The notes below the pieces were generated by a model. It made no database searches and had not been told where the DNA came from. It was given only the letters and a program-made list of their open reading frames with translations. A DNA stretch of 64,000 nt, from assembly GCF_007741495.1 (NCBI RefSeq), contig NZ_CP036262.1, positions 2,418,001 through 2,482,000 of the forward strand. The letters run 5' to 3'. The position numbers were made by a program, and so were the translations under genes. Source of the DNA: Roseimaritima multifibrata. GTDB taxonomy: Bacteria; Planctomycetota; Planctomycetia; Pirellulales; Pirellulaceae. Each line of letters begins with the position of its first letter. The stretch's first letter is position 1. This document shows, in pieces, positions 1-64,000 of the stretch.

Positions 1-179
1 TGTTCTTTCATGCCAGCGTTTTGCATCGCTCGGATCAAAACAAGAGCGAAGACCCGCGATGGTCGTTCATCGTCTGTTTCAACACACGAAGCAATTCGCC
101 CTATAAAAAGATTCGGCATAACGGCTATCAGCCATTGCAAGTCGTCGACGACGCGGCGGTGATGGCGTTCGCACAATAG
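1..179 (+). CDS. Phytanoyl-CoA dioxygenase (PhyH) family, C-terminal end, 5' partial
   Basis: The gene enters from the left edge; the frame starting at base 3 stays open to TAG at 177-179 and gives the last 58 residues. It contains HASVLHRSDQNKS followed by DPRWSFIVCFNTR. In PhyH-family Fe(II)/2-oxoglutarate oxygenases the distal iron-binding His sits in this HxS..N.S context, and an Arg about ten residues later holds 2-oxoglutarate; here these would be the His of LHRS and the Arg of PRW. The substrate cannot be told from this part. It converges on the ferritin-like gene, with a hairpin between the two stops. The frame is too short and start-less to stand out as an ORF, so this call rests on motif recognition. 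Confidence 0.72.
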   Translation, partial: FFHASVLHRSDQNKSEDPRWSFIVCFNTRSNSPYKKIRHNGYQPLQVVDDAAVMAFAQ

Positions 180-214
180 AGCAGCGCGGGGTGCCGGCAG
201 ATCTTGCGCATTGG

Positions 215-245
215 CCTTCACTCTTCGTAAACAGAAGAGTGAAGG
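215..245. terminator. Hairpin between convergent genes, probable bidirectional terminator
   Basis: Bases 215-226 and 234-245 are perfect 12-bp inverted copies around a 7-base loop. The hairpin lies between the stop of the dioxygenase (179) and the stop of the ferritin-like gene (277). There is no long T tract, so termination strength is uncertain. Confidence 0.6.
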
Positions 246-276
246 CAGCTGACAGCTAACGATGAATTTTCGGTGC

Positions 277-732
277 TTAGCTGGCTTTGGAGTCGCTGGT
301 TGCAGCGGCTCCGCTGGCTGGGGTGTCGCGGAGTAGTTTGGTGTACTCGTCGACTCCGTCTTGTTCTTCCTTGAGGATGTCTTCTAGGAAGATGACCAAA
401 GCGCGATCGCCTTCGGCGAGGTCGAGTGCCTGGTTGTACATTTCAACCGCTTTCGCTTCGAACGCGAGGCTGAATTCTAGGACTTCTTTCAGGTCACGAC
501 TTTGCTTGATTTCATTGCGGGTCGCCACAGGAACGCCGCCCAGGGCAACGATCTTTTCGCCGACCAGCTGAGCGTGCTTGAACGATTCTTTTGCGTCCCC
601 CAGGAAGTGGTCTGCGTAGACCTGTCGCCAAACACCTTCGATGATGAAGCTGGCCTGTGAGTACTGTGCGACTCCGGTCCATTCGTGTTTGAGGATTTCG
701 TTTAGTTGGTTGATGATTGCTTTGCGATCCAT
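277..732 (-). CDS. Ferritin-like / bacterioferritin-type diiron protein
   Basis: The 151-residue product is predicted to be a four-helix ferritin-like protein that oxidises and stores iron or protects against peroxide in the cytoplasm. Visible are an N-terminal helix with LKHEWTGVAQYSQ (Glu and Tyr typical of the first helix), then DAKESFKHAQ (Glu and His of an ExxxH pair), then a second half with LEFSLAFEAKAVEMYNQA and FLEDILKEEQDGVDEY giving further Glu ligands. The length fits bacterioferritin-like proteins (about 150-160) more than rubrerythrin, and no rubredoxin Cys pairs are present. The Ala/Ser-rich tail looks disordered. The start at 732 is ATG, preceded by a GGGAAA stretch. Bacterioferritin versus other ferritin-like subfamilies cannot be settled by eye. 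Confidence 0.85.
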   Translation of the reverse strand: MDRKAIINQLNEILKHEWTGVAQYSQASFIIEGVWRQVYADHFLGDAKESFKHAQLVGEKIVALGGVPVATRNEIKQSRDLKEVLEFSLAFEAKAVEMYNQALDLAEGDRALVIFLEDILKEEQDGVDEYTKLLRDTPASGAAATSDSKAS

Positions 733-883
733 GATTTTTTCCCGTGCGAAGAGACCGAATTGGTAAGTCTTATTGTAATATTATCGCTTGTTATCGAATT
801 CGACGAGATGCGACTGGGACAAATTCGGCAGCCAAGTTCGCCCGCCACCTCCTCGCTGAGAGATTCCGGGATAGAATCTAGTC

Positions 884-1489
884 ATGAAATTGACCGGACA
901 TGTGATTGTATTAGTAGCCAAGCTTTTCAGCGGTTGCACGGTGCGCTGGGTGGGATGTCAGCCAGACACCTGCCAGCGAATCTATTTTGCCAATCACACC
1001 AGTCATTTAGATGCGGTGGTGCTGTGGTCAGCGTTGCCGAAACATTTGCGTGCGGTAACACGGCCGGTCGCTGCGAAGGATTATTGGGGCAAAGGGCGTT
1101 TTCGCCCACATATTGCCGAGTCGTTCAACGCGATGCTTATCGACCGCAAAGAGATCAAGGTCCATCGCAGCCCGGTCGACGTGATGATCCGCGAGATGGG
1201 GGACGTCTATTCGCTGATTGTCTTTCCCGAAGGGGGCCGAGCCAGTGGCGAAGAGATGGGGGAATTCAAGAGTGGGCTGTATTATCTGGGCAAAAAACGC
1301 CCCGATCTGGAACTTGTCCCTGTCTGCATCGACAATGTGAACCGAATTTTACCTCGCGGAGAGGTCTTGCCGGTTCCTCTTTTAAGCTGCATTACGATCG
1401 GGCCTCCTATCTTTTTAGAGGCAGGCGAGCCCAAAACGGTATTTCTTAAGCGAGCTCGTGAAGCGGTGCGATCTTTACGCGAGCGGTAA
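884..1489 (+). CDS. PlsC-type 1-acylglycerol-3-phosphate acyltransferase family
   Basis: A 201-residue membrane-associated acyltransferase that would transfer an acyl chain to lysophosphatidate or a related lysolipid. Block I (NHxxxxD) is NHTSHLD at residues 37-43, with catalytic His38 and Asp43. The acceptor-phosphate block III reads FPEGGRA at 114-120, a variant of FPEGTRS. A hydrophobic N-terminus (residues 5-20) may anchor it. The protein is shorter than Escherichia coli PlsC (about 245), and the GG in place of GT is unusual, so the exact acceptor is open. It lies tail to tail with the ACT protein (8-bp gap). Confidence 0.82.
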   Translation: MKLTGHVIVLVAKLFSGCTVRWVGCQPDTCQRIYFANHTSHLDAVVLWSALPKHLRAVTRPVAAKDYWGKGRFRPHIAESFNAMLIDRKEIKVHRSPVDVMIREMGDVYSLIVFPEGGRASGEEMGEFKSGLYYLGKKRPDLELVPVCIDNVNRILPRGEVLPVPLLSCITIGPPIFLEAGEPKTVFLKRAREAVRSLRER

Positions 1490-1496
1490 TCCGCTT

Positions 1497-1994
1497 CTAT
1501 TCGAGTATATCGTCTCGGAGGTCGTCTTCGGTAAGCACGCGGAAACCTTTTGCGTTCAGCGTTTCGGTCGCCAAGTCGATATTGTCGACCATGATCGCCA
1601 TGGCGGGCTGCCCATGGATACGAGCCAGCAGCGGGTAGGCCTGGATGATGTTGATCTCAGCCGCCAGCAACGCGGTGCAGACCCGTAGGATCGGCTGAGG
1701 GCTGTCTGGCAGTTCGACCCCCAGCAAATCGGATTCGATGATCGCCAGACCGGCTCGTTCAAGCAGTTCGCGGCCTCGTTCGTAGTCGCTTAGGACCAAT
1801 CGAACGAAAGCGCATTCGGCTGAATCATTGATCGAGATCGCAGCAACACGGATCCCGGTCCCTTCAAAACGGCGGACCACTTCTTGCAGTTGCCCAACGC
1901 GATTCTCCAAAAATACCGTAAATTGCCGGATCGTTGGATATCCTCGTCCTCGCATCGTTTCAAACTTGGTGCCCGATCCTTCGCCAGTTGTCAT
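1497..1994 (-). CDS. Tandem ACT-domain protein
   Basis: From the ATG at 1994 the product is 165 residues with two ACT-like beta-alpha-beta units. The first begins RQFTVFLENRVGQLQEVVRRF, the classical ACT start (a hydrophobic strand, then N.PG.L-like with VGQL), and the second begins near ILRVCTALLAAEINI. ACT domains bind amino acids and regulate amino-acid metabolism; no enzyme domain is attached, so this is probably a free regulatory subunit or sensor. An upstream in-frame start at 2123 would overlap the divergent thioesterase gene and adds sequence with no domain character, so I prefer 1994. The ligand is unknown. Confidence 0.78.
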   Translation of the reverse strand: MTTGEGSGTKFETMRGRGYPTIRQFTVFLENRVGQLQEVVRRFEGTGIRVAAISINDSAECAFVRLVLSDYERGRELLERAGLAIIESDLLGVELPDSPQPILRVCTALLAAEINIIQAYPLLARIHGQPAMAIMVDNIDLATETLNAKGFRVLTEDDLRDDILE

Positions 1995-2106
1995 CGCCGT
2001 CTCAATCGTTGGGGTTGCTTGCGGGGGTACTGGCCGACAGTTTAGGCTGCTGCCTCGATCAAGGCAAACGTCTTGAAATCCTGTCACCGCGGAGAAATGC
2101 CCCCCA

Positions 2107-2496
2107 ATGCTTTCCGAACACACCCTGCAGTTTCGTGTTGAGTATTTCCAGACGGACGGACAGCGACGAGTCCACCATGGGAATTACATAGATTTTTTCG
2201 AACGTGGCCGAGTCGAAATGCTCCGCGCCGCAGGGATGAACTACAAGGATCTTGAGGCCGAAGGGCTGATGCTGGTCGTTACCGAGATGAACGTCAAATA
2301 TTTTGCCGCCGCCGAGTTTGATGATTTGCTGACGCAAACGACGCGGACGCTGGAAATTCGCGGCGTACGGATTCGCCATGAGTATAAAATTTACAGAGAC
2401 GAAACGTTGTTGGTTTCCGGAGAATCGACCATCGCGTGTGTCGATCAAACGGGACGCCCCCGCCGCTTACCAGCCTTTTTTCGGCGTACTAATTGA
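2107..2496 (+). CDS. 4HBT hot-dog acyl-CoA thioesterase (YbgC-like)
   Basis: The 129-residue product has the hot-dog thioesterase start: FRVEYFQTDGQRRVHHGNY followed by FFERGRVEMLR. In the 4-hydroxybenzoyl-CoA thioesterase family the Asp of the (T)D.xG..HxxxY motif is catalytic; here it is the Asp of QTDG near residue 17. The usual role is hydrolysis of an acyl-CoA, or of acyl-ACP in the YbgC group linked to the envelope. The gene is divergent from the ACT gene with about 110 bp between starts, enough for two promoters. Substrate specificity cannot be read from sequence. Confidence 0.85.
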   Translation: MLSEHTLQFRVEYFQTDGQRRVHHGNYIDFFERGRVEMLRAAGMNYKDLEAEGLMLVVTEMNVKYFAAAEFDDLLTQTTRTLEIRGVRIRHEYKIYRDETLLVSGESTIACVDQTGRPRRLPAFFRRTN

Positions 2497-2615
2497 GCTT
2501 TACGCCGTCTGCGGCCCGCCGCTAGACTCCGAGCCAATATGACTAGCGATCGGCAGGGATACCGGAATTGGATCGCGTTGAATGTCATTCCAGTGCCGAA
2601 GGAACGGTGGACAGA

Positions 2616-4178
2616 ATGTATCGTTGGTTGCTTTGTTTTCGCTATTTACGCACGCGTTATATCGCCTTGGCCTCGGTCATTAGTGTGACGTTGGGCGTTG
2701 GTACGCTGATTGTCGTCAATAGTGTGATGTCCGGTTTCTCGGCGGAAATGCATGACAAAATGCAATCGCTGGCCTCCGATATCGTCATTGAATCCCATGC
2801 AAGCAATGGGATGCCTGATCCGGCCGGTCACCTGGAGATCATCCGTGAATTGGTGGGGGACCAACTGGAGGGGGCTAGCTACACCGTCAATACGCCAGCG
2901 ATGGTCGCGATGGAACACAACGGACAGGTCGTGACCCACCAGGTCAATCTGACTGGTCTGGATCCCGAAACCTACGCTTCGGTAACCGATTTTGGTAAAT
3001 ACCTACTGCATCCAGAAAACCAAAAACAAATCGATTTTGCCCTTCGTGATGGCGGCTATCCCGATCGTGATCGACAGTATCCATGGGGAAAAGAATACCG
3101 CGACTGGCATCTAGCGATCACGAAGGCTCGCGACGAAGAACAGGCGCGTCTTGAGATTGCTGAGCGGGAGGCGTCTGGGATTTCCGAAACCGTCGATGAA
3201 GCTCAGTCGGGCCCTTCGCTCGGTCCAATGTTTCCAACCGACTTGGTTGTGCATGACCCTGTTGTGGATAGCGAAGCGGGGCCGACCGAGACGACCGATT
3301 TTCCAGGATTGGTGTTAGGCATTGCGACTAGCAGTTTCCGCGGACGCGATGCAAACGACGAAGTGGTGGACTACTTTTACTGCCGACCAGGTGATGACGT
3401 TCGCTTGATGTTCGCCAATGCAGCGGATCAACCTCAATCGGTCAAAGCGATCAATCAGAAATTTACCGTTGTCGATCTATTTGAATCGGGGATGAGCGAA
3501 TACGACGGATCGTTCGCCTTCTGTGATATTCGAACGCTGCAAAGCCTGCGAGGCATGGTCGACCCGATCAGTGGCCAGCGAAGCGTTACCACGATCCAGC
3601 TTCGGCTGGTCGATGGAGCCGATTTGAACGCCGTTCGTGACCAGCTTCGAAGGCAATTTCCGCCGGAACGGTTCGCTTACAACATTCGGACTTGGCGCGA
3701 TATGCAGGGGCCGTTGTTGGCTGCCGTCCAGATGGAGACGACCATCCTAAACATTCTGTTGTTTTTGATCATCGCCGTCGCTGGCTTTGGGATTCTGGCA
3801 ACCTTTTTCATGATCGTCGTTGAAAAGACCAAAGATATTGGGACCTTGAAAGCACTCGGTGCGTCCAGTGGCGGCGTGATGAGCATCTTTCTTTCGTATG
3901 GCCTGACGTTGGGGATCGTGGGCTCGGGAGTCGGATTGATCGGAGGTCTGTTGTTTGTCGACAACATCAACCCCATTGCAGCGGTCATCGAAACGATCAC
4001 CGGTCAGGAAGTGTTTGACCCCACAATCTATTACTTCAATGAAATCCCCACCATCGTTGAACCTTTCACTGTCGTTTGGGTCATGATTGGGGCTGTGATG
4101 ATTGCGGTGATGGCAAGTGTGCTGCCAGCGCTTCGAGCCGCAAGGATGCACCCCGTTCAAGCGTTGCGTTACGAATAA
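2616..4178 (+). CDS. LolC/FtsX-type ABC transporter permease
   Basis: From ATG 2616 the protein is 520 residues. It has one N-terminal membrane segment (about 16-40), a large extracytoplasmic region, and three C-terminal segments (TTILNILLFLIIAVAGFGIL, a Gly-rich LTLGIVGSGVG stretch, and VVWVMIGAVMIAVMASVLPA), the FtsX/MacB topology. The end, RAARMHPVQALRYE, is typical of LolC/LolE permeases. It would act with the ATPase encoded 37 bp downstream, either moving lipoproteins towards the outer membrane or in another mechanotransmission role. It is longer than E. coli LolC (about 400) because of an extra charged stretch at about residues 150-230. An earlier in-frame start at 2568 adds residues unlike the family start. 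Only one permease is present, so the complex may be a homodimer. Confidence 0.85.
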   Translation: MYRWLLCFRYLRTRYIALASVISVTLGVGTLIVVNSVMSGFSAEMHDKMQSLASDIVIESHASNGMPDPAGHLEIIRELVGDQLEGASYTVNTPAMVAMEHNGQVVTHQVNLTGLDPETYASVTDFGKYLLHPENQKQIDFALRDGGYPDRDRQYPWGKEYRDWHLAITKARDEEQARLEIAEREASGISETVDEAQSGPSLGPMFPTDLVVHDPVVDSEAGPTETTDFPGLVLGIATSSFRGRDANDEVVDYFYCRPGDDVRLMFANAADQPQSVKAINQKFTVVDLFESGMSEYDGSFAFCDIRTLQSLRGMVDPISGQRSVTTIQLRLVDGADLNAVRDQLRRQFPPERFAYNIRTWRDMQGPLLAAVQMETTILNILLFLIIAVAGFGILATFFMIVVEKTKDIGTLKALGASSGGVMSIFLSYGLTLGIVGSGVGLIGGLLFVDNINPIAAVIETITGQEVFDPTIYYFNEIPTIVEPFTVVWVMIGAVMIAVMASVLPALRAARMHPVQALRYE

Positions 4179-4215
4179 TTCCGTCAGCTCGACCACGAAA
4201 TTCGAAGACGATTCC

Positions 4216-4971
4216 ATGCATGCCAATCCCTTTCCAACCCCGACGATTCCAATGCCGAATGCTCCCATTCTTCAAGCACGTGGTTTGGTCAAAAGTTACC
4301 GAAAAAATCGGCTGGAAGTCCCCGTCCTGCGGGGCGTCGATTTGGACATTCCTGCCGGCGCGATCACGGCAATGGTTGGCAGGAGTGGGAGCGGTAAAAG
4401 CACGTTGATGCATTTGCTGGCAACCCTCGATCAACCGGATTCCGGAGAAGTCTTCTTCCAGGGAGAGCGAATCGATAACGCCAGTCGTCGCCGCCGCGAT
4501 GCGTTTCGCAACCGTGATATCGGGATCATCTTTCAGTTCTACCACTTGCTTCCAGAATTGTCCGCTTTGGAAAATGTGCTCGCATCGACCATGATCGGGC
4601 AAAGCGTTTGGTCCTACATGTCCAACCGCCGGAAGACTCGAGCCCGAGCGGAAGAATTGCTCGAACGAGTCGGTCTGACTCATCGACGGACGCACAAACC
4701 ATGCGAAATGAGCGGGGGAGAGATGCAGCGTGCAGCCATCGCTAGGGCGTTGATGTCGGAGCCCTCGGTACTGTTAGCGGATGAACCAACGGGGAACCTC
4801 GACTCCGAAACGGGCCTGGAAATTTTGAGCCTGCTAAAGGGCCTGAATCGTGAAGAAGGGCTGACGATCGTGATGGTCACCCACGATGACAGCATCGCAA
4901 ATGATGCGGATTTCGCGGTCCGGATGGAAAACGGATCGGTGGCTCCGAAAGCCCTTGCCGAAGTCGCGTAG
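4216..4971 (+). CDS. LolD-like ABC transporter ATPase
   Basis: The 251-residue ATPase pairs with the preceding permease. Visible motifs are Walker A GRSGSGKS (55-62), Q-loop FQFYHLLPELSALENV, signature MSGGEMQRAAIARAL, Walker B VLLADEPTGNLDS and the switch His in VTHDD. The EPTGNLDS box and the GEMQR signature are those of the LolD/MacB/FtsE group. The ATG at 4216 starts a short Pro-rich leader before the domain; the frame is open further upstream into the permease end but without family character. The gene follows its partner by 37 bp, so cotranscription is likely. Confidence 0.9.
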   Translation: MHANPFPTPTIPMPNAPILQARGLVKSYRKNRLEVPVLRGVDLDIPAGAITAMVGRSGSGKSTLMHLLATLDQPDSGEVFFQGERIDNASRRRRDAFRNRDIGIIFQFYHLLPELSALENVLASTMIGQSVWSYMSNRRKTRARAEELLERVGLTHRRTHKPCEMSGGEMQRAAIARALMSEPSVLLADEPTGNLDSETGLEILSLLKGLNREEGLTIVMVTHDDSIANDADFAVRMENGSVAPKALAEVA

Positions 4972-5044
4972 CGGTGGGCCTATTCTTGCTTATACTCAGG
5001 GAATCCCCCTTCCCAGTTTTGTCCCCCGTGACCAGTTAGACGAT

Positions 5045-5905
5045 ATGGCTCTGAAAGTATTTATCAACGGTGAATTGTTCGACAAAGATGACGCCAAAAT
5101 CAGCGTTTTCGATCATGGCCTGCTGTTCGGGGACGGGATTTTTGAGGGCATGCGTGCCTACAGCGGAAAAGTCTTTGAAATGGGGCCGCACCTAGACCGT
5201 TTGTGGGAATCGGCTCGAGCCATCCATCTGGAAATCCCTGGGACCAAAGATGAAATGGCTGCCGCGGTCAATCAGACCCTGCAGGCGAATGAGTTGAGTG
5301 ATGCCTATGTGCGTCTGATCGTGACACGAGGAACGGGAACATTGGGCCTGGATGCCCACCTTTGCAAGAATCCGCAGGTGATCATCATCACGGATAAAAT
5401 CTCGCTATATCCCGAGAAATTCTACGAAGAGGGCTTGGATCTGGTCACCGCTGCGACCATCCGGAACCATCCTGCTGCCCTTAGCCCACGGGTGAAAAGC
5501 CTGAATTACCTGAATAATATTCTGGCGAAAATTGAAGGAGCCAGAGCCGGTTGCGTCGAAGCTTTGATGTTGAACCACAAAGGAGAGGTCGCTGAGTGTA
5601 CCGGGGACAACATTTTTATCGTTCGAAAAGGAAAACTACTGACTCCGCCGATCGATGCTGGGATTCTGGAAGGGATCACCCGCAACGCAGTCATCCAGCT
5701 GGCCGCAAAGCTGGGGATCGAGTGTTTGGAGCAGCCTTTTACCCGTCATGATGTGTTCGTGTGCGACGAATGTTTTCTCACCGGGAGTGCCGCGGAAGTG
5801 ATTCCCGTTGTCCGGTTGGACGATCGAAGCATCGGCGACGGCAAGCCCGGGCCGATGACGCAACAGCTGCGTAAGGCGTTTACCGCATTGGTTCACGGTT
5901 CCTAG
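5045..5905 (+). CDS. ilvE: Branched-chain amino acid aminotransferase
   Basis: The 286-residue class IV PLP enzyme would interconvert Val, Leu and Ile with their 2-oxo acids. The start MALKVFINGELFDKDDAKIS, then FDHGLLFGDGIFEGMRAY, are characteristic. The PLP lysine is Lys151 in SPRVKSLNYLNN, and the cofactor-binding Glu lies in KGEVAECTGDNIF. The length fits bacterial IlvE of the fold-type IV group (about 290-310). D-amino acid transaminase and aminodeoxychorismate lyase share this fold, but the EGMRAY and KSLNYLNN patterns favour IlvE. ATG 5045 is chosen because the family sequence begins there; the frame extends upstream without similarity. It lies 73 bp after the ABC pair. Confidence 0.9.
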   Translation: MALKVFINGELFDKDDAKISVFDHGLLFGDGIFEGMRAYSGKVFEMGPHLDRLWESARAIHLEIPGTKDEMAAAVNQTLQANELSDAYVRLIVTRGTGTLGLDAHLCKNPQVIIITDKISLYPEKFYEEGLDLVTAATIRNHPAALSPRVKSLNYLNNILAKIEGARAGCVEALMLNHKGEVAECTGDNIFIVRKGKLLTPPIDAGILEGITRNAVIQLAAKLGIECLEQPFTRHDVFVCDECFLTGSAAEVIPVVRLDDRSIGDGKPGPMTQQLRKAFTALVHGS

Positions 5906-5951
5906 ACGCCTCTTCTTGCCCTGCATCTATTGTTTTTACCTTCAAAGTAAT

Positions 5952-7319
5952 ATGAGTTTACCTTCGATGTCCAATTCACCCTCCTCGTCACCAGCGGCTG
6001 CGCACGAAGTCCTGCTCGAAAGAATTGAATCGAAAAAGGCCGTTGTGGGGGTGATTGGACTGGGGTATGTCGGATTGCCGTTGATCGACGCTTTCACAAA
6101 GGCTGGCTTCACTTGCCAGGGGTTTGACGTCGACCCCAAGAAAATCGAAACTTTGGAATCGGGCAAAAGCTATATCAAACATGTCGCAGATACGACGATC
6201 GCCGGCTGGTTGGAAGCGAAGCGTTTTTCAGCGACCGCTGACATGCAGAAACTGTCCGAACCGGATGTTCTTTTAATCTGTGTTCCAACCCCTTTGACCG
6301 ATGCCCGGGATCCCGATCTGAAGTATGTCACGGGAACCTGCGAAGCGATCGCGGCGAATCTAAAACCGGGGCAATTGGTTGTGCTGGAAAGCACGACCTA
6401 CCCGACGACCACTCGCGATGTCATGGTTCCGATTTTGGAATCTAGCGGTCTGAAGGCGGGAAAGGACTTTTTCGTCGCCTACAGTCCTGAACGAGAAGAC
6501 CCAGGTAATCCAAGTTTTTCAGCCGCTCAAATTCCCAAGGTGGTTGGTGGGATCGATGCCCATAGCCGAGACGTGGCGGAGGCGTTGTACGGGGCCGCCG
6601 TTGCCGGCACGGTCACCGTCAGTAGCTGCGAAGTCGCTGAAGCGGCAAAAGTGCTTGAGAATATTTACCGAGCGGTCAACATCGCATTGGTAAACGAATT
6701 AAAAGTTTTGTTTGATGCGATCGATATCGACGTTTGGGAAGTGATTGATGCCGCCAAAACGAAACCTTTTGGTTTCCAGGCGTTCTATCCTGGCCCTGGG
6801 CTGGGCGGACACTGCATCCCAATCGATCCTTTTTACCTTTCTTGGCTTGCAAGAAAACATGGGCAGACGACCCGTTTTATCGAGCTGGCGGGTGAAGTAA
6901 ACACTTCGATGCCTGGGTATGTGATCCGTCGCCTGGCTGAATTCTTGAATGACGCTGCGAAACCGATCAAGGGAAGTAAAATCTGTTTGTTGGGTGTCGC
7001 CTACAAGAAGGACGTGGATGATCCGCGGGAGAGTCCGTCGTTTGTTCTGCTGGAATCCTTGCTGCAGCGTGGGGCGGATCTAACTTATAGCGATCCTCAT
7101 GTCCCCACATTGCCGAAAATGAGGCACCATGATGTCCCTGCGATGGTCAGCCAAGAATTGACGCCCGAATTTTTGGCTCAGCAAGATTGCGTGTTGATCG
7201 CCACCGATCACACGGCGTTTGATTACGAAATGATCGTAAAGCATGCTCAGATGGTCGTTGACACACGGAACGCCACGGTGAAGGTTCTGACCAACCGAGA
7301 TAAGATTCACAAGACTTAA
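5952..7319 (+). CDS. Nucleotide-sugar dehydrogenase (UDP-GlcNAc/ManNAc 6-dehydrogenase type)
   Basis: The 455-residue enzyme oxidises the C6 of a UDP-sugar to the uronate using two NAD+. It has an N-terminal Rossmann motif GLGYVGLP (36-43), a central dimerisation helix region, catalytic Cys288 in GLGGHCIPIDPFYL, and the C-terminal nucleotide-binding domain with LGVAYKKDVDDPRESPS. The GGHCIPIDPFYLSW and YKKDVDDPRESP boxes are those of the WbpA/WecC group acting on N-acetylated hexosamines, more than of UDP-glucose dehydrogenase. It probably supplies a uronic sugar for surface polysaccharide, matching the CapD-like and Wza-like genes further along. ATG 5952 is preferred over a TTG at 5916. Confidence 0.9.
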   Translation: MSLPSMSNSPSSSPAAAHEVLLERIESKKAVVGVIGLGYVGLPLIDAFTKAGFTCQGFDVDPKKIETLESGKSYIKHVADTTIAGWLEAKRFSATADMQKLSEPDVLLICVPTPLTDARDPDLKYVTGTCEAIAANLKPGQLVVLESTTYPTTTRDVMVPILESSGLKAGKDFFVAYSPEREDPGNPSFSAAQIPKVVGGIDAHSRDVAEALYGAAVAGTVTVSSCEVAEAAKVLENIYRAVNIALVNELKVLFDAIDIDVWEVIDAAKTKPFGFQAFYPGPGLGGHCIPIDPFYLSWLARKHGQTTRFIELAGEVNTSMPGYVIRRLAEFLNDAAKPIKGSKICLLGVAYKKDVDDPRESPSFVLLESLLQRGADLTYSDPHVPTLPKMRHHDVPAMVSQELTPEFLAQQDCVLIATDHTAFDYEMIVKHAQMVVDTRNATVKVLTNRDKIHKT

Positions 7320-7547
7320 AAGAGCCTGCGGTACGACAGCAAAGCCTGATGCGCTGGTGGCATCTGGATTCGGCCAAGGTCAGGCGTTGTTGTCGACACC
7401 CAAACCTAGTCTCACGCCCTTCAAGCGTGGCTGCTGGGCAAGCGATCTTTGAGGAAGCTTCCAGCCGTTGCTGGCGTTGTCAGACGGTGATCCCACGCGT
7501 CGCGAGCGTTGCTGCGGACGCGAACTTCAAGATTGGATACTCTGGCC

Positions 7548-7748
7548 TTAGGCGACTTCGCCGTTGGGCAGGTTTGAATCGCTATAAGTGTTTCTTGAGG
7601 ATGCGTTTGGGGTCGCCCAGAATCGCTCTTTGCAGATGATGCAGCGATAGGGCCGGCTGCTGCCAAGCCTCAGTGGGTACTCGTACCAACGCATCCGAGA
7701 TCGATGAATCGAAGTGGATTCTCCGCAAGGACATTCTACGCGAGCCAT
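7548..7748 (-). CDS. Small zinc-ribbon protein
   Basis: The 66-residue protein begins MARVECPCGES, followed by an Arg-rich stretch and RPYRCIICKERFW. Two Cys pairs (CPC and CIIC) about 30 residues apart would make a treble-clef or ribbon zinc site, and the RPYRC..C..RFW ending is a pattern I recognise from small planctomycete and other bacterial proteins. Its role is unknown; nucleic-acid binding is a guess from the Arg content. It sits downstream of cysNC on the same strand with about 108 bp between. Confidence 0.66.
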   Translation of the reverse strand: MARVECPCGESTSIHRSRMRWYEYPLRLGSSRPYRCIICKERFWATPNASSRNTYSDSNLPNGEVA

Positions 7749-7855
7749 GATCGTCCTCCCCGAACAAGTATGGAAATGCCCCCCAACATTACGCTAAATG
7801 ATCATTCGAAAATTATAGCACGCTTGGCGGGTTTGCAATACTGCAGGCAGGGGGG

Positions 7856-9799
7856 TTATCGAATGAATTCTTTTTCGCGAAGTAGTTCTAGAATTGCGCT
7901 GACGCAGTCGTCCAGCGAGTCTTCGGCTGGGTTGATGACCAAGTCGGCGGCATCCGGAACTTCGTAGGGGGCCGTAACGCCTGGGAAGTCCTGAAGCTTC
8001 CCTGCGTCGGCCTGGGCGTACTGCCCTTTTGTATCACGTTCGCGGCAGGTTTCCAGAGGAGTTGCGACATGAACGACGAGGAAACGGTCGTTTCCGACGA
8101 CGCTAGCAGCTTTCTGGCGAACCGATTCGTTGGGGGCAACAAACGCTGCGATGCAGAGGATTCCGGCATCGTTCAGGGTTTGGGCAAGGAACGCGGACCG
8201 TCGTAGGTTTTCGCTGCGATCTTTGGCGGAGAAGCCTAGGTCGCGGCTAAGCCCGGCGCGAACGCGTTCGCCATCGATAACCGCAACGGCACGACCGGAA
8301 TCAAACAGTTTTCGTTCACAGGCCGAGGCAACCGTTGATTTACCGCTTCCCGTTAGGCCGGTAAGCAAGATCGTCGCTGGTTTTTGGCCAAATCGAGCTT
8401 CTCGTTCTTCGCTGCCGACGTTGGGGACCGACCCATCGTCGGAACCGGTCGCTTCGCTGGTTTCGTCATCCCAGATCGCGGTGTGTTTTGGATCGGTTGT
8501 CCCGTCTAAGATCATTCCCGCGCCAACCGTTGCATTGGTCAGACGGTCAATAATGATGAACGACCCGGTGTTGTGGTTGCGGCGGTAAGCATCGAAGTGA
8601 ATCGGATGGTTCAAAGAGACGCTGACGCGACCGATTTCGTTAAGGGCCAGCTGCGGCGTCGGGCTGCGATGCAGCGTATTGACGTCGATTTTGTAATTAA
8701 GGGTTTCAATGCTGCCGGGCAGGGTCTGCGTCGTATGTTTGAACAGATACGTTTTCCCTGGAAGCATGGGATCCTGGTTCATCCATACGACCATTGCATT
8801 GATCGAATCGCTTGATCGCGGAATGTTCCCGCTACGAACGATCATGTCGCCTCGGCTGGCGTCAATTTCGTCTTCAAGGGTCAGCGTCACGGCCAGCGGA
8901 GCGTAGGCTTCGTCGATTGGGCCGGCAAACGTTTCGATCGACTTAATTTTGGAGGTCTGCTGGCTGGGCAGGATCGTGACCGGTTCGCCGGTGCGGATGA
9001 TTCCCGATGCGATCGTCCCACAGAAACCGCGGAAGTCTAGGTTGGGTCGATTCACATACTGAACCGGCATCCGGAAGTCCCGCAGATTCCGATCGGAGCC
9101 GATGTAAACCGATTCCAGGAAATTCATCAGCGTGCTGCCGGTATACCACGGCGTGGATGGGCTTTCATCGACAACGTTGTCGCCGTTGAGGGCGCTGATC
9201 GGGATGAAGTGGAGATCTGGCAGGTCCAGGCGGGCAGCAAATGCCCGGTAATCACGGCAGATTTCTTCAAAACGCTCTTCGCTGAAATCGACCAAGTCCA
9301 TCTTGTTGACGGCAACAACGACGTGGCGAATTCCCAGTAGTGAAACAATAAAACTGTGGCGACGTGTTTGGGTGAGGACACCATGTCGCGCATCGATCAG
9401 GATCACGGCCAAGTCGGCCGTGCTGGCTCCGGTGGCCATGTTACGCGTGTATTGTTCATGTCCCGGGGTGTCCGCGATGATGAACTTGCGTTTTGCCGTG
9501 CTGAAGTAGCGATAGGCGACATCGATCGTGATGCCTTGTTCGCGTTCTTCTTTCAGGCCGTCGGTAGCGAGGGCGGGGTCAAATTTGCCGCCGGCCGATC
9601 CTTGCGTCACCGAATCCGATTCAATCTTGGAAAGTTCGTCTTCGTACAGCATCTTGGAATCGAAAAGCAGCCGCCCAATGAGCGTGCTTTTGCCGTCATC
9701 CACGCTTCCACAGGTGATAAAGCGAAGCAACTGCTTATGTTCGTGCTGCTTCAGGTAGGCGTCGATGTCGGTGGCGATCAGGTCGGATTGGTGCGACAT
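7856..9799 (-). CDS. cysNC: Bifunctional sulfate adenylyltransferase subunit 1 / APS kinase
   Basis: The 647-residue fusion combines the GTPase subunit of ATP sulfurylase (CysN) with APS kinase (CysC). The N-terminal GTPase has [12 protein letters not shown] near residue 32, [12 protein letters not shown] and NKMD, followed by elongation-factor-like barrels. From about residue 470 the kinase domain has its own P-loop [14 protein letters not shown], then [18 protein letters not shown] and RSENLRR. Together with CysD it makes APS from sulfate and ATP, and the kinase domain then makes PAPS. The kinase P-loop GLTGSGKS and DGERVR differ slightly from the usual GLSGAGKS and DGDNVR, but the key Lys and Asp remain. 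It lies 71 bp behind cysD, in the same unit. PAPS here could serve assimilation or sulfation. Confidence 0.93.
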
Positions 9800-9870
9800 T
9801 GGAATCGATTGCGAAGGTAGAGAGCAAAAAGGGCAAGTTGAAAACAGCGGGCGGAGGAATGGGGCGACTT

Positions 9871-10782
9871 CTAAAAGTACCCTCGTTCCTTCTTCTTCTG
9901 CATTCCGGCTCCGCCTTCGTCTTGGTCGATCACACGTCCTTGTCGTTCACTTGTACGAGTCAGCAGCATTTCCTGAATGATTTCAGGAAGGGTGGTTGCC
10001 GAGCTTTCGACGGCGCCCGTTAGTGGGTAGCAGCCGAGGGTTCGGAAGCGAACGCAGCGTTGCTGCACCACTTCCCCTGGTTCCAGTGGGATACGATCGT
10101 CATCCATCATGATCAACGCACCGTTACGCTCGATCACGGGGCGAACCGCAGCGAAGTAAAGGGGTACGATCGGGATGTTTTCTAGGTGGATGTATTGCCA
10201 GACATCCAGTTCCGTCCAGTTGCTCATTGGGAAAACGCGAATCGATTCGCCTTTGTTGACCCGAGCGTTGTACAGATTCCACAGTTCTGGCCGCTGGTTC
10301 TTGGGGTCCCAGCGATGGTTTTTGTCGCGGAAACTAAAAACCCGTTCCTTGGCGCGGCTCTTCTCTTCGTCGCGGCGAGCTCCACCGAAGGCGGCATCGA
10401 ACTGGTGTTTGTCGAGGGCCTGTTTCAGTCCATCCGTTTTCATCAGTTCCGTGTGGCGTTCGCTATCTTCCCACGGTTTGATGTTGTGCTTGGCACCCTC
10501 TTCATTGATGTGGACGATCAGGTCCAATCCGAGCTCCTCGCGTGCAAATTTCTCGCGAAATTCGATCATTTCCTTGAATTTCCATGTGGTGTCCACATGC
10601 ATTAAAGGAAAGGGAGGTTTGGCAGGGGCAAAGGCTTTGCGCGCCAAGTGAACCAGGACGGCAGAGTCTTTGCCAACGGAATAAAGCATTACAGGCTTTT
10701 GGAATTCAGCGACCACTTCACGAATGATGTGGATGCTTTCCGCTTCCAGTTGCTTTAGATGAGTTAGGGTGTAGTCAGACAT
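9871..10782 (-). CDS. cysD: Sulfate adenylyltransferase subunit 2
   Basis: The 303-residue PP-loop ATPase subunit forms APS together with CysN. It begins [22 protein letters not shown], has the PP-loop [17 protein letters not shown], and ends with the Arg-rich [24 protein letters not shown] tail typical of CysD. The frame stays open to 11085, but that extension would run into the upstream gene and has no CysD similarity; ATG 10782 gives exactly the usual length (about 302). It starts 130 bp after the stop of the CapD-like gene and is followed by cysNC. Confidence 0.94.
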
Positions 10783-10912
10783 GATGGAGCGTTCTTGTAG
10801 GCCAAAATCGGAGAACTTGACCACAGGGTGGTTCAGTGGAGGCTGCCAAAGTAGGTTCCGAGTATAGGTATTCTCGGCTATTTCGGGCAGGCGGGGCAGT
10901 TTCTTTCGTCCG

Positions 10913-12916
10913 CTATGCGGCGAAAGGTCGTCTCTTCTTGGATTCTTTTGTCGAATGCGGCGAGGCTGCGTCGCACGCGAACGCCAATTCTTCCTGGGAT
11001 GCGGCAGTGGAATCCGATTCGTCCAGCAGTTCGGGGCGATAGCTGGGAATGGTTGCTTTGAGTGCTCGTCGGATGGCAATCCCATCTAATTCGGCGCTCG
11101 CCAGTAACGTTTTGACGTGACGCATGATCTGCAGCCTGGACATTGTAATCCCTTCGGCGACCAGGATTTTGGCGTATTGCGTCGGATGTTGCGTTTCCCC
11201 CTCCGCGTAAAGTTCTTCGTAAAGCTTTTCGCCTGGTCGGAGGCCGCTGATTTGCAATTCGATGTCGCGGCCTAATTCTAAACCTGACAGCCGGACCATG
11301 TCCGCAGCAAGGTCCATGATTCGAACCGGGTTTCCCATGTCAAGAACGAAGATTTCCCCTCCGTCTCCCACACAGCCTGCTTGGACGACCAATTGGCTCG
11401 CTTCTGGAATGGTCATGAAGAAACGGGTCATGTCAGGATGGGTGATCGTTAGCGGACCGCCTTGGGCAATTTGTTGCCGGAAAACAGGAATGACGCTTCC
11501 TGCCGAACCAAGCACGTTCCCGAAACGGACGGTAACGAACCTGCACTGCGAATCAACACTTCCAGGAGACGCTCCGTTCAACGATTGGACGTATAGTTCC
11601 GCAACCCGTTTGCAGCATCCCATCACGCTGGTCGGATTGACCGCTTTGTCGGTGCTGACCATCACAAACGCTTCGCAGTCGTACTTCTGAGCCAGGTCGG
11701 CAAGGTTACGGGTGGCACCAACAATGTTCTTTAACGCTTCGCCAGGATGTTGCTCCATCAGGGGAACATGTTTATAGGCGGCCGCGTGAAAGATGATTTC
11801 TGGTTCGTAGGAAGCAAAGATGCCCTCCATACGCTCGGGGTCGGTCGCGTCGGCGACCAGGATTTCGACCTGGTTTGCCTGGATCGCTTCGTCAAGTTCT
11901 CGTCCCAGGAAGAACTGACCCGTTTCACTGCGGTCCAGAAGCAACAGTTTTGCTGGATGAAGGCTTAGCAGCTGACGCGATAATTCACTGCCGATCGACC
12001 CACAGCTGCCTGTGACCAAGACCGTTCGCCCTTCGACCCAGGTTTCCAGGCGTTCTTTGTCTAAGCTGACGGTTTCGCGCCCCAGCAGGTCTTCGATAGC
12101 GACTTCCCGCGGCTGGAAATCGACATGCCCATCGACAATGCGATTGACATCTGGGATGACCTGAACGTTGATGTTTGCTTTTTTACATTGTTCGACGACG
12201 TTTCGGACCTTGCTTCCCGGAACGGCCCCAGAGATCAGCAGTACCGTTGATGCATTGGCTTTTTCGGCTGCCGCTGCGGTGTCGTCGATCAGCCCTAGGA
12301 TAGGGACTCCAGCAATTTCTCGGTGAAGCATGCGTTGGCGATCAGTAACCAGTCCCACCGGACGAAACTTGCTGAAGGTGCTGTTTTTAAGGGTGCGAAG
12401 GAAAACCTCGCTTGCAACAGCATTGCCCGCGATGATGACCGGTTCTTGCTCGCCCAGGTTGCGTGAGCCCCTGCGTTCCCGTCGTTCTCGCAAGATTCTG
12501 CGGAGCGTCAGGCAGCCGCAAATTAGCAGGGTTGTTAGGCAGCCATCAATTAAAATGACGCCTCGCGGCAATAGTTGAGCAGGATTCAGAAGGTAGTTTG
12601 CCGCTGCGACAGCAAGCGAAGCGAGGATCGTAACGCGTGTAAGCCGAATCGCATCATGCAGGGAAACGAAGGCGTGCCACATTCGGCCCAGCCGACCAAA
12701 CATGAAAACCCCCAGTTTGACGGCAAGCACCCAAGGGAGTGCGGAAAGCAGCAGTTTTTGCTGTTCCGGTGCTATTTGGCCATCGAAACGGAGAAAGAAG
12801 GCTCCTGCAAGCGAGCCGACGAGAACAGGAATGAGCCATAGTAAGGTTTTTAAACGCCTGCGCAGTCGAACGCGCGAAACGTCGAAAAATACAGGTGATT
12901 GGTTGGTGGGGGCCAT
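10913..12916 (-). CDS. Membrane-bound FlaA1/CapD-type nucleotide-sugar 4,6-dehydratase
   Basis: The 667-residue protein has about four N-terminal membrane helices (first near [18 protein letters not shown]), a Rossmann-like middle segment, and a C-terminal SDR domain with [17 protein letters not shown] around residues 297-313. The catalytic region reads [17 protein letters not shown], with Met in place of the usual SDR Tyr, as in the WbpM/PglF/FlaA1 UDP-GlcNAc 4,6-dehydratases. It would make a 4-keto-6-deoxy UDP-sugar for polysaccharide or glycan synthesis. The second residue of the glycine motif is Ser-Cys-Gly-Ser rather than Ala/Gly-Gly-Gly-Ser, a mild change. It is divergent from the charged protein gene. 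Confidence 0.88.
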
Positions 12917-13270
12917 TTGAAGTCCTGGGCTTCGTTATGAACGTCTTACTCAGTCGCCCCCTAAATAGCAAACCCGCACAACTTGCCCAACCCTAGTTTA
13001 TGGGGGGGCTAAAAGGATTCCCGGCACTCCCTGCTGACTTTCGGCTTTCCCTGCGGCTGCCCTGGAGATATAACACACCATGCCCAAGAAGGGGCCGACA
13101 CGCCTCTTTGCCCGATTTCCCCAATCCTGACGTTGAAACAACGCTGTTTCCGCAGTGGAGGGTTGAGTTTAAGTGGCAGAGTGATGGAGCGGCAGTGCGA
13201 AAAAATCGCCGTGCCCGATGAGCGGCAGAGCGAATAACCGAACAAAACAACTGAATTAAAGAAACACCGA
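12917..13270. other. Divergent intergenic region, no gene seen
   Basis: About 350 bp between the divergent CapD-like and charged-protein genes. Both promoters must lie here, but I could not pick convincing -35/-10 pairs. Reading frames crossing it have no recognisable domains. Confidence 0.5.
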
Positions 13271-15049
13271 ATGAACATGTCCGACCATTGGAAGTCGCTA
13301 ACGCGGCTTCTAGGGGCTCCAGATCCTGCGGATCCCCCCAAGAAGAAGACACCCGCAAAACCACCGATTGCTGAGTCAAAAGAGAAAGTAGAGAAGGTTG
13401 AGGAGAGCACTTCCGCCCATTTGACGCCCCCAGAACGACTCGAAAATCGCTCGGGTCAGCAGGCTTCCGAGCTGCTAAGCGATTTGACGCAGGTCCCCGA
13501 TCGTGAGTCGTTACCCGGGTTCGAAGTTCGGGAAACCGCAAAAAATGCCAGTTCATGGGATGCTCTTGTTCAGGACCTTGGTCTTGAAGACGAATTGAAG
13601 GAAGGTGGTTCGCAATCACCAAACGCCGAGGCAGAGACGGAGAAACCTGCAGCCGCAGTGGAGCGGCAAGCTCCACCGGAAAAAAAATCCGCTCCCAAAT
13701 CAAGGCGATCTCCGGCACGCGAAGAGTCAAGCAGCGATAGCGAAGAGTCGGAAGCACCGGCGAAATCTTCAGGTTTCGGGTCGGGGTTGCTCGATTCAGA
13801 TGATCCTCCGGCTCGCCCAAGACGACGCCGCCGCAGTTCGCGGAAATCAGAACCAAGTTCCCAGGATTCGGCTTCCCAGGATTCCGGAACCAAGTCGGAT
13901 ATCGTCGTTCAGGTGGTTCCAACGCCCGAATTGGAACGAGAAGAGATTCCGTCGGACGAAGAACTGTTTGCGGGATTCAAAGGCAGCAGTCGGTCCAAGC
14001 CGGAAGCCGCAAAGCCAGAAGTGAAGCCTGAGGCTGATCGCCGGCCCCGAGAAAGGTCGGACAGCTCTCGTGACTCTGGCTCCAGTGATGAGTCGCGTGG
14101 AACCGAATCACGTGGCAGTGAATCGCGAGGACGCGGTCGCGGGCGTGGCAGGGGACGAGATCGAGATGAATCGCCTCGACGCGAACGTGACGCTGAAGTC
14201 AGTGCACCGCGCGCTGCTAAGGAAGCCGAGCTGGACGTCGATTTTAAGGAAGTCGAAGTCGATGCACCTACCTCGCGTCGTCCGCGGCGTGAAAATCGCA
14301 CCCGTGAAGATCGCCCGCGGGAAGATCGTCCGGAACGTGACCGCAAACCCGCGGCACGTGACACAAATGATGATGCCAACGAACGAAGCGAAAAGGAGTC
14401 GAGGGGATCCGAGCGTGAAGAGAGTTCGGGTCGACCCCGTCGAGGTCGCCGACGCGGTCAGCGTCAGGCGATGTCGGTTGATTTTGCTGAGGACGCCGCC
14501 GATGCACCTGAATTGGATTCGGATTCCGATTCCGATTTTGGAGCTTCGATCAAAGAAGAGAGCATTGCTGCAAGCAAGTCCTTGGATCGTATTGAGGAAT
14601 CGGACGAAGGGGATGAACCACCCCGTCGCCGCCGACGACGAAGAAGAGGACGTGGGCGAAGCGGCCGAGCTGGAGAGGGACGGCAGGAAGAGACGGAAGT
14701 TTCGGAAAGCGTGGATTCCAGTGATGTCGATTCGGGTTCGGCCTCGGATGAACCCGTTTACGATGATGATCACGAAGATGCGGAAGAGGTCACTGAACTG
14801 CGTCGTGGCAGACGTCGACGCTCGCGTCGACCGTCTGGTGATCGCGCTGAAAGCCGAGGGAATCAGAGCGACGATTCGCCTAGTCGTGCTAGCGACAGCG
14901 ACGACGAAGATCTAGAACCGCGGAAGGAACGTTCGGTCACGACTTGGAACGAAGCGGTTGATATCCTGATCTCTAGCAACCTGTCCAGTCGAAAGAATGG
15001 TTCGCAGGGACGGTCGCGGCAGCGGTCGTCAAACGGTCGAAGTCGATAA
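13271..15049 (+). CDS. Highly charged, disordered Arg/Ser/Asp/Glu-rich protein with RG run
   Basis: The 592-residue product is dominated by Arg, Ser, Glu and Asp and has almost no hydrophobic core. Only the ends look folded: the start DHWKSLTRLLGAPD and the last 60 residues with TTWNEAVDILISSNLSSRK. Around residues 285-300 there is an RG dipeptide run (GRGRGRGRGRD), and several Arg clusters such as RRRRRRRRGRGR alternate with acidic clusters (DSDSDSD). There is no signal peptide. The composition resembles RNA-binding tails of RNA degradosome or translation proteins, but no catalytic domain is attached; the function is unknown. Codon use appears consistent with a real gene, and a strong intrinsic terminator follows at 15077. 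Confidence 0.8.
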   Translation: MNMSDHWKSLTRLLGAPDPADPPKKKTPAKPPIAESKEKVEKVEESTSAHLTPPERLENRSGQQASELLSDLTQVPDRESLPGFEVRETAKNASSWDALVQDLGLEDELKEGGSQSPNAEAETEKPAAAVERQAPPEKKSAPKSRRSPAREESSSDSEESEAPAKSSGFGSGLLDSDDPPARPRRRRRSSRKSEPSSQDSASQDSGTKSDIVVQVVPTPELEREEIPSDEELFAGFKGSSRSKPEAAKPEVKPEADRRPRERSDSSRDSGSSDESRGTESRGSESRGRGRGRGRGRDRDESPRRERDAEVSAPRAAKEAELDVDFKEVEVDAPTSRRPRRENRTREDRPREDRPERDRKPAARDTNDDANERSEKESRGSEREESSGRPRRGRRRGQRQAMSVDFAEDAADAPELDSDSDSDFGASIKEESIAASKSLDRIEESDEGDEPPRRRRRRRRGRGRSGRAGEGRQEETEVSESVDSSDVDSGSASDEPVYDDDHEDAEEVTELRRGRRRRSRRPSGDRAESRGNQSDDSPSRASDSDDEDLEPRKERSVTTWNEAVDILISSNLSSRKNGSQGRSRQRSSNGRSR

Positions 15050-15076
15050 CGATTTTGAGCCGCTAAAGAATCGATA

Positions 15077-15110
15077 GGATCGCTGGTTTTACGGCCAGCG
15101 ATCCTTTTTT
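15077..15110 (+). terminator. Rho-independent terminator
   Basis: GGATCGCTGG (15077-15086) pairs perfectly with CCAGCGATCC (15095-15104) and is followed by six T. It lies 28 bp after the stop of the charged-protein gene. Confidence 0.9.
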
Positions 15111-15192
15111 ATTGGGCGGGACCGGTTTTGCGTCCCCGCTTGATTTCTTCTGTTGGCAGGTTCAGAGATGCGCTGTCGTTTGAAGACGCCCG

Positions 15193-16611
15193 TTATTCGC
15201 CATACCTGGGGCCGACGATCTGACGGCGTGGAGTTCCTTTGGTGGTGACCTCGTCCGTTTCAAACGGTCCGTAGCGAATGACCCAGCGTCGCGGCCGTTT
15301 CCATTTTTCCAGCAGCGCGACGCTTGCGTCTAGCGTTCGCTGCAGAGTTTCGGGAGATCGGGTGGAGCGTTGGCATTCGACGATCCCCACCAAATCTCCT
15401 TTTCGGTCATGCCACAGAACGGCATGGCGGACATCTGCAAGTTGGCATACGAGCGATTCGATTTCGGTCGGTTGGATTTTTTTCCCGTTCGCCAGCACGA
15501 TCGTATCGTCTGCTCTGCCAAGAATCGTGACGATCCCGTCATCAGCGATCGAGGCAAGGTCTCCTGTTTGCAGCCAGTCCTGCTGCATGCAGGCTTTCGT
15601 GCTGGCCGGATCGTCAAGGTAGCCTGTCATCAGTCCCGGTCCACGGACTTCTAGGCGTCCCTCGGGATCCAATCGAATTTGAGTGAAAGGGATCGGCCCG
15701 CCAACCGTACCAGGACGACCTTTGGAGGGCGTTCCGGAGCAGACGACGGGGCCCGCTTCGGTCAGTCCATAGCCATGAATGACAGTGATTCCTGCCTCTT
15801 GAAGCGCAGAGTAGTCCTGTCGTGAGAGCGGAGCACCGCCGCAGCCAAGCATCCTTAGACGCTCCAGGCCAAGCTGTTGTATGCTTGTCGGAAGGTCGTT
15901 TTCTGAAGCTTTTTCAAGGATGCGACTTGCGATACTTGGGACCACGTTTAATAGGGTCGGGCGAATTTTTAAGGCCTCTGATCGCAGTCCTTCCCAGCCT
16001 AGTGATACGGCTAACTGGCCACCGCTGATCAGCCATGTGCCCAGTTCGCAGGTCCTGGCGTAGGCGTGCCAAAGCGGAAGGATCGTCAACCGACAGTCCG
16101 ATTCACTTTGCGGGGCGGCCGACAGTTTGCCAGCTGCATTGGCGGCCAAGGCCTGCCAGGACAGGACGACGGCTCGAGGGGAAGCGGACGTTCCGCTGGT
16201 CCAAAGAATCAGAGATTCCGAAGCCGGGGATGGTTCGTTAAAGCAACGATTGGGCTTTGCCGAACCGTTTCTCGCCCGTTCGAAAAACCTCTGCATGTCG
16301 ACCGTGGTCAGGTGCAGGGTGGCGCCGGTTTGGGCGAGGATCGTCGGCAGCGGCTTGGGAGGTTTGCCGGGGCCAAGGGGCACTTCGCATAATCCAGCGT
16401 TCTGAATTGCAAGGGTGCCGATGACCGCAAGAAAATGGTTGTCGAACTGAGTGACAACGCGGCCATGAGGTGAAAGGTCTAGGAGGCGATTGGTAATCTC
16501 GTTTGTCAGAGAACGCAGTTCGCTCCAGTTGATCCATTGGTCCCCCAGCCAAAGAGCAGCGGCGTTGGGCCGCTGCTGGGCATGGGAATGTAGATGCTGG
16601 ATCAATCGCAC
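15193..16611 (-). CDS. AMP-dependent acyl-CoA synthetase / ligase (ANL family)
   Basis: From the GTG at 16611 the product is 472 residues, starting RLIQHLHSHAQQRPNAAALW as ANL enzymes do. Motifs: A3 LWTSGTSASPRAVVLSW, A5 HGYGLTEAGPV, A7 QTGDLASI and A8 GRADDTIVLANGKKIQPTEIE. It would activate a carboxylic acid as acyl-AMP and pass it to CoA or another thiol. In A3 the usual Lys of TTGxPKG is Arg (SASPRAV), and the C-terminal A10 Lys region reads TTKGTPRRQIV, so the catalytic Lys is not obvious. A TTG at 16668 would overlap the aldolase gene by 44 bp; the GTG leaves a 13-bp gap after the aldolase stop and fits the family start. The substrate is unknown. Confidence 0.82.
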   Translation of the reverse strand: MRLIQHLHSHAQQRPNAAALWLGDQWINWSELRSLTNEITNRLLDLSPHGRVVTQFDNHFLAVIGTLAIQNAGLCEVPLGPGKPPKPLPTILAQTGATLHLTTVDMQRFFERARNGSAKPNRCFNEPSPASESLILWTSGTSASPRAVVLSWQALAANAAGKLSAAPQSESDCRLTILPLWHAYARTCELGTWLISGGQLAVSLGWEGLRSEALKIRPTLLNVVPSIASRILEKASENDLPTSIQQLGLERLRMLGCGGAPLSRQDYSALQEAGITVIHGYGLTEAGPVVCSGTPSKGRPGTVGGPIPFTQIRLDPEGRLEVRGPGLMTGYLDDPASTKACMQQDWLQTGDLASIADDGIVTILGRADDTIVLANGKKIQPTEIESLVCQLADVRHAVLWHDRKGDLVGIVECQRSTRSPETLQRTLDASVALLEKWKRPRRWVIRYGPFETDEVTTKGTPRRQIVGPRYGE

Positions 16612-16624
16612 AGGGTAGCCTGTA

Positions 16625-17635
16625 CTACAAAGTTGCTTGCAGTTTGGCAGCGTTGCCAGCCTGACCAAAAGCGACCATGCGGGCCATGCAGACCTGCTTC
16701 ATCGCTTCGCGAGCTGGTTTCAGGTAAGCGCGAGGGTCAAACGCATCGGGGCTTTCGGTCAGTACTTTGCGGATTGCACCGGTGATTGCCATTCGGCAGT
16801 CGGTGTCGACGTTGATTTTGCGAACGCCACTCTTGATACCGCGTTGGATTTCTTCGACAGGCACGCCGTAGGTTTGTTTCATCGATCCACCAAACTGGTT
16901 GATGATGTCTTGCAGTTCCTGTGGGACGCTGCTGCTGCCGTGCATGACCAGGTGGGTGTTTGGCAATTTTGCATGGATCGCTTCGATGCGTTCCATGTCC
17001 AAAACCTTCCCGGTAGGCTTTTTGGTGAACTTGTAAGCTCCGTGGCTGGTGCCGATGGCGACGGCCAACGCATCGACGCCGGTCGCTTCGACAAACTGAG
17101 CCGCTTCGTCTGGATCGGTTAGAAGTTGGTCGTGGGTCAACGCGCCAACGGCTCCGTGCCCATCTTCTTGTTCCCCGCCGCCACTTTCTAGCGAGCCTAG
17201 GCAGCCCAATTCGCCTTCGACGGAGACGTTTTTGGCGTGGGCCATTTTGACGACTTCGGAAGTGACTTTGACGTTGTATTCAAAGCTGGCGGGTGTCTTT
17301 CCGTCGGCTTCCAACGAGCCGTCCATCATGACGCTGGTGAAACCGTTTTCGATAGCCGAGAGGCAGGTTTCCGGGCTGTTGCCATGATCCTGGTGCATGA
17401 CGATTGGAATGTGCGGGTAAAGTTCAACCGCAGCAAGCATCAGGTGACGCAAGAAAGCGTCTTGCGAATAGGCTCGAGCTCCACGTGAGGCCTGGATGAT
17501 TACGGGGGAGTCGGTCTCCTCTGCGGCCTCCATAATGGACTGGATTTGCTCCATGTTGTTGACGTTGAAGGCTGCCACGCCGTAATCGTTTTCGGCAGCG
17601 TGATCCAGAACGACTCGCAGCGGAACTAAAGCCAT
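16625..17635 (-). CDS. fba: Class II fructose-bisphosphate aldolase
   Basis: The 336-residue zinc aldolase splits fructose 1,6-bisphosphate in glycolysis and makes it in gluconeogenesis. It begins [27 protein letters not shown] and contains [13 protein letters not shown] (Asp and zinc-binding His), the SVMMDGSLE strand, [10 protein letters not shown], a second zinc His in [21 protein letters not shown] and KINVDTDCR. The ATG at 17635 has a good ribosome site (GAGGAAAAGAG just upstream), so the ten residues from 17665 are left out. It is followed 13 bp later by the acyl-CoA synthetase gene. With PEP carboxykinase nearby, a gluconeogenic role is reasonable. Confidence 0.94.
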
Positions 17636-17835
17636 AACTCTTTTCCTCTCACAGGGATAATTCAACAGAAATTTTTAGCATCTTTAAGTCGCTGATTATC
17701 GCCTTCAGGATTGATCTGGCAAGGCCCAACAGTTCCGCCAAGTTAGCGGTCCCGCATTGGGATTCCCATCACAAATCGCAGCCAACCCGCCAGGAGGCAG
17801 CATCGGAGGAGCCTAGCTTCCAGGACTGTTCCTGG

Positions 17836-18493
17836 CTCAGCATTTTCCATTTCTCATTTTCCACTACTCATTACTCATTAATGGGCAGCTGGTCTGGATA
17901 CGGAGGAGCCCGCAGTGGAGCCGGCTTGCGTGTGAGAGGAATTGTAAAAGCGAAAATGAGGAATGAAGATTGCAAAATGGCAGTCCCAGCTGGGCATTTT
18001 CCATTTCTCATTTTCCATTACTCACTACTCATTATGGGCAGTTGGTCTGGATACGGAGGAGCCCGCAGTGGAGCCGGCTTGCGTGTGAGAGAAATTGTAA
18101 AAGCTCAAATGAGAAATGAAGAATGCAAAATGGCAGTCCCAGCTGGGCATTTTCCATTTTTCATTTTCCACTACTCATTACTCATTAGTGGGCAGCTGGT
18201 CTGGATACGGAGGAGCCCGCAGTGGAGCCGGCTTGCGTGTGAGAGAAATTGTAAAAGCTCAAATGAGAAATGAAGAATGCAAAATGGCAGTCCCAACTGG
18301 GCATTTTCCATTTTCCACTTTCCATTACTCACTACTCATTATTGGGCAGCTGGTCTGGATATGGGGAGCCCGCAGTGGAGCCGGCTTGCGTGTGAGGTAA
18401 ATTGTAAAAGCTCAAATGAGAAATGAAGATTGCAAAATGGCAGTCCCAGCTGGGCATTTTCCATTTTTCATTACTCAATACTCATTACTCATT
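17836..18493. repeat. Tandem array of about four 153-154-bp repeats
   Basis: The marker GGGCAG followed by TGGTCTGGATA recurs at 17883, 18036, 18190 and 18344, spaced 153, 154 and 154 bp, with partial units at both ends. Each unit has a GC-rich half with GAGCCCGCAGTGGAGCC and an AT-rich half with TCATTACTCATT. Within a unit, AAATGAGAAATG pairs with CATTTCTCATTT around a CCAGCTGG core, so each copy can form a long imperfect hairpin. Frames reading through it (for example 17881-18273) repeat the same peptide and are not genes. Another 240 bp without a recognisable gene separate the array from pckA; about 200 bp on the other side hold the fba promoter region. Confidence 0.92.
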
Positions 18494-18731
18494 CTCACAC
18501 CCAACGCGAAGAGTCTCCAACCACGCCCCGCGATCAGAAAGCCTTTTCCTCCAACCACTCCGCTGCGCGGATCTCCGCTGCGCGAGTCACTGCTGCGCAG
18601 CCTTCCGCGTAGCCGCCCTCCACAAAGTGGATCCCTGGTACGATGCCCGAGGCCAAATCGTTAGGCTGGTAATATATCCGCATCGATTAGCGGAACCTGT
18701 TTCTGACTCTTTTCTCCCTGTGAAGAACACG

Positions 18732-20321
18732 ATGAGCCTAAATCCGATTGATTTGTCCCAATACGGTCTTGAAGTTGAAGACATCATCCGCAATGCAACG
18801 CCCGCGCGGTTGTACGAATACGCGATCGCAGACGGGGATGCTGTGATCGCCGCTAGTGGCGCTCTAGCGACTAGCAGCGGAGACAAAACAGGCCGGAGCC
18901 CGAAGGACAAACGGATCGTCGACGACCAGGCCACCAGTGAAGATATTTGGTGGGGCGATGTCAATATTCGCTTGACCGATCGCTCATTTGCAATCAATCG
19001 ACAACGAGCGATCGACTATCTAAATACTCGGAAACGACTGTTCGTCTTCGATGGCTACGCGGGGTGGGATCAAACGCATCAGTTGCGAGTTCGGGTGATC
19101 GCCGAAAGTGCTTACCATGCGCTTTTCATGAACAATATGTTGATTCGTCCAACGGCCGAGCAGCTGGCGGAATTCAAAGACCCCGATCTCGTGATCCTGA
19201 ACGCGGGTAGTTTTCCCGCGAATCCGTACACGTCTCAAATGACAAGCAAGACAAGCATTGACTTGAGCTTTGAGCATGGGGAATTGGTGATTCTGGGGAC
19301 CCAGTATGCAGGTGAAATGAAAAAGGGTGTTTTCACCGTGATGAACTACCTGATGCCGAAGAAAGGTGTGCTTAGCATGCACTGCAGTGCAAACGAAAGT
19401 GATACCGGCGAAACCACGTTGTTCTTCGGATTGTCTGGAACAGGTAAGACTACCCTTTCGACCGACCCGCGGCGAAAATTGATCGGTGACGATGAGCACT
19501 GTTGGACCGACACCGGTATTTTTAATATCGAAGGTGGCTGTTACGCAAAGGTCATTCACCTGAGCCAAGAGAATGAACCGGAGATCTACCAAGCGATTCG
19601 ATTTGGGTCTGTATTGGAAAACGTCGTCTACGATATGGGGACTCATGAGGTCAATTATGACGATGCGTCGCTTACGGAAAATACGCGAGTTGCCTACCCG
19701 ATCGATTTTATCAAGCGTGCGAAGGAACCCTGTGTCGGAGGTCATCCGACAAATATCGTGTTTTTGACGTGTGACGCTTTTGGCGTGTTACCGCCGGTAA
19801 GTCAATTGACGCCGGAGCAGGCGATGTACCACTACATCAGCGGTTACACCGCCAAGGTCGCGGGGACAGAAGTCGGCGTGACCGAGCCGGTCGCCACGTT
19901 TAGCGCCTGTTTCGGAGCGGCTTTTTTGGTCTGGCATCCATCGAAATACGCTGAACTGTTGGCCGAAAAGATGCGTGAAAACAACTCGCGGGCTTGGCTG
20001 GTCAACACGGGCTGGACCGGTGGCGGTGTTGGCATTGGTAAACGAATTCGTTTATCGGCGACACGAGCGATCATCGATGCGATCCATGACGGGACCCTCG
20101 GTAACGCTCCGATGCGGACGGAATCGACCTTTGGATTGCAGGTACCCACGGAATGTGCAGGGGTGCCGCAGGATCTGCTGTGGCCACAGAATGCCTGGGG
20201 GGATGATGAAGCCTATGCGACGGCTTCGCAGCGATTGGCCGATCTGTTCCAGCAAAACTTCGTCAAGTACGAAGGTGGGGTGACACCTGTTGTGCTGGCG
20301 GCGGGGCCGAACAGGTCCTAG
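18732..20321 (+). CDS. pckA: Phosphoenolpyruvate carboxykinase (ATP)
   Basis: The 529-residue enzyme converts oxaloacetate and ATP to PEP, the entry step of gluconeogenesis. Visible are the substrate loop SSGDKTGRSPKDKRIV, the P-loop GLSGTGKT at 233-240, the metal and ATP segment LIGDDEHCWTD, and NTGWTGGGVGIGKRI near the C-terminus, all of the ATP-dependent (not GTP-dependent) class. The frame is open from 18423, but that part is translated repeat; the ATG at 18732 begins the family sequence (MSLNPIDLSQYGLE) and gives the standard length. The upstream 154-bp repeats may affect its expression. Confidence 0.95.
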   Translation: MSLNPIDLSQYGLEVEDIIRNATPARLYEYAIADGDAVIAASGALATSSGDKTGRSPKDKRIVDDQATSEDIWWGDVNIRLTDRSFAINRQRAIDYLNTRKRLFVFDGYAGWDQTHQLRVRVIAESAYHALFMNNMLIRPTAEQLAEFKDPDLVILNAGSFPANPYTSQMTSKTSIDLSFEHGELVILGTQYAGEMKKGVFTVMNYLMPKKGVLSMHCSANESDTGETTLFFGLSGTGKTTLSTDPRRKLIGDDEHCWTDTGIFNIEGGCYAKVIHLSQENEPEIYQAIRFGSVLENVVYDMGTHEVNYDDASLTENTRVAYPIDFIKRAKEPCVGGHPTNIVFLTCDAFGVLPPVSQLTPEQAMYHYISGYTAKVAGTEVGVTEPVATFSACFGAAFLVWHPSKYAELLAEKMRENNSRAWLVNTGWTGGGVGIGKRIRLSATRAIIDAIHDGTLGNAPMRTESTFGLQVPTECAGVPQDLLWPQNAWGDDEAYATASQRLADLFQQNFVKYEGGVTPVVLAAGPNRS

Positions 20322-20417
20322 GCGAATTCACGAACCAGGCGATTGTGCGTTGTGCCGGGGCGCCCGGTCAATGAACTATCCGGGCTATGAATTAACCGGG
20401 CAGAGGCAGCCAGATCA

Positions 20418-21650
20418 CTAGTTGCCTGTGTCGATCTGAAATCCATTGAACGGGACTACTCCGTAGATTCCGTTCGTGAAGACCTGCTGAACAAAGTCGT
20501 TGAACACGCGGATCGGAGATTTGGGAACGATCACGACATCTCCATCACGCAGCCAGATTTCGTCGGAAGGGGTGGGCCGTTTGGCGAGAACCGCTCCCTG
20601 CAAATCAAGCATCGTTGCGACCAATCGCCAGTCCTCTGCACGTCGGAGGACAACAATCTGACGCATGTTCGCACCTGGTTGGTAGCCCCCTGCCATCGCG
20701 ATTGCTCCCAGCACGGTTGTCGGCGTTTCGATCTGAAACCGGTTGGATTGGCCGACTTCCCCTAGCACGTAGATAAAGTGAGGTGCTTGTTCGGTCAGTA
20801 CCGGTTCGATTTCCAAGCCGACAACGATCTGTTCATAAAGCAGATTGATTTCTTGCTTTAGATCGCTGAGCGTCAATCCTTGCACGTGAACCGAACCGAC
20901 TCCGGGAAGCCGAATATTGCCGTCGGGAGTGACTCGCACATTGACGGCTTGTTGTTGCAACCCGCTTTGGCCGCCAACGGCGTTGCGGATGTCTTCAGCC
21001 AGCGTGTTCGTTTTGACGGGCGTCACATCGATCGCCGGTTCGTTGTAGAACTCCTTGTAGCGTTCCTCCAGCACACGACGCAGTTGGTCAACCGTAAGAC
21101 CGGCGGCATGGATCTGACCCAGCAGGCGGACCGTGATGGTTCCGTCGGGTTGAAGTTGAAGACCAGATTCTAGAGTTCCTCGCGTGAGGTCTTCATTGGA
21201 AATCGATTCAATCAAGACTTCGTCGCCGACCGCCAACCGATAGGCTCCTCCGGTTTGACGGCGAGTGATCAGGTAGATCACCTGTAACTGATCATTGGGC
21301 CGGAGCCGGTATTCGGCCAGGTGAGCCAGTCGTGGTGGGCCCGCATATTCACCATGTGCAAACGGTTGAAAGTCCATCGGACGCATATCGGTCCAACGCC
21401 CCTCGGCTCCGTCGCACGTTTTGCAGTCCACCCCTTGGATGCAGGCTTGGCAGTTGCCCGCTGTCCCGTTGCCGCCGCATGACTGACAGGACGCACACGT
21501 GGGGGAGGCTCCCGCGTAGCCTTGTGTCGAGTAACCCTGGGCCCGCACTTCTTGGACGCAGGCAAACACCAACAAGCATGCGGTCAGGCAAGCGATCGAA
21601 CGGAAGCGTATGGGCAGCCATGATGGATTGGCGTGAGGCATAGGGATCAT
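20418..21650 (-). CDS. Wza-type polysaccharide export protein with Cys-rich N-terminus
   Basis: The 410-residue protein has an N-terminal signal sequence (SIACLTACLLVFACVQEVRAQ), then seven Cys between residues 52 and 79, then a Poly_export domain (YRLAVGDEVLIESIS, PDGTITVRLLGQIHAAGLT) and SLBB-like segments (VTPDGNIRLPGVGSVHVQGLT; FIYVLGEVGQSNRF). It probably forms or gates the outer-membrane exit for polysaccharide. Seven Cys in three CxxC-type pairs are not part of the usual Wza family and could be disulfides or a metal site. ATG 21650 lies 7 bp after the stop of the TPR gene and has GGAAGT upstream; 21641 is an alternative. No classical lipobox is clear. Confidence 0.85.
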   Translation of the reverse strand: MIPMPHANPSWLPIRFRSIACLTACLLVFACVQEVRAQGYSTQGYAGASPTCASCQSCGGNGTAGNCQACIQGVDCKTCDGAEGRWTDMRPMDFQPFAHGEYAGPPRLAHLAEYRLRPNDQLQVIYLITRRQTGGAYRLAVGDEVLIESISNEDLTRGTLESGLQLQPDGTITVRLLGQIHAAGLTVDQLRRVLEERYKEFYNEPAIDVTPVKTNTLAEDIRNAVGGQSGLQQQAVNVRVTPDGNIRLPGVGSVHVQGLTLSDLKQEINLLYEQIVVGLEIEPVLTEQAPHFIYVLGEVGQSNRFQIETPTTVLGAIAMAGGYQPGANMRQIVVLRRAEDWRLVATMLDLQGAVLAKRPTPSDEIWLRDGDVVIVPKSPIRVFNDFVQQVFTNGIYGVVPFNGFQIDTGN

Positions 21651-21657
21651 TTTGGCG

Positions 21658-23277
21658 TTACTTCCAAAGTTGCGAAACGGCCTGAGCGACACGCCCTACG
21701 GCTGACTTGGGTTCGGCGGGAACCACTTGAGGTGCGGGGGTGGGTTCGTTGGACGTCGCGGTTGACCCGGACGAATCCGAGGCCGTACGGTCGGCGCTCG
21801 CTGCGGGAATCGCCAGAGTTGGTTGCGGCTGGATTCCTGGAGGCGAAGTCGGAGGCGAGAGGCTGGCGAATTGCTGGGGGGAAAGCGTGATGATCTGTGG
21901 GGTTGCCGGAGGCTGAATCGGCAGCCCTTCGATTTGAGCAATACGCTCTCTGGCAGCTTGGATGTTTCCGCTCTGACGAAGCGTTTCCGCTAGGTTCACG
22001 CCTGCCGAACGAGTGGGCTGGATCTGAAAACTCTTTTCCAGAGCCCACTGAGCTTCTTCCAATAGGCCTTGTTTCAGCAATTGAAAACCGAGCTCGTTTG
22101 CGATCACCGCGTCGTCTGGACGCGCTTGAATGGCGGCCCGCAATAAGCTGATGACCACGGCGTCGGTCAGTGCTGTCGGTTTTTTGTTTTTCCGTTCCAC
22201 TTCCGCGAGGACGGCCAAGGCTTCGGTGGCAATCGGGTTGGCTTCGGCAACGATTGCAAACTTGGCTCGAGCGAAATCAAGGTACAGGTCGGCGGCTCGG
22301 CTGCCGTTTAAATGGCTGGTGGTACAGTCTTTGAGGACCGGAGTCTGGTGGGACTGAACCATCCGCTGCAGCGATGCCTGGCTGACGGGGCCGTATTGCC
22401 CACTGAAGTCGTTGGCTTCTTCTAGGGCTTGCTGAGCCTGCTGAAGATTGCGGGCGGACCGAATCTGACCATCCAGCATGTCGTTCGCATCGGCGATCAG
22501 CCGAAGGGTTTCCATCGCCGATCGCTTGGCGGTTAAATGCATGCCGCGGCGGAGTTGGAGATGGGCATCGTCCAGCGACTGGATTGCTTGTTCGGCCATT
22601 CGGCGTGCCGTCAGGGTCGATACCGCTGGCGTGGGGGCCTGTTCGGAGGGAGTGCGAAGCTTGCTTAGCGTTCGCGTGCTCACTTGACGCGCCAGTGTTT
22701 TACGTGACGCTTCCTGAGCCAGTTCGCGTTCGAATTGGCGGTCCTGCTGAACGTTCTGCCAGTTCAGTTGGAAGTTGTTTGGAAGGTGCGAATAGGTGGC
22801 GGATGTCTGTGAATCCGAATCAGGCACCATCGGCAGGGTGACCTTTACATCCGGGACGTTTGCCACCTGATTCGCAGCGGCGGAGGCCAGCGACGCAGCG
22901 GGGAAATCGTGAACCGTTTGGCCCTTTTGGACTGCCGCTTGCAGCGACGGTGGAACCGGTTGCTGCGAAGCGACCGGGTGCCCGATCGCGACTGTCGCGG
23001 TACTCGGTTCCCGAATTAGGGCGGAGGTTGGTTGGCGTCGACCCGTCAACTCGTTCGCTTGCATGGGATTGGGAAGCGATGCCGAGCTGTTCTTTTCGGG
23101 TGCAGGTGCCGGAGCGATACGTGTCGGTTTTGCAGGTTCACTACCTGGTTCCCGAATCGCGAGAAACGGACGATCTTCGTTCCCATATACAGACAACGCT
23201 GAAAGCGTGCAGCTAGCGAGAGCACATCCCAACAGGACATGCTTCAATCGATAGCGTTTACGTTTAGCATCATCCAT
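21658..23277 (-). CDS. Secreted TPR-type protein, function unknown
   Basis: The 539-residue protein starts with a signal-anchor (KHVLLGCALASCTLSALSV), has a Pro/Ala/Ser-rich low-complexity stretch to about residue 150, then a helical region. Around residues 385-450, AIQARPDDAVIANELGFQLLKQGLLEEAQWALEKSFQIQP and the following SAGVNLAETLRQSGNIQAA look like TPR units. The C-terminal 80 residues are again Pro-rich. It lies 7 bp upstream of the polysaccharide export gene, so it may help assemble that machinery; this is inferred from position only. Confidence 0.78.
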   Translation of the reverse strand: MDDAKRKRYRLKHVLLGCALASCTLSALSVYGNEDRPFLAIREPGSEPAKPTRIAPAPAPEKNSSASLPNPMQANELTGRRQPTSALIREPSTATVAIGHPVASQQPVPPSLQAAVQKGQTVHDFPAASLASAAANQVANVPDVKVTLPMVPDSDSQTSATYSHLPNNFQLNWQNVQQDRQFERELAQEASRKTLARQVSTRTLSKLRTPSEQAPTPAVSTLTARRMAEQAIQSLDDAHLQLRRGMHLTAKRSAMETLRLIADANDMLDGQIRSARNLQQAQQALEEANDFSGQYGPVSQASLQRMVQSHQTPVLKDCTTSHLNGSRAADLYLDFARAKFAIVAEANPIATEALAVLAEVERKNKKPTALTDAVVISLLRAAIQARPDDAVIANELGFQLLKQGLLEEAQWALEKSFQIQPTRSAGVNLAETLRQSGNIQAARERIAQIEGLPIQPPATPQIITLSPQQFASLSPPTSPPGIQPQPTLAIPAASADRTASDSSGSTATSNEPTPAPQVVPAEPKSAVGRVAQAVSQLWK

Positions 23278-23639
23278 GATGGCAAATCGTTAAGTCGACG
23301 GATCGGCAAAGTTGGTGATATCCCAATTTTGCACAGGGCTATTTCATTAAATGGGATCGGAAGATCCGGCGTGATGCGCTACTCATAATGCCCGCGCATG
23401 CCCTCCCGTGCCGGCCTTGCGGGCGATTAACCGTCTTAGCCGTTACAATCCAGCTGGTTGTTAGGAAACGGCTTGGCGTGCGGCTGCGGAGCTGAGAATC
23501 GAAGATCGTGCTGCTTTTCAGTTGCTGCACGCGGCGTCGTTCACGCAAGAAGGGGGACACGGTACGAGCCGGCCAGCGACACTCGGCATACGCTTAGCCG
23601 GTGTCGCAAAGATTTCCGATGCCTGCCCTGCGACGTCCT
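23278..23639. other. Intergenic region, nothing recognised
   Basis: About 360 bp between the start of the TPR gene and the stop of the FHA gene, both on the minus strand. It must hold the TPR promoter. Short frames here have no recognisable motif, and no hairpin with a T tract was seen. Confidence 0.45.
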
Positions 23640-24125
23640 TTAATCGTCCAGGACGTTCCGGTTGGTATTGGGTTTCTGTTCGCTTCGACGGGTTAAACCG
23701 GCACGTTCCATCAACGAGCGACGGAGCATTTCTTCTGCATCGTCATCATCCGGGGGAGGCGTTCCGAACGCACCAAGACGCTGCGGATCGTACTCGACCG
23801 TATAATCATGTTTCGCGATGGAAAGCCTGCAGCCAGGATCAAGCCTCTTGCGGTAGATCTTTTTGCCGTCGACCTTGGTTCCGTTCCGGCTGTTCAAATC
23901 GCGAACGAACCAATAGCCTGCTTCCAACGCAAGGCGGCAGTGTTGGCCAGAAACATTGGAAAACTTCAGCGATATATCGCACGACTCCCGTCGACCAATG
24001 ACTAACTTTGATTTAAACAAAGGGATCGGGTCTCCGCCGCCACAGGGTACAAGGTCACCCATGTCTTCGCCGGAGTGGGTGGCGTGACTATCGGCCGAGT
24101 CGGATGAGTCTGCTGGATTAGGCAT
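23640..24125 (-). CDS. FHA-domain protein
   Basis: The 161-residue protein carries one forkhead-associated domain, which binds phosphothreonine peptides. Key positions are visible: IGRRESCDISLKFSNVSGQHCRL (Gly-Arg, Ser and the conserved His) and RDLNSRNGTKVDGKKI (the Asn-Gly turn), at about residues 45-95. The N-terminus is acidic and Ser-rich and the C-terminal 40 residues are charged. It likely acts in Ser/Thr kinase signalling, abundant in planctomycetes; no kinase gene is adjacent. It is divergent from the radical SAM gene (87 bp). Confidence 0.88.
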   Translation of the reverse strand: MPNPADSSDSADSHATHSGEDMGDLVPCGGGDPIPLFKSKLVIGRRESCDISLKFSNVSGQHCRLALEAGYWFVRDLNSRNGTKVDGKKIYRKRLDPGCRLSIAKHDYTVEYDPQRLGAFGTPPPDDDDAEEMLRRSLMERAGLTRRSEQKPNTNRNVLDD

Positions 24126-24211
24126 GGTGGTTGGCGGGGAAAGAGGTTTGATAAATAGCAGGCAGGACCCTCTATTGTTTTCCTAAACGGGCTGGCTGAC
24201 AACGGTTTCCT

Positions 24212-25345
24212 ATGAATATTCCCCAAAAAAACGAAGTCCATTCGATGTCGGAAAGTTCAGATGTGAGTATTGGGAAGGATATGTTGCTTGATTGGCAGAA
24301 AGAAGGTTTGCCATTTAACGCCTTTGGGGCCTCTTTGAGGCGGCGTTTCGGGGGACGGATTCAGCGTGTTAGCATCGATGCCGGGTTTACCTGTCCAAAT
24401 GTCGACGGGGCGGTTACCAAAGGAGGCTGCAATTTTTGTGACAATCGATCCTTCAGCCCCAGTCGCCGCGGACGATTGGCGAGCGTCCTTGATCAATTGA
24501 ATCGAGGAATCGAATCGGTCCGCAGACGGTACGACAAAGTGGCTGGTTTCATTGCTTACCTGCAGCCTGCGACCAATACCTACGGACCGATTGACCAGCT
24601 GGAAGAACTGTACCGGGCCTGTTTGGATGTTTCCGACGAAGTGATGGGACTGGCGATTGGTACCCGTCCCGACTGTGTGCCTGATCCGGTCCTCGATTTA
24701 ATCGATCAGCTGGCCGAGAAACATTATGTGTCGCTTGAATACGGTATGCAGACCATGCATGATGCCGGCTTGGACTGGATGAATCGTGGACATCATCACG
24801 CCAGCATGATCGACGCGATGCAGCGGAGTGCAGGACGCGGTTTCGAAACCTGTGCTCACATCATCTTGGGAATCCCGGGTGAAACGCACGCGGACAGGAT
24901 GGAAACGGCGGTCGAAATCGGCAGGCTTCAGGTTGATGCGGTCAAACTGCATAACTTGTACGCCGTCCGTGATACGCCTTTGGGGGAAGAGGTGCTTTCG
25001 GGCAAGGTCGAAATGATGCAGCGCGATGAATACATCGAAACCGTTGTCGATTTTCTGGAACGAATCCCTCGCGATGTGATCGTCGAACGAGTCAGCGGAG
25101 ACGCTCCGCCCGATTTCCTGATTGCACCTCTCTGGTGTTTGGAAAAATCAGCTTTGCGGTTGGCCATCGAAAAAGAATTCGCACGGCGAGGCACTCAGCA
25201 AGGAGATCGATTCGAAGGAGATTCAGCGGCTGCCGCTGCCCGAGCTCTTCGCGCTCCCGCGACGCTGCAGGATCAGACGCCCCCCTCCATCCTGGCCCGC
25301 ATCGCCAAAGAAAGAACCCTGCCGGTCCTAAAAATGAAAGGGTAG
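24212..25345 (+). CDS. YhcC-type (TIGR01212-like) radical SAM protein
   Basis: The 377-residue protein has GFTCPNVDGAVTKGGCNFCDN at about residues 63-83; the Cys of GFTCP and the two Cys of GGCNFC would ligate the 4Fe-4S cluster, in the spacing of the YhcC group rather than the common CxxxCxxC. Downstream, FIAYLQPATNTYGP, IGTRPDCV, LEYGMQTMHD and HIILGIPGETHADRMETA are family hallmarks. The reaction of YhcC proteins is not well defined. Two ATG are possible, 24212 and 24245; neither has a strong ribosome site. The last 50 residues are variable and Pro/Ala-rich. Confidence 0.85.
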   Translation: MNIPQKNEVHSMSESSDVSIGKDMLLDWQKEGLPFNAFGASLRRRFGGRIQRVSIDAGFTCPNVDGAVTKGGCNFCDNRSFSPSRRGRLASVLDQLNRGIESVRRRYDKVAGFIAYLQPATNTYGPIDQLEELYRACLDVSDEVMGLAIGTRPDCVPDPVLDLIDQLAEKHYVSLEYGMQTMHDAGLDWMNRGHHHASMIDAMQRSAGRGFETCAHIILGIPGETHADRMETAVEIGRLQVDAVKLHNLYAVRDTPLGEEVLSGKVEMMQRDEYIETVVDFLERIPRDVIVERVSGDAPPDFLIAPLWCLEKSALRLAIEKEFARRGTQQGDRFEGDSAAAAARALRAPATLQDQTPPSILARIAKERTLPVLKMKG

Positions 25346-25406
25346 GGTAGGGCGTTATCTGCGGTCGTTTAGGGAGAATCTTTCTTGCCGGAACGGCATC
25401 GTTTTT

Positions 25407-25838
25407 AGCCCGAAGGGCGGCAGATATTTGTCATTGGCGTAAGCCAACGGATGATGGCAAGTGCGTTGGCAAGCCCAGCGGGCGACAGAAGGGAGCAGGT
25501 GATTAAACGCGCTTGGCTGCGAAATTTCTGCCGCCCTCCGGGCTTACTTGCTCGGTCTTTTCCGCCTCCGGCGGCTCGCACCGCCGGCAAGTATGTGCCG
25601 CCCTCCGGGCTCGCGATTTTTAGCCCGAAGGGCGGCAGATATTTGTCATTGGCGTAAGCCAACGGATGATGGCAAGTGCATTGGCAAGCCCAGCGGGCGG
25701 GAGAAGGGAGCAGGTGATTAAACGCGCTTGGCTGCGAAATTTCTGCCGCCCTCCGGGCTATCTTGCTCGGGGTTTTCCGTCCCCGGCAGCTCACGTCGCC
25801 GGCAGGTATGTGTCGCCCTCCGGGCTTTCTTGCTGGGG
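25407..25838. repeat. Two direct copies of a 215-bp palindrome-rich repeat
   Basis: AGCCCGAAGGGCGGCAGAT begins at 25407 and again at 25622, and the two 215-bp copies match nearly throughout. Each contains GCCCGAAGGGCGGC and its inverse GCCGCCCTCCGGGC, so units can fold on themselves. A diverged third copy lies at 63470-63651, showing a dispersed family. The frames in it (for example 25405-25794 on the minus strand) duplicate the same peptide and are not genes. No gene was found between 25346 and 25848. Confidence 0.9.
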
Positions 25839-25848
25839 CTTGGGGCGA

Positions 25849-26364
25849 CTAGCGGGATTTCCGAGCGGGAAGCGGCACGTTCTTCACGGGGACCGATGAC
25901 GTGAAGTGAAGGCTCGGTTTTTCGGCGATGTCTGTGAACGTGAAGCTGCTGATGTGCGTCGGTTCGACCTGCATGAACATCCGGTTTTCGATCTTCAGTG
26001 GAGCGTCCCCAGGGGAGGGTTCCCACTCAAAATAGAGCCAGAGGTATTTGCCTCGATCGTCTAATTCGTAACCAACCCAGTGGCGTTTGGCGACAACCGG
26101 TTCCTCTTCGCCATCTTCTGTTTGTCGAAACAGTTTTAGATGTTTGTCCAGATATTGCTGAATGTATTTTTCAGCCTTTGCCTTGGGAAGTTGCTCGATG
26201 ACGATCGGCATCTTCATCGACGCGGAAAGGGCTCGATCGAGATCGCGTGGGTCACATCGAAATGCGACTTCATAGCGATTCGATTGAGCATTCCATTCCA
26301 CTTCTGCCATGCTCCGGTGGTATGGGTGGAGCAGGCAGCTGAACAACAAGGCAATCGTAAACAA
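25849..26364 (-). CDS. DUF6702-like secreted protein
   Basis: The 171-residue product begins with a short hydrophobic leader (FTIALLFSCLLHP) and then HPYHRSMAEVEWNAQSNRYE, followed by DPRDLDRALS; this HP(Y/F)H..xxE(V/I)E.N pattern is how I recall DUF6702 proteins. The middle is charged (LFRQTEDGEEEPV) and the end has beta-rich stretches. The function is unknown. The start is TTG at 26364, 2 bases after the stop of the giant protein gene; the first ATG (26310) would remove the leader, so TTG is more likely. It may be cotranscribed with the giant gene. Confidence 0.7.
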   Translation of the reverse strand: MFTIALLFSCLLHPYHRSMAEVEWNAQSNRYEVAFRCDPRDLDRALSASMKMPIVIEQLPKAKAEKYIQQYLDKHLKLFRQTEDGEEEPVVAKRHWVGYELDDRGKYLWLYFEWEPSPGDAPLKIENRMFMQVEPTHISSFTFTDIAEKPSLHFTSSVPVKNVPLPARKSR

Positions 26365-26366
26365 GA

Positions 26367-29300
26367 CTAGTTCCAGACCGTTACAACGTCATCGGCAAGC
26401 AAGGCTAGGATATCGTCTTCTTCGTCATCGGATGAAGACGAATCAGCCGTGTAGGTGTTGGCTGCCACGGCGGTGTCGCTGTCCTCTGGTTGTTGCTCCC
26501 AGCCGAGAAGGTTCGGGCTGTCAGCATCCACGTCGTTGGTGGAAAGCGATTCAAAGACGGCGTCGCTGGAAGCACTGCTTGGATTCGACTTGGTAACCAA
26601 CGGAGCGGCTTCGCCGTTTGCGTTGCTGAAGCGAGCTTGTCGGTTGAGGAAGTTGATCACACCCAATGCATCGATTGGCGTGATCGCACTATCACCATTC
26701 ACGTCGGCGAAGAATTTCCGCACCGAACTACCAAACGATTCGCCTTGAGCTACCGAGCGGCTCATCTGGTTCAGGGTATTGATAACCCCTAGAGCGTCGA
26801 TCGGAGAAACGTATCCGTCGGCGTTCACGTCGTACGGATTGGATCCGTTCTGGAACGGTGATTCACCTGCTGCGACGGAGATTTCGATCTCTGCCACATC
26901 AAACAGGATGCGATCGCGATCGACAGGTCCTGGAGGATCGTAAAGCAGAGTGTCCTGGAATGGCGATGAATCGGCTTCGTCACCAACGATTCGCAAAGTC
27001 CCGATCGCATCGGCTTGGAAGAACAGTGTGGCCATCAATTTTGGCTCACCACCAAGCGGGTCTGCACTTCCGCCTGAGTCGATCTGGAAGGCTCCGAATT
27101 CGTTAATCAGCCCAGGAGCGGTTAGGTTTCCAACCGCAGCACCCTCATTGAAATCGGAGGAGAATTCAACATCAAAGCCGAAGTCTGAACCGTCGTTGTT
27201 GGACGGAGTGACCAGGAGGCGGTCGTATAGGACGTCTAGGTAACCGGCGAATACGCCTAGGTCACCGGCCGAAGCACTACGGAGGTCATCTAGGTAGACT
27301 TCTACGCCGAATTCTTGTCCAACCACCAAGCTGTTGACCGGGTTTCCTGCCGTATCAACATACTGGAAGGAGATTCCAACATCGGCTTGGTTGGCGGCGG
27401 CACCAATTGCCACTCGTACTTCTGCGGTGCTTCGGAAACCATCTTCGTCGACGATCAGATACGTGAAACGATCAACCCCAACGACTCCAGCATTGGGCCG
27501 GTAGATCGCTACGTCATCGCTCGGGTCGTTCGGAGTTCCTGCGGTATCAACAATGCTGACGTTTCCGCGAGTCGGGGCCGTGAGGATCCCGAATTCAATG
27601 ATGTCTTTCTGTGACCCTTGTGCGTTCAAAGCCAAGACATCGTTTGTCAGAATATCGAGTTCTGCTGCGTTACCTGGGAGGATTGGATTCCCGTTGGAAT
27701 CGACCGAATCAGGGAATGAGTCGTCGATCGCTCGGGTTTGTGCTCCATTGGGCAAATCGCTGATCTGCAATTCGCCGCTGCCAAGGATGATTCGTTCCAC
27801 GGGAACGACTGTATCTTCACCAAGCAGAATCACTTCGCTTTGTGGCAAATCTGCTGGGTCTGCTTGGAAGGTTGCGACTCCTGCCGAATCCGCTTTCATG
27901 CGAATCGTAAACAGGACGTTCGCGCCGGTCTGGTTAATGTTTGGATCGGTCAAAGCCGAAATCGGCTGAGTCCCACCCACTTCGTTGATGATACCGGGAG
28001 TGCCGGCGTCACCTTGCTGGAATACCGATCCTCCGACGTAAAAGGCACCGAAGTCAATGTCGAAAGGAAACCCGTTGGCTCCTCCGTTGAGCGAGGTTAC
28101 CGAAACCAGTTCATCGGAATACAGCAGGTCAAGGAACGCACTGCCGACCCCTTGGCGAGTGGTGTCCGTCAGTTCGATGTCTTCAACGGATACCTGGACC
28201 AGGAAGTAATCTCCCACCGTCACGTTATCGACCGGAGTCCGGTCGACATCGTCTAGGAAGGCAAAACTGAACTCAACGTCGTTGTTTCCGGGAAGCTGCG
28301 AAGTGGGCAGCATCTTCAAGGTGACTTGGGCGGTACTGGGATTCCCTGCACCATCGATAATCGTATAGCTGAATTGCTCGGTGCCGTTAAACCCGGTCGA
28401 AGGCGTGTAGCGTAATGATTGGCCACCACCAACCAAATCGACTCGTCCGCCTTGATCACCCTGTTCGAAGGAGACGATCGACAGCCCACCATTGATGCTG
28501 GAAATGTCGTTGTCCAGAACGCTCAGCGGGAAGTTCACCGAGTTTTCGGGGACGAGGAACGTGTCGTCCAATGCAAAGGGTAAATCGGTTTGGAACGTGA
28601 CGTTAACGGAAACCACACCTTGGGCTGGGTCACCGTTGCTGTCGCGAATCAGTTCGCCGTCAGGACCTTCGGCGAAGTAGGTAATCGTATCACGGCCAAT
28701 GAACCCGTTGGGCGGCGTGTAAAGGATGCCCGTTCCATCGGTCGTTTGGATTGCCGTTCCCGTTGTGCTGGACGTGTCCAGACTATTCAACTTGAGGGTA
28801 AAGCCGGGGGCCACAAAATCGTTGTCGAGGACGTCAAGAAGGTTCCCCGTGCTGTTCCGGTCAACCCGATAAGTATCGGGCTGCAAAGCGTCGGATGTAT
28901 TCAGAACGGTGAACAGGTGGTCTTCAACTTCTCCTGCATCGGTAGGACCGAAGGAAGCAACGCCGGCTTCCGCGCTGTAACGGAAGCGGCCGACCACGCT
29001 GCCTAGAACCGCGTCAGCGGGAACCGCGATGTCGATTTCGTTAAGACCATTGGCAAGGTTCTGGTCGACGATGACATGTTCGCCCGCGTCATCGAAGCTG
29101 CCGTTGCCGTTGAAATCGATCCAAGCCTGCAGGTAACCGGGCTGACCGGTCGTGTTTGTTGCGGTGATCTGCAAAGTGGCTGTGTCATCACGCCCGAATG
29201 CCGACGTTGCAATTACGCCATCTTCGTCATCGATGACCGTTCCATTGGCCTGCAGGATGCCAGTCAAGTCGTCTGCGTCCGCATTGGCTGAACGGACGCC

Positions 29301-31490
29301 GCCATTGGCGTCCAAGTCGACCGATGCACCGAGGAACAGCCCGGCAACCAAGCCGTGGCTGGCAGCATTGACGCCTACCGTCGATGCGACGTCCGCATCG
29401 CCGTAGTCACGAGCAGGCTGATTGCCGAAGTCTTGCCCAGAAATCGGCTCTCCGGTGAATTGAACAATGTGTTCGCCCGACGCAGGTGTCGTTTGGATGT
29501 ATCCAGGGCCCACCACTTCACGGATCGTGTAAGTCCCGGCGGCATCAAAGTCGAAAGAGTAGCTTCCGTCGGCAGCGGTGATGGCTTGGGGTTCACCCGT
29601 GTCAGGCCAGTCATCGTTGTCCAGGTCGATATACATAAAGACCCCTTCGATGCCCGGTTCCGTGGCTTCACGGAATCCGTTGCCGTTGATGTCGGCAAAC
29701 TTAACACCTGTCACATCGGCACGGATCTGTTCCACTCCAAAATTGATCGCAGCCACGGTCCCTGTTGTAGGGATCACGACGCTTTGCGTCGAAGCGGTGG
29801 TGATCGCCGAATTCGAGGGGACAACCACGCTGACGGTCGTCGCACCAGGAGCTCCATTGATGGTGTAGGTGCCGTCGGAACCGGAGACTGCACGTGGTTC
29901 AAAGGAATCAAATTGGCCGTTTCCGTTGGAATCGACAAAGACGGTGACGCCCGCTAAGCCACTATCGCCAGGTTGCAGTCCGTCTCCGTTAACGTCGCGG
30001 AATACGGTACCCGTAACCGAACCACCAACGGTTCCGGTCGATAGGCCAAACGCGATCGCATCGGCGACCCGTTCATACCCGAAGAATCCTTCAGCCGTGC
30101 TGAACCGGTCATAAACCGGGAATTCTAGATTCTGGTCGTCTTCGGTGCCAAAGATGCCGTCTGGACCAAGCTCGAAATCAAACGCTTGGACAGGGGCTCC
30201 AGGACCGTCGATCATCGATCCAATGTTGTTGTTACCGTCGGTATGGCGGAGACCAAAGGAATGTCCCAATTCATGCGTGACCGTGACCGCAATCGTCTGG
30301 GCAACTAGATCAAGCGTGCTTTGGGCGCCGGAAATAGTGATGCCCGCGGTGTAGGGAAGCACTTGATCAAGAGGAGAGTAAACGATTTCTGAAGTGTCGA
30401 AGTTCCCGATATCGATCGACTCAGAAATGCCCAGCAGGTCTTCTGTGAAAATGTCCGCATTGGTTCCGCCGACGATCACTCGCGTCACGTTCGCAACGCC
30501 AATCGGATCGGCGTGGTCGCGACTGTTGAGAATCGTGATCCCGAACTGACCTGCGATGCCGGTGTTGGCGTAGTCGCCATTACTGCCGTTGACGGGGATT
30601 ACGTCATTGAAATCCTCATGAACGCGAGCCATGATGCGGTCGATCAGGGCATCTTCGTCACGCTGTAGCAGCCCAAAATTGGTGATGTAATCGTACAAGC
30701 TGTCGATCCGGATGGTTCCCGTATTGGGAAGCCCGGTTTCGAGGTCAATCGGATCGATTACCGAACGAGGCCCAACGTAACCGTCAAAATCGACGTACAC
30801 GATTTGCTTCGTGCCAATCGGTTGGCTTTCCATGTACGGACGATAGGCCCGCATGCCTAACGTATAGACGCCGGTGAAGCCGTTGGGGGCTACACGAACA
30901 TAGTAGCGGCCGTCTTCTGGAACCACTTGGGCTCCGGCAACCGTTCCGTTTGTCTGCAGTGGGGAACTATCGGGAAGCAGCAGTGGGTCGTGCTGGTTGG
31001 AATCCATCGCGAACCAGCGACTGCCGTTCTCGTAGAAAACGTCGATCGAGCCTGCACCACCAATGGTCGCGAGGTCCAGGATGTCGCCAGCTCGCAGATC
31101 GACCGCGAAGTAGTCAACGTCTTCGGGCTGTTGAATCGGATTGTTCGTTTGGACCAGCGATAGGGTCCCCGTGACATCCACGATCGGTTCTTGATCCGAC
31201 ATGGTGCCTAGAGGAACTACCTCCGCGCTGAAAATCCCGTTGTTCAGTCCGGTCTGGCCCGACTGCTCCGATTCATTGAATATGAAGGCAGTGACCGAAC
31301 CGATGTTCCGAGGGTTTTCGGTATCGGTAACGACCGCCGCTGGGTTCACATCACTCGCAACGGGAGTAATGCCGGCTGCCAGCAGCTGGCGCGCTTCGAG
31401 ACTCTCCATAATCAAGCGTCGCTTGGACACCATGGACTTGCCCGATTTGGTCTGACGACGACTGGCTTTGTTTTTGGCTGACTTCACCAT
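26367..31490 (-). CDS. Giant secreted multidomain metalloprotease-like protein with LEPRxLL-type motif, cohesin-like and dockerin-like modules
   Basis: At 1707 residues this is by far the longest gene. In order: a basic start with ESLEARQLLAAG (about 29-40), the planctomycete LEPRxLL-type export motif; a PPC-like beta domain (about 100-220); a metzincin-like domain with HELGHSFGLRH (zinc His406, Glu407, His410, His416); two SdrD-B-like domains (GTVFRDVNGDGLQPGDSG; GVKFADINGNGFREATEPG); a GEVED-type domain ending FGPTDAGEVEDHLF (to about 865); two cadherin/Ig-like repeats; two related cohesin-like beta domains (about 1067-1242 and 1365-1537) around another Ig-like unit; two dockerin-like Ca loops (DVNADGYVSPIDALG, about 1552; DVNGDSAITPIDALG, about 1592); and an acidic tail. 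It is probably cell-surface and Ca-dependent. The substrate is unknown. Confidence 0.9.
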   Translation of the reverse strand: MVKSAKNKASRRQTKSGKSMVSKRRLIMESLEARQLLAAGITPVASDVNPAAVVTDTENPRNIGSVTAFIFNESEQSGQTGLNNGIFSAEVVPLGTMSDQEPIVDVTGTLSLVQTNNPIQQPEDVDYFAVDLRAGDILDLATIGGAGSIDVFYENGSRWFAMDSNQHDPLLLPDSSPLQTNGTVAGAQVVPEDGRYYVRVAPNGFTGVYTLGMRAYRPYMESQPIGTKQIVYVDFDGYVGPRSVIDPIDLETGLPNTGTIRIDSLYDYITNFGLLQRDEDALIDRIMARVHEDFNDVIPVNGSNGDYANTGIAGQFGITILNSRDHADPIGVANVTRVIVGGTNADIFTEDLLGISESIDIGNFDTSEIVYSPLDQVLPYTAGITISGAQSTLDLVAQTIAVTVTHELGHSFGLRHTDGNNNIGSMIDGPGAPVQAFDFELGPDGIFGTEDDQNLEFPVYDRFSTAEGFFGYERVADAIAFGLSTGTVGGSVTGTVFRDVNGDGLQPGDSGLAGVTVFVDSNGNGQFDSFEPRAVSGSDGTYTINGAPGATTVSVVVPSNSAITTASTQSVVIPTTGTVAAINFGVEQIRADVTGVKFADINGNGFREATEPGIEGVFMYIDLDNDDWPDTGEPQAITAADGSYSFDFDAAGTYTIREVVGPGYIQTTPASGEHIVQFTGEPISGQDFGNQPARDYGDADVASTVGVNAASHGLVAGLFLGASVDLDANGGVRSANADADDLTGILQANGTVIDDEDGVIATSAFGRDDTATLQITATNTTGQPGYLQAWIDFNGNGSFDDAGEHVIVDQNLANGLNEIDIAVPADAVLGSVVGRFRYSAEAGVASFGPTDAGEVEDHLFTVLNTSDALQPDTYRVDRNSTGNLLDVLDNDFVAPGFTLKLNSLDTSSTTGTAIQTTDGTGILYTPPNGFIGRDTITYFAEGPDGELIRDSNGDPAQGVVSVNVTFQTDLPFALDDTFLVPENSVNFPLSVLDNDISSINGGLSIVSFEQGDQGGRVDLVGGGQSLRYTPSTGFNGTEQFSYTIIDGAGNPSTAQVTLKMLPTSQLPGNNDVEFSFAFLDDVDRTPVDNVTVGDYFLVQVSVEDIELTDTTRQGVGSAFLDLLYSDELVSVTSLNGGANGFPFDIDFGAFYVGGSVFQQGDAGTPGIINEVGGTQPISALTDPNINQTGANVLFTIRMKADSAGVATFQADPADLPQSEVILLGEDTVVPVERIILGSGELQISDLPNGAQTRAIDDSFPDSVDSNGNPILPGNAAELDILTNDVLALNAQGSQKDIIEFGILTAPTRGNVSIVDTAGTPNDPSDDVAIYRPNAGVVGVDRFTYLIVDEDGFRSTAEVRVAIGAAANQADVGISFQYVDTAGNPVNSLVVGQEFGVEVYLDDLRSASAGDLGVFAGYLDVLYDRLLVTPSNNDGSDFGFDVEFSSDFNEGAAVGNLTAPGLINEFGAFQIDSGGSADPLGGEPKLMATLFFQADAIGTLRIVGDEADSSPFQDTLLYDPPGPVDRDRILFDVAEIEISVAAGESPFQNGSNPYDVNADGYVSPIDALGVINTLNQMSRSVAQGESFGSSVRKFFADVNGDSAITPIDALGVINFLNRQARFSNANGEAAPLVTKSNPSSASSDAVFESLSTNDVDADSPNLLGWEQQPEDSDTAVAANTYTADSSSSDDEEDDILALLADDVVTVWN

Positions 31491-31832
31491 CTAGTCCCTG
31501 CTCGATTGAACGGAGCATCGCAAAACGTTGCGATCCAAGTAGGTTTTCGTTTGAACTTCTAAGTCTCAACTCTGTTGCTGCTTAACAGCGAGAATCCGCG
31601 ACGCCCCTTGTCCGTCAATCCACTCGCTTTAAGTGGTATCGACGAACGAGAATGTAAGGGTTTGTTAAAATGGGGGATTTTAGCCGTATAGATAAGCTGC
31701 GGTCCCGATTCTAGTTGCACCCCCTACAGTGTCAACGAAACGCTTTTACTGCGATGCGCTATTCGGGGGCAAAGTTCCCTCTACGACCCGAAAAATCGTT
31801 ACGTCGCTGGCAAGCGGTTTCACTGACAAGGC
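31491..31832. other. Intergenic region upstream of the giant gene
   Basis: About 340 bp between the start of the giant gene and the stop of the SDR gene. No convincing gene, RNA or terminator was seen. It should contain the promoter of the giant gene. Confidence 0.4.
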
Positions 31833-32621
31833 TTATTCTAGTTTGCGCCCTTGGACGCGTGCGACAATTCGTGCAGAAATCGTACGAGGCAGGGTTCGCG
31901 TCGCAATGGTTCCTACGCGATTGAATAAACCGGGGGTGCAATTCCGCTTTTTCTTGCGGAAAGCCTGGTATCCCGCGGCGGCAACCTGTTTTGCTGGCAG
32001 TGAATTGCGGTCAAAGAAACCAAGCGAACCGATCCCGCTGCGGCTAGCAAACTCGGTGCTGACGGGGCCCGGAGCCAGCGACGTGACCGAAATTGGGGTC
32101 CCGCGAAGTTCTTCGCGCAATGCGTCAGAAAAAGACTGAACAAATGCCTTGCTGGCGTAGTAAACCGCCATCAATGGGCCCGGTGGGAAGGCTGCCACCG
32201 AAGAAACATTTAAAATTCCCCCCCGCTGACGCTCCAACATTTTGGGAAGCAGGCGATGCGTCAGTTCGGTCAACGCCGAAATATTGACCCCGATCATCGC
32301 CCGCTGAGTCTCCCATTTCGAATCTTGGAACCGGCCGAGGATGCCAAAACCCGCGTTGTTGACCAGAACATCAACCTCTATTTCTTGTTCGCTAAGCGAT
32401 TCGCAAAGTTTTTGGGCTCCGTCCGGCTTCGCCAGGTCCATGGCAATCACCGTCGCGTGGGTGCCGTACTGCGATTCCAATTCCTTCGCTAGTTCCTGTA
32501 ATTTTTCTTCGCGACGTGCGACCAAGACCACTTCAGCCCCATCCTTCGCGAAAAGCCGGGCTAATTCTTCACCGATGCCAGAACTGGCCCCGGTGATCAA
32601 GACGCATTCAGTCGCTGGCAT
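31833..32621 (-). CDS. Short-chain dehydrogenase/reductase (classical SDR)
   Basis: The 262-residue enzyme has the NAD(P) motif TGASSGIGEELARLF at the start, VLVNNAGFGILG (the NNAG strand), and the catalytic Ser of SVAAF with Tyr and Lys of YYASKAF. It probably oxidises or reduces a hydroxyl or carbonyl group with NADP; Arg residues after the second strand (VARREEK) favour NADP. The DltE/YqjQ-like group fits in length. ATG 32621 begins MPATECVLITGAS; the frame upstream to 32732 has no domain character. The C-terminal 30 residues are basic. Confidence 0.88.
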   Translation of the reverse strand: MPATECVLITGASSGIGEELARLFAKDGAEVVLVARREEKLQELAKELESQYGTHATVIAMDLAKPDGAQKLCESLSEQEIEVDVLVNNAGFGILGRFQDSKWETQRAMIGVNISALTELTHRLLPKMLERQRGGILNVSSVAAFPPGPLMAVYYASKAFVQSFSDALREELRGTPISVTSLAPGPVSTEFASRSGIGSLGFFDRNSLPAKQVAAAGYQAFRKKKRNCTPGLFNRVGTIATRTLPRTISARIVARVQGRKLE

Positions 32622-32840
32622 GTCGATCGTCGGTTTGTAGATAGGAGTCGTCGTGTGGCGGAGGCTTGTGAGCGCCGTCTTGGCTGACTCTGCCGGAAAA
32701 ACAGCCGGAAAAACAGAGTGTGTGAAGGCCAATAAACACTGTTATTGGGCCAAACCGTCTACTGAGAAATCGCACTTCTTGGCAGGAGCGTGCTGAATGT
32801 GCTGGCGCGAGGACTTATGGGGCGGATCCGGCGAGGAGAC

Positions 32841-33047
32841 TTACGGGGGATCGTACCCGCCGGGGTGCCAGGGGTGACATTTTGCGATCCGGCAGGTCGC
32901 TTTCCAAATCCCACGCACGATCCCGTACCGCTCGATCGCTTCGATCGCATATTGGCTGCAAGTCGGTGCGAAGCGGCAGCAGGGGGGGAACATTGGGCTG
33001 ATCCCCTTTTGGTAGCATTGGATAAGGAACAGCACGCCTCTTTTCAT
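32841..33047 (-). CDS. yidD: Membrane protein insertion efficiency factor YidD
   Basis: The 68-residue protein matches Yid[36 protein letters not shown], and [12 protein letters not shown] at the end. YidD is a small amphipathic inner-membrane-associated protein that helps YidC/Sec insertion. It is normally next to rpmH, rnpA and yidC, but here it stands between a sulfatase (46 bp upstream on the same strand) and an SDR gene, as often seen in planctomycetes. Confidence 0.93.
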
Positions 33048-33093
33048 CGTCGCTTCGTGTTACCTAGCGTTTCGGTGTATCAAACGTTGCCAT

Positions 33094-34683
33094 CTATCGG
33101 GCGTTCTTATTAATAGGTTCCTCAACGACCAGTGATTTAGGGAATGCGGCCGCCTCTGCGCCACCCTTTTTCGCCCAACGTTTGTTCTGCGAGCCGCCAG
33201 CAGGCTGATTTAAGGGAATTTCCATTGCGTTCGCTTCCTGCAGCATCCCGTACAGCTGATCTTCCATTTTCTTCGCGATCGGGCGCAGTTTGGGGTCGTT
33301 GATCAAATTGTTGGTTTCTTTTGGGTCGGCTTGCAGATCATACAGTTCGTCGACGTCCCATAAACCGTAATAGGTGATGTATTTGTAGCGATCGCCACGA
33401 AGGGCGAATTGGGTGGGCGTCTGCGGGAAATTCTTTTCCCAGTAGTAAACGTAGAGAAAGTGGTCTCGCCAAGGTTGCGGTTTGCCAGCCGCAAGGTCCA
33501 GGAAACTAAGGCCGTCCATATATTCTGGAGTCTCCAGTCCCGCGGCATGCATGACGGTCGGACCAACGTCCAGGTTTCCGATCATTTGTTCGACAACCGT
33601 CCCGCCAGAAAACAGGTTGGGGCATTGCATCATCATCGGAACGCGGATCGATGTTTCGTAGGCAACGCGTTTATCGATCAGCCCGTGTTCACCAAACATG
33701 AATCCATTGTCACCCATATAGATGACAAGAGTGTCGTCATGGATTCCCATTTCCTTCAGCTGCTGAAGGACGCGTCCCACCCCATCGTCAACCGCCAAAA
33801 CCGATTCGCAGTACCGCTGGTAGAGATAATCCAGGCCTTTGTCGCTGTGATAGGAAAAATCGATCCCATGCCAGCTGTTGCGTTGGTCTCGTACCCAGCG
33901 CGGGGCGTCGTTGGCAGCGGTAATATCTTCTCCGCGAGGCAGAAAATCAAGGTTTTCGTTCGCATATCTCCCTTCGTGCCGTTTTGCGGGGGTGAAGTTC
34001 GCATGGACCGCTTTGTGGGAAAGGTATAGGAAAAACGGTTTGTCCGAATCCTTCTGGTTTTCCAACCAATCGACTGCGTAATCGGTCAATTCATCGGTGA
34101 TGTAGCCCTTTTGAGGGACACGTTCGCCGTTGACGTTCAGGGTGTACTTGGGTCCGGGGGGTAGGTAATTGCCTTGGCCGCGAAAGCTGACCCAATGGTC
34201 GAATCCGGGGCGAGGTTCGTCATGCGATCCCCCCATGTGCCATTTTCCGACAAAGGCGGTCTCGTATCCCGCTTGTTGCAGGTATTCCGGGAAAAACCTT
34301 GTTCCGGGCGGGACCAGGCGATTGTTATCGATGACTCGATGCCGGTGCGTGTACAGACCGGTCAGAATCGAAGCTCGACTGGGGGAGCAGAGGGAAGTGG
34401 TCACAAAGGCATTTTTCAGATGCACGCCATTCTTTGCCAATGAATCAAGGTGCGGGGTTTCCAGGAATGGATGCCCCATGAACCCCATCGCGTCGTAACG
34501 ATGGTCATCGGTCAGAATGAAGACAACATTGCGTGGGGCGATTCCGTCCCGTTTTCCCGCCGGAGGCAGTTCGCCCGTGCTGGGGTTGGTTTTCGCTGGC
34601 GGGGCAGCCTGGCTAAAGGGGGCGACCATGGCAGCGAATAGCAAAACACAAATCATTCGGCGAATGCGACTAGAAGAATACAT
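33094..34683 (-). CDS. Secreted sulfatase (arylsulfatase family, formylglycine type)
   Basis: The 529-residue protein has a signal peptide (ICVLLFAAMVAPFSQAAPP), then the metal-binding strand VVFILTDDHRYD, and the modification motif CSPSRASILTG with Cys99 converted to formylglycine. Further on are KWHMGG (His) and MGDNGFMFGEHG (Asp-Asn). It would cleave a sulfate ester, probably from a polysaccharide, in the periplasm or outside. The substrate class cannot be set by eye. The Cys-type motif requires an FGE or anaerobic enzyme encoded elsewhere. It precedes yidD by 46 bp. Confidence 0.92.
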   Translation of the reverse strand: MYSSSRIRRMICVLLFAAMVAPFSQAAPPAKTNPSTGELPPAGKRDGIAPRNVVFILTDDHRYDAMGFMGHPFLETPHLDSLAKNGVHLKNAFVTTSLCSPSRASILTGLYTHRHRVIDNNRLVPPGTRFFPEYLQQAGYETAFVGKWHMGGSHDEPRPGFDHWVSFRGQGNYLPPGPKYTLNVNGERVPQKGYITDELTDYAVDWLENQKDSDKPFFLYLSHKAVHANFTPAKRHEGRYANENLDFLPRGEDITAANDAPRWVRDQRNSWHGIDFSYHSDKGLDYLYQRYCESVLAVDDGVGRVLQQLKEMGIHDDTLVIYMGDNGFMFGEHGLIDKRVAYETSIRVPMMMQCPNLFSGGTVVEQMIGNLDVGPTVMHAAGLETPEYMDGLSFLDLAAGKPQPWRDHFLYVYYWEKNFPQTPTQFALRGDRYKYITYYGLWDVDELYDLQADPKETNNLINDPKLRPIAKKMEDQLYGMLQEANAMEIPLNQPAGGSQNKRWAKKGGAEAAAFPKSLVVEEPINKNAR

Positions 34684-34953
34684 CGTTTGTAAGTCATCGA
34701 ACGAGAGTTACGGATTCAAGAAGACCTCTAGTTCTAGCATACTCCCGCGGTCGGTTCTCGCGTGGCGCGGACTTAAGGCAGCAATCTGATCGCTCAAAAA
34801 CGTCCGTAAATCTGAATCTGGGCTTTCGGTTTCCTTGCCATGGGAAAATCGCTAGCACTGTCAGGCACCTGAACCGTTAGGCGGGTACGATGGAGAGGAA
34901 GGCTATCCTATTTGTTGCACTAGTCGGTTCCTCTGCTGTTGAGACGATGCACC

Positions 34954-36756
34954 ATGTTTTTATTTGGACCTTTTTCTGAAGCTCGAAAAGAGGTCACCAT
35001 TCCGGGCATTCTTGCTTGGCGGGTGGCGTCTTGCTTCCTCGCTCTTTTGGTCCCCCTGTTGATTGTGGTCGTGGGGTTGATCACCGAATTGCTGGGGCCA
35101 GGAATACTGACGACAAAGGTTCAGCTTGGTCGCGGTTTAGTCGTCCCCGTTCCCGAGGTGTTGATTCAGCAGCCCGCTTTGACGCAGTTGCTTTGGTTGA
35201 CGGCTTTTGCCGTTGGGGTCGCGTTCGTTTTTGCCCTCCTGCTATGGCGGACCCATTTAGGGCTGCTCCGTCGTGGACGTTTGACGACCGAGAAATTCCA
35301 TCAGCGGATTTTGCAGCGCATCCTCGATAAGGCCCAGGTCGAAGGCGCAAGTGCTCAGCGATCACGCGTCCAAGCATTGATCGAACGCGATCTGCCCGCA
35401 TTAAATATCGGATTGATCTCCTGGTGGCGATCCTGTCCACGGATCGCGATTGTGTTGGCCTGTTGTCTGGGATTGGCTTTATTGGTCGATGTTTGGTTGG
35501 CTTTGCTAGCGATTATCGGCGGGATTTTAGTTTGGCGGTTGCGGATGTGGGTCAGCCGTCGTGAACCGGCACAAGGTGCAGGGTGGGAGGTTGCTCATTC
35601 GCAGCAAGACCTTGTGGAAACCGTCCGGCAGGCGCCCCTCTTGGCCCGTTTGCAATCAAGGCAAACGGTCAGCGATGTGTTTGCGGAAAAACTGCTTCGG
35701 TTGCGCCGCCAGCAAGCGGCCGTGGATGCCCATCATTCTCGCGTTTTGCCTGTGGTCGCTTTCGCCGGTTTGCTGGCGACTTTGTTGGTGTTGCTTGCCT
35801 TTGGCGTCAACCGTTTGAGCAGTGCCGATGGACTGGGAATGTCCGCAGGCGTTGTGCTGGGGCTTTCGTTGGCCGGAGCGGCCGTCGCGGCGGCTCGGAT
35901 ACTTCGGTTTTATAAAAATATCGTGTTAGCCCAAGACGCAGCGGCAAACCTTTATCGCTTCTTGGCGGGTGAAGAAGATCAACAGATGGGGGATTTGGTC
36001 GGGATTACCGGAATCCGGTCGGCCGTTGAATTAAGCAATGTCACGCTCCGAAACGATTTGGGAAAAGACGTCCTTACCAGCCTGACTTTACGGTTGGAGC
36101 CGAAATCGGTGGTCGCTTTGTTGGGGACCGATACGGTTTCCACGGCTGCACTGATCGAAATCTTGCAAGGGTTTGGCAAACCGACCGAGGGGACGGTTGA
36201 AATCGATGGGATCTCGGTTAGCGAAATCCATCCCAACTCCCTTTCGCGGCAGGTGTTTTGGGTTGGAGCCGATGGCCCGATTTGGAACGGTACGATTGCC
36301 GAAAACCTGTTGGGTATAGACGCCGTCGGCGGGGACGAAGCGGTTCAGGAAGTCTTGCGTCGGGTCGGAATCTACGAACAGATCTCGGAACTTAGCGATG
36401 GGATGGCAACGGTGTTGTCGCCCGACGATACAAGTCTTGATGGGACGACGCGCTATGCGATCGGCGTCGCCCGTGCGCTGCTGAGAAAGCCTGCGCTTGT
36501 CGTGGTTCAAGAACCGGATACGGTCGAAGGGCTAGCCGATGACGAGCCGCTGGACGCTTTGCGTTTCTTAGCCCACAGCGGAGCGATCGTGATCATGTTG
36601 CCCCGACGTTTGAATTCTTTGCGAACCGCCGATCGCGTGGTCCTTCTAAATGGAAGCCGCCTAGCAGGGGAAGGGAGCCATGAAGATTTGCTAGCAGGAA
36701 GCGACCTGTATCGCCACCTGAACTACGCTCTTTTCAATCCCTACCGAAACCTTTAA
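34954..36756 (+). CDS. ABC-exporter-like protein with degenerate ATPase motifs (pseudo-ABC)
   Basis: The 600-residue protein has the exporter layout: membrane domain (segments near LALLVPLLIVVVGLITELL, LLWLTAFAVGVAFVFALLL, IAIVLACCLGLALLVDVWLA, VVAFAGLLATLLVLLAFG) then a nucleotide-binding-like domain from about residue 345. That domain keeps the fold markers (VELSNVTLR; EGTVEIDGISVSEIHP; RVVLLNGSRLAGEGSHEDLL) but not the ATPase residues: Walker A is GTDTVSTA at about 391 (no Lys), the signature is DGTTRYAIGVARALL at about 496 instead of SGGQRQR, Walker B is VVVQEPD (Gln519 for Asp), and the switch His is missing in IVIMLPRRLN. It probably cannot hydrolyse ATP. ATG 34954 is preferred to TTG 34939. 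The frame is intact, so this is not a pseudogene. Confidence 0.85.
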   Translation: MFLFGPFSEARKEVTIPGILAWRVASCFLALLVPLLIVVVGLITELLGPGILTTKVQLGRGLVVPVPEVLIQQPALTQLLWLTAFAVGVAFVFALLLWRTHLGLLRRGRLTTEKFHQRILQRILDKAQVEGASAQRSRVQALIERDLPALNIGLISWWRSCPRIAIVLACCLGLALLVDVWLALLAIIGGILVWRLRMWVSRREPAQGAGWEVAHSQQDLVETVRQAPLLARLQSRQTVSDVFAEKLLRLRRQQAAVDAHHSRVLPVVAFAGLLATLLVLLAFGVNRLSSADGLGMSAGVVLGLSLAGAAVAAARILRFYKNIVLAQDAAANLYRFLAGEEDQQMGDLVGITGIRSAVELSNVTLRNDLGKDVLTSLTLRLEPKSVVALLGTDTVSTAALIEILQGFGKPTEGTVEIDGISVSEIHPNSLSRQVFWVGADGPIWNGTIAENLLGIDAVGGDEAVQEVLRRVGIYEQISELSDGMATVLSPDDTSLDGTTRYAIGVARALLRKPALVVVQEPDTVEGLADDEPLDALRFLAHSGAIVIMLPRRLNSLRTADRVVLLNGSRLAGEGSHEDLLAGSDLYRHLNYALFNPYRNL

Positions 36757-37544
36757 CGCAACAGCGACTGACCAACACAGAGCAGGATCAACAGCCAACT
36801 GCTCTGGTCGATGCGTTTTAGCATTTCGGCTTTTCGGCTTCGCTGAACCTTGATCCACGACTTGTGAACGTGGATGGGGTCGGCTTCTGAAACGGCGACG
36901 GCGCGTGACTGCAACCGGTTTGCCGCGTAGTAGCCAGCCATGATTAACAACGCGAATGCGGTTAGGGTCATCGTTTCGGTTACCGTCAGGGGGGAAGAAA
37001 CAACGGCTCCAAACTGAATGGGAACCTTTACCGAAGATCCCGGAGCCGGTTGCAAGCTGGAATTAATGGTTTGCAACGTAAGTTTTGAAGTTGTGAGTTC
37101 GTTCTGCCAGTATTCTCTTTGGCGATCGATTTCGCTTGAATCGGTTTCGTGGAAGGTGGCCTGGACCACTGCGGACGTGGTTTCGGTTTCCTCGATCGGT
37201 TTGGTTTGCCGCAGATAAAATTCGGCAGCCTCGCATTTCCATTTCGCCTGATAATACGCATCCGGTTTTTCGGTGATCGTGGTCTCTTTATATTTCGTCA
37301 ACCAAGTCCGAATCTCCGCGACCGCGGGACTTTCCAGCGGGACGAGGCAGGTGGCTTTATCGCTTCCGTCCGCTGCCGTCCAAACGACAGTTTGCATCTG
37401 GTGACGCCCCCCCAGAAGACTCCAACCAACCAGTAGGACGGCGCCTCCCAGCACGAGAGTCCGTCGGGTCGTGGTGGGGATACTCCAGGATTTGCCCTGA
37501 AGACGTTTTTGCCAAATCTGGCGAACCATGGTGAGATAACGCAT
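36753..37544 (-). CDS. Unknown membrane protein with extracytoplasmic coiled region
   Basis: The 263-residue protein is not recognised. It has a basic N-terminus, a membrane segment (LVLGGAVLLVGWSLLGG, about 31-47), a polar region rich in Glu, Thr and Gln (about 50-180) that looks helical, a second segment (MTLTAFALLIMAGYYAA, about 190-206) and a hydrophobic C-terminus (SWLLILLCVGQSLL). The layout, a helical arm between two membrane segments, recalls Wzz-type chain-length regulators or membrane-fusion arms, but no diagnostic motif supports that. Its stop codon interlocks with the stop of the pseudo-ABC gene (bases 36753-36756), so the two are tail to tail. Confidence 0.7.
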   Translation of the reverse strand: MRYLTMVRQIWQKRLQGKSWSIPTTTRRTLVLGGAVLLVGWSLLGGRHQMQTVVWTAADGSDKATCLVPLESPAVAEIRTWLTKYKETTITEKPDAYYQAKWKCEAAEFYLRQTKPIEETETTSAVVQATFHETDSSEIDRQREYWQNELTTSKLTLQTINSSLQPAPGSSVKVPIQFGAVVSSPLTVTETMTLTAFALLIMAGYYAANRLQSRAVAVSEADPIHVHKSWIKVQRSRKAEMLKRIDQSSWLLILLCVGQSLLR

Positions 37545-37787
37545 TGTCTATCCGTCCGTAGTGTTCGAGATCCATTGGCAGGGACGGCCACTCTGAAACG
37601 TTGATTTCAAATCAGAGGGACATTTACGTTCTGGTGATTCTGTCGTCGCTTCTTACTGCCGCCACGCCGATCCTGTAGGCTTCTTTATCGGTTCTGCCCC
37701 TTGGTGCGGTTAGCGAATCTAGAGGACGGCGGTCGCTCACGCGGCATCGAACTGTCCGATCATCGCCAACCTTAAACGGATTCATTT

Positions 37788-38480
37788 ATGTCTGCGGCTT
37801 CCCCCTTTCGAATAAAAATTTGCGGAGTCAAGCGATCCGAGGATCTTGTTGCCGCTTCGGAGTCGGGTGCGGACGCGGTCGGATTGAATTTTTTCCCACC
37901 AAGTGTTCGCTACATGGACCCTCTTGGGGAACAGGCTCGTTCTTTGGCAGCCGAAGCCGAGCAGTTGGGGCTGAACGTCGTTGGCTTGTTCGTCAATTCC
38001 GATGTCGATTCGATCGCCGCCCTGACGGAACGCGTCAGGTTGACGTTTGTTCAGTTGCATGGGGATGAAACGCCCGCCGCTGCAAGCCGTTTGAGGGATG
38101 CGGGTGTCGCCGTTTTAAGAGCCGTCCGGCTGCCTCGACGGGCGCTTTCTCCAGCGGAGATCGAAGACCGGGTTGCCCCCTGGCGGGAAGTCGGAGCGGC
38201 CATTTTGCTGGACGCCGATGCCGGCTCAAGCTACGGCGGGGAGGGGGTTTCGTTGGACTGGCGATCGATTGGAGCTTGGTCGGAGCAAGCGGCCGATCAC
38301 TGGATCTTGGCGGGGGGGCTTGGTCCCAAGGATGTGTTCCGGGCAATCCAAATTGCCAAGCCGCATGGGGTCGACGTCGCATCCGGAGTCGAAGCACCGC
38401 GTGGGACCAAGGATGCGAACCTGGTGAACGCATTTTGCCTGGAGGCAGAACGTGGGCTTCAGGAACAATTTCGCCCCTAA
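37788..38480 (+). CDS. trpF: Phosphoribosylanthranilate isomerase
   Basis: The 230-residue TIM-barrel enzyme isomerises N-(5'-phosphoribosyl)anthranilate to CdRP in tryptophan synthesis. Motifs: KICGVKRSEDL with the catalytic Cys, GLNFFPPSVRY, VGLFVNSD, TFVQLHGDE, ILLDADAGSSYGG with the catalytic Asp, and ILAGGLGPKDV for phosphate binding. Other trp genes are absent from the window. It lies 87 bp before the GTG start of ahcY, so the two might be cotranscribed. Confidence 0.94.
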   Translation: MSAASPFRIKICGVKRSEDLVAASESGADAVGLNFFPPSVRYMDPLGEQARSLAAEAEQLGLNVVGLFVNSDVDSIAALTERVRLTFVQLHGDETPAAASRLRDAGVAVLRAVRLPRRALSPAEIEDRVAPWREVGAAILLDADAGSSYGGEGVSLDWRSIGAWSEQAADHWILAGGLGPKDVFRAIQIAKPHGVDVASGVEAPRGTKDANLVNAFCLEAERGLQEQFRP

Positions 38481-38567
38481 CAAAGACTTGTCAGGTCCTC
38501 TATTATGGCGTGGGTAAGAGTTCAAAAGTGCTCATCAACTACCTCCCTAAATTCTGGAGAACAAGAC

Positions 38568-39905
38568 GTGTCTCAGGTCGAAACGACTCGATTGCCCTAC
38601 AAGGTAAAGAACATTGATCTGGCCGAATTCGGTCGCAAAGAAATCAACCTGGCTGAAAACGAAATGCCCGGATTGATGGCACTACGGGAGAAGTACGGAC
38701 AGGAAAAACCTCTGAAGGGGGCACGCATCGCAGGTTGCCTTCACATGACGATCCAGACTGCCGTGCTGATTGAAACGCTGGTTGAACTTGGTGCGGAAGT
38801 CACCTGGAGCAGCTGCAATATCTTCAGCACCCAGGATCACGCTGCCGCTGCAATCGCCGCCGCTGGCATCCCTGTTTACGCTTGGAAAGGGATGACCGAC
38901 GAAGAATTCGATTGGTGCATCGAGCAGACGCTGCACTTTCCTTCGGGCGAACCGTTGAACATGATCCTGGATGACGGCGGCGACCTGACCGCCATGGTCC
39001 ATGATAAGTTCCCTGAACTGTTGGCAGAAATTCGCGGCTTGAGCGAAGAAACGACCGCCGGTGTTCATCGCTTGGATGTCTTGCACCGAACAGGCAAACT
39101 GAAAGTGCCTGCGATCAACGTGAATGATTCGGCGACCAAAAGCAAATTTGACAACCTGTATGGCTGCCGCGAATCGCTGGCAGACGGAGTCAAACGAGCA
39201 ACCGACGTTATGTTGGCTGGCAAGGTGGCTGTTGTCTGTGGTTACGGCGACGTCGGAAAAGGTTGTGCTGTCTCGCTGCAGCGTTACGGGTGCCGCGTGT
39301 TGGTAACCGAAATCGATCCAATCAATGCCCTGCAGGCTGCGATGGAAGGTTTTGAAGTGACCACGATGGAGAACGCCTGCTTGGAAGGCAATCTGTTTGT
39401 TACCACCACCGGTAACAAAGACATCATCATGGGCGAGCATTTGTCGAAGATGCCTAACGATGCAATTGTCTGCAACATCGGACACTTTGATACCGAAATC
39501 GACATCGCTTGGCTGGAAAGAGAAGTCGCTGCAGGTCGCGTTTCCAAAGAAGAGATCAAACCGGCTGACGTCGGTGCGGTCGAGCGTTACACCTTTGAAA
39601 ACGGCAACAGCGTGATCGTGTTGGCGAAAGGCCGCTTGGTCAATCTTGGATGTGCAACCGGACACCCAAGTTTTGTGATGAGCACCTCGTTCACCAACCA
39701 GGTCTTGGCTCAATTGGAATTGTGGCAACGTGCCGATCAGTACGACGTCAGCGTCCACATCTTGCCAAAACGTCTGGATGAAGAAGTCGCTCGCCTGCAC
39801 CTTGGAAAACTGGGCGTCAAATTGACCACCCTTTCGCAAGAGCAAGCCGACTACATCGGAGTGCCTGTCGAAGGACCTTACAAGCCAGACCACTATCGCT
39901 ACTAG
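38568..39905 (+). CDS. ahcY: S-adenosylhomocysteinase
   Basis: The 445-residue NAD enzyme reversibly splits S-adenosylhomocysteine into adenosine and homocysteine, completing the methylation cycle. Seen: [47 protein letters not shown] with catalytic Lys, the NAD site [26 protein letters not shown], and the terminal KPDHYRY. The GTG at 38568 has GGAGAA eight bases upstream and starts just before the family homology ([17 protein letters not shown]); the frame to 38505 adds nothing conserved. A clear terminator follows. Confidence 0.95.
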
Positions 39906-39942
39906 GCCTCACCGCCATTTAGCGTTTTGATCGAAATCAATG

Positions 39943-39976
39943 AAACTCGGGTCGCTACTTCGCGGTCCGAGTTTTT
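39943..39976 (+). terminator. Rho-independent terminator of ahcY
   Basis: AAACTCGG (39943-39950) pairs with CCGAGTTT (39967-39974) across a 16-base loop, and T continues to 39976. It starts 37 bp after the ahcY stop. Confidence 0.8.
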
Positions 39977-40408
39977 TGATGCGCCGGTCTGATTTCGGCA
40001 GCCGGTGGCGGAAAGCCAACGGCATGAGGCTTCCGTGTCGCCGTTCGCTCCGCAAAAGATGCGTTTGCGGCTGTTCTTTCGCGGGGGACGTGACGTATTG
40101 CCGGGCTGTCCACGCGCTGGCGAGCGTCGGTACGTGCCTGCCGTGGCTACCGTCACCAGACGGTGGTTCTTGCCGCATTGTCACGACGGCACTCGTCGCG
40201 GCCCCTGCGAAAGCAACCCCCGCAAATTCTGCAAACGCTGCTTTCCCGACCCAGGGCATCCCGAGCGGTTTTTTCGCGGCACAGTGGAATGTGGGCGGAA
40301 AGCTTGTTTGCTGGCGCGACCCTTTCGGTTTGTTTGGCGGTTACCTAAGCTTTGGGTTTGTCATTTGTACGGTTCGCCTCGGACCCAGCCCTTTCGGATT
40401 CTCAATCA
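39977..40408. other. Gene-free stretch with scattered repeat fragments
   Basis: About 430 bp upstream of the DUF1015 gene. It contains TTCTTTCGCGGGGGACG (around 40074), similar to the dispersed stem-type repeat seen near 53341 and 63380. Overlapping frames on both strands have no recognisable domain. Confidence 0.4.
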
Positions 40409-41740
40409 ATGCCTGAAATTCAAGCCTTCCACGGAATTCGCTACAACCTTGGTCATGTTGGTTCGCTGGCAGACGTTGTCGCCCCGCCCTACGACGTGAT
40501 CGATCCGAAATTGCAGTCTGCTTTGTATGAAAAGCATCCGGCCAATGTCGTGCGGATCATTCTGAATCGCGACGAACCGGGCGACGCGGGGGATGTTCGC
40601 TATGAACGCGCGGGTCGGTTCTTGAAGAACTGGCAGGCCGAAGGGGTACTTGAGAGAGAGGCCCACCCTGCGATCTATGTCTACCACCAACACTTTGAGT
40701 TTGCTGGCCAACATTATTTGCGGCGTGGATTCTTGGCAGGAGTTCGTTTGCAGAGATTTGGGGAAGGAAATATCTATCCTCACGAAGAAACCCATTCGAA
40801 GGCGAAAATCGATCGTTTGAAATTGACCAATGCCTGCCAAGCCAATTGCAGCCCGATCTTTGGACTCTATCCCGACGCGGAGAACGAAACGCAGTGGGTC
40901 TTGGAAGAGGTGATCGCTGGAGTGGCCGGGTTGGAGGCAACCGATTCCTTGGGTGTCAAACATACGATTTGGCCGATCATGGATGCCCAGACAATCGCCG
41001 CGGTCGCTGCCCTGATCGAAGATAAGCCGATGTTTATCGCCGACGGCCATCATCGCTACGAGACCGCCTGCAACTATCGCGACCAATTGATTGAGCAGCA
41101 TGGCCCGTTGCCAGAAGACCATCCTGCGAATTTTGTGATGACCATGTGTGTTGGAATGAGCGATTCAGGAATGATTGTTCTCCCCACCCATCGCCTGCTG
41201 CACGGGACCGAATCGTTTTCCTCTGAGGAGATCATTCGGCGTTTGGGAAATTGCTTTGATTGCCGAATTGTCGCCGAGGGGCCCGAAGGTGCGAACGAGG
41301 CGTGGGAAGAGATGGAGGTCGCCGACGAGCAAGGTCTGATCGGGCTGTATGCGACGGCCGACAAGAAGTGGTTGCTCTGTGAAGCGACCGAAGCGGCGAT
41401 GGACCGGATGGCCGAATTGGCTCCGGAGAAGAGCGAAGAATGGCGTTCGTTGGGCGTCAGCCTGCTGCACCGCTTGGTCTTTGAAGATCTGCTGGGGGCG
41501 GCAGACCATCCGAAACCAACCTACGTCCACCAGGTTTCGGAAGTGGTTGACGGATTGGAAGGAAAGGGCGAGTTCAGCGAGAACGAGTCGACCGAGCCGT
41601 TTACCTTGGGAGCCTTGGTGATGCCGGCCAGTTTGGACTTGGTTGAAATGATCAGTCTGAACCAGGAACGGATGCCGGCCAAAAGCACCTACTTCTACCC
41701 CAAATTGTTGAGTGGGTTGGTTCTGAAACCTTTGGCTTAA
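40409..41740 (+). CDS. DUF1015 family protein
   Basis: The 443-residue protein matches DUF1015: the start PEIQAFHGIRYN, then VAPPYDVID near residue 27, the central EETHSKAKIDRL, and FIADGHHRYETA. DUF1015 proteins are widespread in bacteria but their activity is not established; the family has been linked by neighbourhood to serine or D-3-phosphoglycerate metabolism in some genomes, and nothing here confirms that. ATG 40409 is the family start. A long antisense frame (41165-42022) is a shadow. Confidence 0.9.
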   Translation: MPEIQAFHGIRYNLGHVGSLADVVAPPYDVIDPKLQSALYEKHPANVVRIILNRDEPGDAGDVRYERAGRFLKNWQAEGVLEREAHPAIYVYHQHFEFAGQHYLRRGFLAGVRLQRFGEGNIYPHEETHSKAKIDRLKLTNACQANCSPIFGLYPDAENETQWVLEEVIAGVAGLEATDSLGVKHTIWPIMDAQTIAAVAALIEDKPMFIADGHHRYETACNYRDQLIEQHGPLPEDHPANFVMTMCVGMSDSGMIVLPTHRLLHGTESFSSEEIIRRLGNCFDCRIVAEGPEGANEAWEEMEVADEQGLIGLYATADKKWLLCEATEAAMDRMAELAPEKSEEWRSLGVSLLHRLVFEDLLGAADHPKPTYVHQVSEVVDGLEGKGEFSENESTEPFTLGALVMPASLDLVEMISLNQERMPAKSTYFYPKLLSGLVLKPLA

Positions 41741-41866
41741 CGGTCCGTCGGCTGAATCGGAAGCGGAGCAAGATCGTTGCCTTTCGCTCGGGGCGCGAAG
41801 TTTTTGAAGTTTATAATGGACGGTTTCCCTACGGGGGTGCTGCTGTCCGGCAATGCCTCCGAAAAT

Positions 41867-41936
41867 CTCAACCCGCTGCGTAAGCGAGGGACCGGGACCA
41901 CGGCCTGCAATCCCTCGCTTACGCAGCGGGTTGGGA
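41867..41936. repeat. REP-like inverted repeat with 22-bp perfect arms
   Basis: Bases 41870-41891 and 41911-41932 are perfect inverted copies (CCGCTGCGTAAGCGAGGG in the left arm) around a 19-base loop; a few more bases pair outside. It follows the DUF1015 gene (stop 41740) and may end its transcript. Translated, it gives NPLRKRG and PSLTQRV peptides commonly mis-called as hypothetical proteins in planctomycetes. The rest of 41741-42121 has no recognised gene. Confidence 0.85.
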
Positions 41937-42121
41937 TGACGACGGCCTGCGGGCCCGAAGAGTCCGTCGGATTCAATGCCGGGCAGGAATGCGAACCGGT
42001 TCGGCGACCGGCAATCCATCACCCATGGATTTCACGTCCTCCCGCGGAAGCCGCTTTGCAGGGCCTTTTTTCGCGGAGCGGCGGGCGACAGTCCCAGGAT
42101 TCGGCGGCAAAGTATAGCGAT

Positions 42122-42137
42122 CGTTCCGCGTGAAACA
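42122..42137. promoter_or_regulatory. parS: parS-like ParB-binding site 1
   Basis: CGTTCCGCGTGAAACA differs at three positions from the bacterial parS consensus TGTTTCACGTGAAACA. It lies 126 bp before the parA start, together with a second site. Confidence 0.6.
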
Positions 42138-42170
42138 TGCGTTGTGGAACGGTCGATCTTCGCCAATCGG

Positions 42171-42186
42171 TGTTTCACGCGAAACT
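42171..42186. promoter_or_regulatory. parS: parS-like ParB-binding site 2
   Basis: TGTTTCACGCGAAACT differs from the parS consensus at two positions (T to C in the centre and the last base). It is 49 bp after site 1 and 62 bp upstream of parA, so ParB bound here could also repress the operon. Confidence 0.7.
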
Positions 42187-42247
42187 GGCATTCTTTTACA
42201 ACGGCCTTCGCGAGTAGAATCCAGCGGTCTGTCTCATTCGAGCTCTG

Positions 42248-43009
42248 TTGCGAATCTACCCTGTGAACAAGATCCTTTGCGTTGTCAATCAGAAGGGCGG
42301 CGTCGGTAAAACGACGACGGCCGTCAATTTAGCGGCCGCCCTGGCGATGTCCGGGCAGCGGGTGCTGTTGATTGACATGGATCCTCAGTGCAACGCGACC
42401 AGTGCTCTCGGTTGCACGCCGACCGACGGGCACCCGCTGGTTCGCGATCAGCCGATCCGCGAGAGTGTGGTCGCTACGGAGATCGCCGATCTGGATCTAT
42501 TGCCAGGCAGCCGGACCTTTCATGACGTCGATCAGTTGGCGAAAACGGACGGTCCCGAAGCGGATCGTCTGAAGCAGCATCTGGGCGAAGGGGTCCACGC
42601 CTATCAATATGTCTTGTTAGATTGCCCGCCCAGTGTGGGGACTTTGACCCAGGCAGCGCTTGCTGCCAGCACCGAAGTCCTGATGCCAATCCAGTGCGAA
42701 TATTTTGCGATGGAGGGGCTGACGCAACTAATTCAGGTAATTCGGCGGGCGATCCAGCAAACCGATGGAAGACTGACCTTTGGCGGAATCCTACTTACCA
42801 TGTACGATCCCCGTCTGGAATTGACCCACGAAGTGGACCAGGAGGTCCGAGAGTTTTTTGGGGACATCGTGTTTGACACGGTTGTTCCCCGCGATGTGTC
42901 CCTTAGCGAAGCGCCCAGCCACGGCCAAAGCGTTTTCGAATACGCGCCCCGCAGCCGCGGAGCGTTCGCCTATACTCAGCTATGCATGGAGGTGCTTGAA
43001 CGTGAGTAA
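42248..43009 (+). CDS. parA: Chromosome-partitioning ATPase ParA (Soj)
   Basis: The 253-residue Walker-type ATPase has the deviant P-loop NQKGGVGKTTTAVNLAAAL at the start, LLIDMDPQCNATSALG, VLLDCPPSVGTLT and the C-terminal PRDVSLSEAPSHGQSVFEYAP, all of chromosomal ParA/Soj. With ParB and parS it moves the origin region. The start is uncertain: TTG at 42248 or GTG at 42263, which gives VNKILCVVNQKGG and is closer to the usual family start. It overlaps parB by 8 bp, so translation is coupled. Confidence 0.94.
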   Translation: MRIYPVNKILCVVNQKGGVGKTTTAVNLAAALAMSGQRVLLIDMDPQCNATSALGCTPTDGHPLVRDQPIRESVVATEIADLDLLPGSRTFHDVDQLAKTDGPEADRLKQHLGEGVHAYQYVLLDCPPSVGTLTQAALAASTEVLMPIQCEYFAMEGLTQLIQVIRRAIQQTDGRLTFGGILLTMYDPRLELTHEVDQEVREFFGDIVFDTVVPRDVSLSEAPSHGQSVFEYAPRSRGAFAYTQLCMEVLERE

Positions 43010-44072
43010 CCCAACAGGTTCAAAAGATCGTCGTTTAGGAAAAGGTTTGGCAGCCCTTCTGGGAACGCCGCTCGATGAAGATATGAGTCAGATTTCCGGT
43101 GGTGGCAATCGCCGCCCCGCAGAAAGTCCTTCGCGGTCCTCCGAAAAAGGGACCTCGTCGGCGAAATCGACGGCGTCAAACGATTCGGAATCGAAGACCA
43201 CATCCGCTCGTTCGACATCGCCCAAAAAAGAGACGCACGAATCGGGCGAGCGAAGCGTTGAGCTAAGTGTCTACGAGATTGACAACAATCCGTTCCAGCC
43301 ACGACGAGAATTCAACGAAGAAGAAATCGCTTCGCTGGCGGAAAGTCTGAAAGAACATGAACAGCTTCAGCCGGTCATCGTCCGCAAGGTCGGGGCTCGG
43401 TATCAGTTGATCAGTGGCGAACGTCGCTTGCGAGCTGCGATCCACGCCGGCTTGCCGACCGTTCGCGCGGATATCCGGGATGCCGACGATCGTTTGGTCG
43501 CAGAACTTGCGATCATCGAAAACTTGCAGCGAAAGGATCTGAATGCAATCGAAAAGGCGATGTCGTTCCGCCGCTACATCGATGAGCATCAATGCACTCA
43601 AGAAGATCTTGCCAACCGTTTGAAAATCGATCGCAGCACGATCGCTAACCTAATGCGTCTGTTGGAATTGCCAGCCGCCGTGATCGATCAGGTCAACAAC
43701 GAACGGATCTCTTCCAGCCACGCTCGAGCTTTATTGCCGCTGGGGGATGAACGTCAGCAGGTGCAATTGGGCAAGCAGATCGAAGAAGAGAAATGGAGCG
43801 TTCGAGCGACCGAACACCATGTGTCGGCATTGCTGCAGGCTGAAGACGAAGAGGAATCGGGCGTCATCCGAATGGATACGACCAAAAAGAAACGAACGGT
43901 TTCGCCTCATATCCAATCGCTTCAGCAAGACCTGCGAATGCAGTTAGGCACAAAAGTAGAAATTCGCGAGACTTCCAAAGGCCGTGGGAAAATCACCATC
44001 CATTTCTCCAGTCCCGAAGAATTCGAGCGACTGCAGCAGTTGATGGGGACCGACGCAGTCGTCGCCGCCTAA
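43002..44072 (+). CDS. parB: Chromosome-partitioning protein ParB (Spo0J)
   Basis: From GTG 43002 the product is 356 residues. It begins with RRLGKGLAALLG (the ParA-stimulating N-terminal stretch), followed by a Ser/Lys-rich linker, then NPFQPRREFNEEEIASLAESL, ISGERRLRAAIHAG (the CTPase/nuclease-fold box), ENLQRKDLNAIEKA, and a helix-turn-helix in QEDLANRLKIDRSTIANLMRLL. GGAGG at 42988-42992 is a strong ribosome site for this GTG inside the end of parA. The 48 residues further upstream in frame are parA read in another frame. The linker (about residues 25-80) is longer than in many ParB proteins. Confidence 0.95.
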   Translation: MSNPTGSKDRRLGKGLAALLGTPLDEDMSQISGGGNRRPAESPSRSSEKGTSSAKSTASNDSESKTTSARSTSPKKETHESGERSVELSVYEIDNNPFQPRREFNEEEIASLAESLKEHEQLQPVIVRKVGARYQLISGERRLRAAIHAGLPTVRADIRDADDRLVAELAIIENLQRKDLNAIEKAMSFRRYIDEHQCTQEDLANRLKIDRSTIANLMRLLELPAAVIDQVNNERISSSHARALLPLGDERQQVQLGKQIEEEKWSVRATEHHVSALLQAEDEEESGVIRMDTTKKKRTVSPHIQSLQQDLRMQLGTKVEIRETSKGRGKITIHFSSPEEFERLQQLMGTDAVVAA

Positions 44073-44877
44073 AAGCAGATACTCTTCTCAGCGGAACGGC
44101 GCAAGCCGTCCGCCAAGTGCACGGGTTCTTTGGGCATTGCAGCAGGATGGCTTGAACCCAATGCCATCCACTCTTCTTAGCAAAACGGCGCAAGCCGTCC
44201 GGCAACCGAGCAGGATTTTCGGACGCTGCGGCAGGGCGTCCTTCGCTCGGCACGTGCGAAGAAAAAGCAAAAAACTCTGGCTCCCCTCGCCCTCAAAACA
44301 AGCTCGCTTAAAACAGATTTGATATTGAATCACCTATTCGCCATCGAGTTCATTTAAATGCGACTCAAAGGCTTGTTTTGGGGGAGAGGGGCTGGGGGAG
44401 AGGGGGCCGACAGAAGCAGGCAACGGATGACATAACCGCTAGAAATGCCGGGTGTTATCTGGGCCTCCGTTGCAAAATCGCCTCGTGAAAACTCTCAGTC
44501 TGGCGTCGGTAGCTAGTGGCTGCCGTAGCTATGTTCGCCAGAGCGTGGGCAGACCGCCAATACGCACCAATCAATTTCAGGTCCACCGCGAAAGGTGACA
44601 ATCACTAAATCCACAAGCCGCGAGCCGTCCGGCAAGTGGCAGTGGGTTACGTGCTGAGGCCGGACGGCTCGCGCCGTTCCGCTAAGAGTACATATGCACA
44701 AGAGCCCGGAATTCCTGGGCTTCTAACTTGTTGCAAAAAAAATGGAAAGAATCGCCCTGATATGGGCTAACCCGCCTACCCAAAGTCGACTTGGGTTACT
44801 AGAATTCGGCCTCAATCAACGCAGTGATTGAAACAACAATAAACATTGAACTTTTGCCAGCGGTGCTGGTGGAAAAT
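44073..44877. repeat. Gene-free 800 bp with several GC-rich inverted repeats
   Basis: GGCGCAAGCCGTCCG occurs at about 44100 and 44187, and a related long stem runs from 44619-44633 to 44659-44673 (15 bp, with GAGCCGTCCGGC in one arm). A separate pair, AAAACAAGC (44295-44303) and GCTTGTTTT (44371-44379), is flanked by C-rich and G-rich runs. These look like dispersed planctomycete intergenic repeats. The small frames they create, such as 44513-44701, are not supported as genes. Confidence 0.7.
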
Positions 44878-44952
<75 letters not shown>

Positions 44953-44985
44953 CTTGTTTAGCTTGCTATCTGATAGCAAGCAGTT

Positions 44986-45010
44986 AAGCCGCCTCGTGCG
45001 GCTTTTTTTA
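44986..45010 (+). terminator. Rho-independent terminator of the tRNA
   Basis: AAGCCGC (44986-44992) pairs with GCGGCTT (44998-45004) around a 5-base loop, followed by a T run to about 45009. Confidence 0.9.
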
Positions 45011-45131
45011 TGCGCTGCCTGCTTCTGGGGCTTTTGCAAAGTAGTGCGTGTTGAGTCCGATTGCACGTCCGGTCTGTGGCTTGCTGCGTAAACGAAATTG
45101 TTTACGAAACATCTTCCGCAAGCTTGTCCTT

Positions 45132-46286
45132 TTAGGCCGCCGATTCCGAAGGCTCGGACGGATGAACTTTGATCACGACCAGCGTGACGTCGTCTTGTGG
45201 GGCGCCCGGTTTGCAGAATTTGATGATTTCCGCTAACAGGGCATCGCAAATGTCGGCGGCGGACCGGTGTCGGTTCTGGAGGATGATCCTCAGCAGGGAC
45301 GTTTTTCCGAACAGATCTCCTTGCTCTGAGATCGCTTCGTAGCTTCCGTCGGTCGGTAGGACCAGGATATCGCCAGGCGACAATTGAACCGTTTCAAGCG
45401 TCGAATAGCCCGCCTCGGGGATCAAGCCCAGCGGATAGCCGCCCGATTGAAGGGCGATGACTTCCCCCGAATCGGAAATGATCCAGACAGGATGGGCCGC
45501 TGCGGCATATTCCAGGGTGCTTCGGACCGAGTCCAGACGTCCGTAGAAGGCGGTCACGAAATGTTCACCCTGGGTATCCTCGGCGACCGCTCGATTGGCG
45601 ATCGTCAGGATTTGCCCGACCTCTTTATTCATCTGAGCACAGCTCCGCAAAATCCTGCGAGCTCCGACCATGATCAGGGCGGGGGCAAAGCCATGGCTGC
45701 TGACGTCGGCGACGACAACGTCCCAGCGTCGACGGTCGATCGGGATGAAATCAAAAAAGTCTCCACCACACTCCGACGTCGGTTCGCAGGTCGCCCCGAT
45801 GTCAAATCCACGGATCGTCGGGGGCATCGAGGGGAGCATTCGTTGCTGGATCCGGCGAGCGATGTTCATGTCGCTTTCCATCTGCATGTTCCGGCGTTCG
45901 GCCAGCAGGCGAGCTTGCCTCTCGATCGCGTACCGCAGCGCCCGGACCAACAGCGGCTGACCGACCATCGCTTTGGGGACATAATCTTGGGCTCCGGCGG
46001 CGACCGCGGATACCGCTAGTTGTTCGTCTTCGTGGCCGCTTAAGATCACGACCGGAATGTCTTTGTTTTTTTTCCGTATCGACGTGAATGTGTCCAGCCC
46101 CAAAGAATCAGGCAGGTTCAAATCTAGGATGACGACGTCGGTTCCTCGGTGATCGAGGGCCCGCAGTGCGGAATCCAGGTCGCAGACGTGCGTGACGTGG
46201 AATAAATGGCTCGAGCGAAGGTGTGCTCGAATGACCAACGCATCGGTTTGACTGTCTTCCACAAGGAGCACTTCGATATCCGCCAT
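45132..46286 (-). CDS. Response regulator with PP2C (RsbU/SpoIIE-type) phosphatase output
   Basis: From ATG 46286 the 384-residue protein has a receiver domain (acidic pair in VEDSQTD, phospho-acceptor Asp55 in VVILDLNLPDS, ILSGHEDE and the Lys of YVPKAM), a linker helix (RRNMQMESDMNIARRIQQRMLPSMP) and a PP2C-type domain with ECGGDFFDF, VVADVSSHGFAPAL and LVLPTDGSYEA. RsbU-like phosphatases dephosphorylate anti-anti-sigma factors or similar regulators. GHG-type loop is SSHG rather than SGHG, and TDGSYEA replaces the common TDGITEA, so the metal site is largely intact. The residues from 46307 to 46287 are left out because MADIEVLLVEDS is the usual start. No cognate anti-sigma gene is visible. 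Confidence 0.9.
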   Translation of the reverse strand: MADIEVLLVEDSQTDALVIRAHLRSSHLFHVTHVCDLDSALRALDHRGTDVVILDLNLPDSLGLDTFTSIRKKNKDIPVVILSGHEDEQLAVSAVAAGAQDYVPKAMVGQPLLVRALRYAIERQARLLAERRNMQMESDMNIARRIQQRMLPSMPPTIRGFDIGATCEPTSECGGDFFDFIPIDRRRWDVVVADVSSHGFAPALIMVGARRILRSCAQMNKEVGQILTIANRAVAEDTQGEHFVTAFYGRLDSVRSTLEYAAAAHPVWIISDSGEVIALQSGGYPLGLIPEAGYSTLETVQLSPGDILVLPTDGSYEAISEQGDLFGKTSLLRIILQNRHRSAADICDALLAEIIKFCKPGAPQDDVTLVVIKVHPSEPSESAA

Positions 46287-46458
46287 CGCGCACCCTACTT
46301 TCCGCAACGTTCATTGCGATTCGCTGCCCATTTCGAGGGATTTATCAGCCTGAGCCGACCATGCTCAGCAACGCATCAAGGGGAGACGGTTTTACTCCAA
46401 TCGCTACCTCTGAAGCGTGCCGGTTCATTGTACACGCATCCTCCTTGGGGAGGGGGTG

Positions 46459-47001
46459 CTAAGAGGGGCGGTATTTCGAGGCGAATTCGGCGACCACCGG
46501 ACGGAATTCGACTCGCGGATTCACGTGGGGGCGTTTGCTAAGAAGCAGGGCCTGAGCCTGAGCAGGAGAGAGGTTTCGGTATTTTATCAGCCAGCAGATT
46601 GCGACCGTTGCGCTACGTGCTCGGCCCGCTTTGCAGTGAACGTAGGTGGTGCCCCCTTGCTCTGCATGCGACTGAATGAAGTCAACGGCTTGTTCGATAT
46701 CTTCCAACCGCGGGTGGGTGAAGTCGGTCGTGGGGATATGCAGTTGCTCGATCCCGTATTTGTCGTATTCCGCGATCGGGCCGGCGTACTCTTCGCACGT
46801 ATTGACGACCGCGGTCACTCCCTCGGCAGCCATCCCCGGGACATCGCGGGCGAACGGAAAGGCCCCCACAATCAGGCTCGGATCGATCCTGCTGGACCAT
46901 TGGCGTCGTTTGAGCAGCCTGCCGTTTAGCATGTTCCACCACAGGGTTGGGTAGAAGACTGAACGAGCGTAAATCCGCTGGAGGGGCTTAGGAATCGGCA
47001 T
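46459..47001 (-). CDS. PTPMT1-like dual-specificity phosphatase
   Basis: The 180-residue protein has the Cys-based signature VHCKAGRARSATVA (Cys123, Arg129) and an upstream Asp in IPTTDFTHP as general acid (about 93). HCKAGRxRS is characteristic of PTPMT1, the phosphatidylglycerophosphate phosphatase of mitochondria; the N-terminal basic and aromatic stretch (RIYARSVFYPTLWWNML) could touch the membrane. From memory, a PTPMT1-like enzyme of Rhodopirellula baltica is reported to act on PGP, so a role in PG and cardiolipin synthesis is likely, though a protein phosphatase is possible. Its start overlaps the end of the antiporter gene by 14 bp. Confidence 0.85.
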   Translation of the reverse strand: MPIPKPLQRIYARSVFYPTLWWNMLNGRLLKRRQWSSRIDPSLIVGAFPFARDVPGMAAEGVTAVVNTCEEYAGPIAEYDKYGIEQLHIPTTDFTHPRLEDIEQAVDFIQSHAEQGGTTYVHCKAGRARSATVAICWLIKYRNLSPAQAQALLLSKRPHVNPRVEFRPVVAEFASKYRPS

Positions 47002-48913
47002 CGGTCCCAGTGTCTAGATCGGAGGGGGAGGAGGCAGTGTGATCTTTCGGGATCGATACCGAATGGATCATCGCGATCAATGTGTCCCCAGGTTCGGGGG
47101 CCAGTTGGCGGTCGTCGGTGTTGATTTGTAGGGTCCCGTTCGGAGACATCACGAACATCACCAAGGCATCCTTGCCATTGCGAGCACGAAAGTCATCCAT
47201 CATGAATTCGTCGCTTAGGGTGGTCGCCTTCAGGATGGCGCCCGCTTCCATGCGATCGCGAAGGGCCGAGAACGTTAGTTTGTTGCCAAACAGGATTCGC
47301 CCTGTCAGGGAATGCGACAGGGATCGCGACTCGCTAGCCGAACGCCTTGTGAAATCCAGCTGATACGTTTCCGCTCGTCCAAACGTGGACTGAAATTCGC
47401 TCACCGCCAACGAGTTCACTTCATCGTTGGGAGTCATCGCCAGGAAGCGTCCAATACCGTCCAGTTGTAATTCTTCGCGGGCGTGGTCACTCAAGATGTT
47501 TACGCATTCCGCTCGGACACCATCCATCCGTGCCGCGGCCACCTTGTTGTAGTTCAAGTCGACAAGCATCACGTCCACTTTTAGATCGGTCAGGATCTTT
47601 GCTAGCTGACGGACCCAGCTGTCTCCGCCTGCGATCAGCAATCCCTGCGGATTCGGGCGAGCTAGTCCTAGCAGGCGGGCGACGGGACCGGCGACCAGGC
47701 CATAGAATGCGACCGTGCCGATAATGACTAGGAAGGTGACCGTGATCAGCTGGAAGGCTTGTTCCTCCATCGCTGCCGCTTCGCCCCCTTCGGATTGCTG
47801 CAGTTTCAAAGCGAACACGCTGCTGACCGCAGCTGCCACGATCCCGCGGGGGGCCATCGTCGAAATGAATGTTTTTTCTCGCCAGTTCAGCGGTGTTCCA
47901 AGTAGGGAAACAAAGACGGACAACGGGCGAACCAGCAAGATCATGATGACCAGGAATGCCAGCCCGGGCCAGCCAAGATCGATCACCGACATCGGGTCCA
48001 GGCGAGACCCCAACAAGATGAATAGGCAGCCGATCAGCAGAGTCCTCAAATGTTCTTTGAACTCGATCACATGCTCGATCTCGGTCCCTTTTTGATTGGC
48101 CAGCCAGACGCCAAATACGGTGACGGCAATCAATCCGGATTCTTCCGCAAAATGGTTGCTGATTGCAAACAGCCCCAGCGCGAGGGCCAGGGCGGCGACC
48201 CCTTGGAGCGAATCGGGAAGCCAATAACGGCGGAGAGCCTGTGAAAGGAAGACGCCCCCCATGATGCCTAGCAGTAAGCCTACCAAGATGATCTTGGTCA
48301 GCAGCATCGACGTCGCCATCACGTTCAGTGACTCGTGGCGGCTGAGCACAATTTCTTCGAAAACCAGGACGGCTAAAACCGCTCCGACCGGGTCGATGAC
48401 GATCCCTTCCCACTTTAAGGTCGACGCGACTCGGCGGCTGGGACGGATCTGACGCAGCAAAGGCCCGATCACTGTCGGCCCGGTAACCGTCAGGATCGCC
48501 CCTAGTAACAATGACAGCCGCCAGGGGAATTCCAGCACGTAGTGAGCCGCACAGGCGGTTAGGGGCATCGTTACCGCGACGCCGATCGTCACCAATCGGA
48601 AGGTTGCCGATCCCGCTTCGCGTAATTCGCGAATTTGCAGGGACATCCCTCCCTCAAACAGAATCACTGCGACCGAAAGGGAAACCAGCGGAAAAAGAAG
48701 GGCGGGACCGACCTGAGTCGGTATGCCGGTCAGTTTGCTTAGTTCCGTCGCCCCGGTGAGATCCTCAAGCAGGTGATCTGGGTGGATGAATTGCCCTAAA
48801 ATAACCCCAAAGGCCAACAGGAGTAGAATAGACGGTAGTTGAGTTCGCCAGGCTAGCCACTGAGCTAGGATTCCCAGAGCGGGTACTAGGGCGAGGTAGG
48901 CAAGCAAATCCAT
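46988..48913 (-). CDS. Cation/proton antiporter with TrkA-type domains
   Basis: The 641-residue protein has about twelve membrane helices (starting LLAYLALVPALGILAQWLAW) of the CPA monovalent cation:proton antiporter type, with GVILGQFIHPD, LFEGGMSL, and TVTGPTVIGPLLRQIRPS. After the membrane part comes a TrkA-N-like Rossmann domain (GLLIAGGDSWVRQLAKIL, MLVDLNYNKVAAARMDG) and a TrkA-C-like end (LAPEPGDTLIAMIHSV). It probably exports Na+ or K+ in exchange for H+, regulated by nucleotide binding. ATG 48913 is chosen; the frame upstream to 48955 is not conserved. It starts the minus-strand cluster with the phosphatase. Confidence 0.9.
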   Translation of the reverse strand: MDLLAYLALVPALGILAQWLAWRTQLPSILLLLAFGVILGQFIHPDHLLEDLTGATELSKLTGIPTQVGPALLFPLVSLSVAVILFEGGMSLQIRELREAGSATFRLVTIGVAVTMPLTACAAHYVLEFPWRLSLLLGAILTVTGPTVIGPLLRQIRPSRRVASTLKWEGIVIDPVGAVLAVLVFEEIVLSRHESLNVMATSMLLTKIILVGLLLGIMGGVFLSQALRRYWLPDSLQGVAALALALGLFAISNHFAEESGLIAVTVFGVWLANQKGTEIEHVIEFKEHLRTLLIGCLFILLGSRLDPMSVIDLGWPGLAFLVIMILLVRPLSVFVSLLGTPLNWREKTFISTMAPRGIVAAAVSSVFALKLQQSEGGEAAAMEEQAFQLITVTFLVIIGTVAFYGLVAGPVARLLGLARPNPQGLLIAGGDSWVRQLAKILTDLKVDVMLVDLNYNKVAAARMDGVRAECVNILSDHAREELQLDGIGRFLAMTPNDEVNSLAVSEFQSTFGRAETYQLDFTRRSASESRSLSHSLTGRILFGNKLTFSALRDRMEAGAILKATTLSDEFMMDDFRARNGKDALVMFVMSPNGTLQINTDDRQLAPEPGDTLIAMIHSVSIPKDHTASSPSDLDTGTDADS

Positions 48914-49134
48914 AATACAAACCGCGTAAGGCTTCGAGACGTCCAGTAGATTCAATTGTTGTATGCGAAAGGTAGATTAGTCCGTTTGATTCGGCAAGCT
49001 GCGCAATGTTGTCGAAATCGGTTGCAGCGAGAGACTTTAGCCGCAGGACCCTACGAAACCGTTTGTCCCACAACGTCTACCGATCGCCGCCTATTTTCGC
49101 ACGTTCGTTTTAATCTTTCTTATTCCGAGCCAGT

Positions 49135-49326
49135 ATGTCTGTTCCCAAAAAATCGATTTGTAAGTGGAGCAAAGAGATGATTGGCGCCCATTTGAGAGAC
49201 CTGTTGGCCGAAGCCCATGCGGCTCGCTTTGTTTGTCGCAAATGTGGGCGGACCGCAGCGAACCGGCATTTGCTCTGCAAGCCTGTTAAACCGAACAAAA
49301 CTTCTTCTCCGGACGAAACGTCTTAG
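49135..49326 (+). CDS. Small Cys-containing protein, probable zinc ribbon
   Basis: The 63-residue protein has a helical N-terminal half (WSKEMIGAHLRDLLAEAHAAR) and a CRKCGRTAANRHLLCKP end; the CxxC and the later Cys could bind zinc with a fourth ligand (His). Similar small CxxCGRxA...LC.P proteins occur in planctomycetes, as far as I recall. The gene is divergent from the antiporter, with about 220 bp between. The function is unknown, and the call is less certain because of its size. Confidence 0.6.
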   Translation: MSVPKKSICKWSKEMIGAHLRDLLAEAHAARFVCRKCGRTAANRHLLCKPVKPNKTSSPDETS

Positions 49327-49575
49327 CGGCACATTCATCGCCTAGCAGCCGGAGCGGTTTCCCCAGCTGTCCAGGTCCCCCCAGACGGATGAGAAACTTT
49401 TTGGTTTCTGACATGTTTTCCCCAGAAGCCGATTTGTTGCGCATGGTTTGACGCAAACTAGGGCAAGGAAACAACTTGCGCCGTCGTTTAGGCAAGGTGC
49501 GCGACCCCGGTTATTTTAAGGGTGTCCGCCTAAACCATTATGAGCTATCGAGTTACTGCTTTGTTAAATTTCTGT

Positions 49576-49603
49576 TTGACACTTGTCCTCCGATCGCTAT
49601 CTT
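49576..49603 (+). promoter_or_regulatory. Likely sigma70-type promoter of nrdJ
   Basis: TTGACA (49576-49581) and TATCTT (49598-49603) are separated by 16 bp, 265 bp upstream of nrdJ. The -35 is perfect; the -10 matches four of six. The rest of 49327-49867 has no gene, and no riboswitch fold was recognised. Confidence 0.45.
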
Positions 49604-49610
49604 GTCCCCA

Positions 49611-49658
49611 GTCCCGCATGTAGTGCTTGAGTCTTAATGATAGCACTACCCGTAGTGT
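49611..49658 (+). promoter_or_regulatory. Candidate NrdR-type operator pair
   Basis: GCACTACCCGTAGTGT (49643-49658) matches 11 of 16 bases of the NrdR box ACACTATATATAGTGT as I recall it. A weaker site, ending TAGTGC at 49621-49626, is 32 bp upstream, the usual spacing of paired NrdR boxes. GTAGTGCT (49620-49627) is also a perfect inverse of AGCACTAC (49642-49649), so a hairpin is an alternative. The pair lies just after the promoter. Confidence 0.45.
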
Positions 49659-49867
49659 TAGAAGCCTCTGTTTGACGATTCGACAGGCCCAACGAACTGG
49701 TCGTCCGTCGCGTACTTGCGTACGATTTAGGGTACACCTGAACACTGGTGTGTGCGGCTGCTGTTCCCCCTCATAAATTTTTGGTTGTTAGCAATCGCTC
49801 TGCATGACGCAGCTTAAATCAGGCATTGTTAGGCAACCCACGGACGAACCTTTAGGAGTCTTGAAAC

Positions 49868-52800
49868 ATGGCAAATGTCATTTCTGCCGATGCACGCCCC
49901 GAGAACAAATCCCAGAACAAACCCGCGGAACAACATGGCGTCGAATATGCCCGCAGCCAGTACGGTACTTTGCTGGGCGATCGCGAAGCAGGTTTGAAAT
50001 ATACCGCTGATTTCTGTCCCGCCGACGCTGACAGTCCCTTCGATACAACCGAATGGGAACTGCGTAGTGCGACGATCAAAGACGAAACCGGCAACGCTCT
50101 TTTTGAGCAAAACGATTGCGAGATCCCTTCGGCTTGGTCTCAACTAGCAACGAATGTCGTCGTCAGCAAATATTTCTACGGCGACCCGAATGAAAAGGAC
50201 GAACGGGAGCGGAGCGTTCGTCAGTTGATTCACCGAGTCACCCGCACGATCGCCGACTGGGGATTGCAGGACGGGTATTTCGATTCAGCGGAAGACGGCG
50301 AGAATTTTTATCGCGATCTAAGTTGGTTGTGTTTGCACCAGCACGGAGCTTTCAACAGCCCGGTTTGGTTTAACGTTGGACTGTTTCATCAGTACGGCGT
50401 TGCCGGAGCAAAATGCAACTGGCGTTGGAACCGAGAATTGGGGGCGGTCGATCAACCGGACAACCCTTACGAATTTCCTCAAGGTTCGGCCTGTTTTATT
50501 CAAGCGGTCGAAGACAACATGGAGGACATCATGCGTCTTGCGTGCAGCGAGGCGATGTTGTTCAAATTTGGCAGCGGCACCGGAACCGACCTGTCGACGA
50601 TCCGGTCCTGCCGCGAACGTCTGTCGGGTGGTGGCACCCCATCGGGCCCATTGTCCTTCATGCGTGTCTATGATTCGATCGCCGGCGTGGTCAAGAGTGG
50701 TGGGAAGACTCGCCGCGCAGCCAAGATGCAGTCGCTGAAGATTTGGCATCCCGATGTTTTGGAGTTCATCCAAAGCAAATGGAACGAAGAGAAGAAAGCA
50801 CACGCCCTGATCCGTGAAGGTTACGAATCGAATTTCAACGGAGAAGCTTACTCGTCGGTCTGTTTCCAGAACGCAAACCTGTCGGTCCGCGTAACGGATG
50901 ACTACATGGATGCGGTTCGCCAAGGCAAACGTTGGCAGACCAAGTGGATCGACAGTCGGCACTGCGACGCGATCCCTCCGGAATACGATGCGAAGGAACT
51001 ATTGAATCAGATGGCCGAGTGCGCATGGCACTGCGGCGACCCAGGGGTTCAGTACGACACGACGATCAACCGTTGGCACACCTGTCCTAATAGTGGACGG
51101 ATCAACGCGTCGAATCCTTGCAGCGAATATATGTTCTTGGACAATACCGCTTGCAACCTCGCTTCGATCAACCTGATGAAGTTCGTTAAGAAGGATGGGG
51201 TTTTCGATCACGAACGATTCTGCAAGGCATCCCGTGCCTTCTTCATCGCTCAAGAAATCTTGGTCGACCACGCCAGTTACCCGACCGACGAAATCGCTGC
51301 AAACAGTCACCGCTTCCGTCCGCTTGGATTGGGATACAGTAATCTTGGTAGTGTCATCATGACCGCCGGGGTTCCTTATGATTCCGACGCGGCTCGTGGT
51401 ATCTGTGGTTCGTTGACCGCACTTCTACATGGCACCGCCAACGCAACCAGTGCGGAAATCGCTGGCGTTGTCGGCACCTTCGACGGCTATGCAGAGAACG
51501 AAACGCCGATGCTGAAGGTGATGCAAATGCATCGTGACGCCGTGGAATCGATTCATGATGATGGTCCCGATGAACTGAAGGACGCCGCTCGGAACCTTTG
51601 GGACAAAGTCCTTGAACTGGGAGCCAAACATGGTTTCCGCAACGCTCAAGCAACCGTCTTGGCTCCTACCGGAACCATCAGTTTCATGATGGACTGCGAT
51701 ACCACGGGGATCGAACCGGACATCGCGTTGGTGAAATACAAGCAGCTTGCCGGTGGCGGAATGCTGAAGATCGTCAATAACACCGTCGCCGGTGGCTTGC
51801 GGACTCTGGGATATGATGAAGACCAGATCAAGGCGATGATCAGTTACATCAACGATAAAGATACGATCGAAGGAGCTCCGGGATTGGCCGATGAGCACCT
51901 GCCCGTCTTTGATTGTGCGTTCAAGCCTGCTGGCGGAGTTCGCAGCATCGGCTGGCGAGCTCACGTGACGATGATGGCCGCCGCTCAGCCGTTCCTTTCC
52001 GGAGCGATCAGCAAAACGGTTAACATGCCAAACGATGTAACGCCGCAGGATATCGCGGACGCTTACTTCTGGGGCTGGGAACTGGGACTGAAGGCGATCG
52101 CGATCTACCGTGACGGTAGCAAGCAGTCTCAGCCGCTGAACACCAAGAGCGGAACAAAAGAAGGGGCCGCGGTCGCCGAAGTGATCACCAAGACGGTCGA
52201 AAAGATTGTCTACAAGCCTCGTCGCGAACGTTTGCAGGATACGCGTCAGTCGCTGACCCACAAATTCAGCATCGGTGGACACGAAGGTTACCTGAACATC
52301 GGACTTTATCCTGATGGACGTCCGGGGGAACTCTTCATCACGATGGCTAAAGAGGGAAGCACGATCGGGGGGATCATGGATGCCTTCGGGACGGCCATCA
52401 GCATGGCGTTGCAGTACGGCGTCCCCTTGGAAGTGTTGGTCAACAAGTTCAGCCACACCCGGTTTGAACCGATGGGTCACACCACCAACCCCGACATCCG
52501 GATCGCCAAAAGCGTCGTCGACTATATCTTCCGTTATCTAGGGATTCACTTCCTGGCCGGATACCGCGAAGCCAGCCAGCCAGCTCCGTTGCCGCCGGTA
52601 ACGAATGGTGATAATGGATCGACCCCTGCCAATGGAACCGCCAAGCCAAATGGTGCGGCGCCGGTTCTAGGTGGGAATGGGCCAACGATTGAAGCGACCG
52701 GGACCGCCGCTCGCTTCACCGGTCCAAAGTTGGATCTGGCCGTCCTGGAACGAGCTGGAATCAGCCGGAACCTTGGGAATGACCAGAACGGAACACCCGT

Positions 52801-52933
52801 CGGTGGGCAAAGTGAACAGTTTGCTCGGTTCCAAAGCGATGCCCCAAGTTGCGACAGCTGCGGAAGCATCACCGTTCGCAACGGGAACTGTTACCTCTGT
52901 CATAACTGCGGAAACAGCATGGGCTGCAGCTAA
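49868..52933 (+). CDS. nrdJ: Adenosylcobalamin-dependent (class II) ribonucleoside-diphosphate reductase
   Basis: The 1021-residue enzyme reduces ribonucleotides to deoxyribonucleotides using adenosylcobalamin. Seen: the first active-site Cys209 in GSACFIQAVED, KFGSGTGTDLS, the thiyl Cys418 in NPCSEYMF, SGGGTPSGPLSFMRVYD, LAPTGTISFMM, and the C-terminal region with a Pro/Gly linker (about 905-955) and a Cys cluster CDSCGSITVRNGNCYLCHNC, a zinc-like site or reducing arm. The class II assignment follows from the large size, a missing NrdB partner and this C-terminus. AGGAG eight bases before ATG 49868 is a good ribosome site. Its stop overlaps xseB (TAATG). Confidence 0.93.
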   Translation: MANVISADARPENKSQNKPAEQHGVEYARSQYGTLLGDREAGLKYTADFCPADADSPFDTTEWELRSATIKDETGNALFEQNDCEIPSAWSQLATNVVVSKYFYGDPNEKDERERSVRQLIHRVTRTIADWGLQDGYFDSAEDGENFYRDLSWLCLHQHGAFNSPVWFNVGLFHQYGVAGAKCNWRWNRELGAVDQPDNPYEFPQGSACFIQAVEDNMEDIMRLACSEAMLFKFGSGTGTDLSTIRSCRERLSGGGTPSGPLSFMRVYDSIAGVVKSGGKTRRAAKMQSLKIWHPDVLEFIQSKWNEEKKAHALIREGYESNFNGEAYSSVCFQNANLSVRVTDDYMDAVRQGKRWQTKWIDSRHCDAIPPEYDAKELLNQMAECAWHCGDPGVQYDTTINRWHTCPNSGRINASNPCSEYMFLDNTACNLASINLMKFVKKDGVFDHERFCKASRAFFIAQEILVDHASYPTDEIAANSHRFRPLGLGYSNLGSVIMTAGVPYDSDAARGICGSLTALLHGTANATSAEIAGVVGTFDGYAENETPMLKVMQMHRDAVESIHDDGPDELKDAARNLWDKVLELGAKHGFRNAQATVLAPTGTISFMMDCDTTGIEPDIALVKYKQLAGGGMLKIVNNTVAGGLRTLGYDEDQIKAMISYINDKDTIEGAPGLADEHLPVFDCAFKPAGGVRSIGWRAHVTMMAAAQPFLSGAISKTVNMPNDVTPQDIADAYFWGWELGLKAIAIYRDGSKQSQPLNTKSGTKEGAAVAEVITKTVEKIVYKPRRERLQDTRQSLTHKFSIGGHEGYLNIGLYPDGRPGELFITMAKEGSTIGGIMDAFGTAISMALQYGVPLEVLVNKFSHTRFEPMGHTTNPDIRIAKSVVDYIFRYLGIHFLAGYREASQPAPLPPVTNGDNGSTPANGTAKPNGAAPVLGGNGPTIEATGTAARFTGPKLDLAVLERAGISRNLGNDQNGTPVGGQSEQFARFQSDAPSCDSCGSITVRNGNCYLCHNCGNSMGCS

Positions 52934-53280
52934 TGGCTAAGAAGAAAGTTGTCAAAAAAGAGACCGATTCGACGTTTGAAAGCTCGCTCGCTTCGCTGGA
53001 ACAAATCGTTCGAGACTTAGAGAGTGGCGAGCTGGGACTGGAACAGTCGTTGGATGCCTACGAGGTAGGGATCAAGCGACTGAAAGAATGTCACCAGCAT
53101 CTGCAGGCTGCCGAACGTCGAGTTGAACAGCTCTCAGGTTTTGACGCCGATGGAAATCCGGTCCTCGAATCACTCGAGGATCGGCCAACGGCCGGCAAAG
53201 ATGCGATCGGGCAGACCACGCCCGCCGCACGAGGACGCAAGAAGACGGATCTAGACGAGACCGACTCAGCGCTCTTTTAA
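52933..53280 (+). CDS. xseB: Exodeoxyribonuclease VII small subunit
   Basis: The 115-residue protein contains FESSLASLEQIVRDLESGELG and LEQSLDAYEVGIKRLKECHQHL, the helical XseB core at residues 14-70, then a disordered tail of 45 residues, longer than usual (XseB is about 80). It forms the nuclease with XseA, which is not in the window. The ATG overlaps the nrdJ stop by one base, so translation is coupled. A terminator-like hairpin follows. Confidence 0.92.
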   Translation: MAKKKVVKKETDSTFESSLASLEQIVRDLESGELGLEQSLDAYEVGIKRLKECHQHLQAAERRVEQLSGFDADGNPVLESLEDRPTAGKDAIGQTTPAARGRKKTDLDETDSALF

Positions 53281-53291
53281 TCGATCGTCAA

Positions 53292-53321
53292 AAGGTGGAG
53301 TGATATCGGTCACTCCACTTT
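53292..53321 (+). terminator. Hairpin terminator after xseB
   Basis: TGGAGTGA (53296-53303) pairs with TCACTCCA (53310-53317); with outer bases the stem reaches about 12 bp, and TTT follows. Confidence 0.7.
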
Positions 53322-53340
53322 CTCTGCGAAAGTTCTCTCT

Positions 53341-53372
53341 GTGAAAGTAGCCCCCACAAACGCTACTTTCAC
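53341..53372. repeat. Stem-type dispersed repeat
   Basis: GTGAAAGTAGC (53341-53351) is inverted at 53362-53372 (GCTACTTTCAC). A relative with GCGAAAGAACGC and GCTACTTTCGCG lies at about 63377-63410. It sits between the convergent xseB and hydrolase genes and may also act as a terminator. Confidence 0.65.
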
Positions 53373-53408
53373 GTCTCACGGATCGTCCAGCCGTTTTGCA
53401 GCCCCGGT

Positions 53409-54245
53409 TTAGGCACGTTCGCCATATCGGTGCAAGAAGTTTGCGATCGCATCGGCGACGTAGATCAGGTCGTCGGCATCTCGCAAAAATAGATGGTCGG
53501 CTTCGTGTAAATTCAACAGGCTGACCGGCGAGGGAGTGTCGGAATGGCTGGCCAATTGCATTATTCGGATCGCATTTTCGAAACCGACGGTCTCATCGCG
53601 GGGCGAATGACAGACGAGGATCGGCAAAGCGATCTTACCAATCATGTCTTCCACGAAATGGCTGCGGAAATCCTCCACCATCGCCGTCGTGATCTGAAAC
53701 GCAACGCCTCCGATTTTGACGGTTCCTTCGCCCTCTTTTTCGATCCGAGGGTTCATCCGAATCAGCAGTTTTGCCAGATGGTGCGTATCGGTCGGGGCAG
53801 CCAACGTAACCAAGCATTTTAGATGCTGGAGCGAGGGCGTGGCGGCCCGGTTTGCGGCCGCTGCAAGCGACGCGGTCCCGCCAAAACTGTGGCCGATCAG
53901 GGCGTCAGGGGGACGAAGATGCTCTGCCGCAAAATTCGCTGCTGCGATTAAATCAGCCAGATTCGTTTGGAAGTTCGTTGCGGAAAAATCGCCATCGCTC
54001 CCCCCCAAGCCTGTCATGTCGTAGCGGAGGACGGTCATTCCCTGTTCGGCAAGTCGCCGGCTGATCCGCACCACCGCCTTCAGGTCTTTGTTGCAGGTGA
54101 AGCAGTGGGAAAAGAGGACTAGCGGTGCATTGGGGCGGTCGATGCACTCATCGACGATACCGCTGAGGTCAAACCCATTTCCACCGGCAAACCGCACACG
54201 ACGACTGACTCGCTGGAAGCGAGCGGGAGGGAAGTTCGAACTCAC
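53409..54245 (-). CDS. Alpha/beta hydrolase
   Basis: The 278-residue protein has the nucleophile elbow GHSFGGTAS, an oxyanion-side [14 protein letters not shown] segment, [15 protein letters not shown], the acid in [10 protein letters not shown] and the His of [11 protein letters not shown]. It resembles serine hydrolases that stand alone or are fused to OsmC domains. The substrate is unknown. The GTG start at 54245 overlaps the stop of floA (GTGA), so the two are translationally coupled. Confidence 0.88.
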
Positions 54246-55225
54246 GACGATTTTGGATTCAGATCGACACGGCCGGCGCGGAAGGCTTCGGCCATCGCTT
54301 TGGGGACTTCCGCTTCGGCTAATACCAAATGAGCCCGGTTGGCGACGACTTTCGCTTTCTGGTCCTGTTCTTCAGCGATCGCTTCGGCGCGGCGGCGTTC
54401 GGCCTGAGCTCTAGCGACGCGAGTGTCCGCTTCCGCTTGGTCGGACTGCAGGCGGGCTCCGATGTTCTCGCCGATGTCGATGTCTGCGATATCGATCGAA
54501 ACAATTTCGAAAGCGGTCTGAGCGTCCAAGCCGCGTTTCAAAACGGCTCGAGTAATCATGTCTGGGTTTTCGAGGACTTCGAAATGCGATGACGTCGATC
54601 CGATCGAGCTAATGATCGATTCACCCACGCGAGCGATAATCGTTTCTTCCGTCGCTCCACCAATCAGCTGAGCCAAATTGGTTCGCACGGTGACTCGAGC
54701 ACGGACCCGCAGTTCGATCCCATTTTTCGTGATGGCACTTAGCGTCGTTTTTCCGCTGCGACGTGGATCGGGGCAATCGATGACCTTGGGGTAGACGCTG
54801 GTCTGGACCGCGTCCAAGACGTCACGGCCGGCCAGGTCGATCGCAGCTGCCTGATCAAAATCAAGTTCGATGCTAGCACGATGCGCCGCGATGATCGCGT
54901 GGATCACATTCATCACATTGCCGTTTGCCAAGTAATGGGATTCCAGACGCTGGGTGCTGATCCCGGTCCGCCGGTTGATATCCATACCAGCTTGAGCGGC
55001 CATGATCTTGGCTTGCACGATCACGTGCGGATTCACCTTGGTGAAATGCATCCGGATCAGGCTGACAAGGCTAACGTCCGCCACCGACATGTAGGCCTGG
55101 AACCACAGTTTTCCGTAGCGAACGAAAATAACGAACAGCACCAACAGTAGGATGCCCGCAAGCAGGCCCCCAACAATCATTAGTACCGTGGTTATGCCGG
55201 CAGCAAACAGGATAGGAATGTTCAT
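54242..55225 (-). CDS. floA: Flotillin-like protein FloA
   Basis: The 327-residue protein starts with a hydrophobic hairpin ([30 protein letters not shown]), then [36 protein letters not shown] and long helices with [23 protein letters not shown], as in FloA (formerly UPF0365). FloA organises functional membrane microdomains. The usual length is about 330. It heads a two-gene unit with the hydrolase. Confidence 0.93.
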
Positions 55226-55380
55226 GTCGGTCCGTTCGACTTCGCTGGGTGTGAGTAAGCAGGGTGATCCGGTTCAGTTATAACGATTTCTGTGCTGGCC
55301 GTGGGAGGGTGGAATCTGGTATACGAGAAAATCCCAGTCGGTTTCCCGATTCTATTGCTTCCAGCTGGACTAAGACTCGC

Positions 55381-56463
55381 ATGTCTGCTGCCAAAAAAAC
55401 GCCTGCTATCAAACAATTGACTATTTCCCCCCGTCCTGAAGAATCCTCCAATCGAATCCTGATTTCTCGTATGAGTGCGATTGGGGATACTATTTTGACC
55501 CTGCCCGTCGCCGGTGCGCTTCGGGATGCCTATCCAGACGCCTTCCTGGCCTGGGTGGTGGAACGCAAGTCCGCGGCGATGGTTCGCGGACACGAATTCC
55601 TGGATGCCGTGATCGAGCTTGAACGGGGATGGTTTACGTCTCCAAAAGGAATCTGGGATGCTCGTCAGCGATTGCGGGCGCTTCAGGTCGATACCGCAAT
55701 CGATTGTCAGGGAAATACCAAGTCGGCACTCGCCTGCCATTTGAGTGGCGCCAAACGCCGCATTGGCCATCGCGGTTATCATGGGGCCGAACTGAGCCAG
55801 TGGCTGAATAACGTGCTGGTCAAAACGACCAAACCACATTTGACCGACCGATCTTTGGGCTTGCTGGGACCGCTTGCTATCAAACAGTCGCGGATTCGTT
55901 GGCAGTTGCCCGTTCCGGCCGAAGCGAGGGCCTGGGCCAAGACATGGCGGCGACAAAATCCACAGCGGTTGGTGATCCTGAATCCAGGAGCCTCCTGGGA
56001 TTCGAAATTGTGGGAAATGGATCGATTTGGTGCGGTCGCGTCCTATTTGGAAACGCAGTATCAAGCAAAATCGGTCGTCATCTGGGGCAACGCCAAAGAA
56101 CGGGCTTTGGCCGAGGAGGTGATCGAAATGTCGGGTGGAAGTGCCACGCTTGCCCCCGATACGGATCTGCTTCATTTGGCTGCCTTGCTGGGAGCGGCCG
56201 ATATGATGATCAGTGCCGATAGCGGGCCGATGCACATGGCCGTCGCGATGGGGACGCAGACCATCGGACTGCATGGTTCGACCAGAGCAATCGATTCGGG
56301 CCCCTATGGACCACCACACCGGGCGGTCCAGCGTACTTTTCACGATGGGACACGTCGCGAACGCCGCAGTGCCGCGAACACTGCAATGCGAGCCATCTCG
56401 GTGGAAGATGTTCAAGCGGAAATCGATCGGATTTTTAGTAAACGTCAGGCTAACGCCGCTTGA
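55381..56463 (+). CDS. Glycosyltransferase family 9 (heptosyltransferase-like)
   Basis: The 360-residue protein has ILISRMSAIGDTILTLPVAGALRDAYPDA at the start, AIDCQGNTKSALACHLSGAKRRIGH, LNPGASWDSKLWEMDRFG, and the C-terminal GAADMMISADSGPMHMAVAMGTQTIGLHGST, the ADP-heptose-binding region of GT9. It probably adds a heptose or similar sugar in lipopolysaccharide core synthesis. ATG 55381 is preferred; the frame upstream (from 55264) has no family character. It is divergent from floA. Confidence 0.9.
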   Translation: MSAAKKTPAIKQLTISPRPEESSNRILISRMSAIGDTILTLPVAGALRDAYPDAFLAWVVERKSAAMVRGHEFLDAVIELERGWFTSPKGIWDARQRLRALQVDTAIDCQGNTKSALACHLSGAKRRIGHRGYHGAELSQWLNNVLVKTTKPHLTDRSLGLLGPLAIKQSRIRWQLPVPAEARAWAKTWRRQNPQRLVILNPGASWDSKLWEMDRFGAVASYLETQYQAKSVVIWGNAKERALAEEVIEMSGGSATLAPDTDLLHLAALLGAADMMISADSGPMHMAVAMGTQTIGLHGSTRAIDSGPYGPPHRAVQRTFHDGTRRERRSAANTAMRAISVEDVQAEIDRIFSKRQANAA

Positions 56464-56664
56464 TAATTCCCCGGATGGAAACATGGGGCAGATGCGACAG
56501 CGAGGAAGTTTGGTGGAAGTTGCACGGGTGCCTACCGGTTTTGCCGGGGGTATTTGAGGAGGTGGTTGAACTTCAGCCGACCCGCTTCCGATAAAGCACT
56601 GTGTATCCCTTGCGCAGTTCGTGCGTATTCCGAAATTGCTCCTGCCTGGCCAAGAAAGAGCTCA

Positions 56665-58683
56665 ATGCCGCTTCCTCGACCCCGGTTTTCTTTGCTGTCA
56701 AAACGTTTTCTCCTGGCATCAGCATTAGTAGGAGTCACCTGGACGTCCACTGCAGTTGCTGATTCCCCGCTGCGGGTCGCAAGTCAAGTTCCTGTGCTGC
56801 TGGAGCCGAGCAGTGGGAAACCGGTAACGGGGACTCGGAAGGCTGCTGTGCTAGCTGCCGACCCTGTCAAAACCACTGAAACGGCAGCACCAAAAGCGGT
56901 CGCTGCCAAGCCTGCAAGCCAGCCTGCCGAACGTGTCGCTCGCTTACCCGAAAGCCCAATCACCACCGGCCGTTCGTCGGCAAAGACCGCACCTGCAGCC
57001 AGTCAGGTCGACGGCTGGGTCGCAAGGGATCACGTCAACCAGCGGTCGCCACTGCGCGATCCGCCCTCATTGCCAGATACCTCGGTTCCCAAAGTTTCCG
57101 TTCCGGAAGTTGTGATGCCGGATGTCTCGGCACCCGATATGGCATTCCCGGATGTTCGCACACATCGGTCACCGTTGGCAGGGCTTAAGCCGGTACCGCT
57201 TTCCGCTCCCGAGCGACCGAGTGAATCGAAGGATGATCTGACGATCGACGACGAAGCTGCGGAAGCGACGCCCGCGAATGAATCGACGAAAAGTCATTCG
57301 CTGGACATGAGCTTAGCGGCGCCTCGTCAAAATTCCGAAACAGTGCTCACAGGTCCGGAAGCGACGACCGCCAACCGTTCGAATGGGGAACTGGAAGCGG
57401 CCGGGAATCGCAAAGTGGTCGTGGAACCTAAAGTGCAAATTGCATTGGAACCTGTCGAAAACGCCTTGCCCGTACGTCGTCCTGTTTTGGCTGAGGACAA
57501 CGAAGGTTCCGATTTCGAACCGGAGACCTATGGGGACAATGAACTGCCGATGGGTGTCTACATCGGGGACATGGAGCGAGAGGCGGGCGAGGAGTCACAG
57601 GTTGAAGAATTGGCAGCGGATTCGTTCGACGGAAAACAAAACGCTAAAGTGGAGCGACCACAGCCAAAACCGATCGTCGTTGGTGCAGCGGCACAGCGAC
57701 TGCGTCAACCGATCGAAACGACCCTGACGTACTACTTCCAACGCCCCGAGATCGCTTCGAAACGTAGTTCGTGGGGGATGATGCACTCGATCATGGCCTT
57801 TGGGATCGACACCCAGGTGGTTTCCGGCCGCAAGCGTTTCAACGCGATCGCTTGGATGGCAGGTAACAACATTTGTCGTGGCCAGCGAATGTTCACCGTC
57901 GACCGGCACGGGATTGCACCCAAGCAAGGGGTTGGCCTGCAGGGGCATCAGGCTCAGATGTTGGCCGTTTTAGGTTTGGTCGGAGTCCCCGAATCGTATC
58001 CTTTGCACGCCGAAGGGCATGAGTTCTCGGTCGCTGAATTGATTGAACATGAACAGCGAGCCTGTCGTAGTGGCGCCGAACTGACGTTCACTCTGATCGG
58101 TTTGGCTCACTACATGGACACGGACGCGCAGTGGGTATCAGACGATGGTGAGAAGTGGGATTTTGAGCGACTGATACGCGAAGAGCTTGATCAGCAGGTT
58201 ATTGGGGCGGCCTGTGGCGGGACTCACCGTTTGATGGGGCTAAGTCATGCACTGCGGATTCGCCGGGAACAGGGGCGAGAAATGACCGGGCAGTGGGCTC
58301 GCGCAGACCAGTTCATCGCCGACTTCGTCGACTACGCTTGGAAGCTTCAGAATCCCGATGGATCGATGAGCACCGAATGGTTTGAAGGACGTGGTGATCG
58401 GTCGGACGTGGATCGCAAGGTGCAGACGACCGGGCACATCGTGGAGTGGTTGATCGGTGTTTCCAGCGATGAACAATTGCAAGATCCTCGGATGTTGCGT
58501 GCGGTCAACTTCCTTGCCAATTCGATGTACCGATACCGGGCAAAGGACTGGTCTGTTGGTCCTAAAGGGCACGCACTCAGGTCCTTGTCGTTGTATCATC
58601 AGCGTCTCTACGATGCAGGATCGCCGTGGACGCAAGCGGCGGTTGCTCGTGGGCACCATCGAAGCAACCAACACCGCCACTAA
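56665..58683 (+). CDS. Secreted protein with disordered half and toroid-like C-terminal domain
   Basis: The 672-residue product begins with a signal peptide (FLLASALVGVTWTSTAVADS). Residues 40-370 are Pro/Ala/Ser/Glu-rich, including a repetitive VPKVSVPEVVMPDVSAPDM stretch. From about residue 375 it is folded and helical: GMMHSIMAFGIDT, FNAIAWMAGNNICRGQ, LIGLAHYMD, ACGGTHRLMGLSHAL and QNPDGSMSTEWF with TTGHIVEWL. The QxPDGS.xxxW motif recalls the QW repeats of terpenoid-cyclase/prenyltransferase toroids, though no catalytic motif (such as DxDD) is seen. The function is unknown. ATG 56665 is chosen because the signal peptide starts there. Confidence 0.8.
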   Translation: MPLPRPRFSLLSKRFLLASALVGVTWTSTAVADSPLRVASQVPVLLEPSSGKPVTGTRKAAVLAADPVKTTETAAPKAVAAKPASQPAERVARLPESPITTGRSSAKTAPAASQVDGWVARDHVNQRSPLRDPPSLPDTSVPKVSVPEVVMPDVSAPDMAFPDVRTHRSPLAGLKPVPLSAPERPSESKDDLTIDDEAAEATPANESTKSHSLDMSLAAPRQNSETVLTGPEATTANRSNGELEAAGNRKVVVEPKVQIALEPVENALPVRRPVLAEDNEGSDFEPETYGDNELPMGVYIGDMEREAGEESQVEELAADSFDGKQNAKVERPQPKPIVVGAAAQRLRQPIETTLTYYFQRPEIASKRSSWGMMHSIMAFGIDTQVVSGRKRFNAIAWMAGNNICRGQRMFTVDRHGIAPKQGVGLQGHQAQMLAVLGLVGVPESYPLHAEGHEFSVAELIEHEQRACRSGAELTFTLIGLAHYMDTDAQWVSDDGEKWDFERLIREELDQQVIGAACGGTHRLMGLSHALRIRREQGREMTGQWARADQFIADFVDYAWKLQNPDGSMSTEWFEGRGDRSDVDRKVQTTGHIVEWLIGVSSDEQLQDPRMLRAVNFLANSMYRYRAKDWSVGPKGHALRSLSLYHQRLYDAGSPWTQAAVARGHHRSNQHRH

Positions 58684-58798
58684 TCGGGCAAATTTTCGGA
58701 AATCCCGAAATAAGGTGGAATGTATAATTGCCGGGTTTGGAAAAGAGAGGTAAATTTCAGCGGAAACTTCCGCTATTCCTTCTCACTCTAAGCTGCAA

Positions 58799-59731
58799 AT
58801 GGCATCGCAACGGCTAACGAAACACAATGCTGAGATGGTCCGCATGGCGGTTCGGACGGCAGAGGCGTTGGGGGCTGGCGCGATTTTGATTTTGTTGGAT
58901 GGCACCACCGACTGGAAAAAACTTAGCCAGTTGTGTAACGAGAAAATCTCGACAATCGTCGCGGCTGACCGTGAAGAAGACCTGGAGGGAGCCGCCGAAG
59001 TTGGGCTGCTACCGCTGGCGCTGAACAAAGAGAAAGCACCACTCTTAGAACGCCTGCAGCATGCTTTGTTGGAAGCGGCCGCCGACGAACTGATCCGGCC
59101 CAACGGCGAAGTCATCACGCTCTATAGCGGATTCCAGCAGGGCCGATTCGATTCGATCAGCCATATGCAGTTGGACGAACGGATGCGGCGTCTGAGCGTT
59201 CGCGACCTGCAGCGTCTGGAAAGTAGCGTCCCGCTAAACACGCTGAAGGCGGTCGTCGATTTGGCGGTCCAGATCGGACGTGAAGGACGTGAAGGCAAAG
59301 CGGTCGGAGCACTCTTTGTTGTGGGCGACACTCGCCGCGTCTTAGAGCACACCAAAGACAGTGGCGCGGACCCGTTTCGTGGCTACAACAAAAAACATCG
59401 CAATCTGATGGACGCTCGAGTCAGCGAAGATGCGAAAGAAATTTCGCAGCTGGACGGAGCTTTTATCATTACCCCGGATGGGTATATCGAACGCAGTCGA
59501 CAGATGTTGGAGGTTTCGCACGAAGACCTTCAAATGTCCAAAGGCTTAGGAGCTAGGCACTGGGCGGGAGCCGCGATCACCCGCAAGACCAAGGCCATTT
59601 CGGTCGTCGTCAGCCAATCCACAGGGACCGTTCGTTTGTATCAAAACGGGGTTCTCGTGATGCGAATCGAGCCGATGGACAAAGCGGTCAAATGGCAAGA
59701 ATTCAATTTCGACCCGCCCGCCGGCGAATAA
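58799..59731 (+). CDS. DacZ/CdaZ-like diadenylate cyclase (DisA_N domain)
   Basis: The 310-residue protein joins an N-terminal alpha/beta domain (VRMAVRTAEALGAGAILILLDG, IVAADREED), resembling a pyruvate-kinase C-terminal domain, to a C-terminal diadenylate cyclase domain with LDGAFIITPDGYI (DGA motif, about residue 220) and LGARHWAGAAITRKTKAISVVVSQSTG. It would make c-di-AMP from two ATP. This layout is that of archaeal DacZ/CdaZ as I recall it, not of CdaA or DisA. The usual RHR triplet is RHW here, so activity may differ. The repeat arrays follow 19 bp downstream. Confidence 0.85.
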   Translation: MASQRLTKHNAEMVRMAVRTAEALGAGAILILLDGTTDWKKLSQLCNEKISTIVAADREEDLEGAAEVGLLPLALNKEKAPLLERLQHALLEAAADELIRPNGEVITLYSGFQQGRFDSISHMQLDERMRRLSVRDLQRLESSVPLNTLKAVVDLAVQIGREGREGKAVGALFVVGDTRRVLEHTKDSGADPFRGYNKKHRNLMDARVSEDAKEISQLDGAFIITPDGYIERSRQMLEVSHEDLQMSKGLGARHWAGAAITRKTKAISVVVSQSTGTVRLYQNGVLVMRIEPMDKAVKWQEFNFDPPAGE

Positions 59732-59750
59732 CACCGTTGGGGCGGTTCCT

Positions 59751-60050
59751 GTCCGTTTCAATCGCGAAGCGATAGCCTGGGACGCAAGTCTCGTCCGTTT
59801 CAATCGCGAAGCGATGGCATGTGATAGCCGGGGACGCGAGTCTTGTCCGTTTCAATCGCGAGCGATGACATGCGATAGCCGGGGACGCGAGTCGTCCGTT
59901 TCAATCGCGAGCGATGACATGCGATAGCCGGGGACGCGAGTGTCGTCCGTTTCAATCGCGAGCGATGACATGCGATAGCCGGGGACGCGGGTCTCGTGCG
60001 TTTCAATCGCGAAGCGATGGCATGTGATAGCCTGGGACGCAAGTCCCAGG
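59751..60050 (+). repeat. Array A: six tandem repeats of 42-52 bp
   Basis: Units start at 59751, 59793, 59845, 59894, 59945 and 59996, beginning GTCCGTTTCAATCGCGA (the last GTGCGTTTC) and containing GATAGCC and GGGACGC. A degenerate seventh may lie near 60069. There are no unique spacers. Confidence 0.92.
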
Positions 60051-60148
60051 TTAACAACCAAAGCTCCCCGTTCAGTCGCGAAGCGACGACATGAATGAAG
60101 CTCCCGGGCAATCAATTGCGGTGACGCGGATTTGCCGTTTATGGTCAT

Positions 60149-60430
60149 GCCGTCGCTTCGCGACTTTTGCGGTCTTGGGGGGCGTGTTCCTGGGACTTGC
60201 GTCCCAGGCTATCACATGTCGTCGCTTCGCGACTTTTGCGGTCTTGGGCTGCGTGTTCCTGGGACTTGCGTCCCAGGCTATCGCATGCCGTCGCTTCGCG
60301 ACTTTTGCGGTCTTGGGGCTGCGTGTTCCTGGGACTTGCGTCCCAGGCTTTCGCATGTCGTCGCTTCGCGACTTTTGCGTCCCAGGCTATCACATGTCGT
60401 CGCTTCGCGACTTTTGCGGTCTTGGGGCCT
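60149..60430 (-). repeat. Array B: five tandem repeats of about 69 bp in the opposite direction
   Basis: The core GTCGCTTCGCGAC recurs at 60152, 60221, 60290, 60360 and 60399 (periods 69, 69, 70 and a shortened 39). Most units also carry CCTGGGACTTGCGTCCCAGG, itself a perfect 8-bp stem. Read on the other strand, units share their core with array A. The array ends at the stop codon of the methyltransferase gene (60431). Confidence 0.92.
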
Positions 60431-61234
60431 CTAGACCCTGCGCAGTACGAACAATGCGTCGGTTAGGTCGTCGTCTAAGTCTCGTGGCGTTTCGATGTCA
60501 TAGTCGAAATCGTAGATCTCGGCGATTTCGAACAACTCCACTTTGGCCAGCATCGCTTCGACTTGCGGGACGGTGTACAGACGCAGGTCAAAATCGGTTT
60601 GGCAGCGGATGGTTTTGACGACTTTGCTGACTCCATCCTTTTTCGCATGTCGTTTTGCGGTCAGGGTGGCTCGCATCGATTCCCGTCTCGCTTCGCGGTT
60701 AAAATTGCGAACCGTTAGGGTGACGCTGACGACCGTGCTGGAGTGTTTGGCTTTCCATCGCTCGGTGCACTCTTCGTCGGCATCCAAGGGGATGATGTGG
60801 AATCCCAGAATGTATAGGCCGCCGGGGCGGATGGCCGAGGCGACGGAAAACAGATGTTTAACGGCCTCCTCCTCGGTCAGAAGGTGCCGAAACGTATTAA
60901 ACGTACAGAACGCCGCGTCGACAGGTTCCTCAAGCTGAAAAGAGGTCATGTCTCCGTGAATCAGTTCCGCCGACAGGCCTCGCCGTTTGAGCCGTTTTTT
61001 AAGGTACTGCAGCGACGGTTTGCTGATATCCAGCCCGGTCATCTCGTACCCTTCGGCTGCCATGTCGACGATCAATCGACCTCCGCCGCAGCCCGGTTCG
61101 AACAAACGTTTCACCGGAATCTTGGAATGTTCTTCAAAAGCCTTTTTGAAGAACGCCACTTCGTCGTCGTTTTCGTCGCGAAAGACGAGATCGAAATATT
61201 GAGGGTAGTCGTACCAGTTAGCCGAAACGGTCAT
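60431..61234 (-). CDS. SAM-dependent methyltransferase, class I
   Basis: The 267-residue protein has motif I as RLFEPGCGGGRLIVDMA (about residues 43-60), motif II MTGLDISKPSL, and IHGDMTSFQLEEPVDAAFCTFNTFRHLL. The motif is E/P-G-C-G-G-G-R, typical of small-molecule methyltransferases. The substrate is unknown. Its start overlaps the stop of the isochorismatase-like gene (ATGA), so it is in a unit with it. Confidence 0.88.
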   Translation of the reverse strand: MTVSANWYDYPQYFDLVFRDENDDEVAFFKKAFEEHSKIPVKRLFEPGCGGGRLIVDMAAEGYEMTGLDISKPSLQYLKKRLKRRGLSAELIHGDMTSFQLEEPVDAAFCTFNTFRHLLTEEEAVKHLFSVASAIRPGGLYILGFHIIPLDADEECTERWKAKHSSTVVSVTLTVRNFNREARRESMRATLTAKRHAKKDGVSKVVKTIRCQTDFDLRLYTVPQVEAMLAKVELFEIAEIYDFDYDIETPRDLDDDLTDALFVLRRV

Positions 61235-61962
61235 GCGGATGGAGCTTTGTTCTGATGGACCGCAGCGAGCGCTTCGGTTGTTTTGATAACGCGGGCGTAT
61301 CGGTCTCGCAGCGTCGCCAGCGAGGCTTCATGCAGTTCAGGGGTGACGGTGGTGCAGCAGTCTTCAACGACTGTGACCAAGTAGCCAAGGTCGCAGGCAT
61401 CGCGGACAGTCGTTTCAACGCATTCGTTTGTGTAAACGCCGACGACAAAAAGCGATTCGATTCCTAGGTTTTTCAAAACGTAGTGGATGTTGGTTGACGA
61501 AAAAACGCCACTGGCCGTTTTATTGATCACAATTTCATCGCGATCGACATCGGGAGCGATCTCTTCCAAGAATTCGGCTTCTTTCGATCCCGGGGCGGCC
61601 AGCAGATCCAAACGCTTATGCCCTTTGCCGCGATCGCGTCCGTCACGCGTCAAGGATTGGATGCGGGTGTGGATGACTTCAAGGTTGTGGCTTCGGAAAG
61701 CATCCTGCAGACGTTTGACATTAGGCAAGACCGTCGATTCCAGGCGACCGAAGTAAAACTCTTGGGCTTCCGGTTCGATGCCGCTCGATTGATCGGGGCT
61801 GAAAACTCCAAATCCAGGTTTCGCGTCCAGGTATTGCAGGTCGATGCACAGAAGCGCGGTCCGCCCGGCCAGCATGAATTCGCGGTGTTCTGGGGTATCG
61901 ACAAATGAATCGAAGTAGGCATCCCGAAGCGGATCGATATGTTCCTCGGACGATTGCGGCAT
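61231..61962 (-). CDS. Isochorismatase-like cysteine hydrolase
   Basis: The 243-residue protein has the catalytic triad of the family: Asp in TALLCIDLQYLD, a Lys in the central part (KTASGVFSSTNI), and Cys in VVGVYTNECVETTVRDACDLGY. Many members hydrolyse amide or carbamoyl bonds (nicotinamidase, N-carbamoylsarcosine amidase). ATG 61962 is used; a TTG at 61971 is possible. Neighbours (a methyltransferase overlapping and an M20 carbamoylase) suggest degradation of an N-containing ring or carbamoyl compound; this is inferred from context. Confidence 0.88.
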   Translation of the reverse strand: MPQSSEEHIDPLRDAYFDSFVDTPEHREFMLAGRTALLCIDLQYLDAKPGFGVFSPDQSSGIEPEAQEFYFGRLESTVLPNVKRLQDAFRSHNLEVIHTRIQSLTRDGRDRGKGHKRLDLLAAPGSKEAEFLEEIAPDVDRDEIVINKTASGVFSSTNIHYVLKNLGIESLFVVGVYTNECVETTVRDACDLGYLVTVVEDCCTTVTPELHEASLATLRDRYARVIKTTEALAAVHQNKAPSA

Positions 61963-62064
61963 AGGAGTCAAAGGGAATCAATGAGGAAGCTGGAGAGAAA
62001 GGTCGCGGAACCGATCGCGTGCTGCGATTTTCCGACCGATGAGAATTCTAGTCTTAAACGACGT

Positions 62065-63291
62065 TTAACCGAAGTCCTGCAAGGTTTGCAGCATCAGATT
62101 GGCTCCCGCTTCGATATCCGACCAAGCGGTCCATTCCGCCGGCGAATGACTTTGCCCCCCTTTGCTGGGCACGAAAATCATTCCCGTCGGGACCATCCGG
62201 CCCATGATCTGCGCATCGTGAGCCGCTCCACTGTGCATGCGATGGTAATCCAGCCCCAACGCGGTCGCGTGTTTGCAGAATTTTTCGACCAGTGGCAGGC
62301 TGCACTGAACCGGATGCAAATAGCTCTTCTGTTCGAATTCAAACATCAGGCTTCGTCGTCGTGCGATCGCTGAAAGCGCTTTGCGAAATGCCGTCGCCAG
62401 TTCATCCAGTTTCTCTTCCGACGTATCGCGGCAGTCCAGCGAAAATTCGACTAATCCCGGCACCGTGTTCGCGGCTCCTGGCAGGATTTGAGCCTTTCCG
62501 ATAGTGGCTCGGCTTCGGTCGCTGCCGTTTTCCTCGAGGATACGCGGGATCTCGTGAGCAAAATCGGCAAGCCCCATGAAGGCATCGTTTCGCATGTCCA
62601 TCGGAGTCGTTCCGGCATGGTTCGCTTCGCCACGAAGCCAGACCGACCACGTGAACAGCCCGGTGATTTCATCGACGATCCCCACCGATTTGTTCATGCG
62701 GTCGAGGACCGGGCCCTGTTCGATGTGGAGTTCCGCATAGGCTGCGATCGATTCCGGTTCACGAGCCGCATCGAGGGCTTTTAATGGATCGAATCCTTGA
62801 CGCTCCATTTCTTCTTGCAGCAGGATGCCATCCAGATCTTTCATGGTGGCAAGTTTGTCGGGCGTGATCAGTCCACAGATCGAATGCGAACCGAACATTC
62901 CCCCAAAGCGGCCTTCCTCATCACTGAAGGCAATCAGTTCAATGGTTTGTTCGGGCTGAATGCCGTTTTCACGCATGCTTCGCAGGCATTCCAGCCCAAC
63001 AACCACGCCAAGCGTGCCGTCCAGAGCCCCTGCACAGGGGACGGTGTCGATATGGGAACCGACAATCATTCGGGGCCCGTCGGATATCCCGTCTAAAGTG
63101 GCCGAAACGTTGGCGGCGCCGTCCACGTTGCAGGGCAGGTCGGCGGCAGCGATCTGGTCCTGCAGCCACCGTTTGCCTTCCATGTCGGCATCGGTGAAAG
63201 CCATTCGGTAGATGCCACGGTCCGCTTGGTTGCGTCCGATTTCTGCGAGCGCCAGGATGTCTTGTTTGATTCGTTCTATGTTGACCTGCAT
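62065..63291 (-). CDS. M20-type N-carbamoyl-L-amino-acid hydrolase / allantoate amidohydrolase
   Basis: The 408-residue zinc hydrolase has IVGSHIDTVPCAGALDGTLGV (His and Asp ligands), AFSDEEGRFGG (Glu pair), SICGLIT, the AELHIEQGPVLDRM segment with a metal His, NHAGTTPMDMRNDAF, and MHSGAAHDAQIMGRMVPTGMIFVPS near the end. This pattern is the hydantoinase/carbamoylase group, which hydrolyses N-carbamoyl amino acids, allantoate or ureidoglycolate. Length and motifs do not decide between them. It lies about 100 bp upstream of the isochorismatase-like gene on the same strand. Confidence 0.92.
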   Translation of the reverse strand: MQVNIERIKQDILALAEIGRNQADRGIYRMAFTDADMEGKRWLQDQIAAADLPCNVDGAANVSATLDGISDGPRMIVGSHIDTVPCAGALDGTLGVVVGLECLRSMRENGIQPEQTIELIAFSDEEGRFGGMFGSHSICGLITPDKLATMKDLDGILLQEEMERQGFDPLKALDAAREPESIAAYAELHIEQGPVLDRMNKSVGIVDEITGLFTWSVWLRGEANHAGTTPMDMRNDAFMGLADFAHEIPRILEENGSDRSRATIGKAQILPGAANTVPGLVEFSLDCRDTSEEKLDELATAFRKALSAIARRRSLMFEFEQKSYLHPVQCSLPLVEKFCKHATALGLDYHRMHSGAAHDAQIMGRMVPTGMIFVPSKGGQSHSPAEWTAWSDIEAGANLMLQTLQDFG

Positions 63292-63948
63292 AAATTTATT
63301 TCAGCGTAAGAGAGTAACGAACAAGCCTTCAATCGGATCCCAATGTTGTTAGTGTTTGTCGCCTTTCGTTCCGCGAAAGAACGCTCCCTTAAAGCTACTT
63401 TCGCGGGGGACCTGAAATCGATTGGTGACGATTTCAACCCTGCCCATCCGAGTCTGAACGCAGTGCTTTTAGCTCAGCGGGCGGCAGATACTTGCAGTTG
63501 GCGTAAGTCAACGGAAACCTGGCGTGCGTGCGTATGAAAGCCCAGCGGGCGACAGATAAGGATGGTTCTGTCGCCCGCTGGGCTTTCCTTTTCGCGATAC
63601 CCACTCCGGCGGCTCGCACCGCCGGCAAGTATCTGCCGCCCTCCGGGCTACGTGTTCAATCGGCACCATGTCGACTCGTCAACGGCTGCAAACCCTTCAT
63701 TTATAGATTTCATGTCCCCGGTGAAAGAACGTCCTTTGGGAACCGCATTTCGATGGTACAAGAGAGTAGCTGTCAGTTGTGAGCCCGCCGGGGCAAGCCC
63801 GGAAACGGAACTCTATCAATCAAATTTCAAATCTTGGCTTTCTGCCAGGCAAGCTGGTATGAGGCCTTTCCTCCCTGCCACATTCGCAACTTATTTATCG
63901 CACGTCCCGAGCGAATGGCGGCACTTGCATCTCTTCACCGCTCTAGCC
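63292..63948. repeat. Gene-free region with a diverged copy of the 215-bp repeat
   Basis: Bases 63470-63651 resemble the 25.4 kb repeats (AGCGGGCGGCAGATACTTG, GCTCGCACCGCCGGCAAG and CTGCCGCCCTCCGGGCT are shared). A stem-type element lies at about 63377-63410. No gene is supported; the frame at 63528-63782 is translated repeat. Confidence 0.7.
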
Positions 63949-64000
63949 CTAGTCGACCGCCGGCAGTGGCATCTCTTCGACGTACTGACCATGCAGCATG
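63949..64000 (-). CDS. Possible C-terminal end of a gene entering from the right
   Basis: On the minus strand the frame from 63999 to the TAG at 63951-63949 reads MLHGQYVEEMPLPAVD and looks like a protein end, but it is short and the gene lies outside. Beyond the stop, the same frame shows a related EEMQVPP peptide, so a small duplication is present. Weak evidence. Confidence 0.3.
   Translation of the reverse strand, partial: MLHGQYVEEMPLPAVD

Follow-up and report, generated by a model that had tools for sequence, protein, structure and literature searches.

ABC exporters are defined by their use of ATP. In ABC dimers, each ATP site is composed of the Walker A and Walker B motifs of one half and the signature motif of the other. 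In several exporters, such as TM287/288, TAP, MRP1, CFTR and SUR, one of the two sites is degenerate, so that ATPase residues were lost within an exporter fold and the gene was kept. Exporters of this kind are well known (excerpt of PMC7756269), and the lack of the catalytic glutamate has been described as the hallmark of degenerate sites (excerpt of PMC7544095). Here we describe a gene from a window of 64,000 nucleotides (the whole stretch of DNA that was analysed) in which the predicted exporter fold is kept and the ATPase motifs are gone in a different pattern. Among the matches listed in the open-licence PMC literature, we found no publication on an exporter family that has lost all ATP motifs or on this gene, and the terms 'ABC transporter' and 'permease' are absent from the main text of an essential-gene paper on Planctopirus limnophila (PMC10632474).

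An exporter gene that lost its ATPase motifs

The gene lies on the forward strand (34954..36756) and is an intact open reading frame with an ATG start, encoding 600 amino acids plus a stop codon, without internal stop or frameshift. An alternative TTG start at 34939 would lengthen the protein to 605 residues. In a Pfam scan the 600-residue protein matched ABC_tran (E 1.1e-8) and did not match ABC_membrane. The ABC_tran score of 39.6 bits is the second lowest of the 59 matches in its own genome (lowest 34.4, third lowest 76.7), and the best NCBIfam model, TIGR01842 (type I secretion exporter), scored 120 bits where the cut-off is 510. The AF2 model is that of a full exporter, with membrane helices and a nucleotide-binding domain (NBD), at a mean pLDDT of 83.1 and a pTM of 0.65. 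The helices of this model place the transmembrane domain at approximately residues 18-338 (35005..35967, forward strand), and both Pfam and the model place the NBD fold at approximately residues 355-600 (36016..36753, forward strand). When the model was searched with Foldseek, TM287/288 was the best match (E 3.3e-25, TM 0.65/0.67) and MsbA was also among the top ones; a sequence-profile search of the PDB returned P-glycoprotein, TM287/288 and MsbA among its best matches. The AF2 and Foldseek results show the B-type architecture, in which a single chain carries the transmembrane domain and, after it, the NBD fold. The gene product is predicted to be a full-length ABC exporter of the B type, similar in fold to MsbA and TM287. 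The original prediction of a full-length, intact frame that keeps the exporter fold agrees with the unbroken 600-residue frame and, at the level of structure prediction, with AF2 and Foldseek. A gene of 263 amino acids on the reverse strand (36753-37544) lies tail to tail with the exporter gene and overlaps its stop by 4 bases; it has no Pfam family above cut-off and joined no cluster in the neighbourhood comparison.

Alignment and motif counts located the losses on the forward strand of the window copy. Walker A reads GTDTVSTA (residues 391-398, 36124..36147), with Thr397 at the position of the lysine. The Q-loop glutamine is replaced by Ala439 (36268..36270), the signature reads LDGTTR (residues 495-500, 36436..36453), the Walker B aspartate is replaced by Gln519 (36508..36510) and the switch histidine by Arg551 (36604..36606). 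The position of the catalytic glutamate is retained as Glu520 (36511..36513). The Walker A lysine, the signature, the Walker B aspartate and the switch histidine had all been named as absent, and residue by residue they are; the retained Glu520, the lost Q-loop glutamine at 439 and the class-wide extent of the loss were missing from that list. The loss of the motifs is thus established from the sequence. Because each ATP site needs motifs of both halves, neither a homodimer nor a heterodimer with a canonical half would contain a complete site, which makes it probable that the protein works without ATP of its own. Judging from the motifs, it very probably has no ATPase activity.

Extent of the loss, descent and selection

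At E 1e-30 the exporter was matched in 98 of 199 genomes of its own family (f1), with one copy each; in G033 the hit is a canonical paralogue. A copy from Roseimaritima sediminicola is 57% identical to the window exporter, and it is through this copy that f1 was placed in the Pirellulaceae, class Planctomycetia. A profile search at E 1e-90 matched 98 of 148 class genomes, of which 51 were read for motifs. In genomes without a match, which include genera g19 and g43 of f1 and the order families f2 and f3, the gene may have been lost or may be present as a more diverged copy. In total, motifs were read in 134 members from seven family codes (f1, f4, f5, f105, f108, f109 and f111), namely 86 of the 97 own-family hits, all 27 from f4, one from f5 and 20 chosen for family spread; the canonical paralogue and 11 own-family hits, one of them a fragment of 171 amino acids, were left out. 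As controls we used 24 canonical exporters of the phylum, consisting of 20 weaker phylum hits together with L002, L003, L079 and L167, with L004 set aside as degenerate. The f2 hits L167 and L254 and 18 weaker phylum hits have intact P-loops and are canonical exporters; L251 and L257 depart from the canonical state only at the second glycine of the signature. These hits supplied controls.

Alignment with the relatives turned up no orthologue with canonical motifs: GxxxxGK[ST] and SGG were each found in 0 of the 134 members. Gly396 was likewise kept in none and the Walker B aspartate (position 519) in three, with intermediate counts for Gly391 (66), Gly498 (41), Ser496 (33), Gly497 (9) and Ser/Thr398 (9). 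Glu520, Arg507, Arg552 and Asn451 were each kept in 134/134. In the same columns, the controls kept Gly396 and the lysine, aspartate, glutamate and histidine in 24/24, as well as Asn451 (24/24), Arg507 (24/24) and Arg552 (23/24). The remaining positions differ between families. His551 was kept in 27 members (11/86 in f1, 1/27 in f4, 15/21 in the others), Gln439 in 19 (15 of the 21 outside f1 and f4) and Lys397 in 13, all among the 21 others (f5, f108 and f111; 0/86 in f1, 0/27 in f4). A family-specific tail close to the C-terminus, LYRHLNYALFNP in the window copy (36706..36741, forward strand), was located by a pattern that was written after viewing members and matches 126/134 of them versus 0/24 canonical controls. 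With a pattern from this tail we found 47 titled loci, including Rhodopirellula, Rubripirellula, Stieleria and Roseimaritima, all of which are degenerate (SGG 0, Walker A lysine 0, Walker B aspartate 1, Glu520 47); they overlap the genomes of the 134 members and were not added to them.

Members of f5, f108 and f111 (L165 and the L311-L330 set) often keep the Walker A lysine, the Q-loop glutamine or the switch histidine and resemble intermediate stages; such members could still bind nucleotide. Because of these rows the losses look staged, with the P-loop context, the signature and the Walker B aspartate apparently going first and the rest later in f1 and f4, an order read from present-day rows.

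In trees made with a quick method after removal of the motif columns, with the canonical rows as root, a single branch separated all 43 sampled members from the 24 canonical rows, with an SH-aLRT support of 100 in two taxon sets; one long row was flagged (L058). A false grouping through convergent motif loss was rejected, as the group stayed after the motif columns had been removed. Families f1, f4 and f5 each form one group and f108 needs two changes, so that the branching largely mirrors the families, in keeping with vertical inheritance. A dN/dS could be computed for 18 of 21 disjoint close pairs and ranged from 0.026 to 0.220, with dS above 1 in 8 of the 18, where the ratios are rough. In 15 of the 16 pairs with both domains computed (the exception being L051/L052), dN/dS was lower in the NBD than in the membrane domain, pointing to the tighter constraint on the former in the relatives. 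By these ratios the gene is under strong purifying selection. The proposal that the protein was selected for a non-hydrolytic role gains support from this selection and from a loss common to seven family codes. The shared pattern across families and the dN/dS also rule out recent local decay. A decaying pseudogene could be suspected in the window copy, where a single catalytic motif residue remains, but the open frames, the pattern common to seven family codes and the low dN/dS leave this explanation with hardly any credit.

The neighbouring NosY-like permease

Clustering of the neighbouring frames at 116 loci revealed one strongly recurrent partner, a divergent ABC-2 permease. Of 131 loci that could be tested, 93 have it directly upstream of the exporter and in the same orientation: 52/84 own-family loci with enough upstream sequence, 25/27 of f4, 1/1 of f5 and 15/19 further loci of f105, f108, f109, f111 and f5. 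Among these 19 it was not found in L313, L318, L320 and L323; L322 ends at a contig edge and stands outside the 19. In the titled loci the permease is directly upstream in 35/46, a count kept apart from the 93/131 as the genomes overlap. The lineage of the window itself is without this adjacency: the permease is encoded at G000:C1:1836404-1838140, away from the exporter, and is 54% identical to the L114 copy. For 32 own-family loci without adjacency, the permease is still present in 30 of the genomes, and none was found in G109 and G176 (82 and 89% complete). The permease occurs in 186/199 own-family genomes and in 121/392 phylum genomes at E 1e-30. Since the exporter was matched in 98 of the same 199, the permease does not need the exporter, and because the permease is nearly universal, co-occurrence says little. 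What the adjacency describes is gene order, not contact. Even so, the recurrent gene order suggests that the exporter-fold protein is a partner of the permease, and we consider a partnership of the two proteins slightly favoured. The earlier idea of a regulatory partner fits such a neighbour. A reverse-strand frame of 1707 amino acids in the window (26367-31490), whose start holds LEARQLLAA, has same-cluster counterparts upstream of the exporter in L184 and L091.

The likeness of the permease to NosY, the permease of NosDFY, comes from the top Foldseek matches and a weak sequence match (E 0.093). Its model has a pLDDT of 74.4, and the Foldseek list is led by NosY chains with weak scores (best E 0.013, none under 0.001); for the best six NosY chains, the TM by target length is 0.53-0.62. 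There are two differences. The permease of the window's family is extended at its N-terminus by a part that includes a beta domain, and, whereas NosY is paired with the ATPase NosF within one complex (according to structure entry titles), the upstream permease has no ATPase beside it on its own strand. No cognate ATPase gene was found in that position in 20 permease neighbourhoods, 19 of which are without an adjacent exporter. ABC ATPase-like frames were present in two of the 20. The one in L226, 3 kb away, came from a scan requiring both P-loop and signature; the one in L228, added by a profile scan, is next to the permease on the opposite strand. The L228 frame (5045-6562, reverse strand) is the only adjacent case among the 20. 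A driving ATPase for the permease is therefore unproved. In four distant phylum genomes (L232, L233, L234 and L236) a frame that we take to be metallophosphatase-like lies directly downstream of the permease relative.

Possible roles and comparison with known exporters

Our preferred reading, to which we assign a probability of roughly 0.45, is that the exporter-fold protein is a non-hydrolytic partner of the NosY-like permease in which ATP use was given up early in the class. The exporter fold would have abandoned ATP before or early in the radiation of the class and would have been held by purifying selection since. The subunit would then serve as a fixed, ATP-insensitive scaffold or gate for the ABC-2 permease, and any ATP-driven motion would be imposed on the permease by an unlinked ATPase. 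We infer the physical contact, the scaffold or gate role and the unlinked ATPase. A bolder version, which we regard as doubtful, would have a complex derived from ABC proteins only, made of a NosY-like permease that lacks a dedicated ATPase gene and an ATP-less exporter, formed in or before the class ancestor, inherited vertically, with no hydrolysis by either subunit and with the glutamate repurposed.

Food for comparison is also provided by a second, separate degenerate ABC exporter family, found in the same genome (G000:C1:298074-300197, reverse strand; loci L004/L259) and matched in 72 of 119 family genomes; among the fetched loci, its members differ in their motifs. Across the 119 genomes (taken as G000-G118, of which the last 27 are assumed and lie outside the matches listed), 38 carry both families, 9 only the window family, 34 only the second and 38 neither, a positive association (odds ratio 4.7, Fisher p 2.6e-4) that is uncorrected for kinship. 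An obligate partnership between the two was rejected, as the association is not strict and the second gene sits with HlyD-like and TolC-like genes, frames of which adjoin the copy in this genome.

Several other roles may be considered. The protein could be a sensor or regulatory subunit, comparable to SUR in KATP channels, whose exporter fold would bind a ligand or a lipid and pass the signal on to a partner without transporting anything itself. A predicted fold under strong constraint without ATPase motifs, and the recurrent neighbour gene, would suit this role. SUR, however, retains a consensus site for ATP, by which it senses nucleotides; no complete site exists here, nor did a channel-type neighbour stand out in the clustering of the 116 loci, and we judge a sensor to be unlikely. 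We are still more reserved about the possibility that the exporter-fold dimer acts by itself as a channel, a lipid scramblase or a transporter that needs no ATP. The exporter membrane domain is there in the model, and the many family genomes with a permease and no exporter match indicate that the two are separable, but a simple channel would not need a dead NBD that is more tightly constrained than the membrane domain, and the conserved gene order with the permease speaks against it as well.

The original prediction had also proposed the silent half of a heterodimeric exporter, whose other half would be encoded elsewhere. One-site degeneracy is well documented, as cited above (PMC7756269, excerpt), canonical exporters are encoded in the same genome, and the second degenerate family shows a positive association with this one. 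Nonetheless, with Walker A, the Walker B aspartate and the signature all lost, both composite sites would be incomplete; moreover, the recurrent neighbour is a permease, no second exporter is found among the recurrent neighbours and the association is not strict. The silent half is thus disfavoured, and we regard it as improbable. A new activity at Glu520, with the old ATP pocket binding or acting on something else, would account for a glutamate kept in 134/134 members while the preceding aspartate is kept in three, in a position whose loss typifies known degenerate sites (PMC7544095, excerpt). However, the glutamate may be structural, given that Asn451, Arg507 and Arg552 are equally invariant and are near-invariant in the controls, and such an activity appears very improbable. 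The partnership with the permease is the reading that we retain.

Were the kept machine confirmed, a clade of ABC exporters without the motifs would amount to a natural separation-of-function experiment. With its ATP domain under tighter constraint than the membrane domain, it would reveal roles of the NBD besides hydrolysis. For an understudied bacterial class, the protein is also a conserved and so far uncharacterised part of the membrane for which a concrete candidate partner can be named. The window protein has the membrane domain and the NBD fold in common with TM287/288, MsbA and P-glycoprotein; these hydrolyse ATP, whereas in the window protein Walker A, the Q-loop glutamine, the signature, the Walker B aspartate and the switch histidine are all lost. 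Known degenerate exporters are altered at one site of the two, whereas a dimer containing a member of the window family would have no complete site. The former lack the catalytic glutamate (PMC7544095, excerpt), which in the window family is precisely what stays. Compared with known exporters, what is new here is therefore a reversed pattern that would affect both sites of any dimer and is common to a class.
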